A stretch of DNA of 64,000 bases from Rhododendron vialii (Eukaryota; Streptophyta; Magnoliopsida; Ericales; Ericaceae): NCBI RefSeq assembly GCF_030253575.1, contig NC_080562.1:30893852-30957851 (forward strand), written 5' to 3'. The translations under genes were made by a program, and so were the position numbers. Shown here in pieces: positions 1-64,000 of the stretch. Positions within the stretch are counted from its first letter, which is position 1. Every line of letters starts with the position of its first letter. The notes beneath the pieces were generated by a model, which saw only the letters and a program-made list of their open reading frames with translations, did not search any database and had not been told where the DNA came from.

Positions 1-930
1 TGAATCAAGAATTTCCATTCAAATGCCTTTCCTGTTATGGTGTTGAGGAAAGTGGTAGGGTGGGCATGTTTAAGGAGCATGTTGTTCCTTTGAAGCCAAA
101 TATGAACAAAGAGTAAGAGGAAAAAGGACACACCATGGAACTCCAGAGCTATGGATGATATGGGTCAAGCAGTTAATTTTAATCCACATTGATCAATGTC
201 GGAATGGAAAGTTGGAAGGAGAAGGGATGGGACAGAGAGGGAATCTCAGTGCTTTGCAGCCACTGGACAATCCCTGAGGCAGTGAAGAGCAAATTCTTCA
301 AAGAGATGGCAGCAGGGGCAAACGTTGGAGTTGAAGATATTTGTGGAGCAAGGTATCAGGAGTGTTCAGCCTCTGATGAATGGAAGCCAGATAAAGTGTT
401 GGATTCTCGGATTTGAGGAAATACGCCACGCCCACCTCCAATCGGTAAGGGGTCTAGATAAGGGGAATGGTTTAGAAGTAAGATAAGCTGAGGAGTTGGA
501 CAATTTACCCGAACAAGAAGGTTTCCAGAAGAGGCTATCGGGAGAGTGAGCATTGAGAGATAGTGCATTGGATGGTGCTAGGAAAAACGAAGGAGGCAAC
601 ACTAAAGTTCCACTCATTGTTGATCTAACAGTCCCTGACGGAGAGTTTGTGGTCAGAGGGGAGAAGCAGGCCTGCAATAAGGCTCCTAAGTGTTCCCGTT
701 TCAAGCCAGCGATCAAACCAAAAGGAAGTAGAGGTCCCATCTCCAACACGGAGCCTGGTGTTATCCGTGAAGATAGGAAGTGCTTTGGAAGCGGCCCGAA
801 TAGTTGTGGATGGGCGAGAATGCTTAAAGGAATTGATGTTGTACTTGCTTCTCAAAACTCTAGCCCAAAGGGCTTTGTCATTGGTTTGCTGCTCAAAGGT
901 AGTGTAGTCAGTCAATGCAATATGTCATGG
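1..930 (-). mobile_element. LINE (L1-type) ORF2 C-terminal remnant
   Basis: On the minus strand, about 625-915 encodes a peptide with the motif order seen just after the reverse transcriptase of plant L1 LINEs: an LWARVLRSKY block, then RVGDGTSTSFWFDRWL, then a stretch ending in SDHKLSVRDC. The similarity continues in another frame at 366-749, where a zf-RVT-like FWKPSCSGKLSNSSAYL segment is visible. It continues again to the window edge, where a WLQRNN-like C-terminal piece sits near 60-120. The frame changes along the element, so it is a decayed coding remnant. No poly(A) tail or target duplication is visible because the element runs off the window. It is not a host gene. Confidence 0.75.
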
Positions 931-1368
931 GGAAATGATTTTAACATTCCCCTGTTATCTATTGGCACACCTCTTTTTTTTTGTTTTTATTCAAGTGATA
1001 ATACCAATTTGCCCTTCAAATGGAAAAAGTGTTTCAGGAGGAAAGGGTAATCTAGTCATTTCACCTGAGTAAAAAAACAAAAAAGGGAGTGCAAATAGAT
1101 AAAAGGAGAATGTGAAAATCATTCCCCCATGTCATGGCACTAAAATAAATAGTCGTGGCATTAACGTACGCCACCCTTTGCACGTAAGTATTACAACAAT
1201 AATAGTGGTCTCTATTTATACAAAAATCCCCATCAAGCCAATGAGCCCAAGGAATCTAAAGACTCCCGAGACTTCTTTCTATCTCCAATTCCACAACTAG
1301 ATTACACACAAGACTAATAACACAAGGCTAAGTTACATAAATGATCGACTGTCCAAATCTCCCCCCTA
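931..1368. other. Intergenic, distal 3' flank of ankyrin gene A
   Basis: No gene is seen. From about 1285 the sequence matches the flanks downstream of genes B, C and E: a block beginning TTCCACAACTAGATTACACA and ending in ACACAAGGCTA recurs near 9010, 19930 and 37885. It is therefore part of the duplication unit rather than unique DNA. Confidence 0.6.
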
Positions 1369-1460
1369 CTTCTATCTCAAATTCCTTCTCTACCACACGA
1401 TCTGCTTTTCGACACTGACCGTGCGGTGGGGAAGAGATTCGAAGCAAAAGGACGAGATAG
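1369..1460. repeat. Imperfect inverted repeat in the 3' flank of gene A
   Basis: Two arms of about 35-40 bases face each other around a short loop. The left arm holds ACCACACGATC and the right arm GACCGTGCGGTGG followed by AAGCAAAAGGAC. The block lies about 60 bases downstream of the stop codon of gene A, so it could lie in the 3' UTR. The same arrangement is present after genes B, C and E. Confidence 0.55.
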
Positions 1461-1521
1461 ATCAGGGACAGAGGATCCTGCGACATGGATGGACTTCGTT
1501 AATCTTCATGGATGGACTTCG

Positions 1522-4500
1522 TTAATCTTCATTTTCATCACGTTCGGTATTGCTTCCAAATGCATATAGTAGGAGAAGAAACGGAAAGCATGAGAGTCGG
1601 CGAAAGATGCGGCAGTTGGATGAACCCAAAAAGCAGAGGGGCATAAAGAGTGCTGCAAGCACGATAAGAACGTTGGAGCCCATAACCAGCATAACATTTC
1701 CAAGCCAATTATTGAGTTCGCTCACCACAAGGTAAACACCCGCCATGAAAGCTATGGACATCATGGCAAGTGCAATCGCCAGAAGTGGCACCGCCAATTT
1801 CAAGGCAACGTGCATCGAACTGGTATCACCCAGCTGTGCCCATATGAGTGTGACAGTGACTATGATGGAGCTGTACATAGCTACGGTATCACAAATCACG
1901 AATTCCTGAAACTTCACTTTTGCTAGCATGGTTGCCATGCCTAGGTTCGGGTTGGAATTGTTGTAGCCACCAGGGACAGTGAAACCAGCGGTGAAAGTTA
2001 CAGCCGCGACTAGTGTTGCCACCAGTAGAACTACATTGACCTTGTCCTTGTAATTTTCTATTTCGGAATTTTGCCCAGCACTTGAGGTTTTCTCAGTTTT
2101 GGAAAAATCAGTGTGCAGAGATCGCGGTGCACCAGCAACTCTCAAGGCCATCCATGTCAGTCGCTGCAAAATATAACGATGGTGATTTTACTCCAGAAAC
2201 AGTCACGACTTGTGACACACTCCCACCATCAGGGCAGGCTCAACGGAATTGAAGCCAACAATCTAAGATAGGCCTTTTCACTTTTGCTACAATTCTTGCA
2301 AACTTCCTCTTCGAAGTTCTTTTTCTAGCTTTTTGTGATGCAAATCAATATGTAGATACTAGTAACAGTTTTTATACAATTTACCGTAAAGGGCGGTAAA
2401 GCTATTCCATTTTATCTTCTTTTTTGACTAGGGAAAAGTTTATTCTATTTTCGGCCTTCTTCTCTAATTGGGTCCCTTCAGTGTATAATCCATTTCCAAA
2501 CTACAGTACCACATACTAAGTCTATACAAAATTGGGATCCGCTTGAAATTAGGGCCTAAAGCACAAGCTTTAACATAGAGTAAGCCTACCCACCGTTGGA
2601 CCCGGTGGCGGAGTCAGGAATTTCATTCAAATGGGGCAACTCTTTACAATCAACCAATGATCATTCTTGCAATTCCGCAATTGATTGTTCGACTTTTATT
2701 TTGAAAAGCTAGAAAATGAATTGGATGGACTAAACATGTCAAACAAAGTAACAATTTGCAATTTGCCTCCTTGAAACAAGCATTTAATTCTTTAAGGCGT
2801 CCATTGATTTGGTTGAAAATATGCAACGGTAAGCTCTATGCCCAAAATTTCCAATTTCTCTAACATTTTTGAGTAAGAGTACCCAAAAAAAAAGTACAGG
2901 GGATAAAATACCAGGGGGGCACGTGACCCCCCCCCCCCCCCGGGCCTATGCTTGCTTCGCCCTTGGTTGGACCCAAACTCATGGAAGTGTTCTACGCACT
3001 TTTATGCATTTGGTTTCTGCGCATTTGTTATATCTTCAGCGTACTTGTATATAGAACATACCTTCTGAAAGGATGCCCTTATTTCCATATATTCCTCAGC
3101 AATGTCCAGCGCTGTTAATCCATCGTTGTTTCCGAGCTCTAGGTCGACCCGCTCATCCCATGTTAGAGCTCTAACAATCCTTGGATGCCCACAAATGGTG
3201 GCAACATGTAAAGGCGTATTTCCATCATCATCCTTCTCATTTAAGAGTTTTTCCAGCTCTGGTAGTTTGAGCATAGAACTAACTGCTTTGTCATTTCCAC
3301 TCTTGGCTGCAACATGAAAGACATTCTGACCTTGCAAAGTGAGCAATTCCCTTGAATCGGGGCAATGCTGGAGCATCCCTTGGATTATGTCAACATGGCC
3401 TTTGCTCGACGCTGTGTGAATAGGAAAGAGACCGCGTTTGTCCCTTTGGTAAGCGGCAGCACAGAATTTGCTTAGCAGGAAATTGACCCCTTCAAGAAAA
3501 CCTATAGATGCAGAAAAGTGAAGTGAATTTCTCCCCTCCTCGTCACATCTCAAGTGGAAGGAGGACTGGTCCTTTTCCCACAATATTCTTAGGACATCTG
3601 TGTATATTTGTGAAAGAAAGGTAGAGTTAGGACCGAAACAAGATGTTGCCAATGAAGGTAAAGTCAAGGATGCAATTTAGAAATCATTTAAGAGGGAAAA
3701 AAGGCAGATTTCCAGCTAGAAGATAGGAAAAGAAAATGCAAAATGCAACAAGTATGCATAAAATATTTTGCATTGACGATCATTTGTGACGTGTGTGATC
3801 AATTTTGGGAAAGGATAGTTGTATTTGATGCTTTAAAACTTCTTCCTCAAGCTTGAAATAGGAGAACCATTTCTACAAGTTTTATTTCAAAATACGAGCT
3901 TTACGAACAATACCATTTCTACAAGTTATATTTTGGTAGATGCCTCAATGCAAGAGTGTCTTCTATCATTTATGAGGGAAGGTGGAACTGGCCTAGGTTG
4001 AGAAACTCAGTTATCCAGGAGATTCTGAACTTAACTCCTCTGGATTTGGTTCCCCATTTTGATGAGGAGGACAAGGTAATTTGGCTTCCTTCTAAGTCTG
4101 GGATGTACACCTCCAAAACAGCTTGGGAGGCTATTAGAACTCCGAGACCAACTGTGTTCCCTGGGCTCATCTGGTGTGGTTCCCTCACAAGATAGATTGG
4201 CTGCTTGGGGTGTTATTGTGGAAGACAGTTGTGTTCTTCGGTCTGATGGTTTGAGTCATGTTAAAGGATCCAACTCTCATGTTAAAGGATCCAACTCAAT
4301 ACCAATTGGCAATGAGTGAGGAGGCCGCCTAGGCTCATATACTAGTTTTGGAGGAGATAATTAACCGATGTGGGACAAACTTCAACAAAACCCTGCACGT
4401 GCGACCCACTACAAACAACGGTGCACTTATTGCACAAACGACGGGGAACAAATACTCTGAAACTCTAGCTCTGATACCATGTTAAAGCATTCAACTCAAT

Positions 4501-5483
4501 ACGAATTGACAATGATTGGAGAGGCCACCCAAGCTCATATACTAGTTTTGGAAAAAATAATTAACCGATGTGGGACAAACTCCAACAAGTCCCATAAACA
4601 CCTTTTCTTTGAGTGCCACCTCTTGTCCTCTATGTTGAGATACTTTATGCAAAAGTGTTGGTATAGCAATGCTCCTATGTAGTGGGATATTATCCTGGAT
4701 TGGATGTCTGGCCATGCAAGGGGTAAATCAAACTCTAATATTGTTCTCAGGCTTGTGTTTTCAACCATTGTTTACCACCTATGGAGGGAGAGGAATAGCA
4801 GGGGTTTTCAGCATATGAGAAGGCCTGTTGAAGCTGTCATTTTGGCCATTGAAGGAGATATTAGGGCAGGCCTCATGGGATGGAAGAAGTTGCCTTGCAC
4901 TGCAGAAATACTAGGCTATGTGCTATCTGGAATCTTCCCAGTAAATGTCTGATTCATTAGTTTTAGCGTATTAGGCCTGTCTTTCATTGTATTCTTTCTA
5001 TAGGCTTTCAAGGATCCTCCCTTGGCCTTTTTTTTCTTGGTAGTGTTCTTTAATGCAGAATTAGTTTAGCCAAAATATATATATATTCGAACAGGGCGAT
5101 TCCGGGGATCCATAAAAAAACCTCTAAAAAAACCTTCCAAATCTTAATTTCATAGTTTCCGATCAAATTTTGATGATCCGAGCCGCTCAATGTGTTCAAA
5201 ACGTGATTTTAAGGGTGCAATTGGTAAAAAAAATAACCGGAAGGGCTTGATTTGAGCAGTTTTTCATTGAATCGTTAAATAAAGTTCAATAAAAAACTGT
5301 TCGGATGAATCTTCCCGGTCATTTTTTTGCTGATTTTCCATGGGTACCCTTAAAATCATGTTCTGATTACATTGAGCGGCTCGGATCATCACAATTCGAT
5401 CGGAAACTTGGGAGAGTGTTTTTAGAGATTTTTTTAAGAGTCTCCGGAACCGGCCCGATATTTTTGAACGAGATATATTTTCT

Positions 5484-5521
<38 letters not shown>

Positions 5522-6309
5522 CAAGAAAACAGAACAGGAATATAATTTCACACACGGATCAAAAAGAAAAAAGAATATAATTTCACACACACACATAGAG
5601 GGATGGAACACATAATTCGTTAATTACCTATGTTCTTTCCAAGGAGAGCAGCATGAACTGCTGACTTGTTTCTGAACCTCCCTTCGACACTGCAATTCGC
5701 AACAGGATTATCCACAAGCAGCATAGCAAGGTCAACAAAACCAGCCTCTGCTGCCAGATACAGCACAGACTTCCCTTCCTTATTAACCGAGTATGATGTG
5801 TTTGGGTTCCTATCAATAAGAATCCTAGCCACCTTCTCATGACGATGCCCTAACGCCTCATGCAATGCAGTATTACCCTCTTCATTCTCCAATTCCAGAA
5901 CACCTCCTCTCAAAGCACAACTGGTAAGTAGAGTGACAAGCAACAAGTCACCTGCTCTTGCTGCAATGTGGAGTGGAGTGTCGCCTTTAGAGTTCTTTTC
6001 AGCAACATAGAATGGTAAGTCCTTGCAAAGGAGCTTAACGATCTCGTAGTGTCCACAGCTTGTTGCAATATGCAGAACTGTGTTTTTCTGAGGACCTAGT
6101 TGGACACAGCCGGCCAATGAGTGATATTGCCTATCTAGTGTGCCATGTTCCATCGCTTTTATGAAATCAAGAATATCACCCTCTGTAGTTGCTCTGTACA
6201 GTTCGGGGTCCATGGACTCGGCCGTCCCATAGCTCTCCTCTTCCTCTTCCTCTTCCTCTTCCTCTCCCTCTCCCTCCTCTGCCAAACCAGGATTTTTGGG
6301 CACTGACAT
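1522..6309 (-). CDS. Ankyrin-repeat/PGG-domain membrane protein (ACD6/ITN1-like), gene A
   Basis: Three exons on the minus strand: 6309-5628, 3597-3062 and 2163-1522. The donors are GTAATT and GTATGT, the acceptors are AG, and the frame is open throughout, giving 619 residues. The start is set at MSVPKNPG because paralogues C and E begin there; an upstream in-frame Met is less likely. An acidic N-terminus with a run of about ten Glu is followed by roughly eight to nine ankyrin repeats (residues about 70-395; typical KNTVLHIATSCGHYEIVKLL and GDTPLHIAARAGD units). A PGG domain with four hydrophobic segments follows (PGG at 470-472). In the family, ankyrins face the cytosol and the C-terminus spans the plasma membrane or ER; ACD6 controls salicylate-linked defence and cell death, ITN1 salt/ABA responses. 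Which role applies is not shown here. Intron 1 is swollen by nested LINE, TRIM and foldback insertions. Confidence 0.88.
2604..2966. mobile_element. hAT-like MITE in gene A intron 2
   Basis: A 363-bp insertion is bounded by an exact 8-bp direct repeat, TTGGACCC, at 2596-2603 and 2967-2974. The ends are weakly inverted: GGTGGCGGAGTCAGG at the left, complementary to CTTCGCCCTTGG at the right. An 8-bp target duplication is typical of hAT elements. It contains a C homopolymer at about 2928-2942 and no coding sequence. Confidence 0.6.
3938..5075 (+). mobile_element. LINE ORF2 C-terminal remnant in gene A intron 1
   Basis: The plus strand at 3956-4190 encodes a zf-RVT-like segment (VIWLPSKSGMYTSKTAWEAI, followed by LIWCG). 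After an intervening TRIM insertion, 4590-4950 continues with KHLFFECHLL and YHLWRERNSRGF, the usual C-terminus of plant L1-type LINEs. It lies antisense to gene A, inside intron 1 (3598-5627). In-frame stops and the insertion show that it is dead. The AT-rich stretch near 5065-5080 may mark its 3' end. Confidence 0.7.
4259..4587 (-). mobile_element. TRIM (miniature LTR retroelement) nested in the LINE
   Basis: Two direct repeats of 108 bp (4280-4387 and 4480-4587) begin TGTTAAAG and end CTTCAACA/CTCCAACA on the plus strand. The inner junction at 4466-4479 reads AGCTCTGATACCAT, which on the minus strand is the tRNA-Met primer-binding site directly after the LTR. The left LTR has an extra copy of about 21 bp of its end. 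The flanks AGTCA and AGTCC resemble a 5-bp target duplication. It has no coding capacity. The LTRs differ at a number of positions, so it is an older copy, and it postdates the LINE fragment that it interrupts. Confidence 0.7.
5088..5480. mobile_element. Foldback MITE in gene A intron 1
   Basis: The whole interval is close to a palindrome, with arms of about 190 bp and almost no loop. The left arm carries GATGATCCGAGCCGCTCAAT (about 5172-5191) and the right arm carries its complement GAGCGGCTCGGATCATC (about 5375-5391). No coding sequence is convincing. The shared core ATCCGAGCCG also occurs in the foldback elements at 48.6 kb and 62.4 kb. A G homopolymer of about 31 bases (5487-5517) follows directly. 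Confidence 0.65.
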
Positions 6310-6989
6310 TTTCTCAAATGATTCACTTATCCGAATCTTACGTTTATATTTCAAATCTATAGAAAAAAAAGACTTTCTTGCGTGTCTTCCTTCCGTTCAA
6401 CTTGCTAACACTGACTAGATTGCTTGCCTGAGTAAACATCTGCTCCTTTAAAAAAAGAAACTTTCTTATCTTTCTATCCTTATCTATGGGCCCAAGTAAT
6501 TGCTAGTCTTTTAGAATGGTAAAATCAACTTGAATCTGGAGTATGAGTCCAAATTCTGGTTTTGGACTTTCGAAGGAAACCATGACAAGCAATGTTCCTG
6601 TCGGCCTCTTTGATATAGCTAACAAATACTCCAACAGCTAGTACAGTATATGATTATGTGATTGGATTACAGAGATATTGGATCTTTCATGACCCCCTCA
6701 AGTCTTGTGGAGATAATATTTTTTGCTGGTTATACCATAAAAAAAGTGCCAAGACAAGAATATACTCGAGTATCTACTGAGAAACATCTAAAGTACAAGG
6801 TGTTTGTCCAAAGAAAAGGGCATAGTCAATAGACACGTATGGCCGCTTTGGTGATTACTTGGATGCGGCTAGAAAAGGAAGTTTACAATGGGTCATATTG
6901 AAATGTCATTCGTTTACAATGAATGGCCCCTTCTTCTGTTAAAATTAGGTTTTGCACTTAGAGATTTTTTGACACGCGATCTCCTCCTC

Positions 6990-7041
<52 letters not shown>

Positions 7042-9080
7042 GGATCGAAACCCTAAAACCCAGAAGATCGAATCCCTAGAAATTTGGGTTTGGAGAAGGA
7101 GAAAAAAGATGAGTGGGGGAGGAGATGAGATGGGCGATGAGTTTGTAGCTGAATCACGGTTTGGAGATGGGAGATGGGTTTGTAAATGAGAGAGAGAAAG
7201 AGAGAGAGAGGTAGAGAGAGAATTAGGGTTGACTGATGGAGTAGCAGAGTTTTAAGGGGTATAAATACAGTTACCTCTTTTCCGTCCAAAATGTTAGACA
7301 TTTCTTAATTAATTTAGACGGAGCAAGTGTAGTTGATGGAGAATGAAAGTTGAGGGGGCGAGGATGACAAATTTTTTAGTTGAGGAGGTGATGTCGATAA
7401 AACATGATGGTTGATGGGGTATCCTTGGAATTAAGACCATATTCACTTCCTTATTTTTCTGGCTAATTATCTCACTCAAAGACTCCTCACAGGAAATGGT
7501 GAACCAGTTATACCTTTATGCTAAATTCAGTCTCCAAATAGCGTTTCTGCAGAGTTTTTCCGGTTAAATAAGGGTTCCTCAAAAGATTCCATTTACACCC
7601 AGATAGTATCTCATAGGTACCATTATTTCTTGGTTGTGTTTTGCTTTCTTTAAATTTTGTTAAGCTAAAGGGGTAATTTCTTCAAATTATCGTCTGATTT
7701 CAGCACATTTGGTTTTGGCAACCAACGTGTTATTCACATGCATAGGCAAATTTAGCCCAAATTTTACTAACTATATGAGAAGGGTGAGGGAAGAGGATTT
7801 GACAATAATAGGATGAATTTGGGAAATTGGGAGTGGTGTGTGTGATTTTTTTCCCCATGATTTTTGCTCTGTTTAGGCATTAGATACTCTCTCTAGGCAT
7901 AAATATAGTAGTTATACTCTTTTTTCCCATAAGTATGTATCAAGTTGTTTTAAAGAAAATAGAGAATTTGCAATGATTTTGTAGGTCGATGGCGTTCAAA
8001 GGCTAGCTAAGGGTAATGTTGGCATTTTTATTTGTCAATCACCCATTTCCGATCGGTGCTTTTTGTTAGAAAAAGTAAGGAAGGCCAGTGCTATTTCAAA
8101 AATCTTAGAGGTTTCTATATTTATCAGAAACCTCAGGGGAGGTCGGTGAAATTTACACTAAAAAATATGGAGACTACATGATTTTTTTACTACATCAATT
8201 TGATAGTGTATCTATTGCACTAGTTCAACATAATGTGCATGATTGCGGATAAAAATAAATAAATAAATAATGTGCATGATTTCAACACAATAAATACTTA
8301 GAATATAGTTGTATAAGTACAATAGGCGAAAAGTATTCAATAGAAAGATTCTTCCGTCTATTAAGAAAATCATGAATAATTGTACAATACAAAATTTTTA
8401 GAATCATCAAGAGTGGATATAACATGTTTAGTGTACATAAAATCACCACCAAACTCCAATGTAGGACACAAATATTATTGGTTTTCAACTTGAAAATTAT
8501 TACAGTAAGTTTGAACTTTGAACAGTAGAGTTTGAGTTTTGGATAAAAAAACATTAACATTATCTACTTTGGCTTTGAACCATTTTATATCTACGGATAT
8601 ATTACTAATGACACAATTAAATCGGGCTTCCACGGGCTAAATTCTTCAGGCAGGGGTGGGCTTCGGGTAGGGTTAGGCTTCGAAAACCTCGAGCCCAAGC
8701 CTTGCCCATTGAGATTGGGTGGACTTGAGGCTGGGTTAAATCTCAACGGGTTCGGGTGAGCTTTAGGTCATTGAGCCAAATTTACAACCGTAGGTAACAT
8801 GTACATCGTCTTCTCTACAACAGTCATCACACATGCATATGCTCCCTCTTCCTTCTAATTTTCTAATTTAGAAGTAAGTACTAACAATTATAATGGTCTA
8901 TTTGCACAAATCCTCGTCATACGACTTTTTAATTTCAACACAAGTCTCTTTGCGCCAGCTAGATACCATGCATCAGACCAACAGTTCATTGGTCCCAATA
9001 CACTTATTGTACGACTAGATTATTCACAAGACATTAACACAAGGCTAGTTGTAGATGAATAAACATCCAAATCCCACGCG
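6310..9080. other. Intergenic A-B: upstream flank of gene A
   Basis: No supported gene. About 6480-6850 is alignable by eye with the upstream flanks of B (15.5-16.1 kb), C (23.5-24.0 kb) and E (41.6-42.1 kb); for example, the block TTTCAAAGGAAACCATGACA recurs with small changes. It therefore probably includes the promoter region carried in the duplication. A CT microsatellite lies at about 6995-7036. About 7460-7610 matches 42130-42290 upstream of E, including the empty site of the MULE found there. The rest (7.6-9.0 kb) is AT-rich with nothing recognisable. Confidence 0.5.
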
Positions 9081-9153
9081 TCTTCTATCTCAAATTCCTT
9101 CTCTTTCACACGATCAGCTCATGTGGTGGGGAAGAGATTTGGAATAAAAGGAC
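9081..9153. repeat. Inverted repeat in the 3' flank of gene B, shortened copy
   Basis: This is the counterpart of the blocks after genes A, C and E. The outer arms remain (TCTTCTATCTCAAATTCC and GATTTGGAATAAAAGGAC), but the centre is shorter, so the hairpin is reduced. Confidence 0.45.
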
Positions 9154-9190
9154 GGATTTGGAACAGAGGGTCCCGTGACATGAACGAACA

Positions 9191-11281
9191 TCATTCATCT
9201 TCCTTTTCATTACAATTAGTGTAGCATCCAAATGCATATAGTAGGAGACGAAACGGAAAGTATGAGAGTTGGCGAAAGACCCAGCGGTTGGATGAACTCA
9301 AAAGGCAGAGTGGGATGAAGAGTGCTGCTAGCACGATAACAACATTGGAGCCCATAACCAGAATAACCTTTCCAAGCCAAGTGAGTGTGCTCACGACAAG
9401 GTAAACACCTGCCATGAAAGCTATGGACATCATGGCTATCGAGATTCCCAGAAGTGGCACTGCCAATTTCAAGGCATCTTTCATCGAACAAAGGTCGTCA
9501 ACAAGCAGTGCCCATAAGAGGGTGACAATGACTATGATGGAGCTGTACATAGCTACAGTGTCGCAAATCATAAATTCCTGAAACTTCAATTTTGCTAGCA
9601 TAGTTGCCATGCCTTGGTCTGGATTGGAATTGTTGTAGCCACCGGGGACATTGAAACTAGCGGTGAAAGTTGCAGCCACGACTAGTGCTGCCACCACTAG
9701 AACTGCATTGACCTTGTCTTTGTAGTTTTCCATTTCTGAATTTTGACCGGCCCTAGAGGTTTTTCTAGTTTTGGAAACCTTTGCATGTGGAGATTGTGGA
9801 GCACCAGCTACTCTCAAGGCCATGCATGTCAGTCGCTGCAGAATAGCGTACCATTTACTATGAAGCAATCTTATGTGGACAAAAACCTAATGCAGAAACA
9901 ATCCAACTACACACACAACAATCCAACCCCAACACCATCCACAACCACTCACATATATGTGGGGCTCATACCTGTTGTGTTTGGATTGTTGTGTACCTAC
10001 ACTTTATCATGCAGAAAATTGCACATAACAGTTACATGTTCCCTCTGTCGGGCTGGCTCAAGGGAGACAATCCATGACAGGCCTTTTCACATTTGGTTAA
10101 AATCCTATAGAACTTTCTATTCGAAGTTATTTTTCCAGCTTTCTGAGATGCAAGATCGATCATTATATCTTAAGAATTAAGTTCTGCTAACAACTTGTAT
10201 GCAATTAATAGTAATGTACTCCATGTAATCAATTTTTGGACAATGGTTCTGCTGTTTTGGGCCTTATTTTTACAATGTGACCCTTTCGCCATATGTCAGT
10301 ATATACTCATATATCAAATTTATGCAGACTTTGGTGTCTTCCAAGAAATTGGGCCTAAATGTATTTTTTCAGTGTACTTCTGTATGGAACATACCTTTCG
10401 AGATGATGTCATTGGTTCCATATATTCCTCAGCAACGTCCAGTGCTGTTAACCCATCATGATTTTCGATGTCTAGGTTTACCCTCTTGTCCAATGATAGA
10501 GCGTCCACAATCCTTGGATGCCCCCAAATGGTGGCGATATGTAATGGCGTGTTTCCATCATGATCCTTCTCATTTAAGAGTTTCCCCAGCTCTGGCATTT
10601 TGAGCATAGAACCAACTGCTTTGACATTTCCACTCTTTGCTGCGACATGAAAGATATTCTGACCTTTTAAAGTGAGCAATTCCCTCGAATCTGGGCGATG
10701 CTGGAGCATCGCTTGGATTATGTCAACTTGGCCTTTGCTTGACGCTCTGTGAATAGGAAAGAGACCATATTTGTCCCTTTGGTAAACAGCATCACATAAT
10801 TTGCTTGCCAGGAAATTTACCCCTTCAAGAAAACCTAAAGATGCAGAACAGTGAAGAGCATTTCTCCCCTCCTTATCACATTTCAAGTGGAAGGAGGACT
10901 GGTCCTTTTCCCACAATATCCTTAGGACATCTGAATATAATTCTCAAAGAAAGCTAGTATTAGGACTTAGGACTAACAATGAAAATGTTTCCAATGAAGG
11001 TGAAGTCAAGGATGCAAATTAGAAACCATTTCAGAGGGGAAAATGACAGATTCCCAGTTAGCAGATGAGAAAAAGAATGCAAAATGCAACAAGTCAAGTA
11101 TGTAGAATATTTTGCATTAACCCTTTGCAGCAGCTCGGAATGTCTCTCCCCTCTCTACTCTATGGTGAAGTTGGCGACATGGCAAGATAAGAGAGGTCCA
11201 AAATATAGGCCATGAAGATATCATACTCTTTAGATTATATTCCAAGCATATCCAATCAAATCAGGACTCTTTTCAAGTACC

Positions 11282-11359
<78 letters not shown>

Positions 11360-14300
11360 GCATATGTGTGTATGTGTGTGTGCACGCATGTGTACATACT
11401 GTTTACACCCATTTTGGACACTTTTTGAAAGAGCCAATGATTGAGTGTCACATGGCAAGTGGGCCCAAGTCCAAGTGCGAAAAGGATCAACGGTTGAAGA
11501 ACCAATCCCAAAATGATAAAGGTACACTAGATTTGCCCTACCCTAATATTCAGCAACAAACTCCTACTTTTTAGGGTAGTTGAGATTTTTCAGGGTTTGA
11601 TTGCATTCACAGGCAGATTCTCAGGGAATATTCCTTCATTCCCCTGGATTTTAAGCATTAAAAAGGTTAAATACGTGAGGATCAGTCATGAATGCCACGT
11701 GGCACTTAATGAAACACGTTTCAATTGAATATGGTTAGTGGGATGAGCAAAATCAGGGAAAAGTCCCTGAAAAATAAGAGTTTTGCTAGTTTTTGACCTA
11801 TCAAAGGGCCACGTGGCAACCGTCAGGGGAATTCTTTCACATCCCACATCAGTTGGGAAGTAAGAGTAGTATATAAGGATTCGCCCGCCAGCTATTGTAT
11901 AACTTAAGGTTAACCTTTTAAGCCACGTGGTTAGGCGAATGGTTAGCAGGTCAACTGGGGCGGGTCGTTACAGTTGGTATCAGAGCAAAGCAGAGCACAA
12001 CCCCGGTCTACATGGTGGGGGCTACCTCTAGAATCTGGTACAAGCATACTGATTATACTGTACAGAGCTATGTGTCACACTATGGCCACAAGAGGTTATT
12101 GGGCCAATGCAACGAGGACGTTGCAGCCAAGATAAGGAGATTGTCACATCCCACATCGGTTGGGATTGTGAAGTAAGAGTAGTATATTAGAATTCGCCCG
12201 CCAGCTACTCTATAACTTGAGGTTAACCTTTTGAGCCACGTGGTTAAATGAATGGTTAGCAGGTCAGCTAGGGCGGGTTGTTACAATTTCGGTTTTCAAT
12301 CAACGTCTACAATCAATTTGAACTCAAAGGAAGTGGTTTGAAGACATAGGACAGGTGTCGCATTCTCAGGGCCTAATTTAAGGGATGGTTGGCAACTTTT
12401 CAGCGCATATTTAGGGAAAATTCCAACACTACAATGGTTACTAGGAGGTTATTGCTACATGAAGCATGAGTGAGCCATGTTTATAGAAGAAATGGTTCGT
12501 GCATGCTTGAAAGAAGGAAAAGGCCTTGAAAAATAAGAGTTGTCACTTTTTGACCGATTTAAAGGGCCACGTGGCATCAATCAAGAAATTTACCGTCAAT
12601 ATCAAAGGTGGTACATATTTATAGTGTTTTTTTAATAAGTGGGAGTAGTTTTTTGCAGAGGACACGTGGAGCAATCTCAGGACTTTATCTGTTGTTTTCA
12701 GGGTCTTTACTACTATAAATAGGAGAAAATAGGGCAGGCCCAAGGCTCTCGCCTCATCATTTCAATACCAGTTTTACAGCTTCTCAGCATTCACTTTCCA
12801 ACACTTTTCATTTCACACAGACTTGTAATTCCGATATTACTAAGTCCCTGTCTTTTCTTTCCTTTTCCTTTCATGTACTTAGTCAATTTGTTCATGGAAA
12901 TAAAATGGTTTTTGTTTCTTGTTGCATTTTGTTATTCACTAAAATATACGAACTTCACGAGTAAGGTAAATCCAAACCAACATTCCCGGCCTTTCTCAAA
13001 AGGTTGTGGAGCAATCACTTGCATGAGAAGTCAGTATTCCGCGATTCCCTGTCTGTTTAGACCACGTCACGGTCTTGGCACGCCCGTATCACTCGCACTC
13101 AACGTTCCTTGACTGCAGGGTACGTTTCGTTATGTTTTTGGAGCAAACACATACATATGAAAATTTATTCCAACAAAATAATCAAAATGCAAATCCATCA
13201 ACGAAGGGAATGAGATCCGTTTTGAGGATGGAGAAAATTGATTTGAATGTGCCACCATCACTTCTAACTTTTGCACATGCTACAACTATTGATGACTGTA
13301 AAAGAACCATGATATACGAGCTTCCCAGTAAAAGAACCATGATATACGAGCTTCCCAGTAGAGTTCAAACCCCCCCCCCCCCCCCACACACACAGAGAGA
13401 GACCTTGAAAACGATTTGTGGGTGAATTTTTTTTTTTTTTTTGTCAAACTTTAGAGGTACATTCATTGATATGAAAATCATACATCGGGAATGGATAGCC
13501 ATCCACAAGGAGAGGGGAAAGCAATCACAAATGAGGCCTAAACTCACAAACGAACATAAATGACCTCACACAAACAAGACTCACTCCGACCTTGAAAAGC
13601 CATCAAGACGACGTAGAAAACCCACCACAACAACACCCACAATGAGTGAGAGAAAGTCCCACATAGGGGAAGAAAACAAAACAAAAAAAAAAGCAGCAAA
13701 CAAAAACTAAAGCAAAACCTATGAGCAAACAGTAGATCCACACCCCTTAGTCCAGCTGCCCAAAAACGCCGATCAAAACTCTCACTGTCGCCACCGCTGC
13801 TGCCACAAGGGTGGCCGAGACACAACAAAGGCCACAGAACAAAACCTTGATCACCACAGCAACCATACCCCATCGTACAGCACCACCAACTGCTATCTCC
13901 GTCCCAAGAAATTACGCCCTTGTCAGGGCGCGAACGACAAACCTATGTGACGCACAGAACAGCAAGAACGAGCCTGGCCTGATAACGTCGATGGAACTGC
14001 TGGACGATCGAAAAGAAGAGCACACAATGAGGAAGATCAGACAAAGGAGCACACTTGCAGACTGCTCTGGCGACAATTGGCTCTGTTGACGTCAGAGCTC
14101 GCAGATATCAGGGGGGATAAATCTGAAAGGGGGAAAGAGAGTGGGGAAAGAAGCAGGGGGGAGGGGCAGGCCCCTCCCCCAGGAAAACTCTAAGCGTCGA
14201 AACTCTTAAAGAGAGAGAGAGAGAAGATTTGTGGGTGATTTACACTGATATCGTGTATTCAATGTATAATTGTGTGGTGATAATTCGTAAATGATGGTAG

Positions 14301-14630
14301 TTGGCATCAAGAGGCCTTTGGCCCAATGGCATCATGGGGTGCACTTAGGTTTGAGGAGTTCAACTCCTCTAAGTTGCTAAGCTAATTATTCTAACAATAC
14401 TAACTTTCGCCAAGCAAAAGAAAAATGATCGTGGTTGGCAACTTGGCTTGTAACAAAGGTCCTGCAAAGGCATTAGTTGGTTTTCTAGCTTGCATGTAGT
14501 GGCACTAAACAAAAACATTATTAGCTCATAATCAAAAATTACTAAATTAGCATGAGAGGTCTTTTCTGAGGAAAGAGGGGGAAAAAGGAAAATAAAAAAA
14601 TAAGGAAACAGAACGAGATTATAATTCCAA

Positions 14631-14711
<81 letters not shown>

Positions 14712-15385
14712 TTAATTTGTTAATTACCAATGTTCTTTCCAATGATAGCAGCATGAACTGGTGACTTGTTTCTGATCCTCCATTTGACAAAGCAATTCCC
14801 CACGGGATTCTCCATAAGCAGCTTAACAAGATCAACAAAACCCGCTTCTGCTGCCAAATACAGCACAGACTTCCCTTCCTTATTAACCGAATACCATGCG
14901 CTTGGATTCTTATTGATAAGAATCCAAGCCACCTTCCGATGACGATGCCCTAACGCCTCATGCAATGCAGTATTACCCTCTTCATTCTCCAATTCCAAAG
15001 CACCTTCTCTCCAATCACAATTGATCAGTAGCGTGACAAGCAACGAGTCACCTGCTCTTGCTGCGATGTGGAGTGGAGCGTCGCCTTTAGAGTTTTTTTC
15101 AGCAACATAGAATGGCAAGTCCTTGCAAAGAAGCTTAACGATCTCATAGTGTCCACAGCTTGTTGCAATATGCAGAACTGTGTTTCTCTGAGGATCTAGT
15201 TGGACACCGCCGGCTGATGAGCGATATTGCCCATCTAGATTGCCATGTTCCCTCGCTTTTTTGAATTCAAGAATATTACCTTTTGTAGTTGCTCTGTACA
15301 GTTCGGGGTCCATAGACTCCACCATCGCATAGCTCTCGTCTTCCTCAGCCTCCTCCAACAAACCAGGATTTCCGGGTTCTGACAT
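9191..15385 (-). CDS. Ankyrin-repeat/PGG-domain membrane protein (ACD6/ITN1-like), gene B
   Basis: Exons 15385-14728, 10930-10395 and 9835-9191 (minus strand) give 612 residues with phases identical to gene A. The protein starts MSEPGNPGLLEEAEEDESY, slightly different from the MSVPKNPG of its paralogues. Ankyrin repeats fill exons 1 and 2. Exon 3 encodes RLTCMALRVAGAP, the ENYKDKVNAVLVV first membrane segment, the PGG motif (NVPGGYNNSNPDQG) and three further hydrophobic segments. Exon 3 is the most diverged of the four recent copies (for example FNVPGG for FTVPGG, and LLVDDLCSM for QLGDLSSM). Intron 1 is 3.8 kb because a TRIM, a retroposon and microsatellites sit in it. The family role is defence or stress signalling at membranes; the specific role is unknown. 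Confidence 0.87.
11286..11357. repeat. CT microsatellite in gene B intron 1
   Basis: An uninterrupted CT dinucleotide run of about 72 bases. It is probably length-polymorphic. Long open frames across it are artefacts of the repeat. Confidence 0.9.
11390..13115 (+). mobile_element. Possible LTR retrotransposon remnant (LTR-like) around the TRIM
   Basis: Sequence on both sides of the TRIM has LTR-like character: a TATA box with downstream transcript-like sequence (ACTATAAATAGG near 12712) and an end rich in CACGCCCGTATCACTCGCAC near 13080-13100, similar in style to plant gypsy LTR ends. No coding region and no partner LTR were found. A solo LTR or fragment is the best guess, held weakly. Confidence 0.3.
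11835..12285 (+). mobile_element. TRIM element in gene B intron 1
   Basis: Direct LTR-like repeats lie at 11835-11972 and 12142-12285 (both about 140 bp, sharing CATCCCACATC and GGTTAACCTTTT). The first is followed by TTGGTATCAGAGC (about 11974-11986), the tRNA-Met primer-binding site. The internal region is about 170 bp and noncoding. The flanks AATTC and ATTTC could be a mutated 5-bp target duplication. The LTRs differ at several positions, so it is an old copy. Confidence 0.7.
13426..14225 (-). mobile_element. Non-LTR retroposon with poly(A) and target duplication
   Basis: A T-run at 13426-13442 (a poly(A) tail on the minus strand) begins an approximately 800-bp unit. The unit is flanked by a 13-bp direct repeat, GATTTGTGGGTGA, at 13413-13425 and 14226-14238. 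This is the signature of LINE-mediated retroposition. The minus strand has an open frame (13544-13873), but I recognise no reverse transcriptase or host protein in it, so it is a truncated LINE 3' part or a non-autonomous family. It lies in gene B intron 1, in the same orientation as the gene. Confidence 0.6.
14308..14395 (+). mobile_element. Possible tRNA-derived SINE fragment
   Basis: A GGCCCAATGGCATCATGGGGTG stretch followed by GGAGTTCAACTCC resembles the A and B boxes of a tRNA-derived SINE head. No tail or target duplication is clear. Low confidence. Confidence 0.3.
14635..14709. repeat. GA microsatellite beside the gene B intron-1 donor
   Basis: An AG run of 75 bases. In the transcript of gene B it is a CU repeat starting about 18 bases after the exon-1 splice donor (14727). 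Shorter runs occupy the same place in genes C and E. Confidence 0.9.
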
Positions 15386-15790
15386 TTCTCAAATGACTCA
15401 CTTCTCTCAGTCTAATTTTTGCATTACAAATGTAAAAAACACTCTCATGCATGTCTTTTTCTGTTAAATTTGCTATCAGTGACTAGATTTCTTGCCAGAT
15501 TCAATATATAATCTACTTAAACAAATGAACTTTCTTATTTTTCTAGTCTTATGTATGGGCTTAACTTGAATCTTTAATATGAGTCCAAATGCCAAGAAAG
15601 TATAGTGGAAAAGTTTTGGACATTCAAAGGAAACCATGACACGCAATGTTCCAGTCGTGAGTCAGCCTCTTTAATAGGAGTAAGACAACATTTTGGACAA
15701 TATCTAGGAAAAGTCCTGGATCCTTCATGGACTCAAGTTCTATGGAGCAATATTTTTTTGCTGATTATACAAGAATATATTGGAGACTCT
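15386..15790. promoter_or_regulatory. Upstream flank of gene B (duplicated promoter region)
   Basis: This non-coding stretch matches the upstream flanks of genes A, C and E; for example, GACATTCAAAGGAAACCATGACA recurs with few changes. It presumably contains the basal promoter. No TATA box can be placed with confidence. Confidence 0.4.
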
Positions 15791-15945
15791 TGGGCCTAGC
15801 TCAAGCGGTCGTGTAGCTCCCCTTTGGGAGTGAGAGGTTGTGGGTTCAATTCCAATGGAGAGAAGGTCAGTACCCTTTGTGGTAATCACTAACAACTAAC
15901 TAGTAACTCTACTAACATCCGTATGACAAAAAAAAAAAAAAAAAA
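15791..15945 (+). mobile_element. tRNA-derived SINE upstream of gene B
   Basis: A tRNA-like head (TGGGCCTAGCTCAAGCGGTC as A box, GGGTTCAATTCC as B box) is followed by about 70 bp and a poly(A) tail at 15928-15945. The flanks AGAATATATTGGAGACTC and AGAATATACTTGAGTCC look like a degraded target duplication. Paralogue flanks have the uninterrupted site (near 6760 and 23815, AAGAATATACTCGAG and AAGAATATACTAGAG), so the insertion is specific to B. It is not a functional tRNA gene, because there is no foldable acceptor stem and a tail is present. Confidence 0.65.
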
Positions 15946-18554
15946 GAATATACTTGAGTCCATTACAAAGAAACATTGAATCTAATGTGTTATTTTTTGC
16001 TACTAAAACTAATGTGTTTGTTGAAAGAAAGGGCAAAGTCAATCGACGCGTCCATGGCCTATCAGGATTATTTGGAGGTGGCTGGAACATGATAAAATTA
16101 AGCATGAATTTTCTTATTTTATGAAAGCAGCTGCAGGGTTATCTTCTGTTCATACCCAAACAAGACATGTTCCTTGATTCTTCCCCTTTCACAGAAACTA
16201 TGAAGAGAAAATTTTAATAACAAATTTTTACAATAGAAATTCAATTGAAGTGCCGAGGGGGTTGGTTGAGCTATTAGTTTACTATTCACTGCACATATCG
16301 GCCAAATACTAAGAACGACAAATCATCATGATAATGGATAACTTGCTCACCTGATCAGTCTTTGGATCAAGAATTGGTTGATGCAATACATGGGCAACCA
16401 CAGCCAACCCTCCAAAACTCAGCGGGACATGGAAACTGAGCAAGTAAAAAGCCAATGTGTCCATAGACTCCATACACTCCCACTGTCCCATAGAACATAT
16501 GATCCCAACACCGAAAACTCCTATTAACCACGTCAAACAGAACCCACTATTTGAATTAGTGTACCCTTCAAAGAAGCGTGATAAACATATATATAGAGAA
16601 AAAGACTGTTAAATTTTTTTAAGAAACAGATATGAGTGTTAGTTATATGCGAAGGCCCGCCTGACTCTTTCAGTCTAGAGTTGAATACAATGTGTATGGG
16701 AATTTTCTATCACATACCGGCGGATTTCTTTTTTCAGTTCTGATACTTACATAAAAGGGGATCATTCATTTATAAAAGTGGTCAGCCCCTTTGAATTGTG
16801 AGAAAGGCAGAGAAAAGAAAAGAAACAAGAATCCAATCACTTTTTTGGATAACAAAAAGGGGTGAGGAAGGATAAGAAATGAAGGGGGAAAATGAGTTTT
16901 TATTGGTCCATTATTGTTTTTCTGGTCAATTTTACGTGATTTTGGTGAGAAATCCATACCATTTCTTTTCTCCCTTTCTCACTATCAGAAGGGCCTGTAA
17001 CAGTGTAAGAATTATTTATGGTCTTGAGATCATTCCAAAGAATACAAAATATACAAAACAAGCAAATTAGGGAAACACAAAATAGCACTCTCCCTAAATT
17101 TATTTGATGTTACATTCATATTATTTATCTGGAATAGTTGGCCAAAATGAACATAAGAAAAATAAAAATCCTGCGAGGGATTTTAAACCAACTACTGGGA
17201 TACATATGAGATATAGTGGGATATCGGACTAACAGCCCATCCTGTAAGAAAAGTAAAGAAAGCATTCAAATTTGAGCAATTCTACGGTCACCGCATATGG
17301 TGACCATGCGATGTGTCACCATTGCACTTTTAGAAAGTTTACCGCCACATGACCAATGGGGCGCAATCTACCATACTACATTAGTGACACGCATCCAAAA
17401 TACTGTCACCAAATTATTAGTGTTGAAATTTCTCACCAAATCACACATTCATTTGGATTGATTTGGTAAGAAATGGTGTCATATGTTAAAAACAATATTT
17501 TTTTATTGGCTTCCTTTTCCTTTCTTGAAGAGATTCGGTAAGAAATTATTCCCCTTTCTCATCACTTCCTTTCTAACCATCCAAATTCCAAAGGCACCGT
17601 AAAGAATAAAAGGGTAGCTAACAAAATTCAGACCCACAAAATAGGTTTTCATAGAGCAGAGTTATTGATCAGCAGAATTCTAACACTACGGAACGAACTG
17701 GTTTCACACCGGGAGAACAGGGGAATCGAAAGACCAGGGCATAAAAATAAATAAATAATGACAAGAAATTAGAAGAGGTGGTGATGGGTATTGTTGTACC
17801 TCAAATACTTTAGCTGTTTATTCTTCTTTGATGCAAGAACACTTGATACATAACTTACAGCCACTTTGGATGAGATGAAGTGATTTCAAGGGAAAAGAAA
17901 AGAAAAGAAAACGTTTTGGTTTCTAGCCAAATCACTAATTTGGATTAACTATTTTGGTGAGAAAAGTACCAAAATAAAATATTTTGAGTAACTTCTCCCC
18001 TTTCTCTCTCACAAAAAATGATGGTGAGATTTTGTAAAAAAAAAAAAGGCTCTTTTTTTTTATCTCACCTTTTCTCAACCTCCAAATAGGCTTAGGGTCG
18101 ACTTGGGCGTAAGAAGTGTTGAAGTGAGAAAAGCTGCTGTCTTCGGGGGAGTTTAGAGGGTGGAGGTGAAGAAGATGGGATCAATTTCCCCCCATACTCC
18201 ATTTCTCCATAGGCCTCCATACCCACCTTAGGGCTCCCACACCCGCGCTGACACCAAGAATAACTGTTCATCTCGTAGAAACGCAGCCAGAACTTTCACT
18301 CTTTTTCTTCGGCTGCCTCCCTATTCTTTCTTCCCTCTCCCCATGGCAGCCCCTCCGCCTCTTTCCTCTCCAAGAAATTACATTTGAAATTTTAGTTGGA
18401 AACTATAGGTTCGATGTTTCCAGTTATCTTGAGTTTTAAAATCTTACCACCATTTTGTGTCAAGTTTTGAACAAAATAAGAAAATCCCTAATTCATCCTA
18501 GATCGCGCAATGGAGGACGTATATTTGGTAAGTTTCTTGATCACATATAGTGAC
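15946..18554. other. Intergenic, upstream of gene B
   Basis: No gene is supported. The first part (to about 16160) continues the conserved upstream block. Beyond that the sequence is AT-rich, with short inverted motifs around GGTAAGAAAT (17.4-17.5 kb and 17.9-18.0 kb). A short stretch at 16.3-16.5 kb could encode a membrane-like peptide on the minus strand, but I do not recognise it. Confidence 0.4.
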
Positions 18555-18875
18555 GAGGGCGACTATTCACAGTGCCGTATTTTCTTTCATAATCCATTAC
18601 ATTTCGGTAAATAGTTGTTGAAAATCATACATAACATTTCAGTAAATAGCTGTTGAAAACAAGATTATATTTCAGTAACTACATGTCGAAAATATGTTCA
18701 ATCTTCGGTAAACAACTGCCGAACATACATTTTTGATAAATAACTGTTAAAAAAATATTATATTTAGGTAATTATATGTTGAAAATATATCTCAATTTCA
18801 GTAACTAACTGTCGAGTATAATTAAAAAAATTTAACGGACTAATGGAAAAAATACGAGACTGCAAATAGTAACCC
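18555..18875 (+). mobile_element. 324-bp MITE family, degraded copy 1
   Basis: It has the same architecture as the copies at 18973-19296 and 38753-39076: ends resembling GGGCGACTATTC and its complement, and an internal series of about seven units of roughly 40 bp containing TTCGGTAA...TGTCGAAA half-palindromes. The termini are mutated and no target duplication is visible, so it is the oldest of the three. Confidence 0.65.
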
Positions 18876-18972
18876 AAAGAGATTGCTAGAGGTTTAGTTG
18901 TTGATTAGTAATTTTTTAAAGAAATGAAAGAGCCTAGGGCAATGATGCCTCAAATAAACTTACTTCTTTTTA

Positions 18973-19296
18973 GGGCGCCGCTATTCGCAGCCCTTTATTT
19001 TCTTCCGTAGCCCACTACATTTCGGTAAATAGTTGTTGAAAATCATAAATAACATTTCGGTAAATTGCTGTTGAAAACAAGATTATATTTCGGTAACTAC
19101 ATGTCGAACATATGTTCAATTTTCGGTAAACAACTGCCGAACATGCATTTTCGGTAAATATCTGTTGAAAAAAATATTATATTTCGGTAATTAGATGCTG
19201 AAAATATATCTCAATTTCGGTAACTAACTGTCGAGTATAATTAAAAAAATTTAACGGGCTATGGGAGTAAATAGAGGGCTGTGAATAGCAGCGCCC
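18973..19296 (+). mobile_element. 324-bp MITE family, copy 2
   Basis: The terminal inverted repeat GGGCGCCGCTATTCGCAG pairs with CTGTGAATAGCAGCGCCC. An exact 8-bp target duplication, TCTTTTTA, lies at 18965-18972 and 19297-19304. The interior is a row of about seven units in which TTTCGGTAA is followed by TGNCGAAA. It has no coding capacity. An 8-bp duplication suggests hAT-type transposition, although the ends do not start with the common CAG. Confidence 0.8.
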
Positions 19297-19402
19297 TCTT
19301 TTTATAGTAGTTCTTTCTTTACGTGCATGCATATAATAAATATTATTTATTACATAAATATCTGACCAATTTTTTTAAGTCAGCAAATATATAAAAATTA
19401 TA

Positions 19403-19682
19403 CTCTCTCCGTCCATTTTTAAGTGTCCTGCTTCGTAACTCTAACTTATTAAGAAAACATCATCATTACACTTTTTACATTAACTTTTACAAACACTTTT
19501 CCGACTTACCTTCTATGGAGACATCATCATTACACTTTTACTCATTAACTTTTCAAAATGGAATTTACTTTTAGGGGCAAAATAAAAAATATACCAATTT
19601 TTACCCACTAACTTTACAAAATGAATACTTATTAAGGGACATCCCAAAATAGAATACTGGACTTTAAAAAAGGGACGGAGGA
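19403..19682. mobile_element. Stowaway-like MITE
   Basis: Ends CTCTCTCCGTCC and GGGACGGAG are inverted, the left end is flanked by TA, and the AT-rich interior is about 280 bp. A related element lies at 37537-37821. The CTCCCTCCGTCC end is typical of Tc1/mariner-derived Stowaway elements in plants. Confidence 0.65.
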
Positions 19683-20000
19683 CAAATGTTTGTATACATG
19701 TTCTCCACCACTAACCTCAAATCTACACACACATTACACATGCAAATATACTTCAGATCAAACGAGTCTTCAAAACAAAAAACAAAAGAAGAAAAGGTCT
19801 AATTAGATATGGGCATTACTCATTACATCTGTATATGCTCCTTTTCCTACTAATTTACACATGTATTAACAATAATTGTGGTCTAATTATACAAACCACA
19901 TACCACCAGACCAACAGTTCATTGGTCCCAATCCACTTATTCCACAACTAGATTACACACACAAGACACATAACACAAGGCTAGGTTCCAAATCTTCCCC
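19683..20000. other. Distal 3' flank of gene C
   Basis: Noncoding. It aligns with 37.40-37.93 kb downstream of gene E (shared GATCAAACGAGTCTT and GCTCCTTTTCCTACTAA), except for a Stowaway-like insertion in E. It belongs to the duplication unit. Confidence 0.6.
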
Positions 20001-20089
20001 GTCCTTCTATCTCAAATTCCTTCTCCACCACACGATCGGTTTTTTGAGACTGACCGTGTCGTGGAGAAAAGATTTGAAACAAAAGGACG
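20001..20089. repeat. Inverted repeat in the 3' flank of gene C
   Basis: Arms of about 39 bases: the left arm runs GTCCTTCTATCTC to CACGATCGG, and the right arm runs CTGACCGTGTCGTGG to AAAAGGAC. They pair at about three quarters of positions around a short loop. It lies 25 bases after the stop codon of gene C, so it is probably in the 3' UTR. Confidence 0.6.
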
Positions 20090-20113
20090 CAAAAGATAAG
20101 GGAACGGATTTCA

Positions 20114-23100
20114 TTAATCTTCACTTTCATCATGTTCGGTATAGCTTCCAAAGGTGTATAGTAGGAGGCGAAATGGAAAGTATGAGAGTCGGCGAAAGAT
20201 GCAGTAGTTGGATGAACCCAAGAAGCAGAGGGGCACGAAGAGTGCTGCTAGCACGATGACGACGTTGGAGCCCATAACCAGAATAATATTGCCAAGCCAA
20301 CTGCCTTTGCTCACCACAACGTAAAGACCCGCCATGAAAGCTATGGACATCATGGCTAGCGCAATAGCTAGAAGTGGCACTACTAATTTCAAGGCAACAT
20401 GCATCGAACTGAGATCACCAAGCTGTGCGCATATGAGAGTGATGGTGACTATGATGGAGCTGTACATAGCTATGGTGTCGCAAATCACAAATTCCTGAAA
20501 CTTCAATTTTGCTAGCATGGTTGCCATGCCTTGGTCCGGGTCAGAATTGTTGTAGCCACCAGGGACAGTGAAACCAGCAGTGAAAGTTACAGTCACGACT
20601 AGTGTTGCCACCAGTAGAACTACATTGACCTTGTCCTTGTAGTTCTCTAATTCGGCATTTTGCCCAGCACTTGAGGTTTGTCTGGAAACATTTGTGTGTG
20701 GAGATCGTGGAGCACCAGCAACTCTCAAGGCCATCCATGTCAGTCGCTGCAGAACATAGGGTGTAAATTTCTACAGGAAAATCTTACATGCACAAAAACA
20801 AAATACAGAAAAGTGCAAATAACAGTCACGACACACTCCCTCTGTCAGAGCTGGCTCAATGGAACTAAAGGCCAACAATCCAAGATAGGCCTTTTCACAT
20901 TTGATCATAGTCTTGTAGAAATTCCTATTCGAAGTGATCTTTCTAGCTTTCTGAGATGCAAGATCGATTATTAAATCTTCATACTAAAGTTCTGCAAACA
21001 ATTTTCTTACAAATTGGTAGTAAATCGACTCATCTAATCTATCCCTTTTGACATCGAAATGTTTCTGCTGTTTTAGGCCTTCTCTTTTAATTGGGTCCCT
21101 TTTCGCCATGCATCATTTTATATACTACATCAAATCAATGCAAATTTGGGACCGTTTCAATATGGAGCCTTAAAAGAAAAATCTTTTTGTATAGACCAAA
21201 ACTCTTCTAGGTTTTCTGGGCATTTGTTATATCTTCAGCGTACTTGTATCTAGAACATACCTTCCGAAATGATGCCATTGTTTCCATATATTCCTCAGCA
21301 ATGTCCAGCACTGTTAGCCCGTCTTTGTTTCTGAGCTCTAGGTCAACCCTCTCATCCCATGTTAGAGCGCTAACTATCCTGGGATGCCCACAAATGGTGG
21401 CGAGATGTAAAGGTGTGTTTCCTTCATCATCCTTCTCATTTAAGAGTTTCTCCAGCTCTGGCATTTTGAGCATAGAACTAACTGCTTTGTCATTTCCACT
21501 CTTGACTGCGACATGAAAGATATTCTGACCTTGTAAAGTGAGCAGTTCCCTTGAATCAGGGCAGTGCTGGAGCATCCCTTGGATTATGTCGACATGGCCT
21601 TCGCTCGATGCTGTGTGAATTGGAAAGAAACCGCATAGGTCCCTTTGGTAAGTGGCAGCGCAAAAATTGCTTAGCAAGAACTTGACACCGTCAAGAAAAC
21701 CTACAGATGCAGAAAAGTGAAGTGCATTTCTCCCCTCATCACATCTCAAATTGAAGGAGGACTGGTCCTTTTCCCACAATATCCTTAGGACATCTGAATA
21801 TAATTCTCAACAAAAGCTGGTGTTAGGACTTAGGACTGAAAGTGAAAATGTTTCCAATGAAGGTGAAGTCAAGGATGCAAATTCGAAACCATTTCAGAGG
21901 AAAAAAAGACAGATTTCCAGTTAGCAGATAGGAAAATAATCGCAAAATGCAACAGGTCAAGTATGCATAAAATGATTGGCATTCGGCATTATTGGTGACG
22001 TGTGTGATCATTTTTGGAAAGGGATAATGGTGTTTGATGCTTTAAAACTTCTTACTCAGGGTTCAAACAGGACCACCATTTCTACAAGATAAATTTCAAA
22101 ATATGATCAAAGATGAGCATGAGAAAATAATGGTTTCTTTAGTAAGTTTTCTCTTCCTTTTTGTTATCGTATGTCAGTTTATTTCCTAAATGAAAATTAA
22201 CCATCCTTTTCACAAGGACAGAGAGAATTAATAAAACATTGCAAGTTTCAGAGAAATAAGAAAAATGGAAACAATAAAAGAGAATAATTCTAGACACACT
22301 CACACACATGGACACATGCACACATGCACACAAAGAGAGAGAGAGACAATAACCAATACCCACATAATCCCCAAATGCTTGGAGACAGACAGAGTCGGTT
22401 TTGAGCTAAAGCTTGCGTTGTGGCAACTTTAGGCCCCCAATTATTTTTTATTTTTTTTTGCATTTTAGGGGCCCTCCTACTTTTTGACCTATAATAAAGT
22501 TCAACAAAAAGGGCCTCATTTTCAATTTTCGCTCTAGGACTCCGAAAAGTTAGGGCCGGCTCTGGAGACAAACTTAAGCTTTTGTCAATACATACACAAA
22601 GTTGCTGCACTAAAAAATATTTATCACTGAAATACCAGTTGCCTTGTACCTCCAAAAACTGAGGAACTCAAGGGGCATTATTCTGTGGAACCATGCCCCC
22701 AAATCAAGTCGAAAGGCATCAGAGAGAGAGAGAGAGAGAGAAGGATGGGACACTTAATATAGTAATTACCTATGTGCTTCCCGAGGATAGCAGCATGAAC
22801 TGGTGACTTATTCCTGATCCGCCCTTCGACACTGTATATCCCAGCAGGATTCTCCATTAGCAGCTTAACAAGACCAACAAAACCTGCTTCTGCTGCCAGA
22901 TACAGCACGGACTTCCCTTCCTTATTAACTGAATACCATGCGCTTTGGTTCCTATCAATGAGAATTCGAGCCACCTTCTGATGACGATGCCCTAAAGCCT
23001 CATGCAATGCAGTATTACGCTCTTCATTCTCCAATTCCAAAGCACCTTCTCTCAAATCACAATTGATTAGTAGAGTGACTAGCAATGAGTCACCTACTCT

Positions 23101-23427
23101 TGCTGCGATGTGGAGTGGAGTGTCACCTTTAGAGTTTTTTTCAGCAACATAAAATGGCAACTCCTTGCAAAGAAGCTTAACGATCTCATAGTGCCCACAG
23201 CTTGTTGCAATATGCAGAACTGTGTTTTTTTGAGGACCTAGTTGGACACAGCCGGCTGATGATTGATTGTGCCTATCTAGTGTACCATGTTCCATCGCTT
23301 TTATGAATTCAAGAATATCACCTTCTGTAGTTGCTCTGTACAGTTCAGGGTCCATGGACTCTACCATTCCATAGCTCTCCTCTTCCTCTCCCTCCTCCAA
23401 CAAACCAGGATTTTTGGGTACCGACAT
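20114..23427 (-). CDS. Ankyrin-repeat/PGG-domain membrane protein (ACD6/ITN1-like), gene C
   Basis: Exons 23427-22770, 21793-21261 and 20746-20114 (minus strand) give 607 residues. The start is MSVPKNPGLLEEGEEEESYG. Ankyrin repeats span exons 1-2. Exon 2 is one codon shorter than in A, B and E (RCDEGRN instead of RCDEEGRN). Exon 3 carries RLTWMALRVAGAPRSPHTN, the ENYKDKVNVVLLV segment, FTVPGGYNNSDPDQG and four membrane segments, ending in an acidic EHDESED. It is nearly the same as gene E in sequence and intron layout, with an intron 2 of only 514 bp. Intron 1 carries a hAT MITE and a GA microsatellite. It looks intact; the family role is membrane-anchored defence or stress signalling. Confidence 0.9.
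22390..22564. mobile_element. hAT MITE in gene C intron 1
   Basis: A 175-bp insertion starts CAGAGTCGG and ends CCGGCTCTG, flanked by the 8-bp repeats GAGACAGA (22382-22389) and GAGACAAA (22565-22572). Gene E has the uninterrupted site (GCTTGGAGATAGACTT near 40665). This fits hAT ends and target-duplication length. Confidence 0.7.
22721..22740. repeat. GA microsatellite near the gene C intron-1 donor
   Basis: Ten AG units, a CU tract in the transcript about 30 bases after the exon-1 donor (22769). Confidence 0.85.
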
Positions 23428-24801
23428 TTCTCAACTCACTTCTCTGAGGTTAGCGTTCATACAACAAATCTATATAAAAGAAACTCATGCTCGTCTTTTT
23501 CCGTCAAAATTCAAATTGGCTGGCAGTGACTAGATTGCTGGCCCAAGTAATTGCTGGTCTTTTAGTATGGTAAAATTGACTAGGATCTTGAGTATGAATC
23601 CCAATGCCAAGAAAGTACATAGGAAAGATTTTGGACTATCAAAGGAGACCATAACAATCAATGTTCCTGTCGACCTCTTTAATATATCTAAGAAATAAAA
23701 GTTATACGATTATGGGATTGGACAACAACAAACATATTGGATCCTTCATGACCCCTCAAGTCCGGTGGAGATAATACTTTTGCTGGCTGTACCATAAAAA
23801 AAGTACCAAGACAAGAATATACTAGAGTATCCATTTCTAAGAGGCATCTCTCTAAACTGATGTGTTTGTTGTAAGAAATGGCATAGTCAATCGTTGTTAC
23901 ACGGCCTTTTGGTGACTAATTGGAGGTGGCTGGAACAGGATAAAATTAAGAATGCATTTTCCTATGTCATGAAAGCAGAGTTATCTTTTGTTCATACCCA
24001 ACCAAGACATGTTCCATGATTCTTCCCCTTTCACTGAACCAATGAAAAGGAAGTTCTATGTTTTATGGAATTTACCCCCGGTTATCGTGGAATCCACGCT
24101 ATAGAGCAGTAACGCACAGCAGCACTTAAGCATCCCCAAGTGCGTAATGCTTTCCTTAGAAAGATTAAAAAAAAAAAAAAAACTAATAGAGTCACTATCC
24201 TGTCATCAACAACTCTTTAACATATTTTTAACTCGTGGCTTCCACTTCACACTGATCAATGAAAGAAGGAAACAAAAATTTACATGGGTTAGGTCCCACA
24301 GAATGATAAAAGGAAATTTAACATGAACAAATCATTTCATCATTAATTGAGATGACATTTTCCTTGATGCTTCCCTCCTCCCCTTCTACTGAACCAAAGA
24401 AAATGTAAGCTTTATGTCTCTTTTTTGCCAGCTGGGTAAAATATAATGTTTAGTCTGTACGACTTATTTAACTCATCTAGATGACCCAACCAGGAATGGT
24501 AAACTAGTTGCCTCAATGCTCCTTGAGATTTCTACTGGCAATAAAGGTTATGAATACACAGTAAACTCGAGTCCCGAAATAATTTGCAATAAAGTTCACA
24601 CTCAAATAAGCATTCCTTCAAGATTCCCCTTATACAAACAGATATGTTACATGGTACAATAGTTTAGCTAGGACGAGAAACATCCAGCAAAATCATTGAG
24701 TACCCTCAAAATATGTATGAAACAAAATGCATGAAATGATTTATACAAATTCCACTACACGAGAGAATGGCAAAAGGTAGAGACCAGTAAAACTAAAGGG
24801 G
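23428..24801. other. Intergenic C-D: promoter flank of C, then 3' flank of D
   Basis: About 23.5-24.05 kb matches the upstream flanks of A, B and E and presumably holds the gene C promoter. The remainder is AT-rich downstream flank of gene D. No other gene is seen. Confidence 0.45.
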
Positions 24802-24920
24802 TTAAGTCATTCTTCCTCGTCTTCGGTGGTAACTTCCAGAGGCTAACATCATCAGGCAAAAGAAATAGTATGAGATGTGCCGTATGACAGGGAACATGGT
24901 GGTATCGGGAAAGAAGAGTG

Positions 24921-27900
24921 TATTAGGAAAGCACATTTCAGTCATATCCGCATTTCAGTCATATCCTTGACTGAAGATATTTCAGCCCATGATTTTAGCA
25001 CCTCATGGTCAATATGTCCATGTGCATTCTGTAATCATGCTAGCTGTAATCTTGCATAATCCCATGACTTAGGGGATTTGATTCTTGCATAATCCCATGA
25101 CTTAGGGGATTTGATACTCTTGTACTCTGTATATATAGTGATCAAAGATGAATAAAATGTTTAAGAACTTCCAGAATTTTACATGGTATCAAAGCTACAC
25201 TAAATTCATATAGTTCTTTACATCATTCTTTACATCTCACAATGTCTTCAACTGATTCTACCCCTCCTGTCCAGCATGAATCCATAGATAATCCCTACTT
25301 CTTGCACCATTCTGACAATCCAGGCCAAGTTTTAGTTTCAACTCTTCTAAATGGTGATAATTATCCCTCATGGCAGCGTGCTATGATAGTTGCTTTGTCT
25401 GCCAAAAATAAGTTTGGCTTTGTTGATGGTTCTTTACCAAAGCCAAATGATTCCTCTCCCAATCGTTCATCATGGGTTCGTTGTAACCACATGGTGCTCT
25501 CATGGTTGCTTAATTCGCTTGATTATAACCTTCGGGAGAGTGTTATTTTTGGGGAAACTGCTTCAGAAATTTGGGCTGACCTACGTGAACGATTTTCTCA
25601 AGGGAATGGTCCACGTCTTTTTCAACTTCAACGTGAGATTGTTAACCTCCATCAAGACCAACAATCTGTCGCAGCTTATCATACTCGAATGAAAAGTTGC
25701 TGGGATGCTTTATCTCATCTTACCAATCTTCCCTCCTGCACTTGTGGAGCAGCCAAAGCAATATCTGATCTACAACAACAATTTCGGTTACTTCAATTCC
25801 TTATGGGATTGAATGATTCCTTTACCGGCGTACGCAGCCAAATGTTACTAATGGAACCTTTGCCATCTGTGAACAAGGCTTATAGCCTACTCCTTCAAGA
25901 GGAGAAACACCGTGAGGCTCTCATTCCAACAATGGAATCCACGAATTCTATTGCTGCTATTGTTAAGCATCAAAGCTCTAATTCTGGGCCACAGATTTCC
26001 CTCACAAATCCAACTGCTGCTGCTGCAAATTATAGGGGCCATTCAAATGCTCCTCATCCTAATGGGGGACAAAAGTTTCACAAAAAGATTCGCCCACGGT
26101 GCTCATACTGTGACCAAATTGGACATTCTAGAGAGAAATGTTATAAGTTACATGGGTACCCCGCACGTCCAACAATTCCATCCCAAGCTCACAACGTTGA
26201 GGTTCCTGATCCTCTTCCTATGCCGCCTATTATGTCGCCTAGCCACCCACAATTCACACCAGAACAATATCAACAGATCATTTCCATCATAGGTAATTCG
26301 CAACCAAGTGCTCATCTTGCAGGTAAACCATCTACCTCTCTTTGGATAATTGATACCGGTGCTACCGACCACATGGCTTGTTCTCTTTCATTGTTTAATG
26401 ATTGCCACCTCTCTTCTGCATTAAACCCAGTTCGATTACCCAATGGCTCCACTACTCCGGTAACCAATGTTGGTACCGTGCATCTTACTTCTAATCTGAT
26501 CCTTCATAATGTCCTCTGTGTTCCTACTTTTTCACACAATCTCATCTCTGTTAGTAAACTCACTGCTTCTCTTAACTGTGATGTCATATTCTTCTCTTCC
26601 CATTGTGTTTTTCAGGACCGACGCACGGGGACGATGATTGGATGGGGTAAAGCACATGGCGGATTATACATCTTTGAACAAGATGATGAGCATTTTCCTT
26701 TCACCAGTTTAGTCCAAAAGCCTTCTTTTGATCTTTGGCATTGGCGTCTTGGTCATCCTTCTGCTGCTCGCTTGCGCATTTTAGCAAAGTTGCAATCTGC
26801 AATTTCTTACCAGGATTGCTTATGTTCCATTTGTCCCCTTTCCAAGCAAACTCGATTGCCATTTCCTAGTAGTTATATTAAATCTGTTGCTCTATTTGAT
26901 CTCATTCATTGTGATTTATGGGGTGGTTACCATACACCTTCTTTGATTGGTGCTCACTACTTCTTAAGCGTGGTTGACGATTTTAGTAGATGTACTTGGG
27001 TATTTCTAATGCGTGCTAAATCTGAGGCAAAACGATTTTTATGTGATTTCATTGTCATGGTCAGAACCCAATTCAACAAAACAGTGAAATTCATTCGTTC
27101 AGACAATGGTTCGGAATTCATTTTCAATGAAGTCCAAAAATTCCTTCAGGAAAATGGCATCCTTCATCAACGTAGTTGTGTTGGAACACCTCAACAAAAT
27201 GGAGTGGTTGAACGCAAAAATAGACATTTACTTGAAGTCGCTCGGTCCTTACGATTTCAAGCAAATCTTCCACTTAAGTTTTGGGGTGATTGTGTTCTAA
27301 CAGCTACTTACTTGATCAATAGAATTCCTACACCGGTCTTGTCTGGAAAATCTCCTTATGAAGTTCTGTTTGGCACTATGCCCAAATACTCTCATCTTCG
27401 TGTATTTGGTTGCTTATGCTTTGCTCACAATATTCATTATAGTCACAAGTTCGATGCCCGTGCTCGAAAGTGTATATTTATTGGATATCCATTTGGACAA
27501 AAGGGTTACCGCTTATACGATCTTGAAAATGGGAAAACCTTTACAAGTCGGGATGTCACATTTCATGAAACTGTTTTTCCATTTTATATTCACTCAGCAC
27601 CATCTGAATCCCATCCAGTCATTCCCGTACCTATTCTTGAAACCGTTGATTCTCCAGTGTCATCTATAGCATCTCCGAATTCCACTGTTTCACCCATGTT
27701 GACCAATCAGTCCACAGAGACCAATATATCTCCGCAAAATGATACGGCACCTCCCATTCGTCAATCCACTCGAGTTCGTCAAGTTCCAGCCTATTTACGT
27801 GATTACGAATGCTCTACTGCCATGTTGCCAACCCCTCCAAGGAAGTCCAGTGCACAGGTATCACCCGGTTCTCCCATTCCTTTGTCCAATTATCTCAATT

Positions 27901-29759
27901 ACTCTAAATTCTCTACTGCACATATGTCCTTCATAGCAGCCCTTTCTTTAGAAGAGGAACCTACTTCTTTTACCATGGCTATGAAACATGCTCATTGGAG
28001 GGATGCTATGGCAATTGAAATTAAAGCCTTGGAGGACAATGATACTTGGGTTTTGACTAATCTTCCTCCAGGAAAAACACCAATTGGGTGTAAATGGGTA
28101 TTCAAAATCAAACGTCACTCCGATGGAACCATAGAGCGTTATAAGGCACGTCTTGTTGCCAAAGGTTACACCCAACAAGAAGGCCTTGATTATCATGATA
28201 CTTTCGCTCCTGTGGCTAAGTTAACAACCCTCCGTTGCTTACTCGCTATAGCTGCTATCAAGCATTGGTCTTTGCACCAACTTGATGTGCACAATGCATT
28301 TTTACATGGCGACCTCAACGAAGAAATTTTTATGAGCTTACCACCAGGCTTTCATCGTAAGGGGGAGACTCGAGTTTGTCACCTTAATAAATCTCTGTAT
28401 GGTTTAAAGCAAGCTTCCCGTCAATGGTTTGCAAAAATTTCGTCTGCCCTCCTTGAGGCCGGATATTCTCAGTCAAAGGCAGATTACTCTCTTTTTATGA
28501 ACAAAAAAGGTGATCACTGCACCTTTGTCTTGGTTTATGTAGATGATATTCTCATAGCAGGAAATGATGATCAGGCCATATCATGTCTCAAAGCTTTCCT
28601 ACACCAGCGTTTTCGTATCAAAGATCTTGGCCAATTGAAGTATTTTCTTGGCATTGAAATCGCTCGTTCAAAATCTGGAATTTTTCTCAATCAACGCAAA
28701 TATTTGCTTGATATTCTTGCTGATGCGGGTTACTTGGGATCACGGGGTTGTGAATTTCCTATGGAACAACAACTCAAACTCGATCACAGTGGAGTTTTAC
28801 TTGATAATCCTAGTCGTTATCGTCGTCTTGTTGGTCGGCTTCTTTACCTGACCATTACTCGGCCGGATATTGTTTACGCCGTCAATAATCTCAGTCAATT
28901 TATGCATGAGCCTCGACAACCCCACATGGATGCTGCATTGCGTCTATTGCGCTACCTTAAGACCACACCGGGGGAAGGAATACTGCTATCTTCCAGCAGC
29001 TTGCTACAATTGACTGGTTATAGTGATTCCGATTGGGCCAGTTGTCCGATGACCCGCAGGTCTACAACTGGTTTCATTACCTTTCTTGGCCATAGTCCCA
29101 TCTCTTGGAAGACAAAAAAACAAGTCACTGTTTCTCGCTCTTCCGCCGAAGCTGAATATCGGTCCATGGCCACTGCAACTTGTGAAATTACTTGGCTCAA
29201 ATACCTCCTAACAGATTTGGGAGTTCCTCACCATCAACCAGTTGCTCTTCATTGTGATAATCAGGCTGCAGTGCACATCGCTGCCAATCCGGTCTTCCAT
29301 GAGCGCACTAAACACATTGAACTTGATTGCCATCTTGTGAGGGAGAAAATTCTACAAGGTTTAATATCCACAGTGCATGTTCCTAGCAAAGAACAATGTG
29401 CTGATATCTTTACCAAAGCTCTTGGACGCGATCAGTTTAGTTTCTTAAAATCCAAGTTGGGCATGATCAATCCTCATGCTCCAACTTGAGGGGGAGTATT
29501 AGGAAAGCACATTTCAGTCATATCCGCATTTCAGTCATATCCTTGACTGAAGATATTTCAGCCCATGATTTTAGCACCTCATGGTCAATATGTCCATGTG
29601 CATTCTGTAATCATGCTAGCTGTAATCTTGCATAATCCCATGACTTAGGGGATTTGATTCTTGCATAATCCCATGACTTAGGGGATTTGATACTCTTGTA
29701 CTCTGTATATATAGTGATCAAAGATGAATAAAATGTTTAAGAACTTCCAGAATTTTACA
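24921..29759 (+). mobile_element. Ty1/copia LTR retrotransposon, young and whole-looking
   Basis: The 263-bp LTRs at 24921-25183 and 29497-29759 look identical by eye. They start TATTAGG and end TTTTACA, and contain an internal duplication of about 33 bp. The target duplication is GAGTG at 24916-24920 and 29760-29764. The primer-binding site TGGTATCAAAGC follows the 5' LTR (25184-25195), and a purine tract, GAGGGGGAG, precedes the 3' LTR. One uninterrupted gag-pol frame (25242-29489, 1,415 residues) shows, in order, gag, zinc knuckle (CSYCDQIGHSREKC), protease (WIIDTGATDHM), integrase, reverse transcriptase (YVDDILIAGND) and RNase H. The order protease-integrase-RT is that of copia. Identical LTRs imply a very recent insertion. 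It interrupts the last exon of gene D in the opposite orientation. Confidence 0.95.
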
Positions 29760-31552
29760 GAGTGGAATAAAGAGCACTAAGAGAATGGAAAGGAAAACAA
29801 TTCCCATGATCAGGACAACATTGGCCAACCAAGTGAGTTTACTAACAACTAGACATACACCTGCCATGAATGCTAAGGACATCATAAAAAGAGCTAGCCC
29901 CAACAATGGTAGGGCCAATCTGAGGGAAGTGAGGATTAAATTGAGATCACCTAACTGTGCCCAAATGAGAGACACTGCAACTATCATTGAGCTGAACATG
30001 GCTATGGTGTTGCAAATCACGAATATTTGGAACTTGCTTTTATTCAGCATAGTTGCCATGCCTTGGTTTGGATCGGAATTGTTGTAGCCACCGGGCATTG
30101 TGAAACCCGCTGTGTATGTCACCATGGCTACTAGTGTTGCCACCAACAAGAGTGTGTTGATCCTGTCCTTGTACTTTTCCATGTTAGGCTGTTGATATCC
30201 CAATGAAGTTTGTGTAATTAGTTTTGGAACTTTAGAGCATTTTCTATTCGGTGCACCCGCAGATTTCAATGCCATCCAGGTCAATCGCTGCACAATTTCA
30301 AGAAAACAAAAGAATAACATCTGCTGGTGGTAATGACTACGGAAGCAGTAAGGAAGAAAATGGTAATTAGTGAGAGTAAATAACATAAGCAGTCATATTT
30401 CTCTCTCAAAACACACATGCAAGCAGAGGTATGCAAGATCATGTCGACCTGCACAAATGGCCACAGATTTTCTCTTCCCAAAGCCCATGCTCCCTATATG
30501 TCCAATGCACTCTAAATCACCCAATGTAGTAGAAAATATCAGGTCTCAACGATTTTGAGGTGCGATCCTACAATTGGAAGTACATTAGGACAGGGGGACA
30601 TAAATTTTGGGAACAAAATAGACAAAACGAACCCATACTCTCACAATAGTTTTGGGCACCAAACCTTTTTTGCACAAAATCACATGGCTAAGGAAAAATT
30701 TCTCAATGTTCCACAATATGCTAATCTAGAAAGATGTGCAAGATGTGCTCGCAATTGTTTTACAATAAAGGCCATCTGACAGCGACAGGTATAAGTTACA
30801 AAAAAAGAGGCCCTAATTTTTGCAATTTGTGGACTATAATTTTGTGTTCTTCTGATTGTGTAACATCGCAGTAGTTACTTTTTAGCAGCACACGTACCTT
30901 GCGGAATGAAGCCATTGTATCCATGCGTTCCTCAGCAGCATCAAGAGCGGTCATGCCATCACCATTCACTAATTCCAGGTTAATTCTCTTGTCCCATGTC
31001 AAAGAACTTACTACTTTAGGATACCAGTGGATTGCTGCCAAGTGCAGAGGTGTGTTCCCACTATCATCTCTCTCGTTTAGAAGTTTCTCATGCTCAGGAG
31101 TCTTAAGTATATAATCGATGACATTGCTTTTCCCATTCCTAGCAGCAACATGAAGAATGTTCTCACCTTCGTTTGTCAACAACTCCCTCCAATCAGGGCA
31201 ATGCTGAAGCAACTTCCGAAGAATATCCAAATGGCCTTTTCCTGATGCTGTGTGGACAGGCAAGAAGCCATTGCCATCCCTTTCAAGTACACATTCACTG
31301 GATTTGTCTAGCAAGTATTGAACTCCCTCATAGTAACCTTCGGATGCTGCACAATGGAGCGGAGTTTCCCCATCTTCATCTCTTAATAGAATGAATTTTG
31401 GCATTTTCTCCATGATAATTTCTAACATACCTAGAAACAGAGGAGAGTGGGATGTTGTGAGACACTTATACATGAATAACCACGCCCTTTAATAGTATCA
31501 AAAAGATCAATCATTTTTATTCTGTTACAAATATTTACAAAGTTTCAATACT

Positions 31553-31725
31553 CCGGTGCTACGTTAACAACTAAGGTTTTGTACCCCTTTTTATTTTCTT
31601 CATAAAACCGGTACTACGTCAACAACTAAGGTTTTGTACCCCTTTTTATTTTCTTCATAAAACCGGTACTACTTCAACAACTAAGGTTTTGTACCCCTTT
31701 TATTTTCTTCATAAAACCGGTACTT
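31553..31725. repeat. Three 55-bp tandem repeats in gene D intron 1
   Basis: Units beginning CCGGTACTAC (31553, 31608, 31663) and containing AAGGTTTTGTACCCC are repeated about three times with few differences, ending near 31725. Confidence 0.85.
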
Positions 31726-32696
31726 TAATACTTTAATTTGGTTTCAGTTCAAATATCGATTGGCACCAGCCGTATTGGATACCGACTGGCATGGTTAGAT
31801 ACCGGGTGAGTACAAGATACCGAAATCTTTAAGTCTAAAAAATTTACTCCATTAGCTTCCGAACACTCACTCTGATTGCAACTTCAATACAATTTTCCTT
31901 TCAACAAAAGACTTGAAGTAGTTTACAACCAAGGTCTTAAATAACAGTGTCGGAACACGTAACAGCAACGGTCGTAGTTTAAAGGCATCGATAGTATCAA
32001 ACAATACATAGTAGGAATCGGTTGTAGCAGTCGTCAATCTCTGTAACCGTAATGACCGTGAACTGGTCAGTAAATCGTAAACAGACTAATACGTAACGGG
32101 ATGGGTCGATACACATGCATCTAATCAATATATAGGAGTATAACCGAAGGTAAAAAAAACCGTTGCGTATTGACCGATATTCAAAGCCATATTACAGACT
32201 ACAAGAATTTTATAAGAGCAATGCTAGGAACACAATTTTAAAATATAACTCTGGACACAATGGCGTCCAAAGCCGTTCGATGATGATGGTTTCACATTCA
32301 TCGGAATGGCTCTGAACACAGCTGAAATAAAGGGTTATAGGCTCACACCTTTATTTCTTCCCCTAATGGCAGCATTAAGTGGGGAGTTCCCTTTGATGTC
32401 CTCAGAGTTGGAATAATACCCCTCGTCAATGCAAATCTGCAACCTAAGCTCAACCAAATCCACTTTCCCAAATTCAACGGCCAGATAGAACGGAGACTTC
32501 CCTTCATTATTCGCAACAAATGACACTTCTCCCCCATATCTTATCAGGTATTCAACGAATGACAGAACATGATTTTTTGCATGGTAGAAGGTCTCAACGA
32601 CCTCTACAAAATGAACCGCTCCCATAATTATTGCGGCCCCGAAAAAATTGAAAATGGACGAGAATAGACAGTAAGAAACTTGACAGGACCCCTCCC

Positions 32697-33015
32697 CTCC
32701 GTTAGTGCGCCGATAGCACGGTGGGGTGTGTACGGCACCTCGGTGTGCTCAACTCGTATAAACTACTGTGTTCCTTTCGTTTCCCTCGGTTACTTGCTTT
32801 ACAATTTTTTGTTGTAATGGCAGGCGATGAGAAGCTCGGCGTGTCAGCTGCGATTGTGATGAGAAGCGGGGTAGGGCGTTCCGGCGTCACAGAGGGTTTC
32901 TCATAAGCTCAGCTATTTTAATTTCGTCGCAGCTTATTCCTCCGGTGAAAAATATCTTGCGATTGTCCATAATTTCTTATTTGTCATTCCTTAAACAATG
33001 CCCTGATCCATATTC
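32697..33015. repeat. Dispersed repeat, inverted partner at 44.2-44.6 kb
   Basis: Blocks such as CCCTCGGTTACTTGC, TCATAAGCTCAGC, CTTGCGATTGTCCATA and ACAATGCCCTGATCCATAT recur in the same order on the opposite strand at 44205-44580. No coding sequence is recognised (a 61-codon frame on the plus strand is not conserved). It lies directly upstream of the truncated exon 1 of gene D. Confidence 0.65.
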
Positions 33016-33361
33016 TTAATACTACCGAAGTACAGTACTACATCATGAATAAAAATGTGGTACACGAAATTGACTTTCACACTCTCCTTTTATTTAACGT
33101 ATACTCTTTTTTTATTTTGTAGTGTTGTAAAATAACATGATTATCCTTTTTATATGTAAAGAGAAAAATGTATGAAGAGTAGTTTCATAATTTCACATGA
33201 ATGAAGACAAAGAATGTGACGCAGCGGAATTAACAAAATAATTAATTGCGTACTAATCTAAACGAGATATGTATTTGTAGCCATGAGCAATTCTTGAATC
33301 CACAAGAAGAATAGAAAAATTTCTGAATATTATTAATAGAAAATCTTAAAAGTTAATTACG

Positions 33362-33397
33362 ACGAGGGTTGCACGGTTGCACCCTTTTTAATACTAG
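33362..33397 (+). mobile_element. Candidate Helitron 3' terminus
   Basis: A hairpin (GGGTTGCA against TGCACCC) is followed about 13 bases later by CTAG and then T, the arrangement of plant Helitron 3' ends. The 5' end and any coding region were not found. Confidence 0.4.
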
Positions 33398-33647
33398 TAG
33401 AGAAATTCTATTTTAGGTAGGACATTAGTAAGACAATTTCTTGGTAGTTAAGAAATTATAAAGAAGAACATAAAATAAAATAAAAGACCAATAAAATTCT
33501 AAAAGGAAAGGAAATAAAATTCCTAGAAAAAATTCTAAATCATGCCAAAATAAGAAGATTAAAAACGTGCAAAATAGGTAGCACAAATAAGATTTCCTAA
33601 TAATATAATTTCCAAAATAAAATTCTAATTCTAAATAAAATTTTAGA

Positions 33648-33690
33648 TTCTTATTTTTATAATTCTGTAATTATAAAAATAAGAATAAAA
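33648..33690. repeat. Perfect AT-rich hairpin
   Basis: ATTCTTATTTTTATAATT and its exact complement are separated by CTGT. It may be part of a decayed MITE; no function can be assigned. Confidence 0.6.
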
Positions 33691-33769
33691 TATTTTAGAA
33701 TCTTGTCCTACATCAAAATAGAGTGCACTTGGATAAAAGCGCGTGTGAAAATCAATTTCCTTCCAAAGG

Positions 33770-35215
33770 TAGAATTTTTGATTGGTCCACTATAGCATGT
33801 TTTTAACCCCACTAGTCCACTTTTAAAGTTCTTAACTCCTCTGGTCCACTAATAATTTTCATGACAAAATTACCCTATGTAAAATAAACAATGGCCTTAT
33901 TTGGCTAACACAAAAAATATATTTTTAAAATTTTTTTTGATTTTGTTACAACCACGTAACCACCACCACCACCACCACACCCACCTCCGCCTCCACCACC
34001 ACGCCAACATATAACGTTATACTCCTATGTGTGACAAAAATTTCTCTTTTCTTTTTTTTCCCACCTCCACCACCACGCCAACATATAACGTGATATGTGT
34101 GACAAAAAAAATTTTTTTCTTTTTTTATTCATGTTTTGAGTCATTCCCTTCTTGAACCCGACACCCCTTAACATATAACGTTATATGTGTGACAAAAATT
34201 TCTCTTTTTTTTTTTATACCTATTTTGAGCCATTTCATTCTTAAATCCGCCACACTTAACATATAAGGTTATCTGTCTCAATATGCGCTCTTATCTTATG
34301 TTTGGTACTACATCAATAAAAGTGCACATATAATCTTATATGTCTCAATCTGTCCTCTATACGTTATAAAAAACGAAGATAGATTTGAAACATATAAGGT
34401 TATCTATTAATATCTGAAACATATTTTTGACCAACACAAGTACATATAATATTATATGTGCATATCTAAATTTTGTACCATGCCAAATATGTTCTCTGCA
34501 TGTTGAAAAAGTGCACATATAATTTGTTCAATTTTTTTCCAAGACATACCATTTCCGTGGTTTTTCATCTTTCAGAATTTAAACAGTAACGAATGGAGTA
34601 ATCATCATAGTATATCATTTCCTCTTTTCCTATCAAATGTAAAATACAGTAGCAGACAGAGACAAAAAAAGTGAGAAGAATTTTTGCCAACAAAACAAAA
34701 GACAAAGGGAAAAAACACAAATAGGACTCCTACCCCTCTACATCATCGGTTGCTTTCTATGCCAACTGCCAACACTAGGATGAATGCCTATATACGTGGA
34801 GGTCGTCAAGACTTCAACGGATCTCTCGATTTTGGCTTCTTAGCCCAAAACCCTTATACAGCGCCAACCAAATCCTCGCCGGCATCCTCATCACCGTTGA
34901 AAGACGCATCAACATAGGTTTTTTGCCATGACTGGTACGCGGTCGTCCATATCGACCGTCACTTCTAACAAAACAAGAGATTATGTCAATGAGAGAGAGA
35001 GAGAGGAGGCTGTGCTCCAGATTTATTTTTGGTCTAGGGTTTTTCTCTATATGAGAAATTATATATAGAATGACATTTTTGTCTTGATTTAATTTATTTT
35101 TTAAAAAAAGTGGACTTAAGGTCTTATACTAAACTATATTAGTGGACTAGAGAGGTTACAAACATTAGAGGTGGATTAACTGGGTTACAAGTTCTCCATA
35201 GTGGACCCTATATTA
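33770..35215. mobile_element. MULE-like (Pack-type?) element with degenerate TIRs
   Basis: Left end GGTCCACTATAG...CTAGTCCAC and right end GTGGACTAGAG...TAGTGGACC are inverted over about 80-100 bp, enclosing about 1.25 kb. The inside holds CCACCACC-rich sequence, an AT-rich tandem array (34.0-34.5 kb) and a GC-richer stretch near 34.68-34.97 kb that looks like a captured exon, which I cannot identify. A relative starts at about 63240. No target duplication could be fixed. Confidence 0.45.
34000..34480. repeat. Array of ACATATAA-type degenerate repeats
   Basis: The near-palindrome ACATATAACGTTATATGTG recurs with variations near 34008, 34078, 34168, 34258 and further on, often followed by TGACAAAAATTT. 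Spacing is about 70-90 bp. It lies inside the MULE-like element. Confidence 0.6.
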
Positions 35216-35584
35216 ATTTTTTATTATTTATTTCTTTACCATTCTACAAAAAGAACAAACTAAAATTAAAATAACTAAGGTATCCGGGTCAGTTTATGCT
35301 CATTTCAACATCTCGGTGACTCAATCCCATCGTCCATAGTTTGGGAATCCAATTAAATATGGACTGCCTCATAAGAATTGATAGTATGTGAGAGGTTTTG
35401 AACTGAAACCTCTGAAAGAAGTAAATTCCCAAATTGCCACTAGGCAAAACCCTTGAGATTTCAAAGAATGGGTTATTAATAGGACAAATGTAAAACGAAA
35501 AACTGTCAAAATGCTTGTAAAAAGTTCTTTTTTTCTCGGTACTTCAAAAAAGTATTTGCATCAAGTGTTCAAACTTCAACGAAC
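35216..35584. other. AT-rich gap
   Basis: No gene or recognisable repeat is seen. Confidence 0.4.
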
Positions 35585-35920
35585 CGTAGAAACTTTATAT
35601 CCATTTCAAAATTAATTAGCAATAAGTAGAGAGATTCTAAATGTTATTAAATGATCATCCATTCAACTCTCAAGCAATGTGAGACTCTATTTTTTTAACA
35701 TCCCCCCTCACATGCAGCCGCGTTTTGAGGTCTGTTACGTGTGGCCACTTTTGGGTCCTGTCATGGTGCAACCTTTTTGCTGGTCTGTCATCGTGGGATA
35801 TGGATTGTAAATTTATTTTAAAATGTGAAGTGGAACGGACCCCGCTTTGATACCATGTAGAAACCTTATATCCATCTCAAAGCCAAACCACTTAGCTTTG
35901 AGATGGATATAAGGTTTCTA
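35585..35920 (-). mobile_element. TRIM-like LTR element remnant
   Basis: On the minus strand, a polypurine tract (complement of TCCCCCCTC, 35701-35709) precedes one LTR-like end (35585-35700). At the other side, a primer-binding site (complement of GCTTTGATACCA, about 35844-35855) follows the start of a second LTR (from 35856). The interior is about 130 bp and noncoding. The second LTR is only partly recognisable and runs into a 26-bp perfect inverted repeat (35858-35883 against 35895-35920). Old fossil. Confidence 0.5.
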
Positions 35921-37536
35921 GATGTGTTCTATTTTGAAAAGTCTATGTCTGATTATTGATATTTGTCATGCACTAAAGTCTTTGTTTGCATAGTAATACA
36001 GGTAGGATAATTATCCCTTCTCTTGTCTATAAAAGAACAGAGAAAACAGAAAGAAAAGAAATACCAAAAAAAAACCCGCTAAATTTGCAACAATTCATAA
36101 GTATTTTCACCAATTAATAATACATTACTGATTACTTCAATGCTAAAACAACCTGTTTATTACAACAGACACACCAATTAAACTACATTTTTGAGCATAG
36201 AATTACATAGTGAGGTGTTGGAATAGAGTTTCTTGAATATGATCGGATTTAGAAGATCGATCCTAATAATAGTTCTTGAAGAACTAACTTTATACTCATA
36301 TTGTGTTCATTATTGTCTTTACTTTTCTGCCAAGTTTCTTTATTATTGTCTTAATTTTATAACATGTTATTAGCACGAAGTTCTAACCATAGAGGGTGTC
36401 CTTCTAGAAATGATGTGCCCCTAGTCCTTAAAGTATTTTAAGTATTATTAAAATAAAATATAAAGATGTACACTCATGTTGAAAAAAGTTCATCTTAGGC
36501 GTCACATAAAAATACTAAAAGACAAACTTTTTTGGAAAAACAGTCTTTTAGTAACTCTTTGGTCGTCTTTCACAAACTTTTCAACTCTGGACTTTATTTT
36601 TATATTTTTCTGATTCCTCTAATTGAGCTAAATGTTGTGATGTAGAAATTATACCCAAGTTTAACCAAAAAGACTCCCAAAAAATTAGGAAAAATGACGG
36701 TTAAAGATGTGTTTCAATAATTAATACCCGCCGATGACATTTTCGACATTAATAAATGTTTTTAGTTTGTCCTTGACGGATATTAATTAGAGCTACTATT
36801 AATTATCAAAATACATTATGGGTCGTCGTTTTCCCAAAAATTAGCCTACGTTGCTGTTGCAAGCGACGCTTCTATCGGTTAGTGTGTCCATCTAGCAATA
36901 GTTTGAAATCGACGTTTTCGTCCGAATTGTTTGTCGTGAGCAGAACTTCTTTTGGTATGACCAAACATGGCGCAAGCAATGTTAAATATTGTGTACAGTG
37001 TGTAATAAAAGCCAAACTTGGTGTACTCCATGTTGGACGTGCAATGCACCATGTTCGCCACCAGTGAGTTAAAATCTCAGCTCTCCGGCATAACATATAT
37101 ACACATAGAGAAAGTCTACTATATACATCTCATAAAAGGGTATATTATATGCACCTATTTTATGGTTCATTCATAATATTTTAGTGTGTTTCATAACTTT
37201 TGTTTTAAAATTCATAATTTTTCAGCAGTACAATTCGTAATATTTTTATTATGATTCATAACATTTTGGTGTATCTCGTAACCTTTATACGATTCGTAAC
37301 ATTTTTTTTATAATTCATAACATTTTAGAAAATACATATGATACATACTCAAATAAGGAGTGTGTATTATAGTCTTTTCCATACACATATATATACAGAC
37401 ACAGATATGTTAAGATTTCTGATCAAACGAGTCTTAAACAAAAGAAAAGAAGAGAAGGTCTGATTACATATGTTCATTTCTTAGTATTACATATATGTAT
37501 ACGCTCCTTTTCCTACTAACTTACACATAACTATTA
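35921..37536. other. Intergenic D-E
   Basis: AT-rich, with no supported gene. Around 37.14-37.33 kb the phrase ATTCATAACATTTT recurs several times, a short degenerate repeat. Confidence 0.4.
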
Positions 37537-37821
37537 CTCCCTCCGTTCATTTTTAGGGGTCATGCTTCGTAACTCCAACTTATTAAAAAGATATTATCAT
37601 TACATCTTTCATATCAACTTTTATCTCTACTTTTCCTATTTACCCTTTATGGAGACATCATCATTACACTTTTACTCACTTGCTTTTCAAAATGGAATCC
37701 ACTTTTATGGACAAAATAGAAAATACACCAACTTTTACCCATTAATTTTACAAAATGAACACTAATTAAGGACAGCTCAAAATAAAATACTGAACTCTAA
37801 AAAATGGGATGAAAGAAGTAG
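37537..37821. mobile_element. Stowaway-like MITE downstream of gene E
   Basis: It starts CTCCCTCCGTTC and its 285-bp body is similar to 19403-19682. It interrupts flank sequence that is continuous downstream of gene C (near 19860-19880), so it inserted after the C/E duplication. TA is duplicated at the edges. Confidence 0.65.
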
Positions 37822-37950
37822 TAACTACTCCAATACAACCACAAGCCACCAGACCAACACTTCATTGGTCCCAATACACTCATTCCACAATAGATTACAC
37901 AGAAGAATGACAGGCTATGTTGTACATAAATGAACGTCCAAATCTCCCCC

Positions 37951-38039
37951 GTCCTTCTATCCCAAATTCCTTCTCCACCACACGATTAGCTTTTCGACAC
38001 TAATCGTGTAGTGGGGAAAATATTTGAAACAAAAGGACG
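37951..38039. repeat. Inverted repeat in the 3' flank of gene E
   Basis: The left arm ends CACACGATTAG and the right arm starts CTAATCGTGTAGTGG, pairing better than in gene C. The bases CGG/CTG of the C copy have changed to TAG/CTA here on both arms, so pairing is kept. It ends 25 bases after the stop codon of E. Confidence 0.6.
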
Positions 38040-38063
38040 CAAAAGATAAGGGAACGGATTTCG

Positions 38064-41000
38064 TTAATCTTCAATTTCATCACGTTCGGTATAGCTTCCA
38101 AAGGCGTATAGTAGGAGGCGAAACGGAAAGTATGAGAGTCGGCGAAAGATGTGGTAGTTGGATGAACCCAAGAAGCAGAGGGGCACGAAGAGGGCTGCTA
38201 GCACGATGACAACGTTGGAGCCCATAACCAGAATAACATTGCCAAGCCAACTGACTGTGTTCACCACGACGTAAAGACCCGCCATGAAAGCTATGGACAT
38301 CATGGCTACCGCAATAGCCAGAAGTGGCACTGCTAATTTCAAGGCAACATGCATCGAACTAAGATCGCCAAGCTGTGCGCATATGAGAGTGACGGTGACT
38401 ATGATGGAGCTGTACATAGCTATGGTGTCGCAAATCATGAATTCCTGAAACTTCACTTTGGCTAGCATGGTTGCGATGCCTTGGTCAGGGTCAGAATTGT
38501 TGTAGCCACCAGGGACAGTGAAACCAGCAGTGAAAGTTACAGTCGCGACTAGTGTTGCCACCAGTAGAACTACATTGGCCTTGTCCTTGTAGTTCTCTAA
38601 TTCGGGATTTTGCCCAGCACTTGAGGTTTGTCTGGAAATATTTGTGTGTGGAGATTGTGGAGCACCAGCAACTCTCAAGGCCATCCATGTCAGTCGCTGC
38701 AGAACATAGGATGTAAATTTCTACAGGGCAATCTTACATGCACAAAAACAAAGGGGGCGACTATTCGCAGTCTCGTATTTTCTCCCTTAGTCCGATAAAA
38801 AATTTCAATTATACTCGACAGTTAGTTACCGAAATTGAGGTACATTTTCAGCATACAATTACCGAAATATAATATTTTTTTCAATAACTATTTACCGAAA
38901 ATGTATGTTCGGCAGTTGTTTACCGAAGGTTGAACATATTTTCGACATGTAGTTACCGAAATATAATCTTATTTTCAACAGCTATTTACAAAAATGTTAT
39001 GTATGATCTTCAACAACTATTTACCGAAATGTAGTGGGCTAAGGGAGAAAATACGGGGCTGCGAATAGTCGCCCCCAAAACAAAATGCAGAAAAGTGCAA
39101 ATAACAGTCACGACACACTCCCTCTGTCAGAGCTGGCTCAATGGAACTGAAGGCCAACAATCCAAGATAGGCCTTTTCACATTTGATCATATTCTTGTAG
39201 AAATTCCTATTCGAAGTGATCTTTCTAGCTTTCTGAGATGCATGATCGATGATTAAATCTTCATACTAAAGTTCTGCAAACAATTTTCACACAAATTGGT
39301 ACTAAATCGACTCATCTAATCTATCCCTTTTGACTTCGAAATGTTTCTGCTGTTTTAGGCCTTCTCTTTTAATTGGTTCCCTTTTCGACATGCGTCATTT
39401 TATATACTACATCAAATAAATGCAAATTTGGGACCCTTTCAATATGGGGCCTTAAAAGAAAATATTTTTCGCATAGACCAAAACTCTTCTAGGTTTTCTG
39501 GGCATTTGTTATATCTTCAGCGTACTTGTATAGAGAACATACCTTCCGAAATGATGCCCTTGTTTCCATAAATTCCTCAGCAATGTCCAGCGCTGTTAAC
39601 CCGTTGTTGTTTACGAGCTCTAAGTCGACCCTCTCATCCCATGTTAGAGCTCTAACAATCCTCGGATGCCCACAAATGGTGGCAACATGTAAAGGCGTGT
39701 TTCCTTCATTGTCCTTCTCATTTAAGAGTTTCTCCAGCTCTGGCATTTTGAGCATAGAACTAACTGCTTTGTCATTTCCACTCTTGGCTGTGACATGAAA
39801 GATATTCTGACCTTGTAAAGTGAGCAGTTCCCTTGAATCAGGGCAGTGCTGGAGCATCCCTTGGATTATGTCGACATGGCCTTCACTCGACGCTGTGTGA
39901 ATAGGAAAGAGACCATATATGTCCCTTTGGTAAGCGGCAGCGCAAAAATTGCTTAGCAAGAACTTGACCCCTTCAAGAAAACCTAATGATGCAGAAAAGT
40001 GAAGTGCATTTCTCCCCTCCTCATCACATCTCAAATTGAAGGAGGACTGGTCCTTTTCCCACAACATCTTTAGGACATCTGATTTTAATTCTCAACGAAA
40101 GCTAGTGTTAGGACTGAAAATGAAAATGTTTCCAATGAAGGTGAAGTCAAGGATGCAAAATTAGAAACCATTTCAGAGGAAAAAGACAGACTTTCAGTTA
40201 GCAAATAGGGAAAGAATTGCAAAATGCAACAAGTCAAGTATGCATAAAATATTGTGCATTCACCATCATTGGTGACGTGTGCGATCATTCTAGGAAAGGG
40301 ATAATTGTGTTTGATGCTTTAAAACTTCTTACTCAAGGTTTAAACAGGACCACCATTTCTACAAGATATATTTCAAAATATGATCAAAGATGAGCATGAG
40401 AAAATAATGGTTTTCTTTAGTAAGTTTTCTCTTCCTTTTTGTTATCTTATGTCAGTTTATTTCCTGAAGGAAAACTAACCATCCTTTTCACAAGGACAGA
40501 AAGGAGTAATAAGACATTGCAAGTTTCAGAGAAATAAGAAAAATGGAAAACCAATAAAAGAGAATATGAATGTATTTTTTGACACACTCACACACACGGA
40601 CACACACACACACACACACACACACAGAGATACAATAATGAATACCCACATAATCTGCAAATGCTTGGAGATAGACTTAACCTTTGTCAATAAATGCACA
40701 AAGTGGCTGATTTAAAAAATATTTACCACCGAAATACCAGCCGCCAATACCTCCAAAGACCAAGGAACTCAAGGGACTATGCCATGGAACCATGCCCCCC
40801 AAATACAGTCAGAAGGCATCATAGAGAGAGAGAGAGAGAGAGAGATAGGACACTTAATTTAGTAATTACCTATGTGCTTCCCGAGGATAGCAGCATGAAC
40901 TGGTGACTTATTCCTGATTCGCCCTTCGACTCTGCATATACCAGCAGGATTCTCCATAAGCAGCTTAACAAGACCAACAAAACCCGCTTCTGCTGCCAGA

Positions 41001-41527
41001 TACAGCACAGACTTCCCTTCCTTATTAACCGAATACCATGCGCTTCGGTTCCTATCAATAAGAATTCGAGCCACCTTCCGATGACGATGACCTAACGCCT
41101 CATGCAATGCAGTATTACGCTCTTCATTTTCCAATTCCAAAGCACCTTCTCTCAAATCACAATTGATTAGTAGAGTGACAAGCAATGAGTCACCTGCTCT
41201 TGCTGCGATGTGCAGTGGAGTGTCGCCTTTAGAGTTTTTTTCGGCAACATAGAATGGCAAGTCATTGCAAAGAAGCTTAACGATCTCATAGTGTCCACAG
41301 CTTGTTGCAATATGCAGAACTGTGTTTTTCTGGGGACCTAGTTGGACACAGCCAGCCGATGAGTGATATTGCCTTTCTAGCGTGCCATGTTCCATCGCTT
41401 TTATGAATTCAAGAATATCACCTTTTGTAGTTGCTCTGTACAGTTCGGGGTCCATCGACTCTGACGTCCCATAGCTCTCCTCTTCCTCTCCCTCTTCCAA
41501 CAAACCAGGATTTTTGGGTACGGACAT
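38064..41527 (-). CDS. Ankyrin-repeat/PGG-domain membrane protein (ACD6/ITN1-like), gene E
   Basis: Exons 41527-40870, 40078-39543 and 38696-38064 (minus strand) give 608 residues. The start is MSVPKNPGLLEEGEEEESYG. Ankyrin units include KNTVLHIATSCGHYEIVKLL, GDTPLHIAARAGD and GNTPLHVATICGHPRIV. Exon 3 encodes the PGG domain (FTVPGGYNNSDPDQG) and four hydrophobic segments, and ends in the acidic tail ERDEIED. The gene is collinear with C in exons, introns and both flanks. Intron 2 is lengthened by a 324-bp MITE with a clean 8-bp target duplication. The frame is intact and splice sites are canonical. Expected to be membrane-anchored with cytosolic ankyrins; the molecular partner is unknown. 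Confidence 0.9.
38753..39076 (-). mobile_element. 324-bp MITE family, copy 3, in gene E intron 2
   Basis: Ends GGGGGCGACTATTCGCAG and CTGCGAATAGTCGCCCCC are perfectly inverted. The target duplication AAAACAAA lies at 38745-38752 and 39077-39084. Gene C intron 2 (about 20800) shows the uninterrupted site with one copy of AAAACAAA. The length equals copy 2 exactly. The internal units carry TTTCGGTAA and TGTCGAAAA half-palindromes in the opposite orientation to copies 1 and 2. Confidence 0.88.
40823..40845. repeat. GA microsatellite near the gene E intron-1 donor
   Basis: About eleven AG units, a CU tract in the transcript starting about 25 bases after the exon-1 donor (40869). Confidence 0.85.
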
Positions 41528-42290
41528 TTCTCAAATGATTCACTTCTCTGAGTCTTACGCTTGTATTACAGGTCTATAAAAAAGGCTCTCATGTGTGTCT
41601 TTTACCGTTCAATGTGCTGGCAGTGACTAGATTGCTTGCCTGCTTAAATATCTTTCTATCCTTATGTATTGGCCCAGGTAATTGCTGGTCTTTTAGAATG
41701 ATAAAATTGACTGGAATCTCGAATATGAGTCCAAATGCCAAGAAAGCACATAGGAAAGGTTTTGGACTTTCAAAGGAAACCATTACACAAGTCCCATGGA
41801 GACAATATTTTTTGCTGGATATACCACAAAAAAGGTACTAAGACAAGAATATACTTGAGTATCGATAACTAACAAACATATCAAGTAATGTGCGTGTTGA
41901 AAGAAATGGCATAGTCAATCGACATGCGCACGGCCTTTGGTGATTACATGGAGGCAGTTGGAACAGGATAAAATTAAGAATGCATTTTTCCTATGTTATG
42001 TGAAAGCAGAGTTATCTTTTCTTCATACCCAACCAAGACATGTTCCTTGATCCTTCCCCTCTCACTGAACCAATGGAAAGGAAGTTCTAAATAACAATTT
42101 TGTCACAATTGAGTCTATTCAGTTCTATGTTTTATGGGTAATTAACTCACTAAAGGCCCCACATGAATGATGAACCAGTTACATAGATGATCTACACAAC
42201 TTCTATCACCAAAAAAGGCTAAACTGATCAGTCTCCAAATAGTTTTTCTGTGGAGTTGTTTCAGTTAAATAAGGGTTGTTCAAAAGATTA
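41528..42290. promoter_or_regulatory. Upstream flank of gene E (duplicated promoter region)
   Basis: It matches the upstream flanks of A, B and C, including ACTTTCAAAGGAAACCATTACA near 41768 and, further out, CAGTCTCCAAATAG, shared with gene A near 7525. No coding sequence. Basal elements cannot be placed with certainty. Confidence 0.45.
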
Positions 42291-43085
42291 GGGCAAAGTT
42301 CACTTTGACCCCTTGTGGTATGGGTCATGTGCGGATACGCCCCTATGGTTTAAAAGCGTGCACATAACCTCCTATGGTTTTGAAAATGTGCGGATAGACC
42401 CCATGCTGTATTGTTTTTCATCCATATTAACAGGCACAAAATTAAAAGACCGATATACCCTCATCATCTCCCTTGATTATTATTCTTTTTTAAATCTAAC
42501 CACACCATCCCCTATACCAAAAATTGAATCCAAACCGTTGATATTGTAGAGCTTGACGAGTACTACATCTATGCCAAAATTCAAGTCAATCAAAAAAATG
42601 AAAAATTAAAAGACCGATATACTCTCATCATCTCCGTTGATTATTAATCTTTTTTAAATCTAACCACACCATCCCCTATACCAAAAATTGAATCCAAACC
42701 GTTAATATTGTAGAGCTTGACGAATACTACATCTATGCCAAAATTCAAGTCAATCAAAAAATGAAAAGTTCGTGGTCAAATCGATTTTGTTATGAAATTA
42801 AATTTTCCAATTTGAATTTACCACAAATTAGATCACTGGGTTATTGATGCCTGATCGAGATGAATTTTTACAGAGATACTTTATTCTTTATTTAATACAT
42901 TATGAATGACTCAGATTACATTCTAGAGGCGTGTGTGATACACCTTAGTTAATATGGATGGAAAACATGATGGCAGAGGGTTTATCCGCACAATTTTAAA
43001 ACCACAAGAGGTTATATGCACACTTACCACAGGGGGTGTATTTGCACATGGCCAAAACCACAAGGGGTGGAAGTGGACTTTGCCC
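42291..43085. mobile_element. Mutator-like non-autonomous element (long TIR)
   Basis: A 795-bp element starts GGGCAAAGTTCAC and ends CTTTGCCC, with inverted ends of about 135 bp. The 9-bp flanks AAAAGATTA (42282-42290) and AAAGGATTA (43086-43094) match at eight positions, the target-duplication length of Mutator elements. Inside are two direct repeats of about 163 bp (from about 42439 and 42602). The flank of gene A near 7585 shows the site without the insertion. Confidence 0.75.
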
Positions 43086-43122
43086 AAAGGATTACATTTA
43101 CACGGAGTCCAGAGATATCTTA

Positions 43123-43469
43123 GAGCATCTCCAATCCATACAAAATAGAGGATGGATGTAACACATTGAGGGGAGATTTTGTAATTTATTCCACTTTTTC
43201 TTCACTTTTTGTACTTTTTTGGGAGAATTTTTGAGGGACCCACCGTCCTTTTTAGAGTTCGAAGGAAATTTGTACTCCAAATTTACTTTTGGTCCTCCAT
43301 TTTTAGAGGACCAAATTTACTTTTGGAGGACCAAACTCTAAAAAGGACGGTGGGCCCCTCAAAGATTCTCCCAAAAAGTAGAAAAAGTGAAGAAAAAGTG
43401 GAATAAATTACAAAATCTCCCCTCAATGTGTTACATCCATCATCTATTTTGTATGGATTGGAGATGCTC
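43123..43469. mobile_element. Tourist-like (PIF/Harbinger) MITE
   Basis: A near-perfect palindrome of 347 bp has ends GAGCATCTCCAATCC and GGATTGGAGATGCTC and arms of about 150 bp. TTA flanks both sides (43120-43122, 43470-43472), the PIF/Harbinger target duplication. Confidence 0.75.
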
Positions 43470-43884
43470 TTATAGGGACCAAAAAAACTCGCGCATAGAG
43501 AAGAAATGGCTTCGTAAATCTCTGAACAAAGAAAAATAAGGACAATTCCAAGTGAGGAAGAAAATTGGTGAAATTGGTTTAAAGATAAAGAAGTTATTAA
43601 ATTCTTCTTTGATGGACAAAGATGTGATTATATCGATTAGGCCCTATGTTACATCGTTCCCGTACTAGGAATGGAAATAAAAACGTGATATGCCGCATGC
43701 CCTAAACTATGGTACAGCTAGGTAGACTTATGTGGATTAGAATATAAGAATGTGCTTATTTTGATATGAAAATCCAACTAGTACAGAACATTATTTTTTG
43801 AACACTTGAGCAAATACATTTTAGAAGCATTTTGACATTTTTTTCGTTTACATTTGTCCTATTAATAATTCATTTTTTGGAATC

Positions 43885-44075
43885 CAAATGGTTGGCCCGC
43901 TTGGGATTTGCTCCATCCCAAGGTCTCCGTTCAAAATCTCCCATCAACTCTTATGGGCAATCCAAAAGGGGCTTTGTCCCAAATTCTCCCGGTATGGACA
44001 ATGGGATTGGGTCCCATGATAAGTTGAGGTGTGCGTAAGCTGACCTGGATACCCTGAGTTGATTTAGTTTGTTCT
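43885..44075 (+). mobile_element. Probable tRNA-derived SINE relic (Au-like)
   Basis: A tRNA-like head (GGTTGGCCCGCTTGGGATT, then GTTCAAAATCTCC) is followed by a body ending GGTGTGCGTAAGCTGACCTGGATACCC, which resembles the 3' part of the widespread Au-type plant SINE. Identification is from memory of that motif. No clean target duplication was found. Confidence 0.4.
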
Positions 44076-44204
44076 CCTTATAGAATGGTATAAGGAAATA
44101 AGTAGGAAAAACATCGGGATTCGATAAGAGAATTCATAATCTAGGTGTGCCACATTTTGATTCAATACGTTAATTTGTGTATTAACTATTAAGAAAGATG
44201 TGAT

Positions 44205-44580
44205 TATATGGATCAGGGCATTGTATAAGCAATGACAAATAAGATCTTATGGACAGTAAGAGCATTCAAAGACATCTACTTATGGACAATCGCAAGAAAT
44301 TTCTCACCGGAGAGATGAGCTGCGACGAAAACTGCTGAGCTTATGACAAACAGGTCGGGCAGGCCATTTCCCCCCGGGCCAGATGCTAGAGAGATGTTAA
44401 AAAAGAAACCCTCTCTGAATAACCCGGAACGCTACTCATCAGAATCGCGTAACGAGTTTCTCGTTGGTTGCCCTTAGAACAAGAAAAGGCAAGTAACCGA
44501 GGGAAATAAGAGGAACACAATAATAATCCCAGTTGAGCACAACGAGGCGCCGTGCACACGGTAATGCATCTTGCGCACTG
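44205..44580. repeat. Dispersed repeat, inverted partner of 32.7-33.0 kb
   Basis: It carries, in inverted order, the blocks listed for 32697-33015 (for example TATGGACAATCGCAAG, GCTGAGCTTATGA, GCAAGTAACCGAGGG). The family is unclassified. Confidence 0.65.
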
Positions 44581-46880
44581 CTGTTAGGAGCGAGACTACT
44601 CCGTGTGTCATGGAGATGTTGCGCCTATTCTGAACCTCCTTCAAGCGCTATGCATAGCCTAAAGAGACTCTAATAACTGGTTCTTTTTCTGGAATCGGAA
44701 ACTGTAGGCCTGCAGTGCACTACAGGCTACAGGGCACATCCAAACCGTCTGTTTTCATAGTAGAGTTTTATTTTGAATTCGAACTGTTGATTGTTAAGTT
44801 GAACGGTTGGCGTGTTTCACAGTAAACCTTGCAGTGCACCAGGAAGGATCACCGGATCCTATTTTTCTTGCCTCAGTGAAGAGAGTTCTTCTAATCTACC
44901 TGAAAACTAAGTAAGTGCGAAAAAAGAAAGAAAATGCATTGAATTAAAAGAGAAGGTAAAAAAACTAGTAGTAATTAATTGGCACAGTTCTTCCACCTCT
45001 AGATAGGATAGGAATGATACTAACTGAAAAAACAAAAGCCATAAGAGCCTTGAACTAAATTCTTAGATATTATAGCTGCTGTAAGCTTTTGGTGCGTGCG
45101 TCAATAAGTTGAGTTTTGTTCACATTCCACTTAGAAATGTAAATATTATCTTCCTTCTTATTGGATGAAATTGTGTGGATCCACCACCAAGTGATGTCAT
45201 GCTTACCAAAAAGTGTATATACAGGTGAGAATTACACCATTCAACCAAGAAGAAAGAAGGTAATGTTCACCCTCTTTTAAGGAGGGTGAACAAAATTGCA
45301 CTCGTGCATGAACCCGTTCCAAAATCAACTAAATCTTGTATTTATTGACACCATTCACCTCGGAGTGGCCGTGGAGAAATTGGATCCCGTGATGCACATC
45401 TCCTGCCCACTTTCTCCTAAGTTGCCATGTGTCATTTTTGTAAGAAATATTTTAAAGGGCCCACTTGGTCATATTGTGATTAATGAAAGTGCTCACTTAC
45501 ATTATAGATATAGTGGTGGTTTAAAGAAGCTTTTGGCTTTCCCACTTTCATTATTGTACTTGTTTATTAGTTTCTTTGATGGAAGGAAACTTGAAGGTCT
45601 TAAGGAGATATAGGATCTCTAACCTAGCATCTATATAAGCCTATGATCTCCATCAAATCTAGGCGCTCAAGTCATGCATATGTTAGAAGACACCTAAATC
45701 TAGAGTGTGTGTTACACTTGAACAACAATGGCTAGAGGTTAGTACGATCCTAGTTTCCGCTACGTATACCGATGTGTGTGTAATTTATCTTACAATTTTA
45801 ACCAAGTCCACCCTATTTATTTGCTAAAACAAATTGAATAACAGTACGATCACCACATGAGGTGTGGTGGACAGTCCCCCGCACGGGGGCCCCACCTTTA
45901 AAAAAAAAAAATAGAAAACATGCCAACAAAAAACCCCAAACCCCAAACGCGTTGTTCTGGTTTCAAGAGAGGTGATGGAATCGTGATGACCACCACCAAT
46001 GCCGAAGACCCATCACCACCTCCAACCACCACGTTAGTGGCTCCACCTCCGGCGAACACCCCCATCACCTCGCGAGAATCGGGAAAACCTGCCTATTTGC
46101 CCTAGATTCAAATTATAGGCTGCTGTGTCGCACTCCAATGTAACTTCCCCAAGTGCTCCAACATGTTAAAAAAGGTGAGTCCACTATAAAACTGCAACAT
46201 CACAACCGCTTAAGACAACCGCTTTTCTTAAGCCCCTTAATTATCTAAAATGGAAAATTCTAAAATCAGTCTAATGAACTGACAATAGTAAGTGTGTGAA
46301 TGTATATTTAAAGGTGTATAAAATACACAGAAATATGTGTTTTTCTTGCTTTTTAGTGTGTTTATCGTCAGCCTAGTGGACTGACAATAGCAAGACCAAA
46401 CTAAAATCACGTCTTCTCTCTTCTTTTTCCTGCTAATTGATTCATAGTCAAAACAAATCCACGCAGAAACAGAACTACCTTAGGGCATACAGGGCCAAAG
46501 CCCTCGTGTCGTTTTTTTATTTTATTTTTAATTTCAATATTATTATAAAGTAACTGTTTTTGATTTATCAAGAGCACTTAGATGTTGTGTTTTATATTAG
46601 GTGTTATTTAGACATTTAAATACTTTAAGAATGTATTTGTTTTAGGTCCAAAAACCCAACCCGCGTCTCTGCGCTTGGTTTCCCAAAAGTTTTCCCTGTA
46701 ATTAATAATTTCTTTTCTTTTTCTATCTCTCCATCTATTACCCAAAAAACTTTTCTCAAAATCTAAACCAAACAAGTTATAAAGATTTCATAATCTTGAA
46801 TTTCTACATGTTGTTCACAGTTCGGCCCCCACATTTACAAAATTCTGATTCCGTCCCTAAATCCACCCTCATCTTTCGAG
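44581..46880. other. Unassigned stretch with an LTR- or promoter-like segment
   Basis: No coding gene is supported. About 45.2-45.8 kb has a TATA-like CTATATAAGCC (45631) followed by transcript-like sequence and a short frame ATGGCTAGAGG that ends at once. It could be a solo LTR or an isolated promoter fragment. 45.9-46.1 kb is CCACC-rich. Confidence 0.3.
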
Positions 46881-46881
46881 G

Positions 46882-48420
46882 GCTGCTATTCCCCCCCCCC
46901 CCCCCCCCCCCCAACACACACCCCCCGGCCCCACCTTTGTTTTCCCGAACTTCCCCCCCCCCTCTCTCTCCCTTTTCTTTCTTTCTTTCCTTACAGTTTC
47001 TTTTTTTTTTTCCCTTTTCTTTTCAGTTTGGTTTTTTTTTTTTCATTTTATTTCCTTTTCTTTCTTTCCGGTTTGATTTTTCTCTCTCTTTAATAATAGG
47101 TTCAAGTTTAATTCTAGGTTTTGTAAAGTAATTAAGAGAAAAAAGTGTTTCAATTGATCATGTTTATACGACTGTTTTATTTTTCTTTTTTTTGTCCTTT
47201 ATAGATTAAAAAATATAATTACGAAAATAAGTGTTTCAATTTTCAATCCGTTTGAACCAGTGCAAAGATGTTATTTTTCTGATTATTTCATCCTAAATGG
47301 TCGTAATAAATTTTTGGCTCCAAGGCCTTTCAATGAACACCCTAACCCTAAGAGAGTCCTGAAACTAAATAATGAGTCTTAGGGTGCTCGTTGAAAGGCT
47401 GTGAAGCAAAAAATTCATTAAGATTACAATTAGTATTCGGGAACTAATTACGAAATGTATTTTGCAAACGACGTACTAATCCAGAATACAAATGTTATAT
47501 TTAGGATTACTTTTTTTAAACTATAGTACAATTTAATAAATTTGTTAACCATTATTTAGCATAGATCCTCTTAACTGATTCTGTAGTATGTTGCTTCAAA
47601 TCACGTTTCTACTCTATAGGATTGCAAATGGCTGGTTTCTATTTTTTTAAAAACTAAAACGGAAACGTTTCAGGGGTTTCGTAGGAGCTACTGTGTCAAT
47701 GGGAACAGCAGAGCCCTCGGGTCCCCCCTAATTTTTAATTTATTTTTTATTTAATTACTTATATCTTATTCATTTAATTTCTATAAATACACCCTTTGTA
47801 TATTTAAAAATATAATTCAAGAATTAAGTGCTTTAATTTTCAATTCAGTTAAATCAGAGCAAAGATCGGTTTTTTTATTATTTTATTTTAAATGGTCATA
47901 ATAAATTTTTTGGTTTAAGGCATTTCAACAAACACCCTAAGACTCATTATTTAGTTTCAAGACTCTCTTAGGGTGTCCATTGAAAGGTCTTGAAGCCAAA
48001 AATTTATTACAACTATTTAGGATGAAATGATCAGAAAAATAACATCTTTACACTGGTTCAAACGAATTGAAAATTGAAACACTTATTTTCGTAACTATAT
48101 TTTTTAATCTATAAATGACAAAAAAAGAAAAATAAAACAGTCGTATAAACATGATCAATTGAAACACTTTTTTTCTCGTAATTACTTTACAAAGCCTAGA
48201 ATTAGACTTGAACCTATTATTAAAGAGAAAAAAAATCAAACCGGAAAGAAAGAAAAGGAAATAAAATGAAAAAAAAATCAAACTGAAAAGAAAAGGGCAA
48301 AAAAAAAAAGAAACTGTAAGGAAAGAAAGAAAAAAAAGGGGGAGAGAGAGAGAGAAGGGGGGGAGGGTAGTTCGGGAAAACAGGTGGGGCCGGGAGGGGG
48401 GGGGGGGGGGGAGTAGCAAT
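46882..48420. repeat. Large inverted repeat with C/G homopolymer tips
   Basis: About 500-bp arms (46882-47395 and 47930-48420) are inverted copies. Each outer end has a C or G run of about 14-22 bases, followed inward by CGGCCCCACCT-like and then CT/TTTC-rich sequence. The roughly 530-bp centre contains a third, partial direct copy (about 47805-47945). A MULE-type long-TIR element is possible, but no target duplication is visible. Confidence 0.6.
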
Positions 48421-48571
48421 TTTCTCATCTTTCTCTCCCCGCTTGTCTGCCAGTGCCAGGTACTTGTGTGCTAAGTTGTGCAGTAAATTTCATCGGAAAA
48501 AAATTGGGACGCTTTGATCTCAAAATCCATATAACAAGGGAGGGATTTTTCCAATATAATATTGAGTACTG

Positions 48572-48882
48572 CTATATACACCGACCATTTTGGACCGAAA
48601 CCGTACCGACGGCCGCGCGCGGCCGTCTCCGGCCACCGGACGGCCGATCCGAGCCGTCCAAAAATTTAAAAAAAAAAAACCGAGGGGCCCAACGCGGGAA
48701 TCAACGTCATCCGATGTGTGTAGGGTGCTTGATCTAAACACCCTATTTTTCGTGTATATATTGATTCCCGCGTTGGGCCCCTCGGTTTTTTTTTTAAAAA
48801 TTTTTGGACGGCTCGGATCGGCCGTCCGGTGGCCGGAGACGGCTCGGTACGGTTTCGGTCCAAAAATGGTCGGTACACATAG
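48572..48882. mobile_element. GC-rich foldback MITE
   Basis: Arms of about 130 bp (ACCGACCATTTTGGACCG outward, GGGCCCAACGCGGGAATCAA inward) surround a loop of about 60 bp. Both arms contain GATCCGAGCCGTCC or its complement. Noncoding, and much more GC-rich than its surroundings. Confidence 0.75.
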
Positions 48883-49190
48883 GATTTTCCTATAATATTT
48901 GCTCCCCAAACAAATTTCAACCCTCCATTCTTAAAAATCCAATGGTCTAATTTTATCCCTCTCACAAACTAACTTTTGGATGGCATTTTCGTAAATAGTG
49001 TGTCATACTGGGGCTAAGAACAAAGATGGCATTTCAGTAAATATCAATTTGATTTAGGGCAATTCTATAAAAGTGGCAAATGGCATTTTGGTAAAAACTC
49101 TGATTTTGTTTTCAAAATTTGAAAAACACGTAAATGTTCCTAAAATTGCTTTTACTTTCCCCTTTCTACCTTATCTCTCTCTCTCTCACC

Positions 49191-49465
49191 GAGGAACAAC
49201 GTTCATGTAGAAGGTCTCCGGTCTGAACGAACGAACGAGGAGCTCACCGTGGTGGAGCGCAACCTCCTCTCCGTCGCCGACAAGAATATCATGGGCGCCC
49301 GCCGCGCCTCCTGGCGCATCATTTCCTCCATTGACCAGAAGGAGGAGTTCTGCGGCAACGCCGTCCATGTTGCCACCTCTAGCTCTCCTTGATCTATGAA
49401 CTGCTCGATTCCAAGCTCATCCCGTTCGCCACCTCCGGAGACTCCGGAAATCACTCTTGGTAAGT
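49191..49465 (+). pseudogene. 14-3-3 protein gene fragment
   Basis: The plus strand reads [20 protein letters not shown], then [16 protein letters not shown], unmistakably 14-3-3 (the family has [27 protein letters not shown]...SIEQKEE). Before it, a GAGGAACAACGTTCATG stretch resembles the N-terminal EENVYMA region joined directly, so the intervening helix is missing. After it, a frame change leads into IYELLDSKLIPFATSGDS, the next 14-3-3 block, and then a GTAAGT donor-like site. The fragment is broken and lacks the remaining two thirds of the protein. It sits upstream of a Helitron 3' terminus and may have been captured by it. Confidence 0.8.
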
Positions 49466-52400
49466 TCTACGAAATTATTTTCTCAAGTTTTGTGATTTTT
49501 ATTGTTACTCAGGCTTTGGAGCAGTGTAGTTTGTGGTTGTGCTAAAGTGCATGGTTGAAATTTTTGGCTTCGGAGCTGTGTAGTTCGTGGTTGTGCTAAA
49601 GTGCATGGTCGAAATTTTTATTGTTACTTGCTCACCACATGTTCGGTAAAAGTCCACAATGGAAGCAATTCCTGAAATTGACCACATGGTGGTTATATTT
49701 TCTTTCACTCGAAATTTTTGAAATCGAAGGCAATCTGGATTGTGGCTTTCAGTCAAGGGCCAATTTGAACCCATACATATACTCTTAGAAAACTACCGAT
49801 TAAATAAAAAGTTCCTTAGAAAATCCATAACTGTACCAATACTCTCATGTAGGCACAAGCAGGGTAGAATGTTACTTGGAGCCTAAGTAGGACTGGCTGT
49901 GAGAAGCTATAGTCATTCTATTTTGCTTTCTACAATTTACTGTGATTAGTAAGCTGTAAACTAGAGTATTGTCCTTGAGTATTAATATTAGTTCGTTGGC
50001 TACAAGTTTCTTCGTTTGTGTATTTTGGTTAGGTTATTCTAACCAGTTTGTGCACACAGTTTTCTTCTCTTAGCAAGGACAATGGGAATTTGAATCCTCA
50101 CGCTTTAGGAAATGGAGAAAGAAATGGTGTGGACACCATTGAATAGGTAAGTCAGTTGGTTCATTTGTTTGAGAGATTTTAGATGTGAAGTTCACTTTTA
50201 ATTTTTCTTAGTTTGCTTTGGTTTCTTTTATCATTGGCCTTATTACTCAAAAGTACAGATTGACACCATTGAATGTAATTCCCGAAGCTGTGGATGGAAA
50301 ATCGAGTGCCACATTGACTTTCATATACAATCAATCATTACTTCAATTTTTTTTATACTTTGAGTGCAGAGTGCATCTGGTCCATTTCCCCTTCTCCTTT
50401 GTCTCCCATCGGCATGGGAGCGAGGTCAAGGAAGGACTAGCAGAACACTCTTCTATCTCCTCTTTTTCTCCATATCTACTTCTTCTCCTAATCTTTTACG
50501 GACACCACCATACCTACACTGCCCAAACTGCAACATTGACTGTTGAGTTCGTTTTACAGATTTTGGGATTTGGAATTAATTGGATGTATGAATTGGGTGT
50601 ATGGAAAATTTTCTTTTGTGTTGTATCGTGTCTGTCTTGGCTCTGCGTTTGTTTGCCAAATTCACATGATTTTCTCTTTTTCATGTTCATCATTATATAT
50701 TTTTTTCCCGGTTAAACGGAAATTCATGTTCATCATTATATGCACGTTAGATGTCTGATATAATATCCTCATGTATGACTTTCGCTTCGTGCTTTGTATT
50801 TCTATTCCAACACACTGGTATGAAGGGTAAACAATTGAAAACCCCCGTCACTATTTGATCTATTGGACCCGATTTCATGTTTATTCATAATAAATTAACA
50901 CGTTTTTCAACATTAGCAATGGAATTCAGTTATAGGTTGCAAAATATGTTACAAGCAACTCTTTTTTTCATCTATTCCTCCTCCATCTTTCCTTCGCACA
51001 CACACGGTGAAGAAATTGTATTTATTACATGAAACGAGACTTTAGGAGGATTACAAAAGACTTTATATCTCTCTGCATATCAATATCATTGGGTTTTTTT
51101 ATATAGGAGAATTAAATGAGGCGTCCGCGTTTAGCGGGGAAGATGAGATGCTGATGTTCCGATCTTTGCAACTTCAGGTAGTATTTTTGGGCTTCTTTTC
51201 CACATTTACTTATTCGTATCATTTCTCTGTTCATCTTTTATATCTCTTGATCATGCATAAAATGGTTTTTGCTTAGTCAATTGTGATACTTTATTTAGTT
51301 TGTTAAAAAGAAAGGATGCTATTTTTCTCCATTGGTGTTGACATGTTGCTTACATGAGATTGGGTGACCCTTTTGTGTTTGGATGTTATCATCTGTGAAA
51401 TAAAGAACAAGGATTAAACACACACAAAAAAAAAAAGTGAATTGCGATCTCTACTTTTAAGAGAGATCGCCCCTCGCTCTTCTATTTCAATTTCGAGTAA
51501 GTTTCTCCTCTATTTTCTCAAGTTCCAACAGCGAGAATACAACCCATGGCCATTTTTGTAGGGTCTTGGTATTTGTGAAATTTTATTTGGTAAAAAGAAA
51601 TGAGTCGAAATCCCTTGGGCAAATATGAATTTTGTTAGTACTTTTGTTGGCTATTTTTTCATTTCTTTTTCAGATCTTTTTGTCCCCTCCAAGAGTTGAT
51701 TCTTTTGTGCATTTGTGGCCTTCTTGAAGTTGCATTAGACATAAACAGTTCTAAGGGAGAGAATGCGTAGTATATATCCAAAAGAAAATTCCTTTTCTTT
51801 CAATCTTGACTCTCCAATTCTACACATCCAAGGGTCCAAAATGTCCCTCTCACAAATTAACTTTTGAATGGCAGTTTGGTAAATAATCTGTATTTTTTAA
51901 ATGTCAAAAGAAGGAAGTGGTTAAGGGCTGAGATTGAAACCAGGAGGCTTCATGGTTGAGGTTTCGAAGCCCTAGCTATAGTTTTTGTGAGGTTTGAATT
52001 CTTCTCCTTATTTTTTCTGTCTCTTTTTTCAGTTAAAGGAGTTTTATCATTCACATCCAGCATGGCATGATCTTTTTTTTTATCAGAAATTGGTGGTTAA
52101 CAGGGTGTTTGGTGAACCATCAATCCCGCCAAAAGTCGACCACTTCTGTTGCTCTCAGAGGAAATCGTTGGGTGGCCAAACCCATGCATTTCAGGAGAAT
52201 CTAACAGGTATAACTTTCCTATTAATCAGATGATTTTGTTTTACATCTAATGGCTCATTTGCTATTCCATTATTGTAGACTTTACATTGCTACTTTTGAA
52301 TCATTGGGTATCAGCTTGATTTCCTTGCCATGGCCCGTTAATGTACAGAAACACTTTCGCAATTTTTGTATAGTGATTTGTGCTATACTTTGTAGCAATT

Positions 52401-54287
52401 TTCATGTTCGGATTTGAAAATAAAAAATCATCATTGGGTACACGTTAGACAATGCAGACCAGAATGGTGGTTATGCACTGCACATTCTTCTAAACAAAAT
52501 TCATCAAGTTTCTTTAAAATGTTGATAATAGCGGCCATTATACGAGCTAATTTTTGTTTGTCCCTATGAAATGTACTGCATAAGACCTTAAGCAAAGAGG
52601 AAGAAACGGCTTAAGAAAGACACAACTTCAAAGATAAAGTCATTGGTCGAGGAGGTAAAGTGAGGTTGCACTGGCCTTTATGTCCATGTTCTTCTGGTCT
52701 GTTCTTTTGCTATGGGAATATTGACCTAGCAGATCTTTGCCACATATTGTATATTGTTAGTCTTACCTCTTAAGAAAGGTTTCCTCTCTTGAGCAATTTT
52801 GTGACTTTGTGGAGGTTTTTTATGTGGGAGGAAGTGCATAGGTGGGGTTTTTCTTTGTGTTCTTTCTCTCCTTTAGATGGCAGTCTACAGCTATCGCAAT
52901 TATCTAAGATTCTGAATTGTTAGAGTGCCTATTTGTTCTGTCTATTAGCACTAGCATAGATTACTATGGTTTCGGTTTTTAATACAAAAGTTTTTTATTT
53001 GGACATGTATGTAGTCGCTCTTGAAACAAGATTTCTAAATAGTTAACCATCCATTGTTATTCATTTATAGCACGTCTAAGCTCCACCAAGTAATACTTCA
53101 CAAAACTTCAACCTTTTGTATGTTCGAAGTGCCTGACAAAATGTAGAGCATTCTATGCTTTAGTTGTAGTGGATTCAAAAGGGGGTGTTGTATGATCTCT
53201 TTAGTCCATTCAGGGAGGGCCGACGAGAAATCCAACACTGTGGTCCTTTTTAATAAAAAATTCAACATTCTTTTAAATTTAATGGGCACGCCCATATGTG
53301 TCGTCAACATGGTGCACGTCTCCGTAGTGTCCAACACGTGACATTTGTTAGTTTAGCATTTTTTTTGTTAACATGGAAAGCATACCTATGCTAAGACTTG
53401 ATCATCCGGACCGCTACAGATTGTATGATTTTTCTGTAAAACACACGAGCATTAGCCTCAAAAGTATAATGGCCCCATTGGCTTTCTATAATACACATCA
53501 AATACACAAGATTGATTTGCATTCTTTGACTTTGGCAATTCTTCGATGAAGTAAAGTATAAAAAAAAATCATATTTTGCCTCGCATCTTAAGCTGGTAAC
53601 CCTTCTTACTGACATAAGTATGATTTTTATTTTATTTTTTCAGTTGTTAATGATTTTGGAGATGGAGCTATTAGGTCCTTTGTTAGACAGATGAGGTCAA
53701 TAGTAAAATAGAGTAGTTGGTTTAGATTAGTACGAGGCATAGCACATACAATTGTACAGTTTATTTGATTTGTATTCCCTAACTTAAAAAAAAATTTGCT
53801 TGATTGAATTGGAATTCAATGCACTAAATTTTGATGATCCTATGTAGAATTTTTGAGAATTGAATGAGCCAGGGTTGTTGGTCGATGCATTTGAATTAGT
53901 GTCTTCAGGCATAGGCCCATTTGCTATTAGAATTATATCTTAGTTAGCATTCTCTGGAGAGGTTTGATGAATGTGCAAGTTTTTTGTATCTAACTTAATT
54001 GATGAAATGTTCGAACTGCTCTATGCATATTTCGCGGAGATTAGGGAGGTTGAAAGAACAGATCGTTATGCAGTGATTTAATTTGGTTAGGTTATGATCA
54101 TTTTTTTTTTTTTTGTGAAACTTAGACAGCTCTTTTTTTGTTGTTGACATCTTTGAAATTCACTTATTTGAAATTGATTAGATGTACTCTGTTTGAAACA
54201 TATTTAAAAAAATAATTCTTGAAAAAGACAGGTTCGTTATTGAGTTGGTTAGAAGCATATAATGGTAATTCAATTTAATTGTTTTCA
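49466..54287. other. Gene-poor stretch, possible Helitron body
   Basis: No gene can be assigned. The composition is intron-like and T-rich, with short exon-like islands (51125-51178 and 52095-52210) bounded by AG and GT but without recognisable products. There is a tandem duplication of about 50 bp at 49518-49610. CCCTCTCACAAATTAACTTTTG at 51844 repeats a motif at 48958. If the Helitron end at 54330 belongs to a large element, this is its body, but the 5' terminus was not found. Confidence 0.35.
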
Positions 54288-54330
54288 AAACGTGTTGCGC
54301 CGTGCCTTCAGGCACGGGCTCATCCACTAG
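54288..54330 (+). mobile_element. Helitron 3' terminus
   Basis: A perfect 7-bp hairpin (CCGTGCC, loop TTCA, GGCACGG) is followed 13 bases later by CTAG and a T, the standard Helitron 3' end and insertion context. The next base to the right is copia integrase sequence, so the Helitron inserted into the copia element. Confidence 0.7.
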
Positions 54331-56577
54331 TATTTGACTGTTGCGTCATATTGAGTTCGACACATAGATAAAAAAGTCTTGAAGTGAGAGAACACTTCAG
54401 ACTTGTGACGCATAAAATATACCCATGTATAACGAGTACAATCATCAATAAACAAGACAAAATATCTATACCCTAGTCTAGACAGAACGGGAGAGGGACC
54501 CCATACATCACTATGAATCAAATCAAAGGGTGAAGTTTTAACATCAGAATGCACAGGAAAAGGCAAATGGACACTTTTACTTAAAGAGCAACTAATGCAA
54601 GATTTATTAATACTGCCCAATGAGGAAAGATTATATTTCAAAAAACCGGAACTAAACAAATTATCTAGCTTTTTGGCATTAGGATGCCATAGCCTACGGT
54701 GCCACATATGCCAAATTTTATTGGAAACAGAAACATCAGAATCAAAATGAGTAAATAAGCAAGTGCCACTGATTGGCCTCTCAAACTCCAAAGCAAACGG
54801 GCGACCAATCCTACGACCCTTCCCTTTCACTGTCCCAGTGCGACGGTTCTGTATAAGACATCCATCACGAGAAAAAGAAACAATGTGATCATCATCAACA
54901 AGTTGGCCCACAGAAACAAGATTAGTTGTAAGCTTAGGAACTAGAAAAACATTGGGTAAACAAAAAGAGGATTTAGGTGTAATAGACAAAGATAGGTTGT
55001 TTATTCCTACGATTTCCAACTTGTCACAATTTGCTGTAAGGATCTGGTTATGTCCTGAATAAGGTTTGGCGGACGTGTGACTCACATGTCTTCCAGTCAT
55101 GTGATTGGATGCACCCGAGTCAATTATCCAAAGAGGATTGATTACCGGAGATAGATGAGAATTTTTACCAGACAAGCCAATAGCGGAGAAAGCCGAGGAA
55201 ATAGCCGAGGATACAGAGCTTTGTACCAACTGTCGAATATCATCAGAAATCGGTGTTGGTTGACATCCCACTGTGTCGGAGCTACTAGAAGAGGATGCAG
55301 TTAACTTTGCATCATTACCCGACCCATCCAATGAAACGCTCGCGGCATGGTAAACACGATGATTTGATTTCTTTCGGTTGAAATTTTTGCTCCCTTTTTG
55401 TTGAAGATCTGGACAATCAGTCACAATGTGGCCAGTCTCTTTGCAATAGACACAAGTGTTCTTCTTTTTACAGTGTGATACGACATGCCCAAACTCCTTG
55501 CATTCGAAACATTGTGTCTTTGAAAAATCCTTTGGAAGAGGTTTTCCATAGCCCTGTTTGGCAATGAAAACTGACTCTACAGTCCTTTTCCCTTCCAGAG
55601 TAGCTTGTGTTGCAATCCTTGTCTCTTCACGAAGGACATCTCCCAAAACCATATCCATTGTTGGAAGCGTCCCACGATTTAAAATGTTCCCCCGAATATT
55701 CTCGTAATCAGATCGCAGTTTCATCAAAAACTGCATCACTTTCCTCTCATCGTACACGTTCTTGAGGCTTTGTATACAACAAGCATTGGTCATATTTGCC
55801 AGGTTCACAAACTCATATTCAGCCCATAAATCCATAAAACCAGCATAATATTCCTGGATACTTTTCTCACCATGGTCATAGTAAAAAATATCATTCTCAA
55901 TCTGGAATTTTCGTGCGAGGTTGGATTGTTGGTACACCTTCTCAAGGTAATCCCACATCTCTTTCGCTGTACGAAGTCCTCTCATGGGAAGTCCAATGTT
56001 TGTATCCACCGACCCCAAAATCCATGAAACAACTTTAGCATTATTCACCTTCCATTCATTTGTCTTTTTAACATCAGTTGCATTAGGTATTGCTTCAGTT
56101 CCGTCAACATAACCCCACAACCCTTTTCCCTCAACAAAGAACTGAAAGTGGAATCGCCAGATTGAATAATTTTTCCCATCTAACTTTACAGCCAAGGTTT
56201 CCCCTCTATCAGAAGCCATTCGAAAATACTGAAAAAATCTGAGATCGAAACTCGAACAAAGAAAACCTAAACCTTTGAAGAGGTTCTGGAAACAGATCAA
56301 GACTACGACAAGAAACTAGAATACTCCTACCTGAGATCGAAACTCGAACAAAACTTAATCCTTTGAAGAGGTTTGGATCGGAGTATGCTCTGATACCATG
56401 TAAATGCCAGTATACAGCAGCAGCAGCAGCGAGAAGAAGTTTGCAGAAAATATGTTCAATTATCATTAGCCACCAAATAACGTCAAACTTATATCTAGGG
56501 TACAAGAGTTCTATATTTACATAAGAGCCCCTAAACTATTACAAGAAATACAATAAGAGTACACTAGTTTCCACACA
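54331..56577 (-). mobile_element. Ty1/copia retrotransposon, 5' portion only
   Basis: On the minus strand, a probable 5' LTR of about 179 bp (56577-56399, starting TGTGTGG) is followed by a tRNA-Met primer-binding site (complement of GCTCTGATACCA) and a gag-pol frame to the left end. It encodes gag, two zinc knuckles (CFECKEFGHVVSHC and CVYCKETGHIVTDC), protease (WIIDSGASNHMTG) and the start of integrase (HSDVWGP). Reverse transcriptase, RNase H and the 3' LTR are not seen in this window. A Helitron end abuts it, so the element predates that insertion. It is broken; age cannot be estimated without a second LTR. Confidence 0.85.
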
Positions 56578-57131
56578 AAAAAGGTTGTTAATTAAACCGT
56601 TATTGAAAACTGTTTCGTGAAATGTTTGTGGAACATGCATGCTCTAGCTAGGAAGCACTTGCCATTCCGCTTTCTTTTTAAACCTTCTTTTTCAAAAAGA
56701 AGGTAATTTCAAGCTCAAATATAATGAAAATGAAAAATAATTTTCTATCAAACAAGATCCATATTGGTAGGAAATTATTTGCGTAAACACATGATTTTTG
56801 AACTTGAAATTATCTTCCTTTGCTAAAAGTTCCTTTTTAAAGAAACTAGAATGGGGTTAAAGGATGTTTTCTGGAATTTTAATACTTATTGGATAGTAAT
56901 CTCTCATCTAATCATATGTTTTTTTTTCCAAATTCTTTCTAGAGCAATTTTTTAAAGGGCAGTAATCCATGAACTAGATAAACTCAGAACGAGATAAACA
57001 ATGTTTGATGCCTTTTAAGTTGGTGGGTGAGGTGTCACAACCAACCTCACTTTCCTGCCTACTCATGTCGACTTATTATTTTTAGCACTGAAAGTGACAT
57101 GTTCAATTTATACCAATAGTGCCTTGAGTTA
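56578..57131. other. Upstream flank of the TNL gene
   Basis: AT-rich and noncoding, with no repeat recognised. It probably contains the distal promoter of the receptor gene. Confidence 0.4.
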
Positions 57132-57139
57132 TATAAATA
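57132..57139 (+). promoter_or_regulatory. TATA box of the TNL gene
   Basis: TATAAATA lies 50 bases before the start codon. It implies a short 5' UTR of about 20-25 bases. This is the only TATA match close enough to the start. Confidence 0.5.
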
Positions 57140-57188
57140 ATTGATATCTTGGTCCTAGATTCCATTTATCTTTCTTGAGTTTTGTTCA

Positions 57189-60100
57189 ATGGCTGCCGTA
57201 AGATCCCTAGAAGCCTCTTCTTCAACTTCACCTTGTATCTATGATGTCTTCTTGAACTTCCGAGGGGAAGACACTCGAAAGTCTTTCACTGATCACCTCT
57301 ACACAGCATTGGACTATGCCGGATTTCGCACCTTCAGAGATGATGATGGAATTGAAAGGGGAGAAAAGATCAAGTCTGAACTGCAAAAAGCAATTAGAGA
57401 GTCGAGGATGTCAATAGTTATCTTGTCAAAGAACTATGCATCTTCAAGTTGGTGCCTTGATGAGCTTGTGATGATCCTCAAATGCAAGAGTACCTCTGGA
57501 CATGAAGTTCTTCCTCTTTTCTATGACGTGGATCCATCCCTAGTGAGGAAGCAAATGGGAAGTTTCGAAGAAGCATTTGCACGACATGAAGGGAAAATTG
57601 AAGCAGAAAGTGCTGGAAGGAGAAAGGAATGGATGAGCAAGGTGGAAGAATGGAGGGCAGCGCTAAGAGAAGTTGCTGATTTTGCTGGGATGGACTTACA
57701 AAATAGAGCTGATGGGTAATTTCCTTCCAAGTCCTTTTTCCTAATTACTAGTCTAGCATATGTTTTGTGAGTTTCGGATGATATTGACTCATGCCTGAAC
57801 CTTTTTTTTTAATTGTAGTTCTCGTTTTCTGAGATGGAGATTTCATAAGCAAATGATATCCAAGAGATTTTCTGGATGAAATTGTTTCATGCCAGGGCCT
57901 CTTGGATGTATTTGTATCATACCCAGGACCTTCTGGATAGAAGTTTACCGTTTTTGAGATGGAGGTTTTATAAGCAAATTATATTCCTACACAACCTTTT
58001 TTGTCCTTTTGATGTGAAACTATCTGTACATTATATAATTATATAATTTATGCTACGCAATTCGTAGTTTCAAAGCTACGATTAACTCAGCTAGAAAGTC
58101 TGTTAAAGGTTTTCCCATCTCTCTTAACAAACTGGACTGCGTTGGAAAAATTGTGAAAGCTCGAGTGTTGTGGGGGTCATGTTGGAATCTGAGAGCTAAG
58201 TTGGAGAAGCTATCGTTTCGTTTATGTTTAAGATTCTCTGTTTGAAGCTATTTGAAATTGTTATGCCTAGTAAATTCATTTCCAATCACAGTAGTCTTAC
58301 CAGAAACTTGGTCTTTGTTGACAAATAGCAAGAGTAGGAAAGCAGATTAATAGGAAAAAGAATTCTGCTTTTTGAACAAATCATTGTCAAAACACATTTA
58401 TTCGAATATGTTGAACTCATTTGGTTTTCAACAATGACAATAACAGAATAGTTTTATTTCGTACTGCTTGAGAATTTGCAATTTACTTCAAGTCTGAGTT
58501 ATCATTTATTGTGCTAATTTTTTCATCTTGATCGCAATCATTAGGCATGAATCGAGGTTTATAAAGAAAATTATCAAAGTAGTTGGAGACAAACTAAGTC
58601 GCACAATCATGGACATTGGCCCCTATGCGATTGGAATATGTTCTCGTGCAAGAGAAATTCAGTTTTGGTTAGAAGATGAATCAGCTGATGTTGGTGTAGC
58701 TGCAATTTGTGGGATGGGTGGAATAGGGAAGACTACCATTGCCAAGTTCCTATATAATTTAAACTTCTCAAGATTTGAAAGTAGCAGTTTCTTGGCAAAT
58801 GTTAGAGAAATTTCAAAACAACAGGATGGTTTACTTTGTTTACAAAGACAGCTTGTTTCAGATATTTTAAAGGGAAGGAAGGAGAAGATATCCAACGTTG
58901 ATGAAGGTATTGTCAAGATTAAAGAAGCCTTGCGTTTCAAAAGGGTTCTTGTGATTCTTGACGATGTTGATGAACCAGACGAGTTGTATGCAGTGCTTGG
59001 AATGTGTGATTGGCTATTTTTAGGGAGTAAAATCATCATAACCACTCGGCATGAGCGCTTGCTTAGACCTCATGAAGTCTGCAAGGTGTACAGGATTGAA
59101 AAATTGGATTATGACGAGTCCCTTGAGCTTTTCAGTTTGCATGCCTTTGGACAAAGCCATCCTGTTGATGATTTTGCGGACACCTCAAAGTTGGTGGTTG
59201 AACATTGTGAAGGGCTTCCGTTGGCAATTAAAGTTTTGGGATCTTCTCTATCTGGACAAAGCATTGGAGTATGGAGAAGTCAGTTAGAAAAATTGAAAGC
59301 AATCCCTGATAGGAAAATCCTTGCAAAACTCAAAATAAGTTATGATTCTTTACAAGACGAGCACGATAGAAGTTTATTCCTCCATCTTGCTTGTTTCTTT
59401 GTTGGGAGCGATAAGGACTTTACAATTACAATCATGGATGAATGTGAATTTTATACAGTGGTTGGGATTCAAAATCTCATTGACAGATGTCTGGTAACAG
59501 TTGATGGATACAACAAGCTGGTGATTCATCATTTGCTTCAAGAAATGGGAAGAGAAATAGTCCGTCAAGAATCACCCAATGAGCCAGGAGAACGTAGCAG
59601 ATTGTGTAATCATAAAGATTCCTTTAATGTTCTAAGACATAATACTGTAAGAATTTTTCTCCTCATGTACATATAGGAGTTGCTATGCTATTTACTTATC
59701 AATGTTCTCAACCCCCTCGCCCCCTTTTTTTGCCAGGGCACGAGAAAAATTGAAGGCCTCATTCTTGATACGAGTTTATTGAAGGCAAATATGTCTGCCA
59801 GGACAGTGTTTGGTGTCAATAGAAAATGCAGTTTGGAAGAATTCTTGGACAACTCATTATTGTCAAATATGTGGAATTCGCTTAAGAGATATCGTTTGGG
59901 CGTCTTCTCCCAGAACTCACTTGGCAATCCTCTGGCAGATTCAAATGAAATAGCTTTGGAAACTAATGCATTTGCAAAAATGGAGAATCGAAAATTTCTG
60001 AAGCTCAGTCATGTACAAATAAGCGGAAGTTATGAAAACTTTCCGAAAAAAATAAGATGGATGTGTTGGCATGGCTTCCCATTTGAATCCATACCAAAGT

Positions 60101-61224
60101 ATTTCCCCTTGGAGGCCCTGGTAGCTCTTGAGATGCCTTATAGCAGCTTGAAGCATTTTTCGGCCGGAACTAAGGTTGCATTGCATTGTCATTTTTCTCG
60201 TCTTATTGTGCAGGGAAATTGACAGAAGCATTACAATCTGACATTTTCTTTTCGTGTTTGTCAGTTTCTTGAGTTACTGAAAATCCTTAATCTCAGTCAC
60301 TCCCATAGCCTTGCAAGAACTCCCGACTTCATAGTACTTCCCAATCTTGAGAAACTGATACTTGAAGATTGTACAAGGCTGGTCGAGATTCACGAATCCA
60401 TAGGAGACTTGGCGAGACTTGTTTTGTTAAATTTAAAAGATTGCAGCAGTCTGAGGAAGCTTCCAAGAAGTATTGGTTTGCTAAAATCTTTGGAAACACT
60501 TGACATTTCTGGTTGCTCAAATCTTGAGAATTGGCCAACTGAGATGGTGAATATGGATTCTCTAACAGTGCTACGAGCGGAAAATGTTACTGGCATAACT
60601 CAATCACCCATTACAATTCAGAATGTCAAAGCCTGGTATTCGTTCATTTGGCTTTCGCCATTGAAGCCGAAAAGAAATCCTGCAACCTCATGGGCATCTT
60701 CTTTACCTCGGTCCTTAGTTAAACTACATCTTCGGGGCTGCAATCTATCAGACGATGCTTTCCCTAAAGATCTGAGCAACCTATCCTTGTTGCGGGAATT
60801 AGACCTGAGCAATAATCCTATTATTAGCCTCCCAGATTGCATCAGAAGTCTTACTGGGCTCGAAATCCTTTGCGTATGCTCGTGCACAAGGCTCCGGTCA
60901 CTTGTAGTGCTGCAGGATTTAAAAAATTTGCAATTCATGAGTTGCTGGTCGTTGGAGAAGATAATACTCCCAGAATACGAAATAGCAGGCTTTTTCTGTG
61001 GTTTCAGGAAATTGACATCGCCCGGAGAATACGGGATACTGGGTTCTTCCTCTGGTTCGACTCCCATGCTGGTAGAGTTTTCCGGCAGATACAAGTTGGA
61101 ACCCCTAGGAGATGTTGATAAAGAGATAATAGATAATTTGGGCTTGTTCGACTTGGGATCCATGCGAAACCTAAAAGTTAGACTTGCATTCCCCTTCTCT
61201 TACCGAAAGAGGTTTTCTCTACAG

Positions 61225-61268
<44 letters not shown>

Positions 61269-62023
61269 TCCTTAACTTTTGCCTTTTTGTGGCACAGGGA
61301 TGTCATGAAGAACATGTATTCTCCACTTATCTTCCGGGGAGCAAGGTTCCAGGGTGGTTCAATCTTATTGATAAAGGAAGTTCATTATCTTTTACTGCAC
61401 AACATCGTAATTCCAGAATCCGATGCTTGAGTTTGTGCGTTGTGTATGCATTTTCTTGTGATTATGATCGGTTACATCCATATGATCGACTTTTCCTTAA
61501 TAACGTTATCACTAATACCACCAAGAGATTGATTTGGAGCCATTGCCCACACGTAATTGGCATTCCGGAAGCTAATGAGGATATGATTTGGTTAAGCTAT
61601 TGGAAGTTTGAAAATCAGGTGGAAGGTGGTGATGAAATGAATATATCCGTGTTTGCAAGAAAAGGATTTCAGGTGAAGGAGGTAGGAGTCCGCCTTTTGT
61701 ATGACGTGGAGAAAGTAGAGAAGATTACACAAGAAATTCCATCAACAAGTGAAGAAGTATCAGAACAAATCTTCCGCTACGGAGTTGCTGTACCTGGAAA
61801 TTCGTCTTCATATCAAGAAAATACACAAGTCTATGCCGTTGGTCGTGATATCGTTGACATAGCCAAAACTCTTCGCTGTGGGTTTTTAGTAGATTCGCTT
61901 CCCTCTTCAATCATTCCTTTGGTCATTCGGACCCTTTCATCAATTGCCAAGTCAGCTCCTCCTGATGATGACGAGCAGCGAGTAGGGATCAGGGGCTCCT
62001 GCTTTACGACGATGGCAGAATAG
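57189..62023 (+). CDS. TIR-NB-ARC-LRR disease-resistance receptor (TNL) with C-JID
   Basis: Five exons (57189-57715, 58545-59646, 59737-60174, 60265-61224, 61298-62023) with canonical GT-AG junctions and a continuous frame give 1,250 residues. The TIR domain (about 16-150) has YDVFLNFRGEDTR and SSWCLDEL, with Glu92 at the position of the catalytic NADase glutamate. NB-ARC shows the P-loop GMGGIGKTT (232-240), kinase-2 VLVILDDVD, GSKIIITTRH, CEGLPLAIKVLG and LFLHLACFF. The MHD motif is Ile-His-His (503-505). LRRs span exons 3-4, and exon 5 carries the post-LRR C-JID start (GSKVPGWFNLIDKGSSLSF). TNLs sense pathogen effectors, oligomerise and use the TIR NADase to signal through EDS1. The intron positions match the usual TNL plan. 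The effector recognised is unknown. Confidence 0.93.
61227..61262. repeat. CT microsatellite inside the last TNL intron
   Basis: About 18 CT units start just after the exon-4 donor GT. The whole intron is only 73 bp (61225-61297), so the repeat makes up half of it. Confidence 0.85.
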
Positions 62024-62404
62024 GGACACGGGCCCCACTTAGGGGGTGTTTCTGTGAAAAATTTGTAGATTTTTATGTGGTTGAGAAGTTGTTACGTGTT
62101 TTCGATAGTGAATAAGTTAAGAAATTTCAAGTTGTTTCCGATAGTGAACAAGTTGATGTGTTCGTGAGTAGAGTTATTGTAGTAAAAAAAATTTATGTGG
62201 ATAATTTTTTGTTAGTGGAAACGAGATCGTAAAATATTGAAATTTTTTTTGTTAGTGAAAATGAGATGGTAAAATACGTTAAATTTTTAGTGTTTTGTGT
62301 TAATGGAAACACCCAATAAATTTTTTTTCCAGATTTTGTATGTTTTCTTATAATTTGGTTTCTTTAAGTGTTATTTGTTTAATCACTTTAATACATTTTG
62401 TATA
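62024..62404. other. 3' flank of the TNL gene
   Basis: Noncoding, with degenerate repeats of the phrase GTTAGTGAAAATGAGATGGTAAAAT. It presumably contains the 3' UTR and polyadenylation site. Confidence 0.4.
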
Positions 62405-62797
62405 AAAAAGTCTATGGTCACCGAACCAAAAAGTGGTAGCCGGCCACTGTTAGTTGTGTGGGGCTCACTCTGGACTCCGTACGAATGATCTAATCCGTTC
62501 AATAATTTTAAAAAAAAGGAGTGGATATCGTTGAAAATCAGCTCAATCCGATATGTGTAGGTGCTTGGATCCAATCTTTCTTTTTTGAAAAATAGGAAGA
62601 CCAATGCTTCCATTTTTTTCGATTTTCCAAGGATGAGAAGATTGATCCGAGCACTTACACATATCGAATCGAGCTGATTTTTCTTGAGGCCCACTCGATT
62701 TTTTTAAAAGAAATTATTGAACGGCTCGGATCATCCGTGCGGAGCCCGAAGTGGGCCCCACACGGCAGGCCACCGCTTTTTGGTTCGGTGATTGTAG
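62405..62797. mobile_element. Foldback MITE downstream of the TNL gene
   Basis: Ends CTATGGTCACCGAACCAAAAAG and CTTTTTGGTTCGGTGATTGTAG are inverted, with arms of about 170 bp that diverge inward. The right arm contains GAACGGCTCGGATCATC, the core shared with the foldback elements at 5.1 kb and 48.6 kb. No clear target duplication. Noncoding. Confidence 0.65.
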
Positions 62798-63242
62798 CAC
62801 TATTGTTTTGTATATTATTTCACTCTCAATTATTTATTTCATATATTACAACAATGTTACTACACTGGCGAATTAAGTGAGATGCCTAATACAAAAAATG
62901 GCCACCACTTACCATTTCAAAGCCTCTAATGCATAATGTCTGAATTCATTAAGTGACTAAACTATGAGTTATATGCATTATACTTTATTAATTATTTATA
63001 ATTTTAAAAGTAGTATTGTTTTTGCCGGTAAAACCCACAACGCAAGACTAAGTTAGGCTTAAGGATGGAATTCGAAAAGAAAGTATATTTTTTCCTAATT
63101 GGAATAAGATTGTTGAATATTGACATTTTAGTTTTTGTGTATCTAACTGTTCTTAGAGTTGATCCGTTGAGACAATTCAAACAATTAATTTGTTTTGATA
63201 GTTTATGAAATTCCTACCTTTCTAAGGGGAGAATTTTTCATA
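62798..63242. other. AT-rich gap
   Basis: No gene or recognisable element is seen. Confidence 0.4.
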
Positions 63243-64000
63243 AGTCTACTATACCACTTTCCAAACCCACTAAGTCCATTTCTAAATTCTATAACCTCCT
63301 AAGTCCACTAACCTATTAATAAGGATATAATAATCTTGATTAGTCTAATATACCCCCTGTTTTGAAAAAAAAAATTGCCCCATTATTTCCTCAATTTCAA
63401 ACATATCCATTTATCCATTTAATCCCCTTATAAAGCCCCGGCCCATTCCCCCCTGCCCCCCTCCCCCTTTCCAGATGATCCAGCCCATTCCCCGTCCCTG
63501 CCGATTACTCACTGCCGCTGGTTCACTCCTCGCCTGCTCGCCGCGGTGCACTCCTCCTCCTCCTCCTCCTCTCCGCCCTTCGTCGCCATCCATGGTCGTT
63601 ACCACCATGGCCGAGTTCCCGCCCTCCATCACCGCTACCACCGTCGCCGACACCTTCATCATCATATATCTGTTCAAAACATCAGGTGCCCTTCCAAATC
63701 ATAACAAATAACTCGATCTTCATCACCTTGTGTCCCTCGGTATGGTTCTTTACATTTGAAGGGTTTATACACCAGTAAAAGCATAAGAATCATTCTCTAC
63801 CTTTCTTTATCCTTTTCTGTGAAGGGTTATATATTCAGATCTGTTAAGGTTTTGTTTTTTTATACGTTTGTTTAGCTGTTATTGGGTACCATATATGGTT
63901 ATATGTTCAGATATGTTAGGGTTTTGTTTTTTGTACTTTTGATTAGCTGCTGTTGGGTAACATATATGGTTATATATATAGTTATACATGGTTATGGTTG
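63243..64000 (+). mobile_element. MULE-like element, left end, with captured-looking GC-rich segment
   Basis: The left end (AGTCTACTATACC, then CACTAAGTCC and CTAAGTCCACTAA) matches the left end of the element at 33.77 kb. It is followed by a GC-rich segment (about 63430-63660) with an open frame, rich in Pro and Ser codons, that I cannot identify. AT-rich repeats with GGTTATAT (from about 63830) run to the window edge. The right end lies outside the window. Confidence 0.4.

Follow-up and report, generated by a model that had tools for sequence, protein, structure and literature searches.

The ankyrin-PGG cluster and its interrupted member

The window, a stretch of 64,000 nucleotides from Rhododendron vialii, contains a tandem cluster of ankyrin-PGG genes consisting of g1, g2, g3, g5 and the minus-strand gene g4, and a further member of the cluster, g0, lies outside the window, some 10 kb beyond its left end. 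Exon 2 of g4 (30898-31430) is open and encodes ankyrin repeats (Ank_2, E=4.7e-24), and it is followed by intron 2 (30288-30897, GTACGT...GTGCAG) and by an exon 3 that spans 24802-30287 when an inserted element is included. The upstream part of this last exon (29760-30287) encodes the PGG domain (PF13962, E=2.2e-33) and four hydrophobic stretches, scored by Kyte-Doolittle only, and g4 thereby has the PGG domain and the predicted multi-pass C-terminal membrane region that characterize the plant ankyrin-PGG (ANK-TM) family. The tail of the exon, which is severed by the element, occupies 24802-24920 and ends with the stop codon TAA at 24802-24804. A search of solved structures with the PGG exon of g5 gave no match at E values up to 1, and among viral contigs one stretch fitted the pattern of the g3 PGG exon, with none confirmed. 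The window also contains a 55-bp unit that is repeated 3.1 times in tandem in intron 1 of g4 (31553-31724) and, on the plus strand at 57159-62023, a gene with several open frames whose translations suggest by eye a TIR-NBS-LRR type.

When the element and one copy of its target-site duplication are omitted, the host frame continues to the TAA at 24802-24804, and the resulting exon of 642 nt is open. The earlier note had pointed to the exon length shared with a paralogue. The lengths are indeed equal, as exon 3 of g1 (1522-2163) also has 642 nt (g2, 645; g3, 633; g5, 633; g0, 639), but the alignment shows that this equality depends on one gained and one lost codon that compensate each other and is partly luck, which is why we rejected it as an argument. 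The continuity rests instead on the frame scores: the first 29 codons past the insertion site score 39.25 against g1, g2, g3 and g5, a value reached by none of 20,000 shuffles, compared with -24.5 and -35.0 for the two remaining frames. In g0, g1, g2, g3 and g5, which are the other genes with all three exons found, the sequence is uninterrupted at the corresponding place and continues into a tail of 37-38 residues.

A full-length Copia element in antisense orientation

The element (24921-29759, plus strand) lies antisense in the last exon of g4, with the target-site duplication GAGTG on its left (24916-24920) and on its right (29760-29764). Its 5' LTR (24921-25183) and its 3' LTR (29497-29759), both on the plus strand, comprise 263 bp each and are identical at 263 of 263 bases. 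A putative primer-binding site, TGGTATCAAAGC (25184-25195, plus strand), is positioned directly 3' of the 5' LTR, and we presume this function also from a similarity to initiator-tRNA sites; a putative polypurine tract, GAGGGGGAG (29488-29496, plus strand), directly precedes the 3' LTR. The gag-pol frame (25242-29489, plus strand) has 1415 codons and no internal stop, and its motifs follow the Copia order of gag (CCHC), protease, integrase, reverse transcriptase (YVDD) and RNase H. Pfam supported gag, integrase and reverse transcriptase, with rve and SH3 in 26691-27770 and RVT_2 in 27771-28700, so that the integrase precedes the reverse transcriptase in one open frame; the RNase H region is putative, with the motif RSSAEAEY at 29136 and no Pfam match for 28701-29489. 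The element thus combines the expected hallmarks of a Copia element, namely two LTRs, a primer-binding site and a polypurine tract (both assigned by position) and a 5-bp duplication. That a young-looking Copia element splits the PGG exon, as had been proposed before, was confirmed by the GAGTG on both sides, the identical LTRs, the open gag-pol and the continuous host frame.

The canonical TG...CA LTR ends are absent, and the element reads TATTAG...TTTACA. These ends are compatible with a Copia element, because TA...CA ends have been described for TARE1, a tomato Copia element of the Ale lineage (PMC3701649; for the ends also PMC5659011). TARE1 resembles our element in the TA/CA ends, the short LTRs, the size of about 4.7-4.8 kb, the 5-bp duplication, a primer-binding site that begins with TGGTATCAA, and a G-rich polypurine tract. 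It differs in the length of the LTR (194 bp, versus 263 bp in the window), in the continuation of the primer-binding site (GAA, versus AGC in the window), and in the number of copies, which is 354 for TARE1, 180 of them intact with duplications, compared with three near-identical full copies here. The relation to Ale/TARE1 is a resemblance in ends, size, primer-binding site start and polypurine tract.

Each LTR carries a perfect 33-bp tandem duplication (25050-25115 and 29626-29691) and a 17-bp tandem duplication (24934-24966 and 29510-29542). No solo LTRs were seen in the window, where the only matches besides the two LTRs comprised 13-36 bases at E 0.16 or worse, and a search of viral contigs with a reverse-transcriptase piece gave no match. 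A second Copia-type fragment, which reaches from gag to the start of the integrase and is only distantly related to the first element, is found on the minus strand at 54330-56315.

Sister copies and the age of the insertion

We searched the assembly to which the window belongs (532.6 Mb, 13 contigs) with the LTR and obtained 18 matches. Six of them cover the full length at 100%, although one contains a single mismatch. These six pair into three full-length copies of the element, one in the window, one on contig C9 (8100402-8105240) and one on contig C3 (10266417-10271255). Of the 4839 bases compared, two distinguish the window copy from the one on C9 and three from the one on C3, and the latter two copies differ from each other at five; all differences are private to the C9 copy (two) or the C3 copy (three), and none is private to the window copy. 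A perfect 5-bp duplication is present at all three copies, each time with a different sequence and with flanks of its own, and the frame lacks an internal stop in all of them. With a reverse-transcriptase piece, the same genome yielded the three copies at 100%, another on contig C4 at 99%, a partial match that covers 432 of 666 bases at 100%, and a match at 91%, and these counts are lower bounds, as 40 of the 156 candidates were scored. The Copia element is a recently mobile, low-copy element, and the recency of the insertion, postulated in the earlier note, is supported by the identical LTRs and, more strongly, by the pairwise differences of 2, 3 and 5 among 4839 bases.

At assumed substitution rates of 2.5e-9, 7e-9 and 1.3e-8, the two differences would place the age of the insertion at no more than about 50-260 thousand years (95% limit), and errors of reverse transcription would only reduce this limit. 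The LTR identity was dismissed as the main clock, as it is too weak with a 95% bound of 0.44-2.28 million years; if the open frame is also taken into account, under an assumed rate of indels, the bound is 0.22-1.16 million years.

The shortened front of g4 and its history of selection

Exon 1 of g4 is a remnant (about 32347-32547, minus strand) that corresponds to the last ~66 of the about 222-230 codons of paralogue exon 1 and is followed by the donor GTGTGA. The gene thus lacks about 155 N-terminal ankyrin residues and with them the N-terminal repeats of the other cluster genes. When the exon-1 proteins of g1, g2, g3 and g5 were compared with 31400-37500, nothing outside the remnant was better than E 0.1, and genome-wide the remnant matches only itself and two cluster genes, the latter only from remnant residue 27 on. 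The host had been named an ACD6/ITN1-type protein in the earlier note, a putative assignment, but it is not an intact gene of this type, its exon 1 being cut to ~66 codons and its severed tail having diverged.

At the break of exon 1 lies a dispersed repeat (32565-32697), which contains the only in-frame ATG of the g4 exon-1 open frame (32623-32625). Among the matches listed for a 55-base piece of this repeat are nine places in the genome outside the cluster. Six of these were fetched, and five match 125-137 bases of the window at 74-79%, the sixth matching 55 bases at 89%; none of 200 random 133-base pieces of the window matches these six loci at E 1e-10. Since the age of the Copia element is low, we infer that the loss of exon 1 preceded its insertion. 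Sequence upstream of g4 (32726-33013 and 35218-35525) recurs in inverted and diverged form at a distance of about 11 kb (44206-44559 and 43816-44111), and the g4 side contains an extra ~2.2 kb (33013-35218) with tandem and inverted repeats.

Because exon 3 before the insertion site has omega values of 0.21-0.27 against g1, g2, g3 and g5 (dS 1.1-1.4), the g4 sequence was constrained through much of its history; for exon 2, dS is saturated against the paralogues, and omega means little there. A fragment of g4 that comprises parts of intron 2 and exon 3 (g4b, C6:30971613-30971984) is found on the opposite strand with 91% identity, and its protein is 84% identical to that of g4 over 126 residues, with one stop that is not among the 112 codons used in the comparison below. 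For g4b, neither exon 2 nor the tail was detected in the 9.9 kb retrieved, and the fragment was rejected as an empty-site control, as its similarity to g4 ends before the insertion site. Since the split of g4 and g4b, the 112 codons have acquired three silent and four replacement changes on the g4 side and two silent and eight replacement changes on the g4b side, with six changes unpolarised, and these polarised changes lean towards constraint on g4 in numbers too few to decide. The shortened g4 either stayed useful or fell out of use recently, and the absence of stops from the remaining frame, together with the low omega, suggests that it may have been under selection when it was hit.

The C-terminal tail and the predicted protein

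In the reading direction of the host, 37 codons are exchanged for 13 codons of the 3' LTR, which end with a stop at 29718-29720. A replacement of about 38 residues by 12 had been suggested, and as coding arithmetic the change of the tail holds, with 37 residues replaced by 13. The element cuts exon 3 behind residue 176, close to where the fourth hydrophobic stretch ends. The scoring extends this stretch to residue 187 whether or not the element is present, so that all four stretches are kept, as is the PGG domain (PF13962). From the ATG in the repeat, the predicted spliced frame of g4 has three exons with GT-AG borders and now comprises 459 codons, compared with 483 codons without the element, and it is open, with no stop in either form.

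The tail itself had diverged. Residue identity between g4 and the five paralogues is 58-63% before the site and 8-10 of 29 after it, and this drop was detected against all five of them (Fisher p 0.0009-0.014; the test covers 29 residues and related paralogues, and the five p-values are not independent), with no comparable drop in the six pairs among g1, g2, g3 and g5. The in-frame tail of g4 has a basic end, GSYHRRRGRMT, whereas the paralogue tails end in acidic residues, and an acidic TTEDEEE like that of the paralogue tails is present in the +1 frame of g4, with its own stop TGA at 24807-24809. The g4 tail thus looks as if it had been frameshifted near its end. As only ~0.07 indels are expected in the tail even within the loose LTR age limit, this decay probably predates the element.

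Possible consequences of the insertion

Taken together, we consider it likely that a Copia element inserted antisense into an already shortened and tail-diverged g4, with a probably small effect on the protein, and that this was probably tolerated. A recently mobile, low-copy element has entered exon 3 of this diverged cluster member close to the last codons of the fourth hydrophobic stretch, and the front of the gene (~155 residues), with the dispersed repeat at the break, had probably been lost by then. Translation from the ATG in the repeat would give a 459-residue ankyrin-PGG protein that retains the ankyrin repeats encoded by exon 2 as well as all four hydrophobic stretches and ends in 13 LTR-encoded residues. 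The effect on this predicted protein is probably small, because the insertion removed its least conserved part, and the insertion was probably tolerated because this family member was already shortened and was hit where it is least constrained. If it matters, this would more likely be by the ending of the transcript, by antisense transcripts that start in the 3' LTR and run into the gene, or by silencing of the element. Trans-silencing of the neighboring genes by such antisense RNA was set aside; in a comparison that covered g1, g2, g3 and g5, three 21-mers of g4 exons 2-3 are present in g2 and none in the other three. The event is of an ordinary kind, and no new kind of system is needed.

It is rather unlikely that the shortened g4 had been working and that the insertion, by removing a needed tail or transcript, created a null or altered allele. 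Such a loss of function would fit with the open empty-site frame of 483 codons and its GT-AG splice sites, with the omega of 0.21-0.27 upstream of the site, and with exonic ONSEN insertions in Arabidopsis, for which transcripts have been described whose predicted products are truncated or are chimeras with LTR tails (PMC12112155). However, ~155 N-terminal residues are gone and the start codon lies within a repeat, the tail had previously diverged and was apparently frameshifted, and the hydrophobic stretches survive.

We regard it as improbable that splicing treats the element as a new intron and takes it out of the host transcripts, leaving the protein nearly unchanged. For ONSEN, splice-out has been described alongside LTR-tailed products, including a case of exonic insertion, and in the window, joining the GT at 29758 to the AG before 24842 keeps the frame with the tail end GSYHRRRGRMT; yet 11 GT and 20 AG sites were scanned, among which in-frame pairs are expected by chance, and the donor at 29758 fits just four of nine positions of a consensus that was used in place of a trained model. 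ONSEN and our case share a young Copia element in a host exon and a predicted LTR-encoded C-terminal tail, and they differ in that transcripts were sequenced there, whereas g4 is known from DNA and was already shortened (PMC12112155).

In the boldest reading, to which we give little credence, g4 would be an active gene whose protein owes both of its ends to mobile DNA, the start codon and the first ~20 residues to the repeat and the last 13 residues and the stop to the LTR; the 459-residue product would serve the intact neighbors as a short partner or decoy, and the insertion would be a segregating tail switch. MHA1 and MHA1L, small modulators of ACD6 (PMC11387256), set a precedent for a role of a shortened member, as small partners of a full-length family member, but unlike these g4 would be a membrane protein of 459 residues. 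ACD6 and Lr14a are ankyrin-transmembrane immune proteins with evidence for calcium-channel activity (PMC11387256, PMC7878491); g4 resembles them in its ankyrin repeats with a predicted multi-pass membrane region C-terminal to them, and its predicted three exons are matched by those of Lr14a, but g4 lacks the N-terminal repeats. Finally, it is hardly credible that the insertion is old with LTRs homogenised by gene conversion, or that the near-identical copies are an assembly artefact. The LTR identity alone would permit 0.44-2.28 million years, but the entire 4839 bp are near-identical in three copies with individual flanks and duplications and with frames free of internal stops.

With the likely account of a tolerated antisense insertion, the locus offers a transposon insertion that is well dated, may still be segregating and lies among clustered genes of an immunity-linked type, and in titles and the beginnings of abstracts, a partial coverage of the literature, no earlier Copia or retrotransposon insertion in an ACD6 or ankyrin gene was named. 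If the shortened g4 is expressed, it would provide a natural with/without pair for the role of the ankyrin-PGG tail. The insertion also hints at which exon hits survive: two of the three near-identical copies lie within open frames that belong to multigene families, and each of these two hosts seems to be damaged elsewhere as well, which with an n of 2 serves as a pointer only. The C9 copy is located in a frame that is LINE-like by eye, without a Pfam match. The C3 copy splits an open frame of a family that has 25 matching places in the genome, the C3 host included, and that we take to be F-box/LRR-like from a motif recognized by eye; the joined host peptide has no Pfam match and is 58% identical to two fetched family members. 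A few codons beyond the insertion site, the C3 host seems to leave the family frame by an apparent frameshift.
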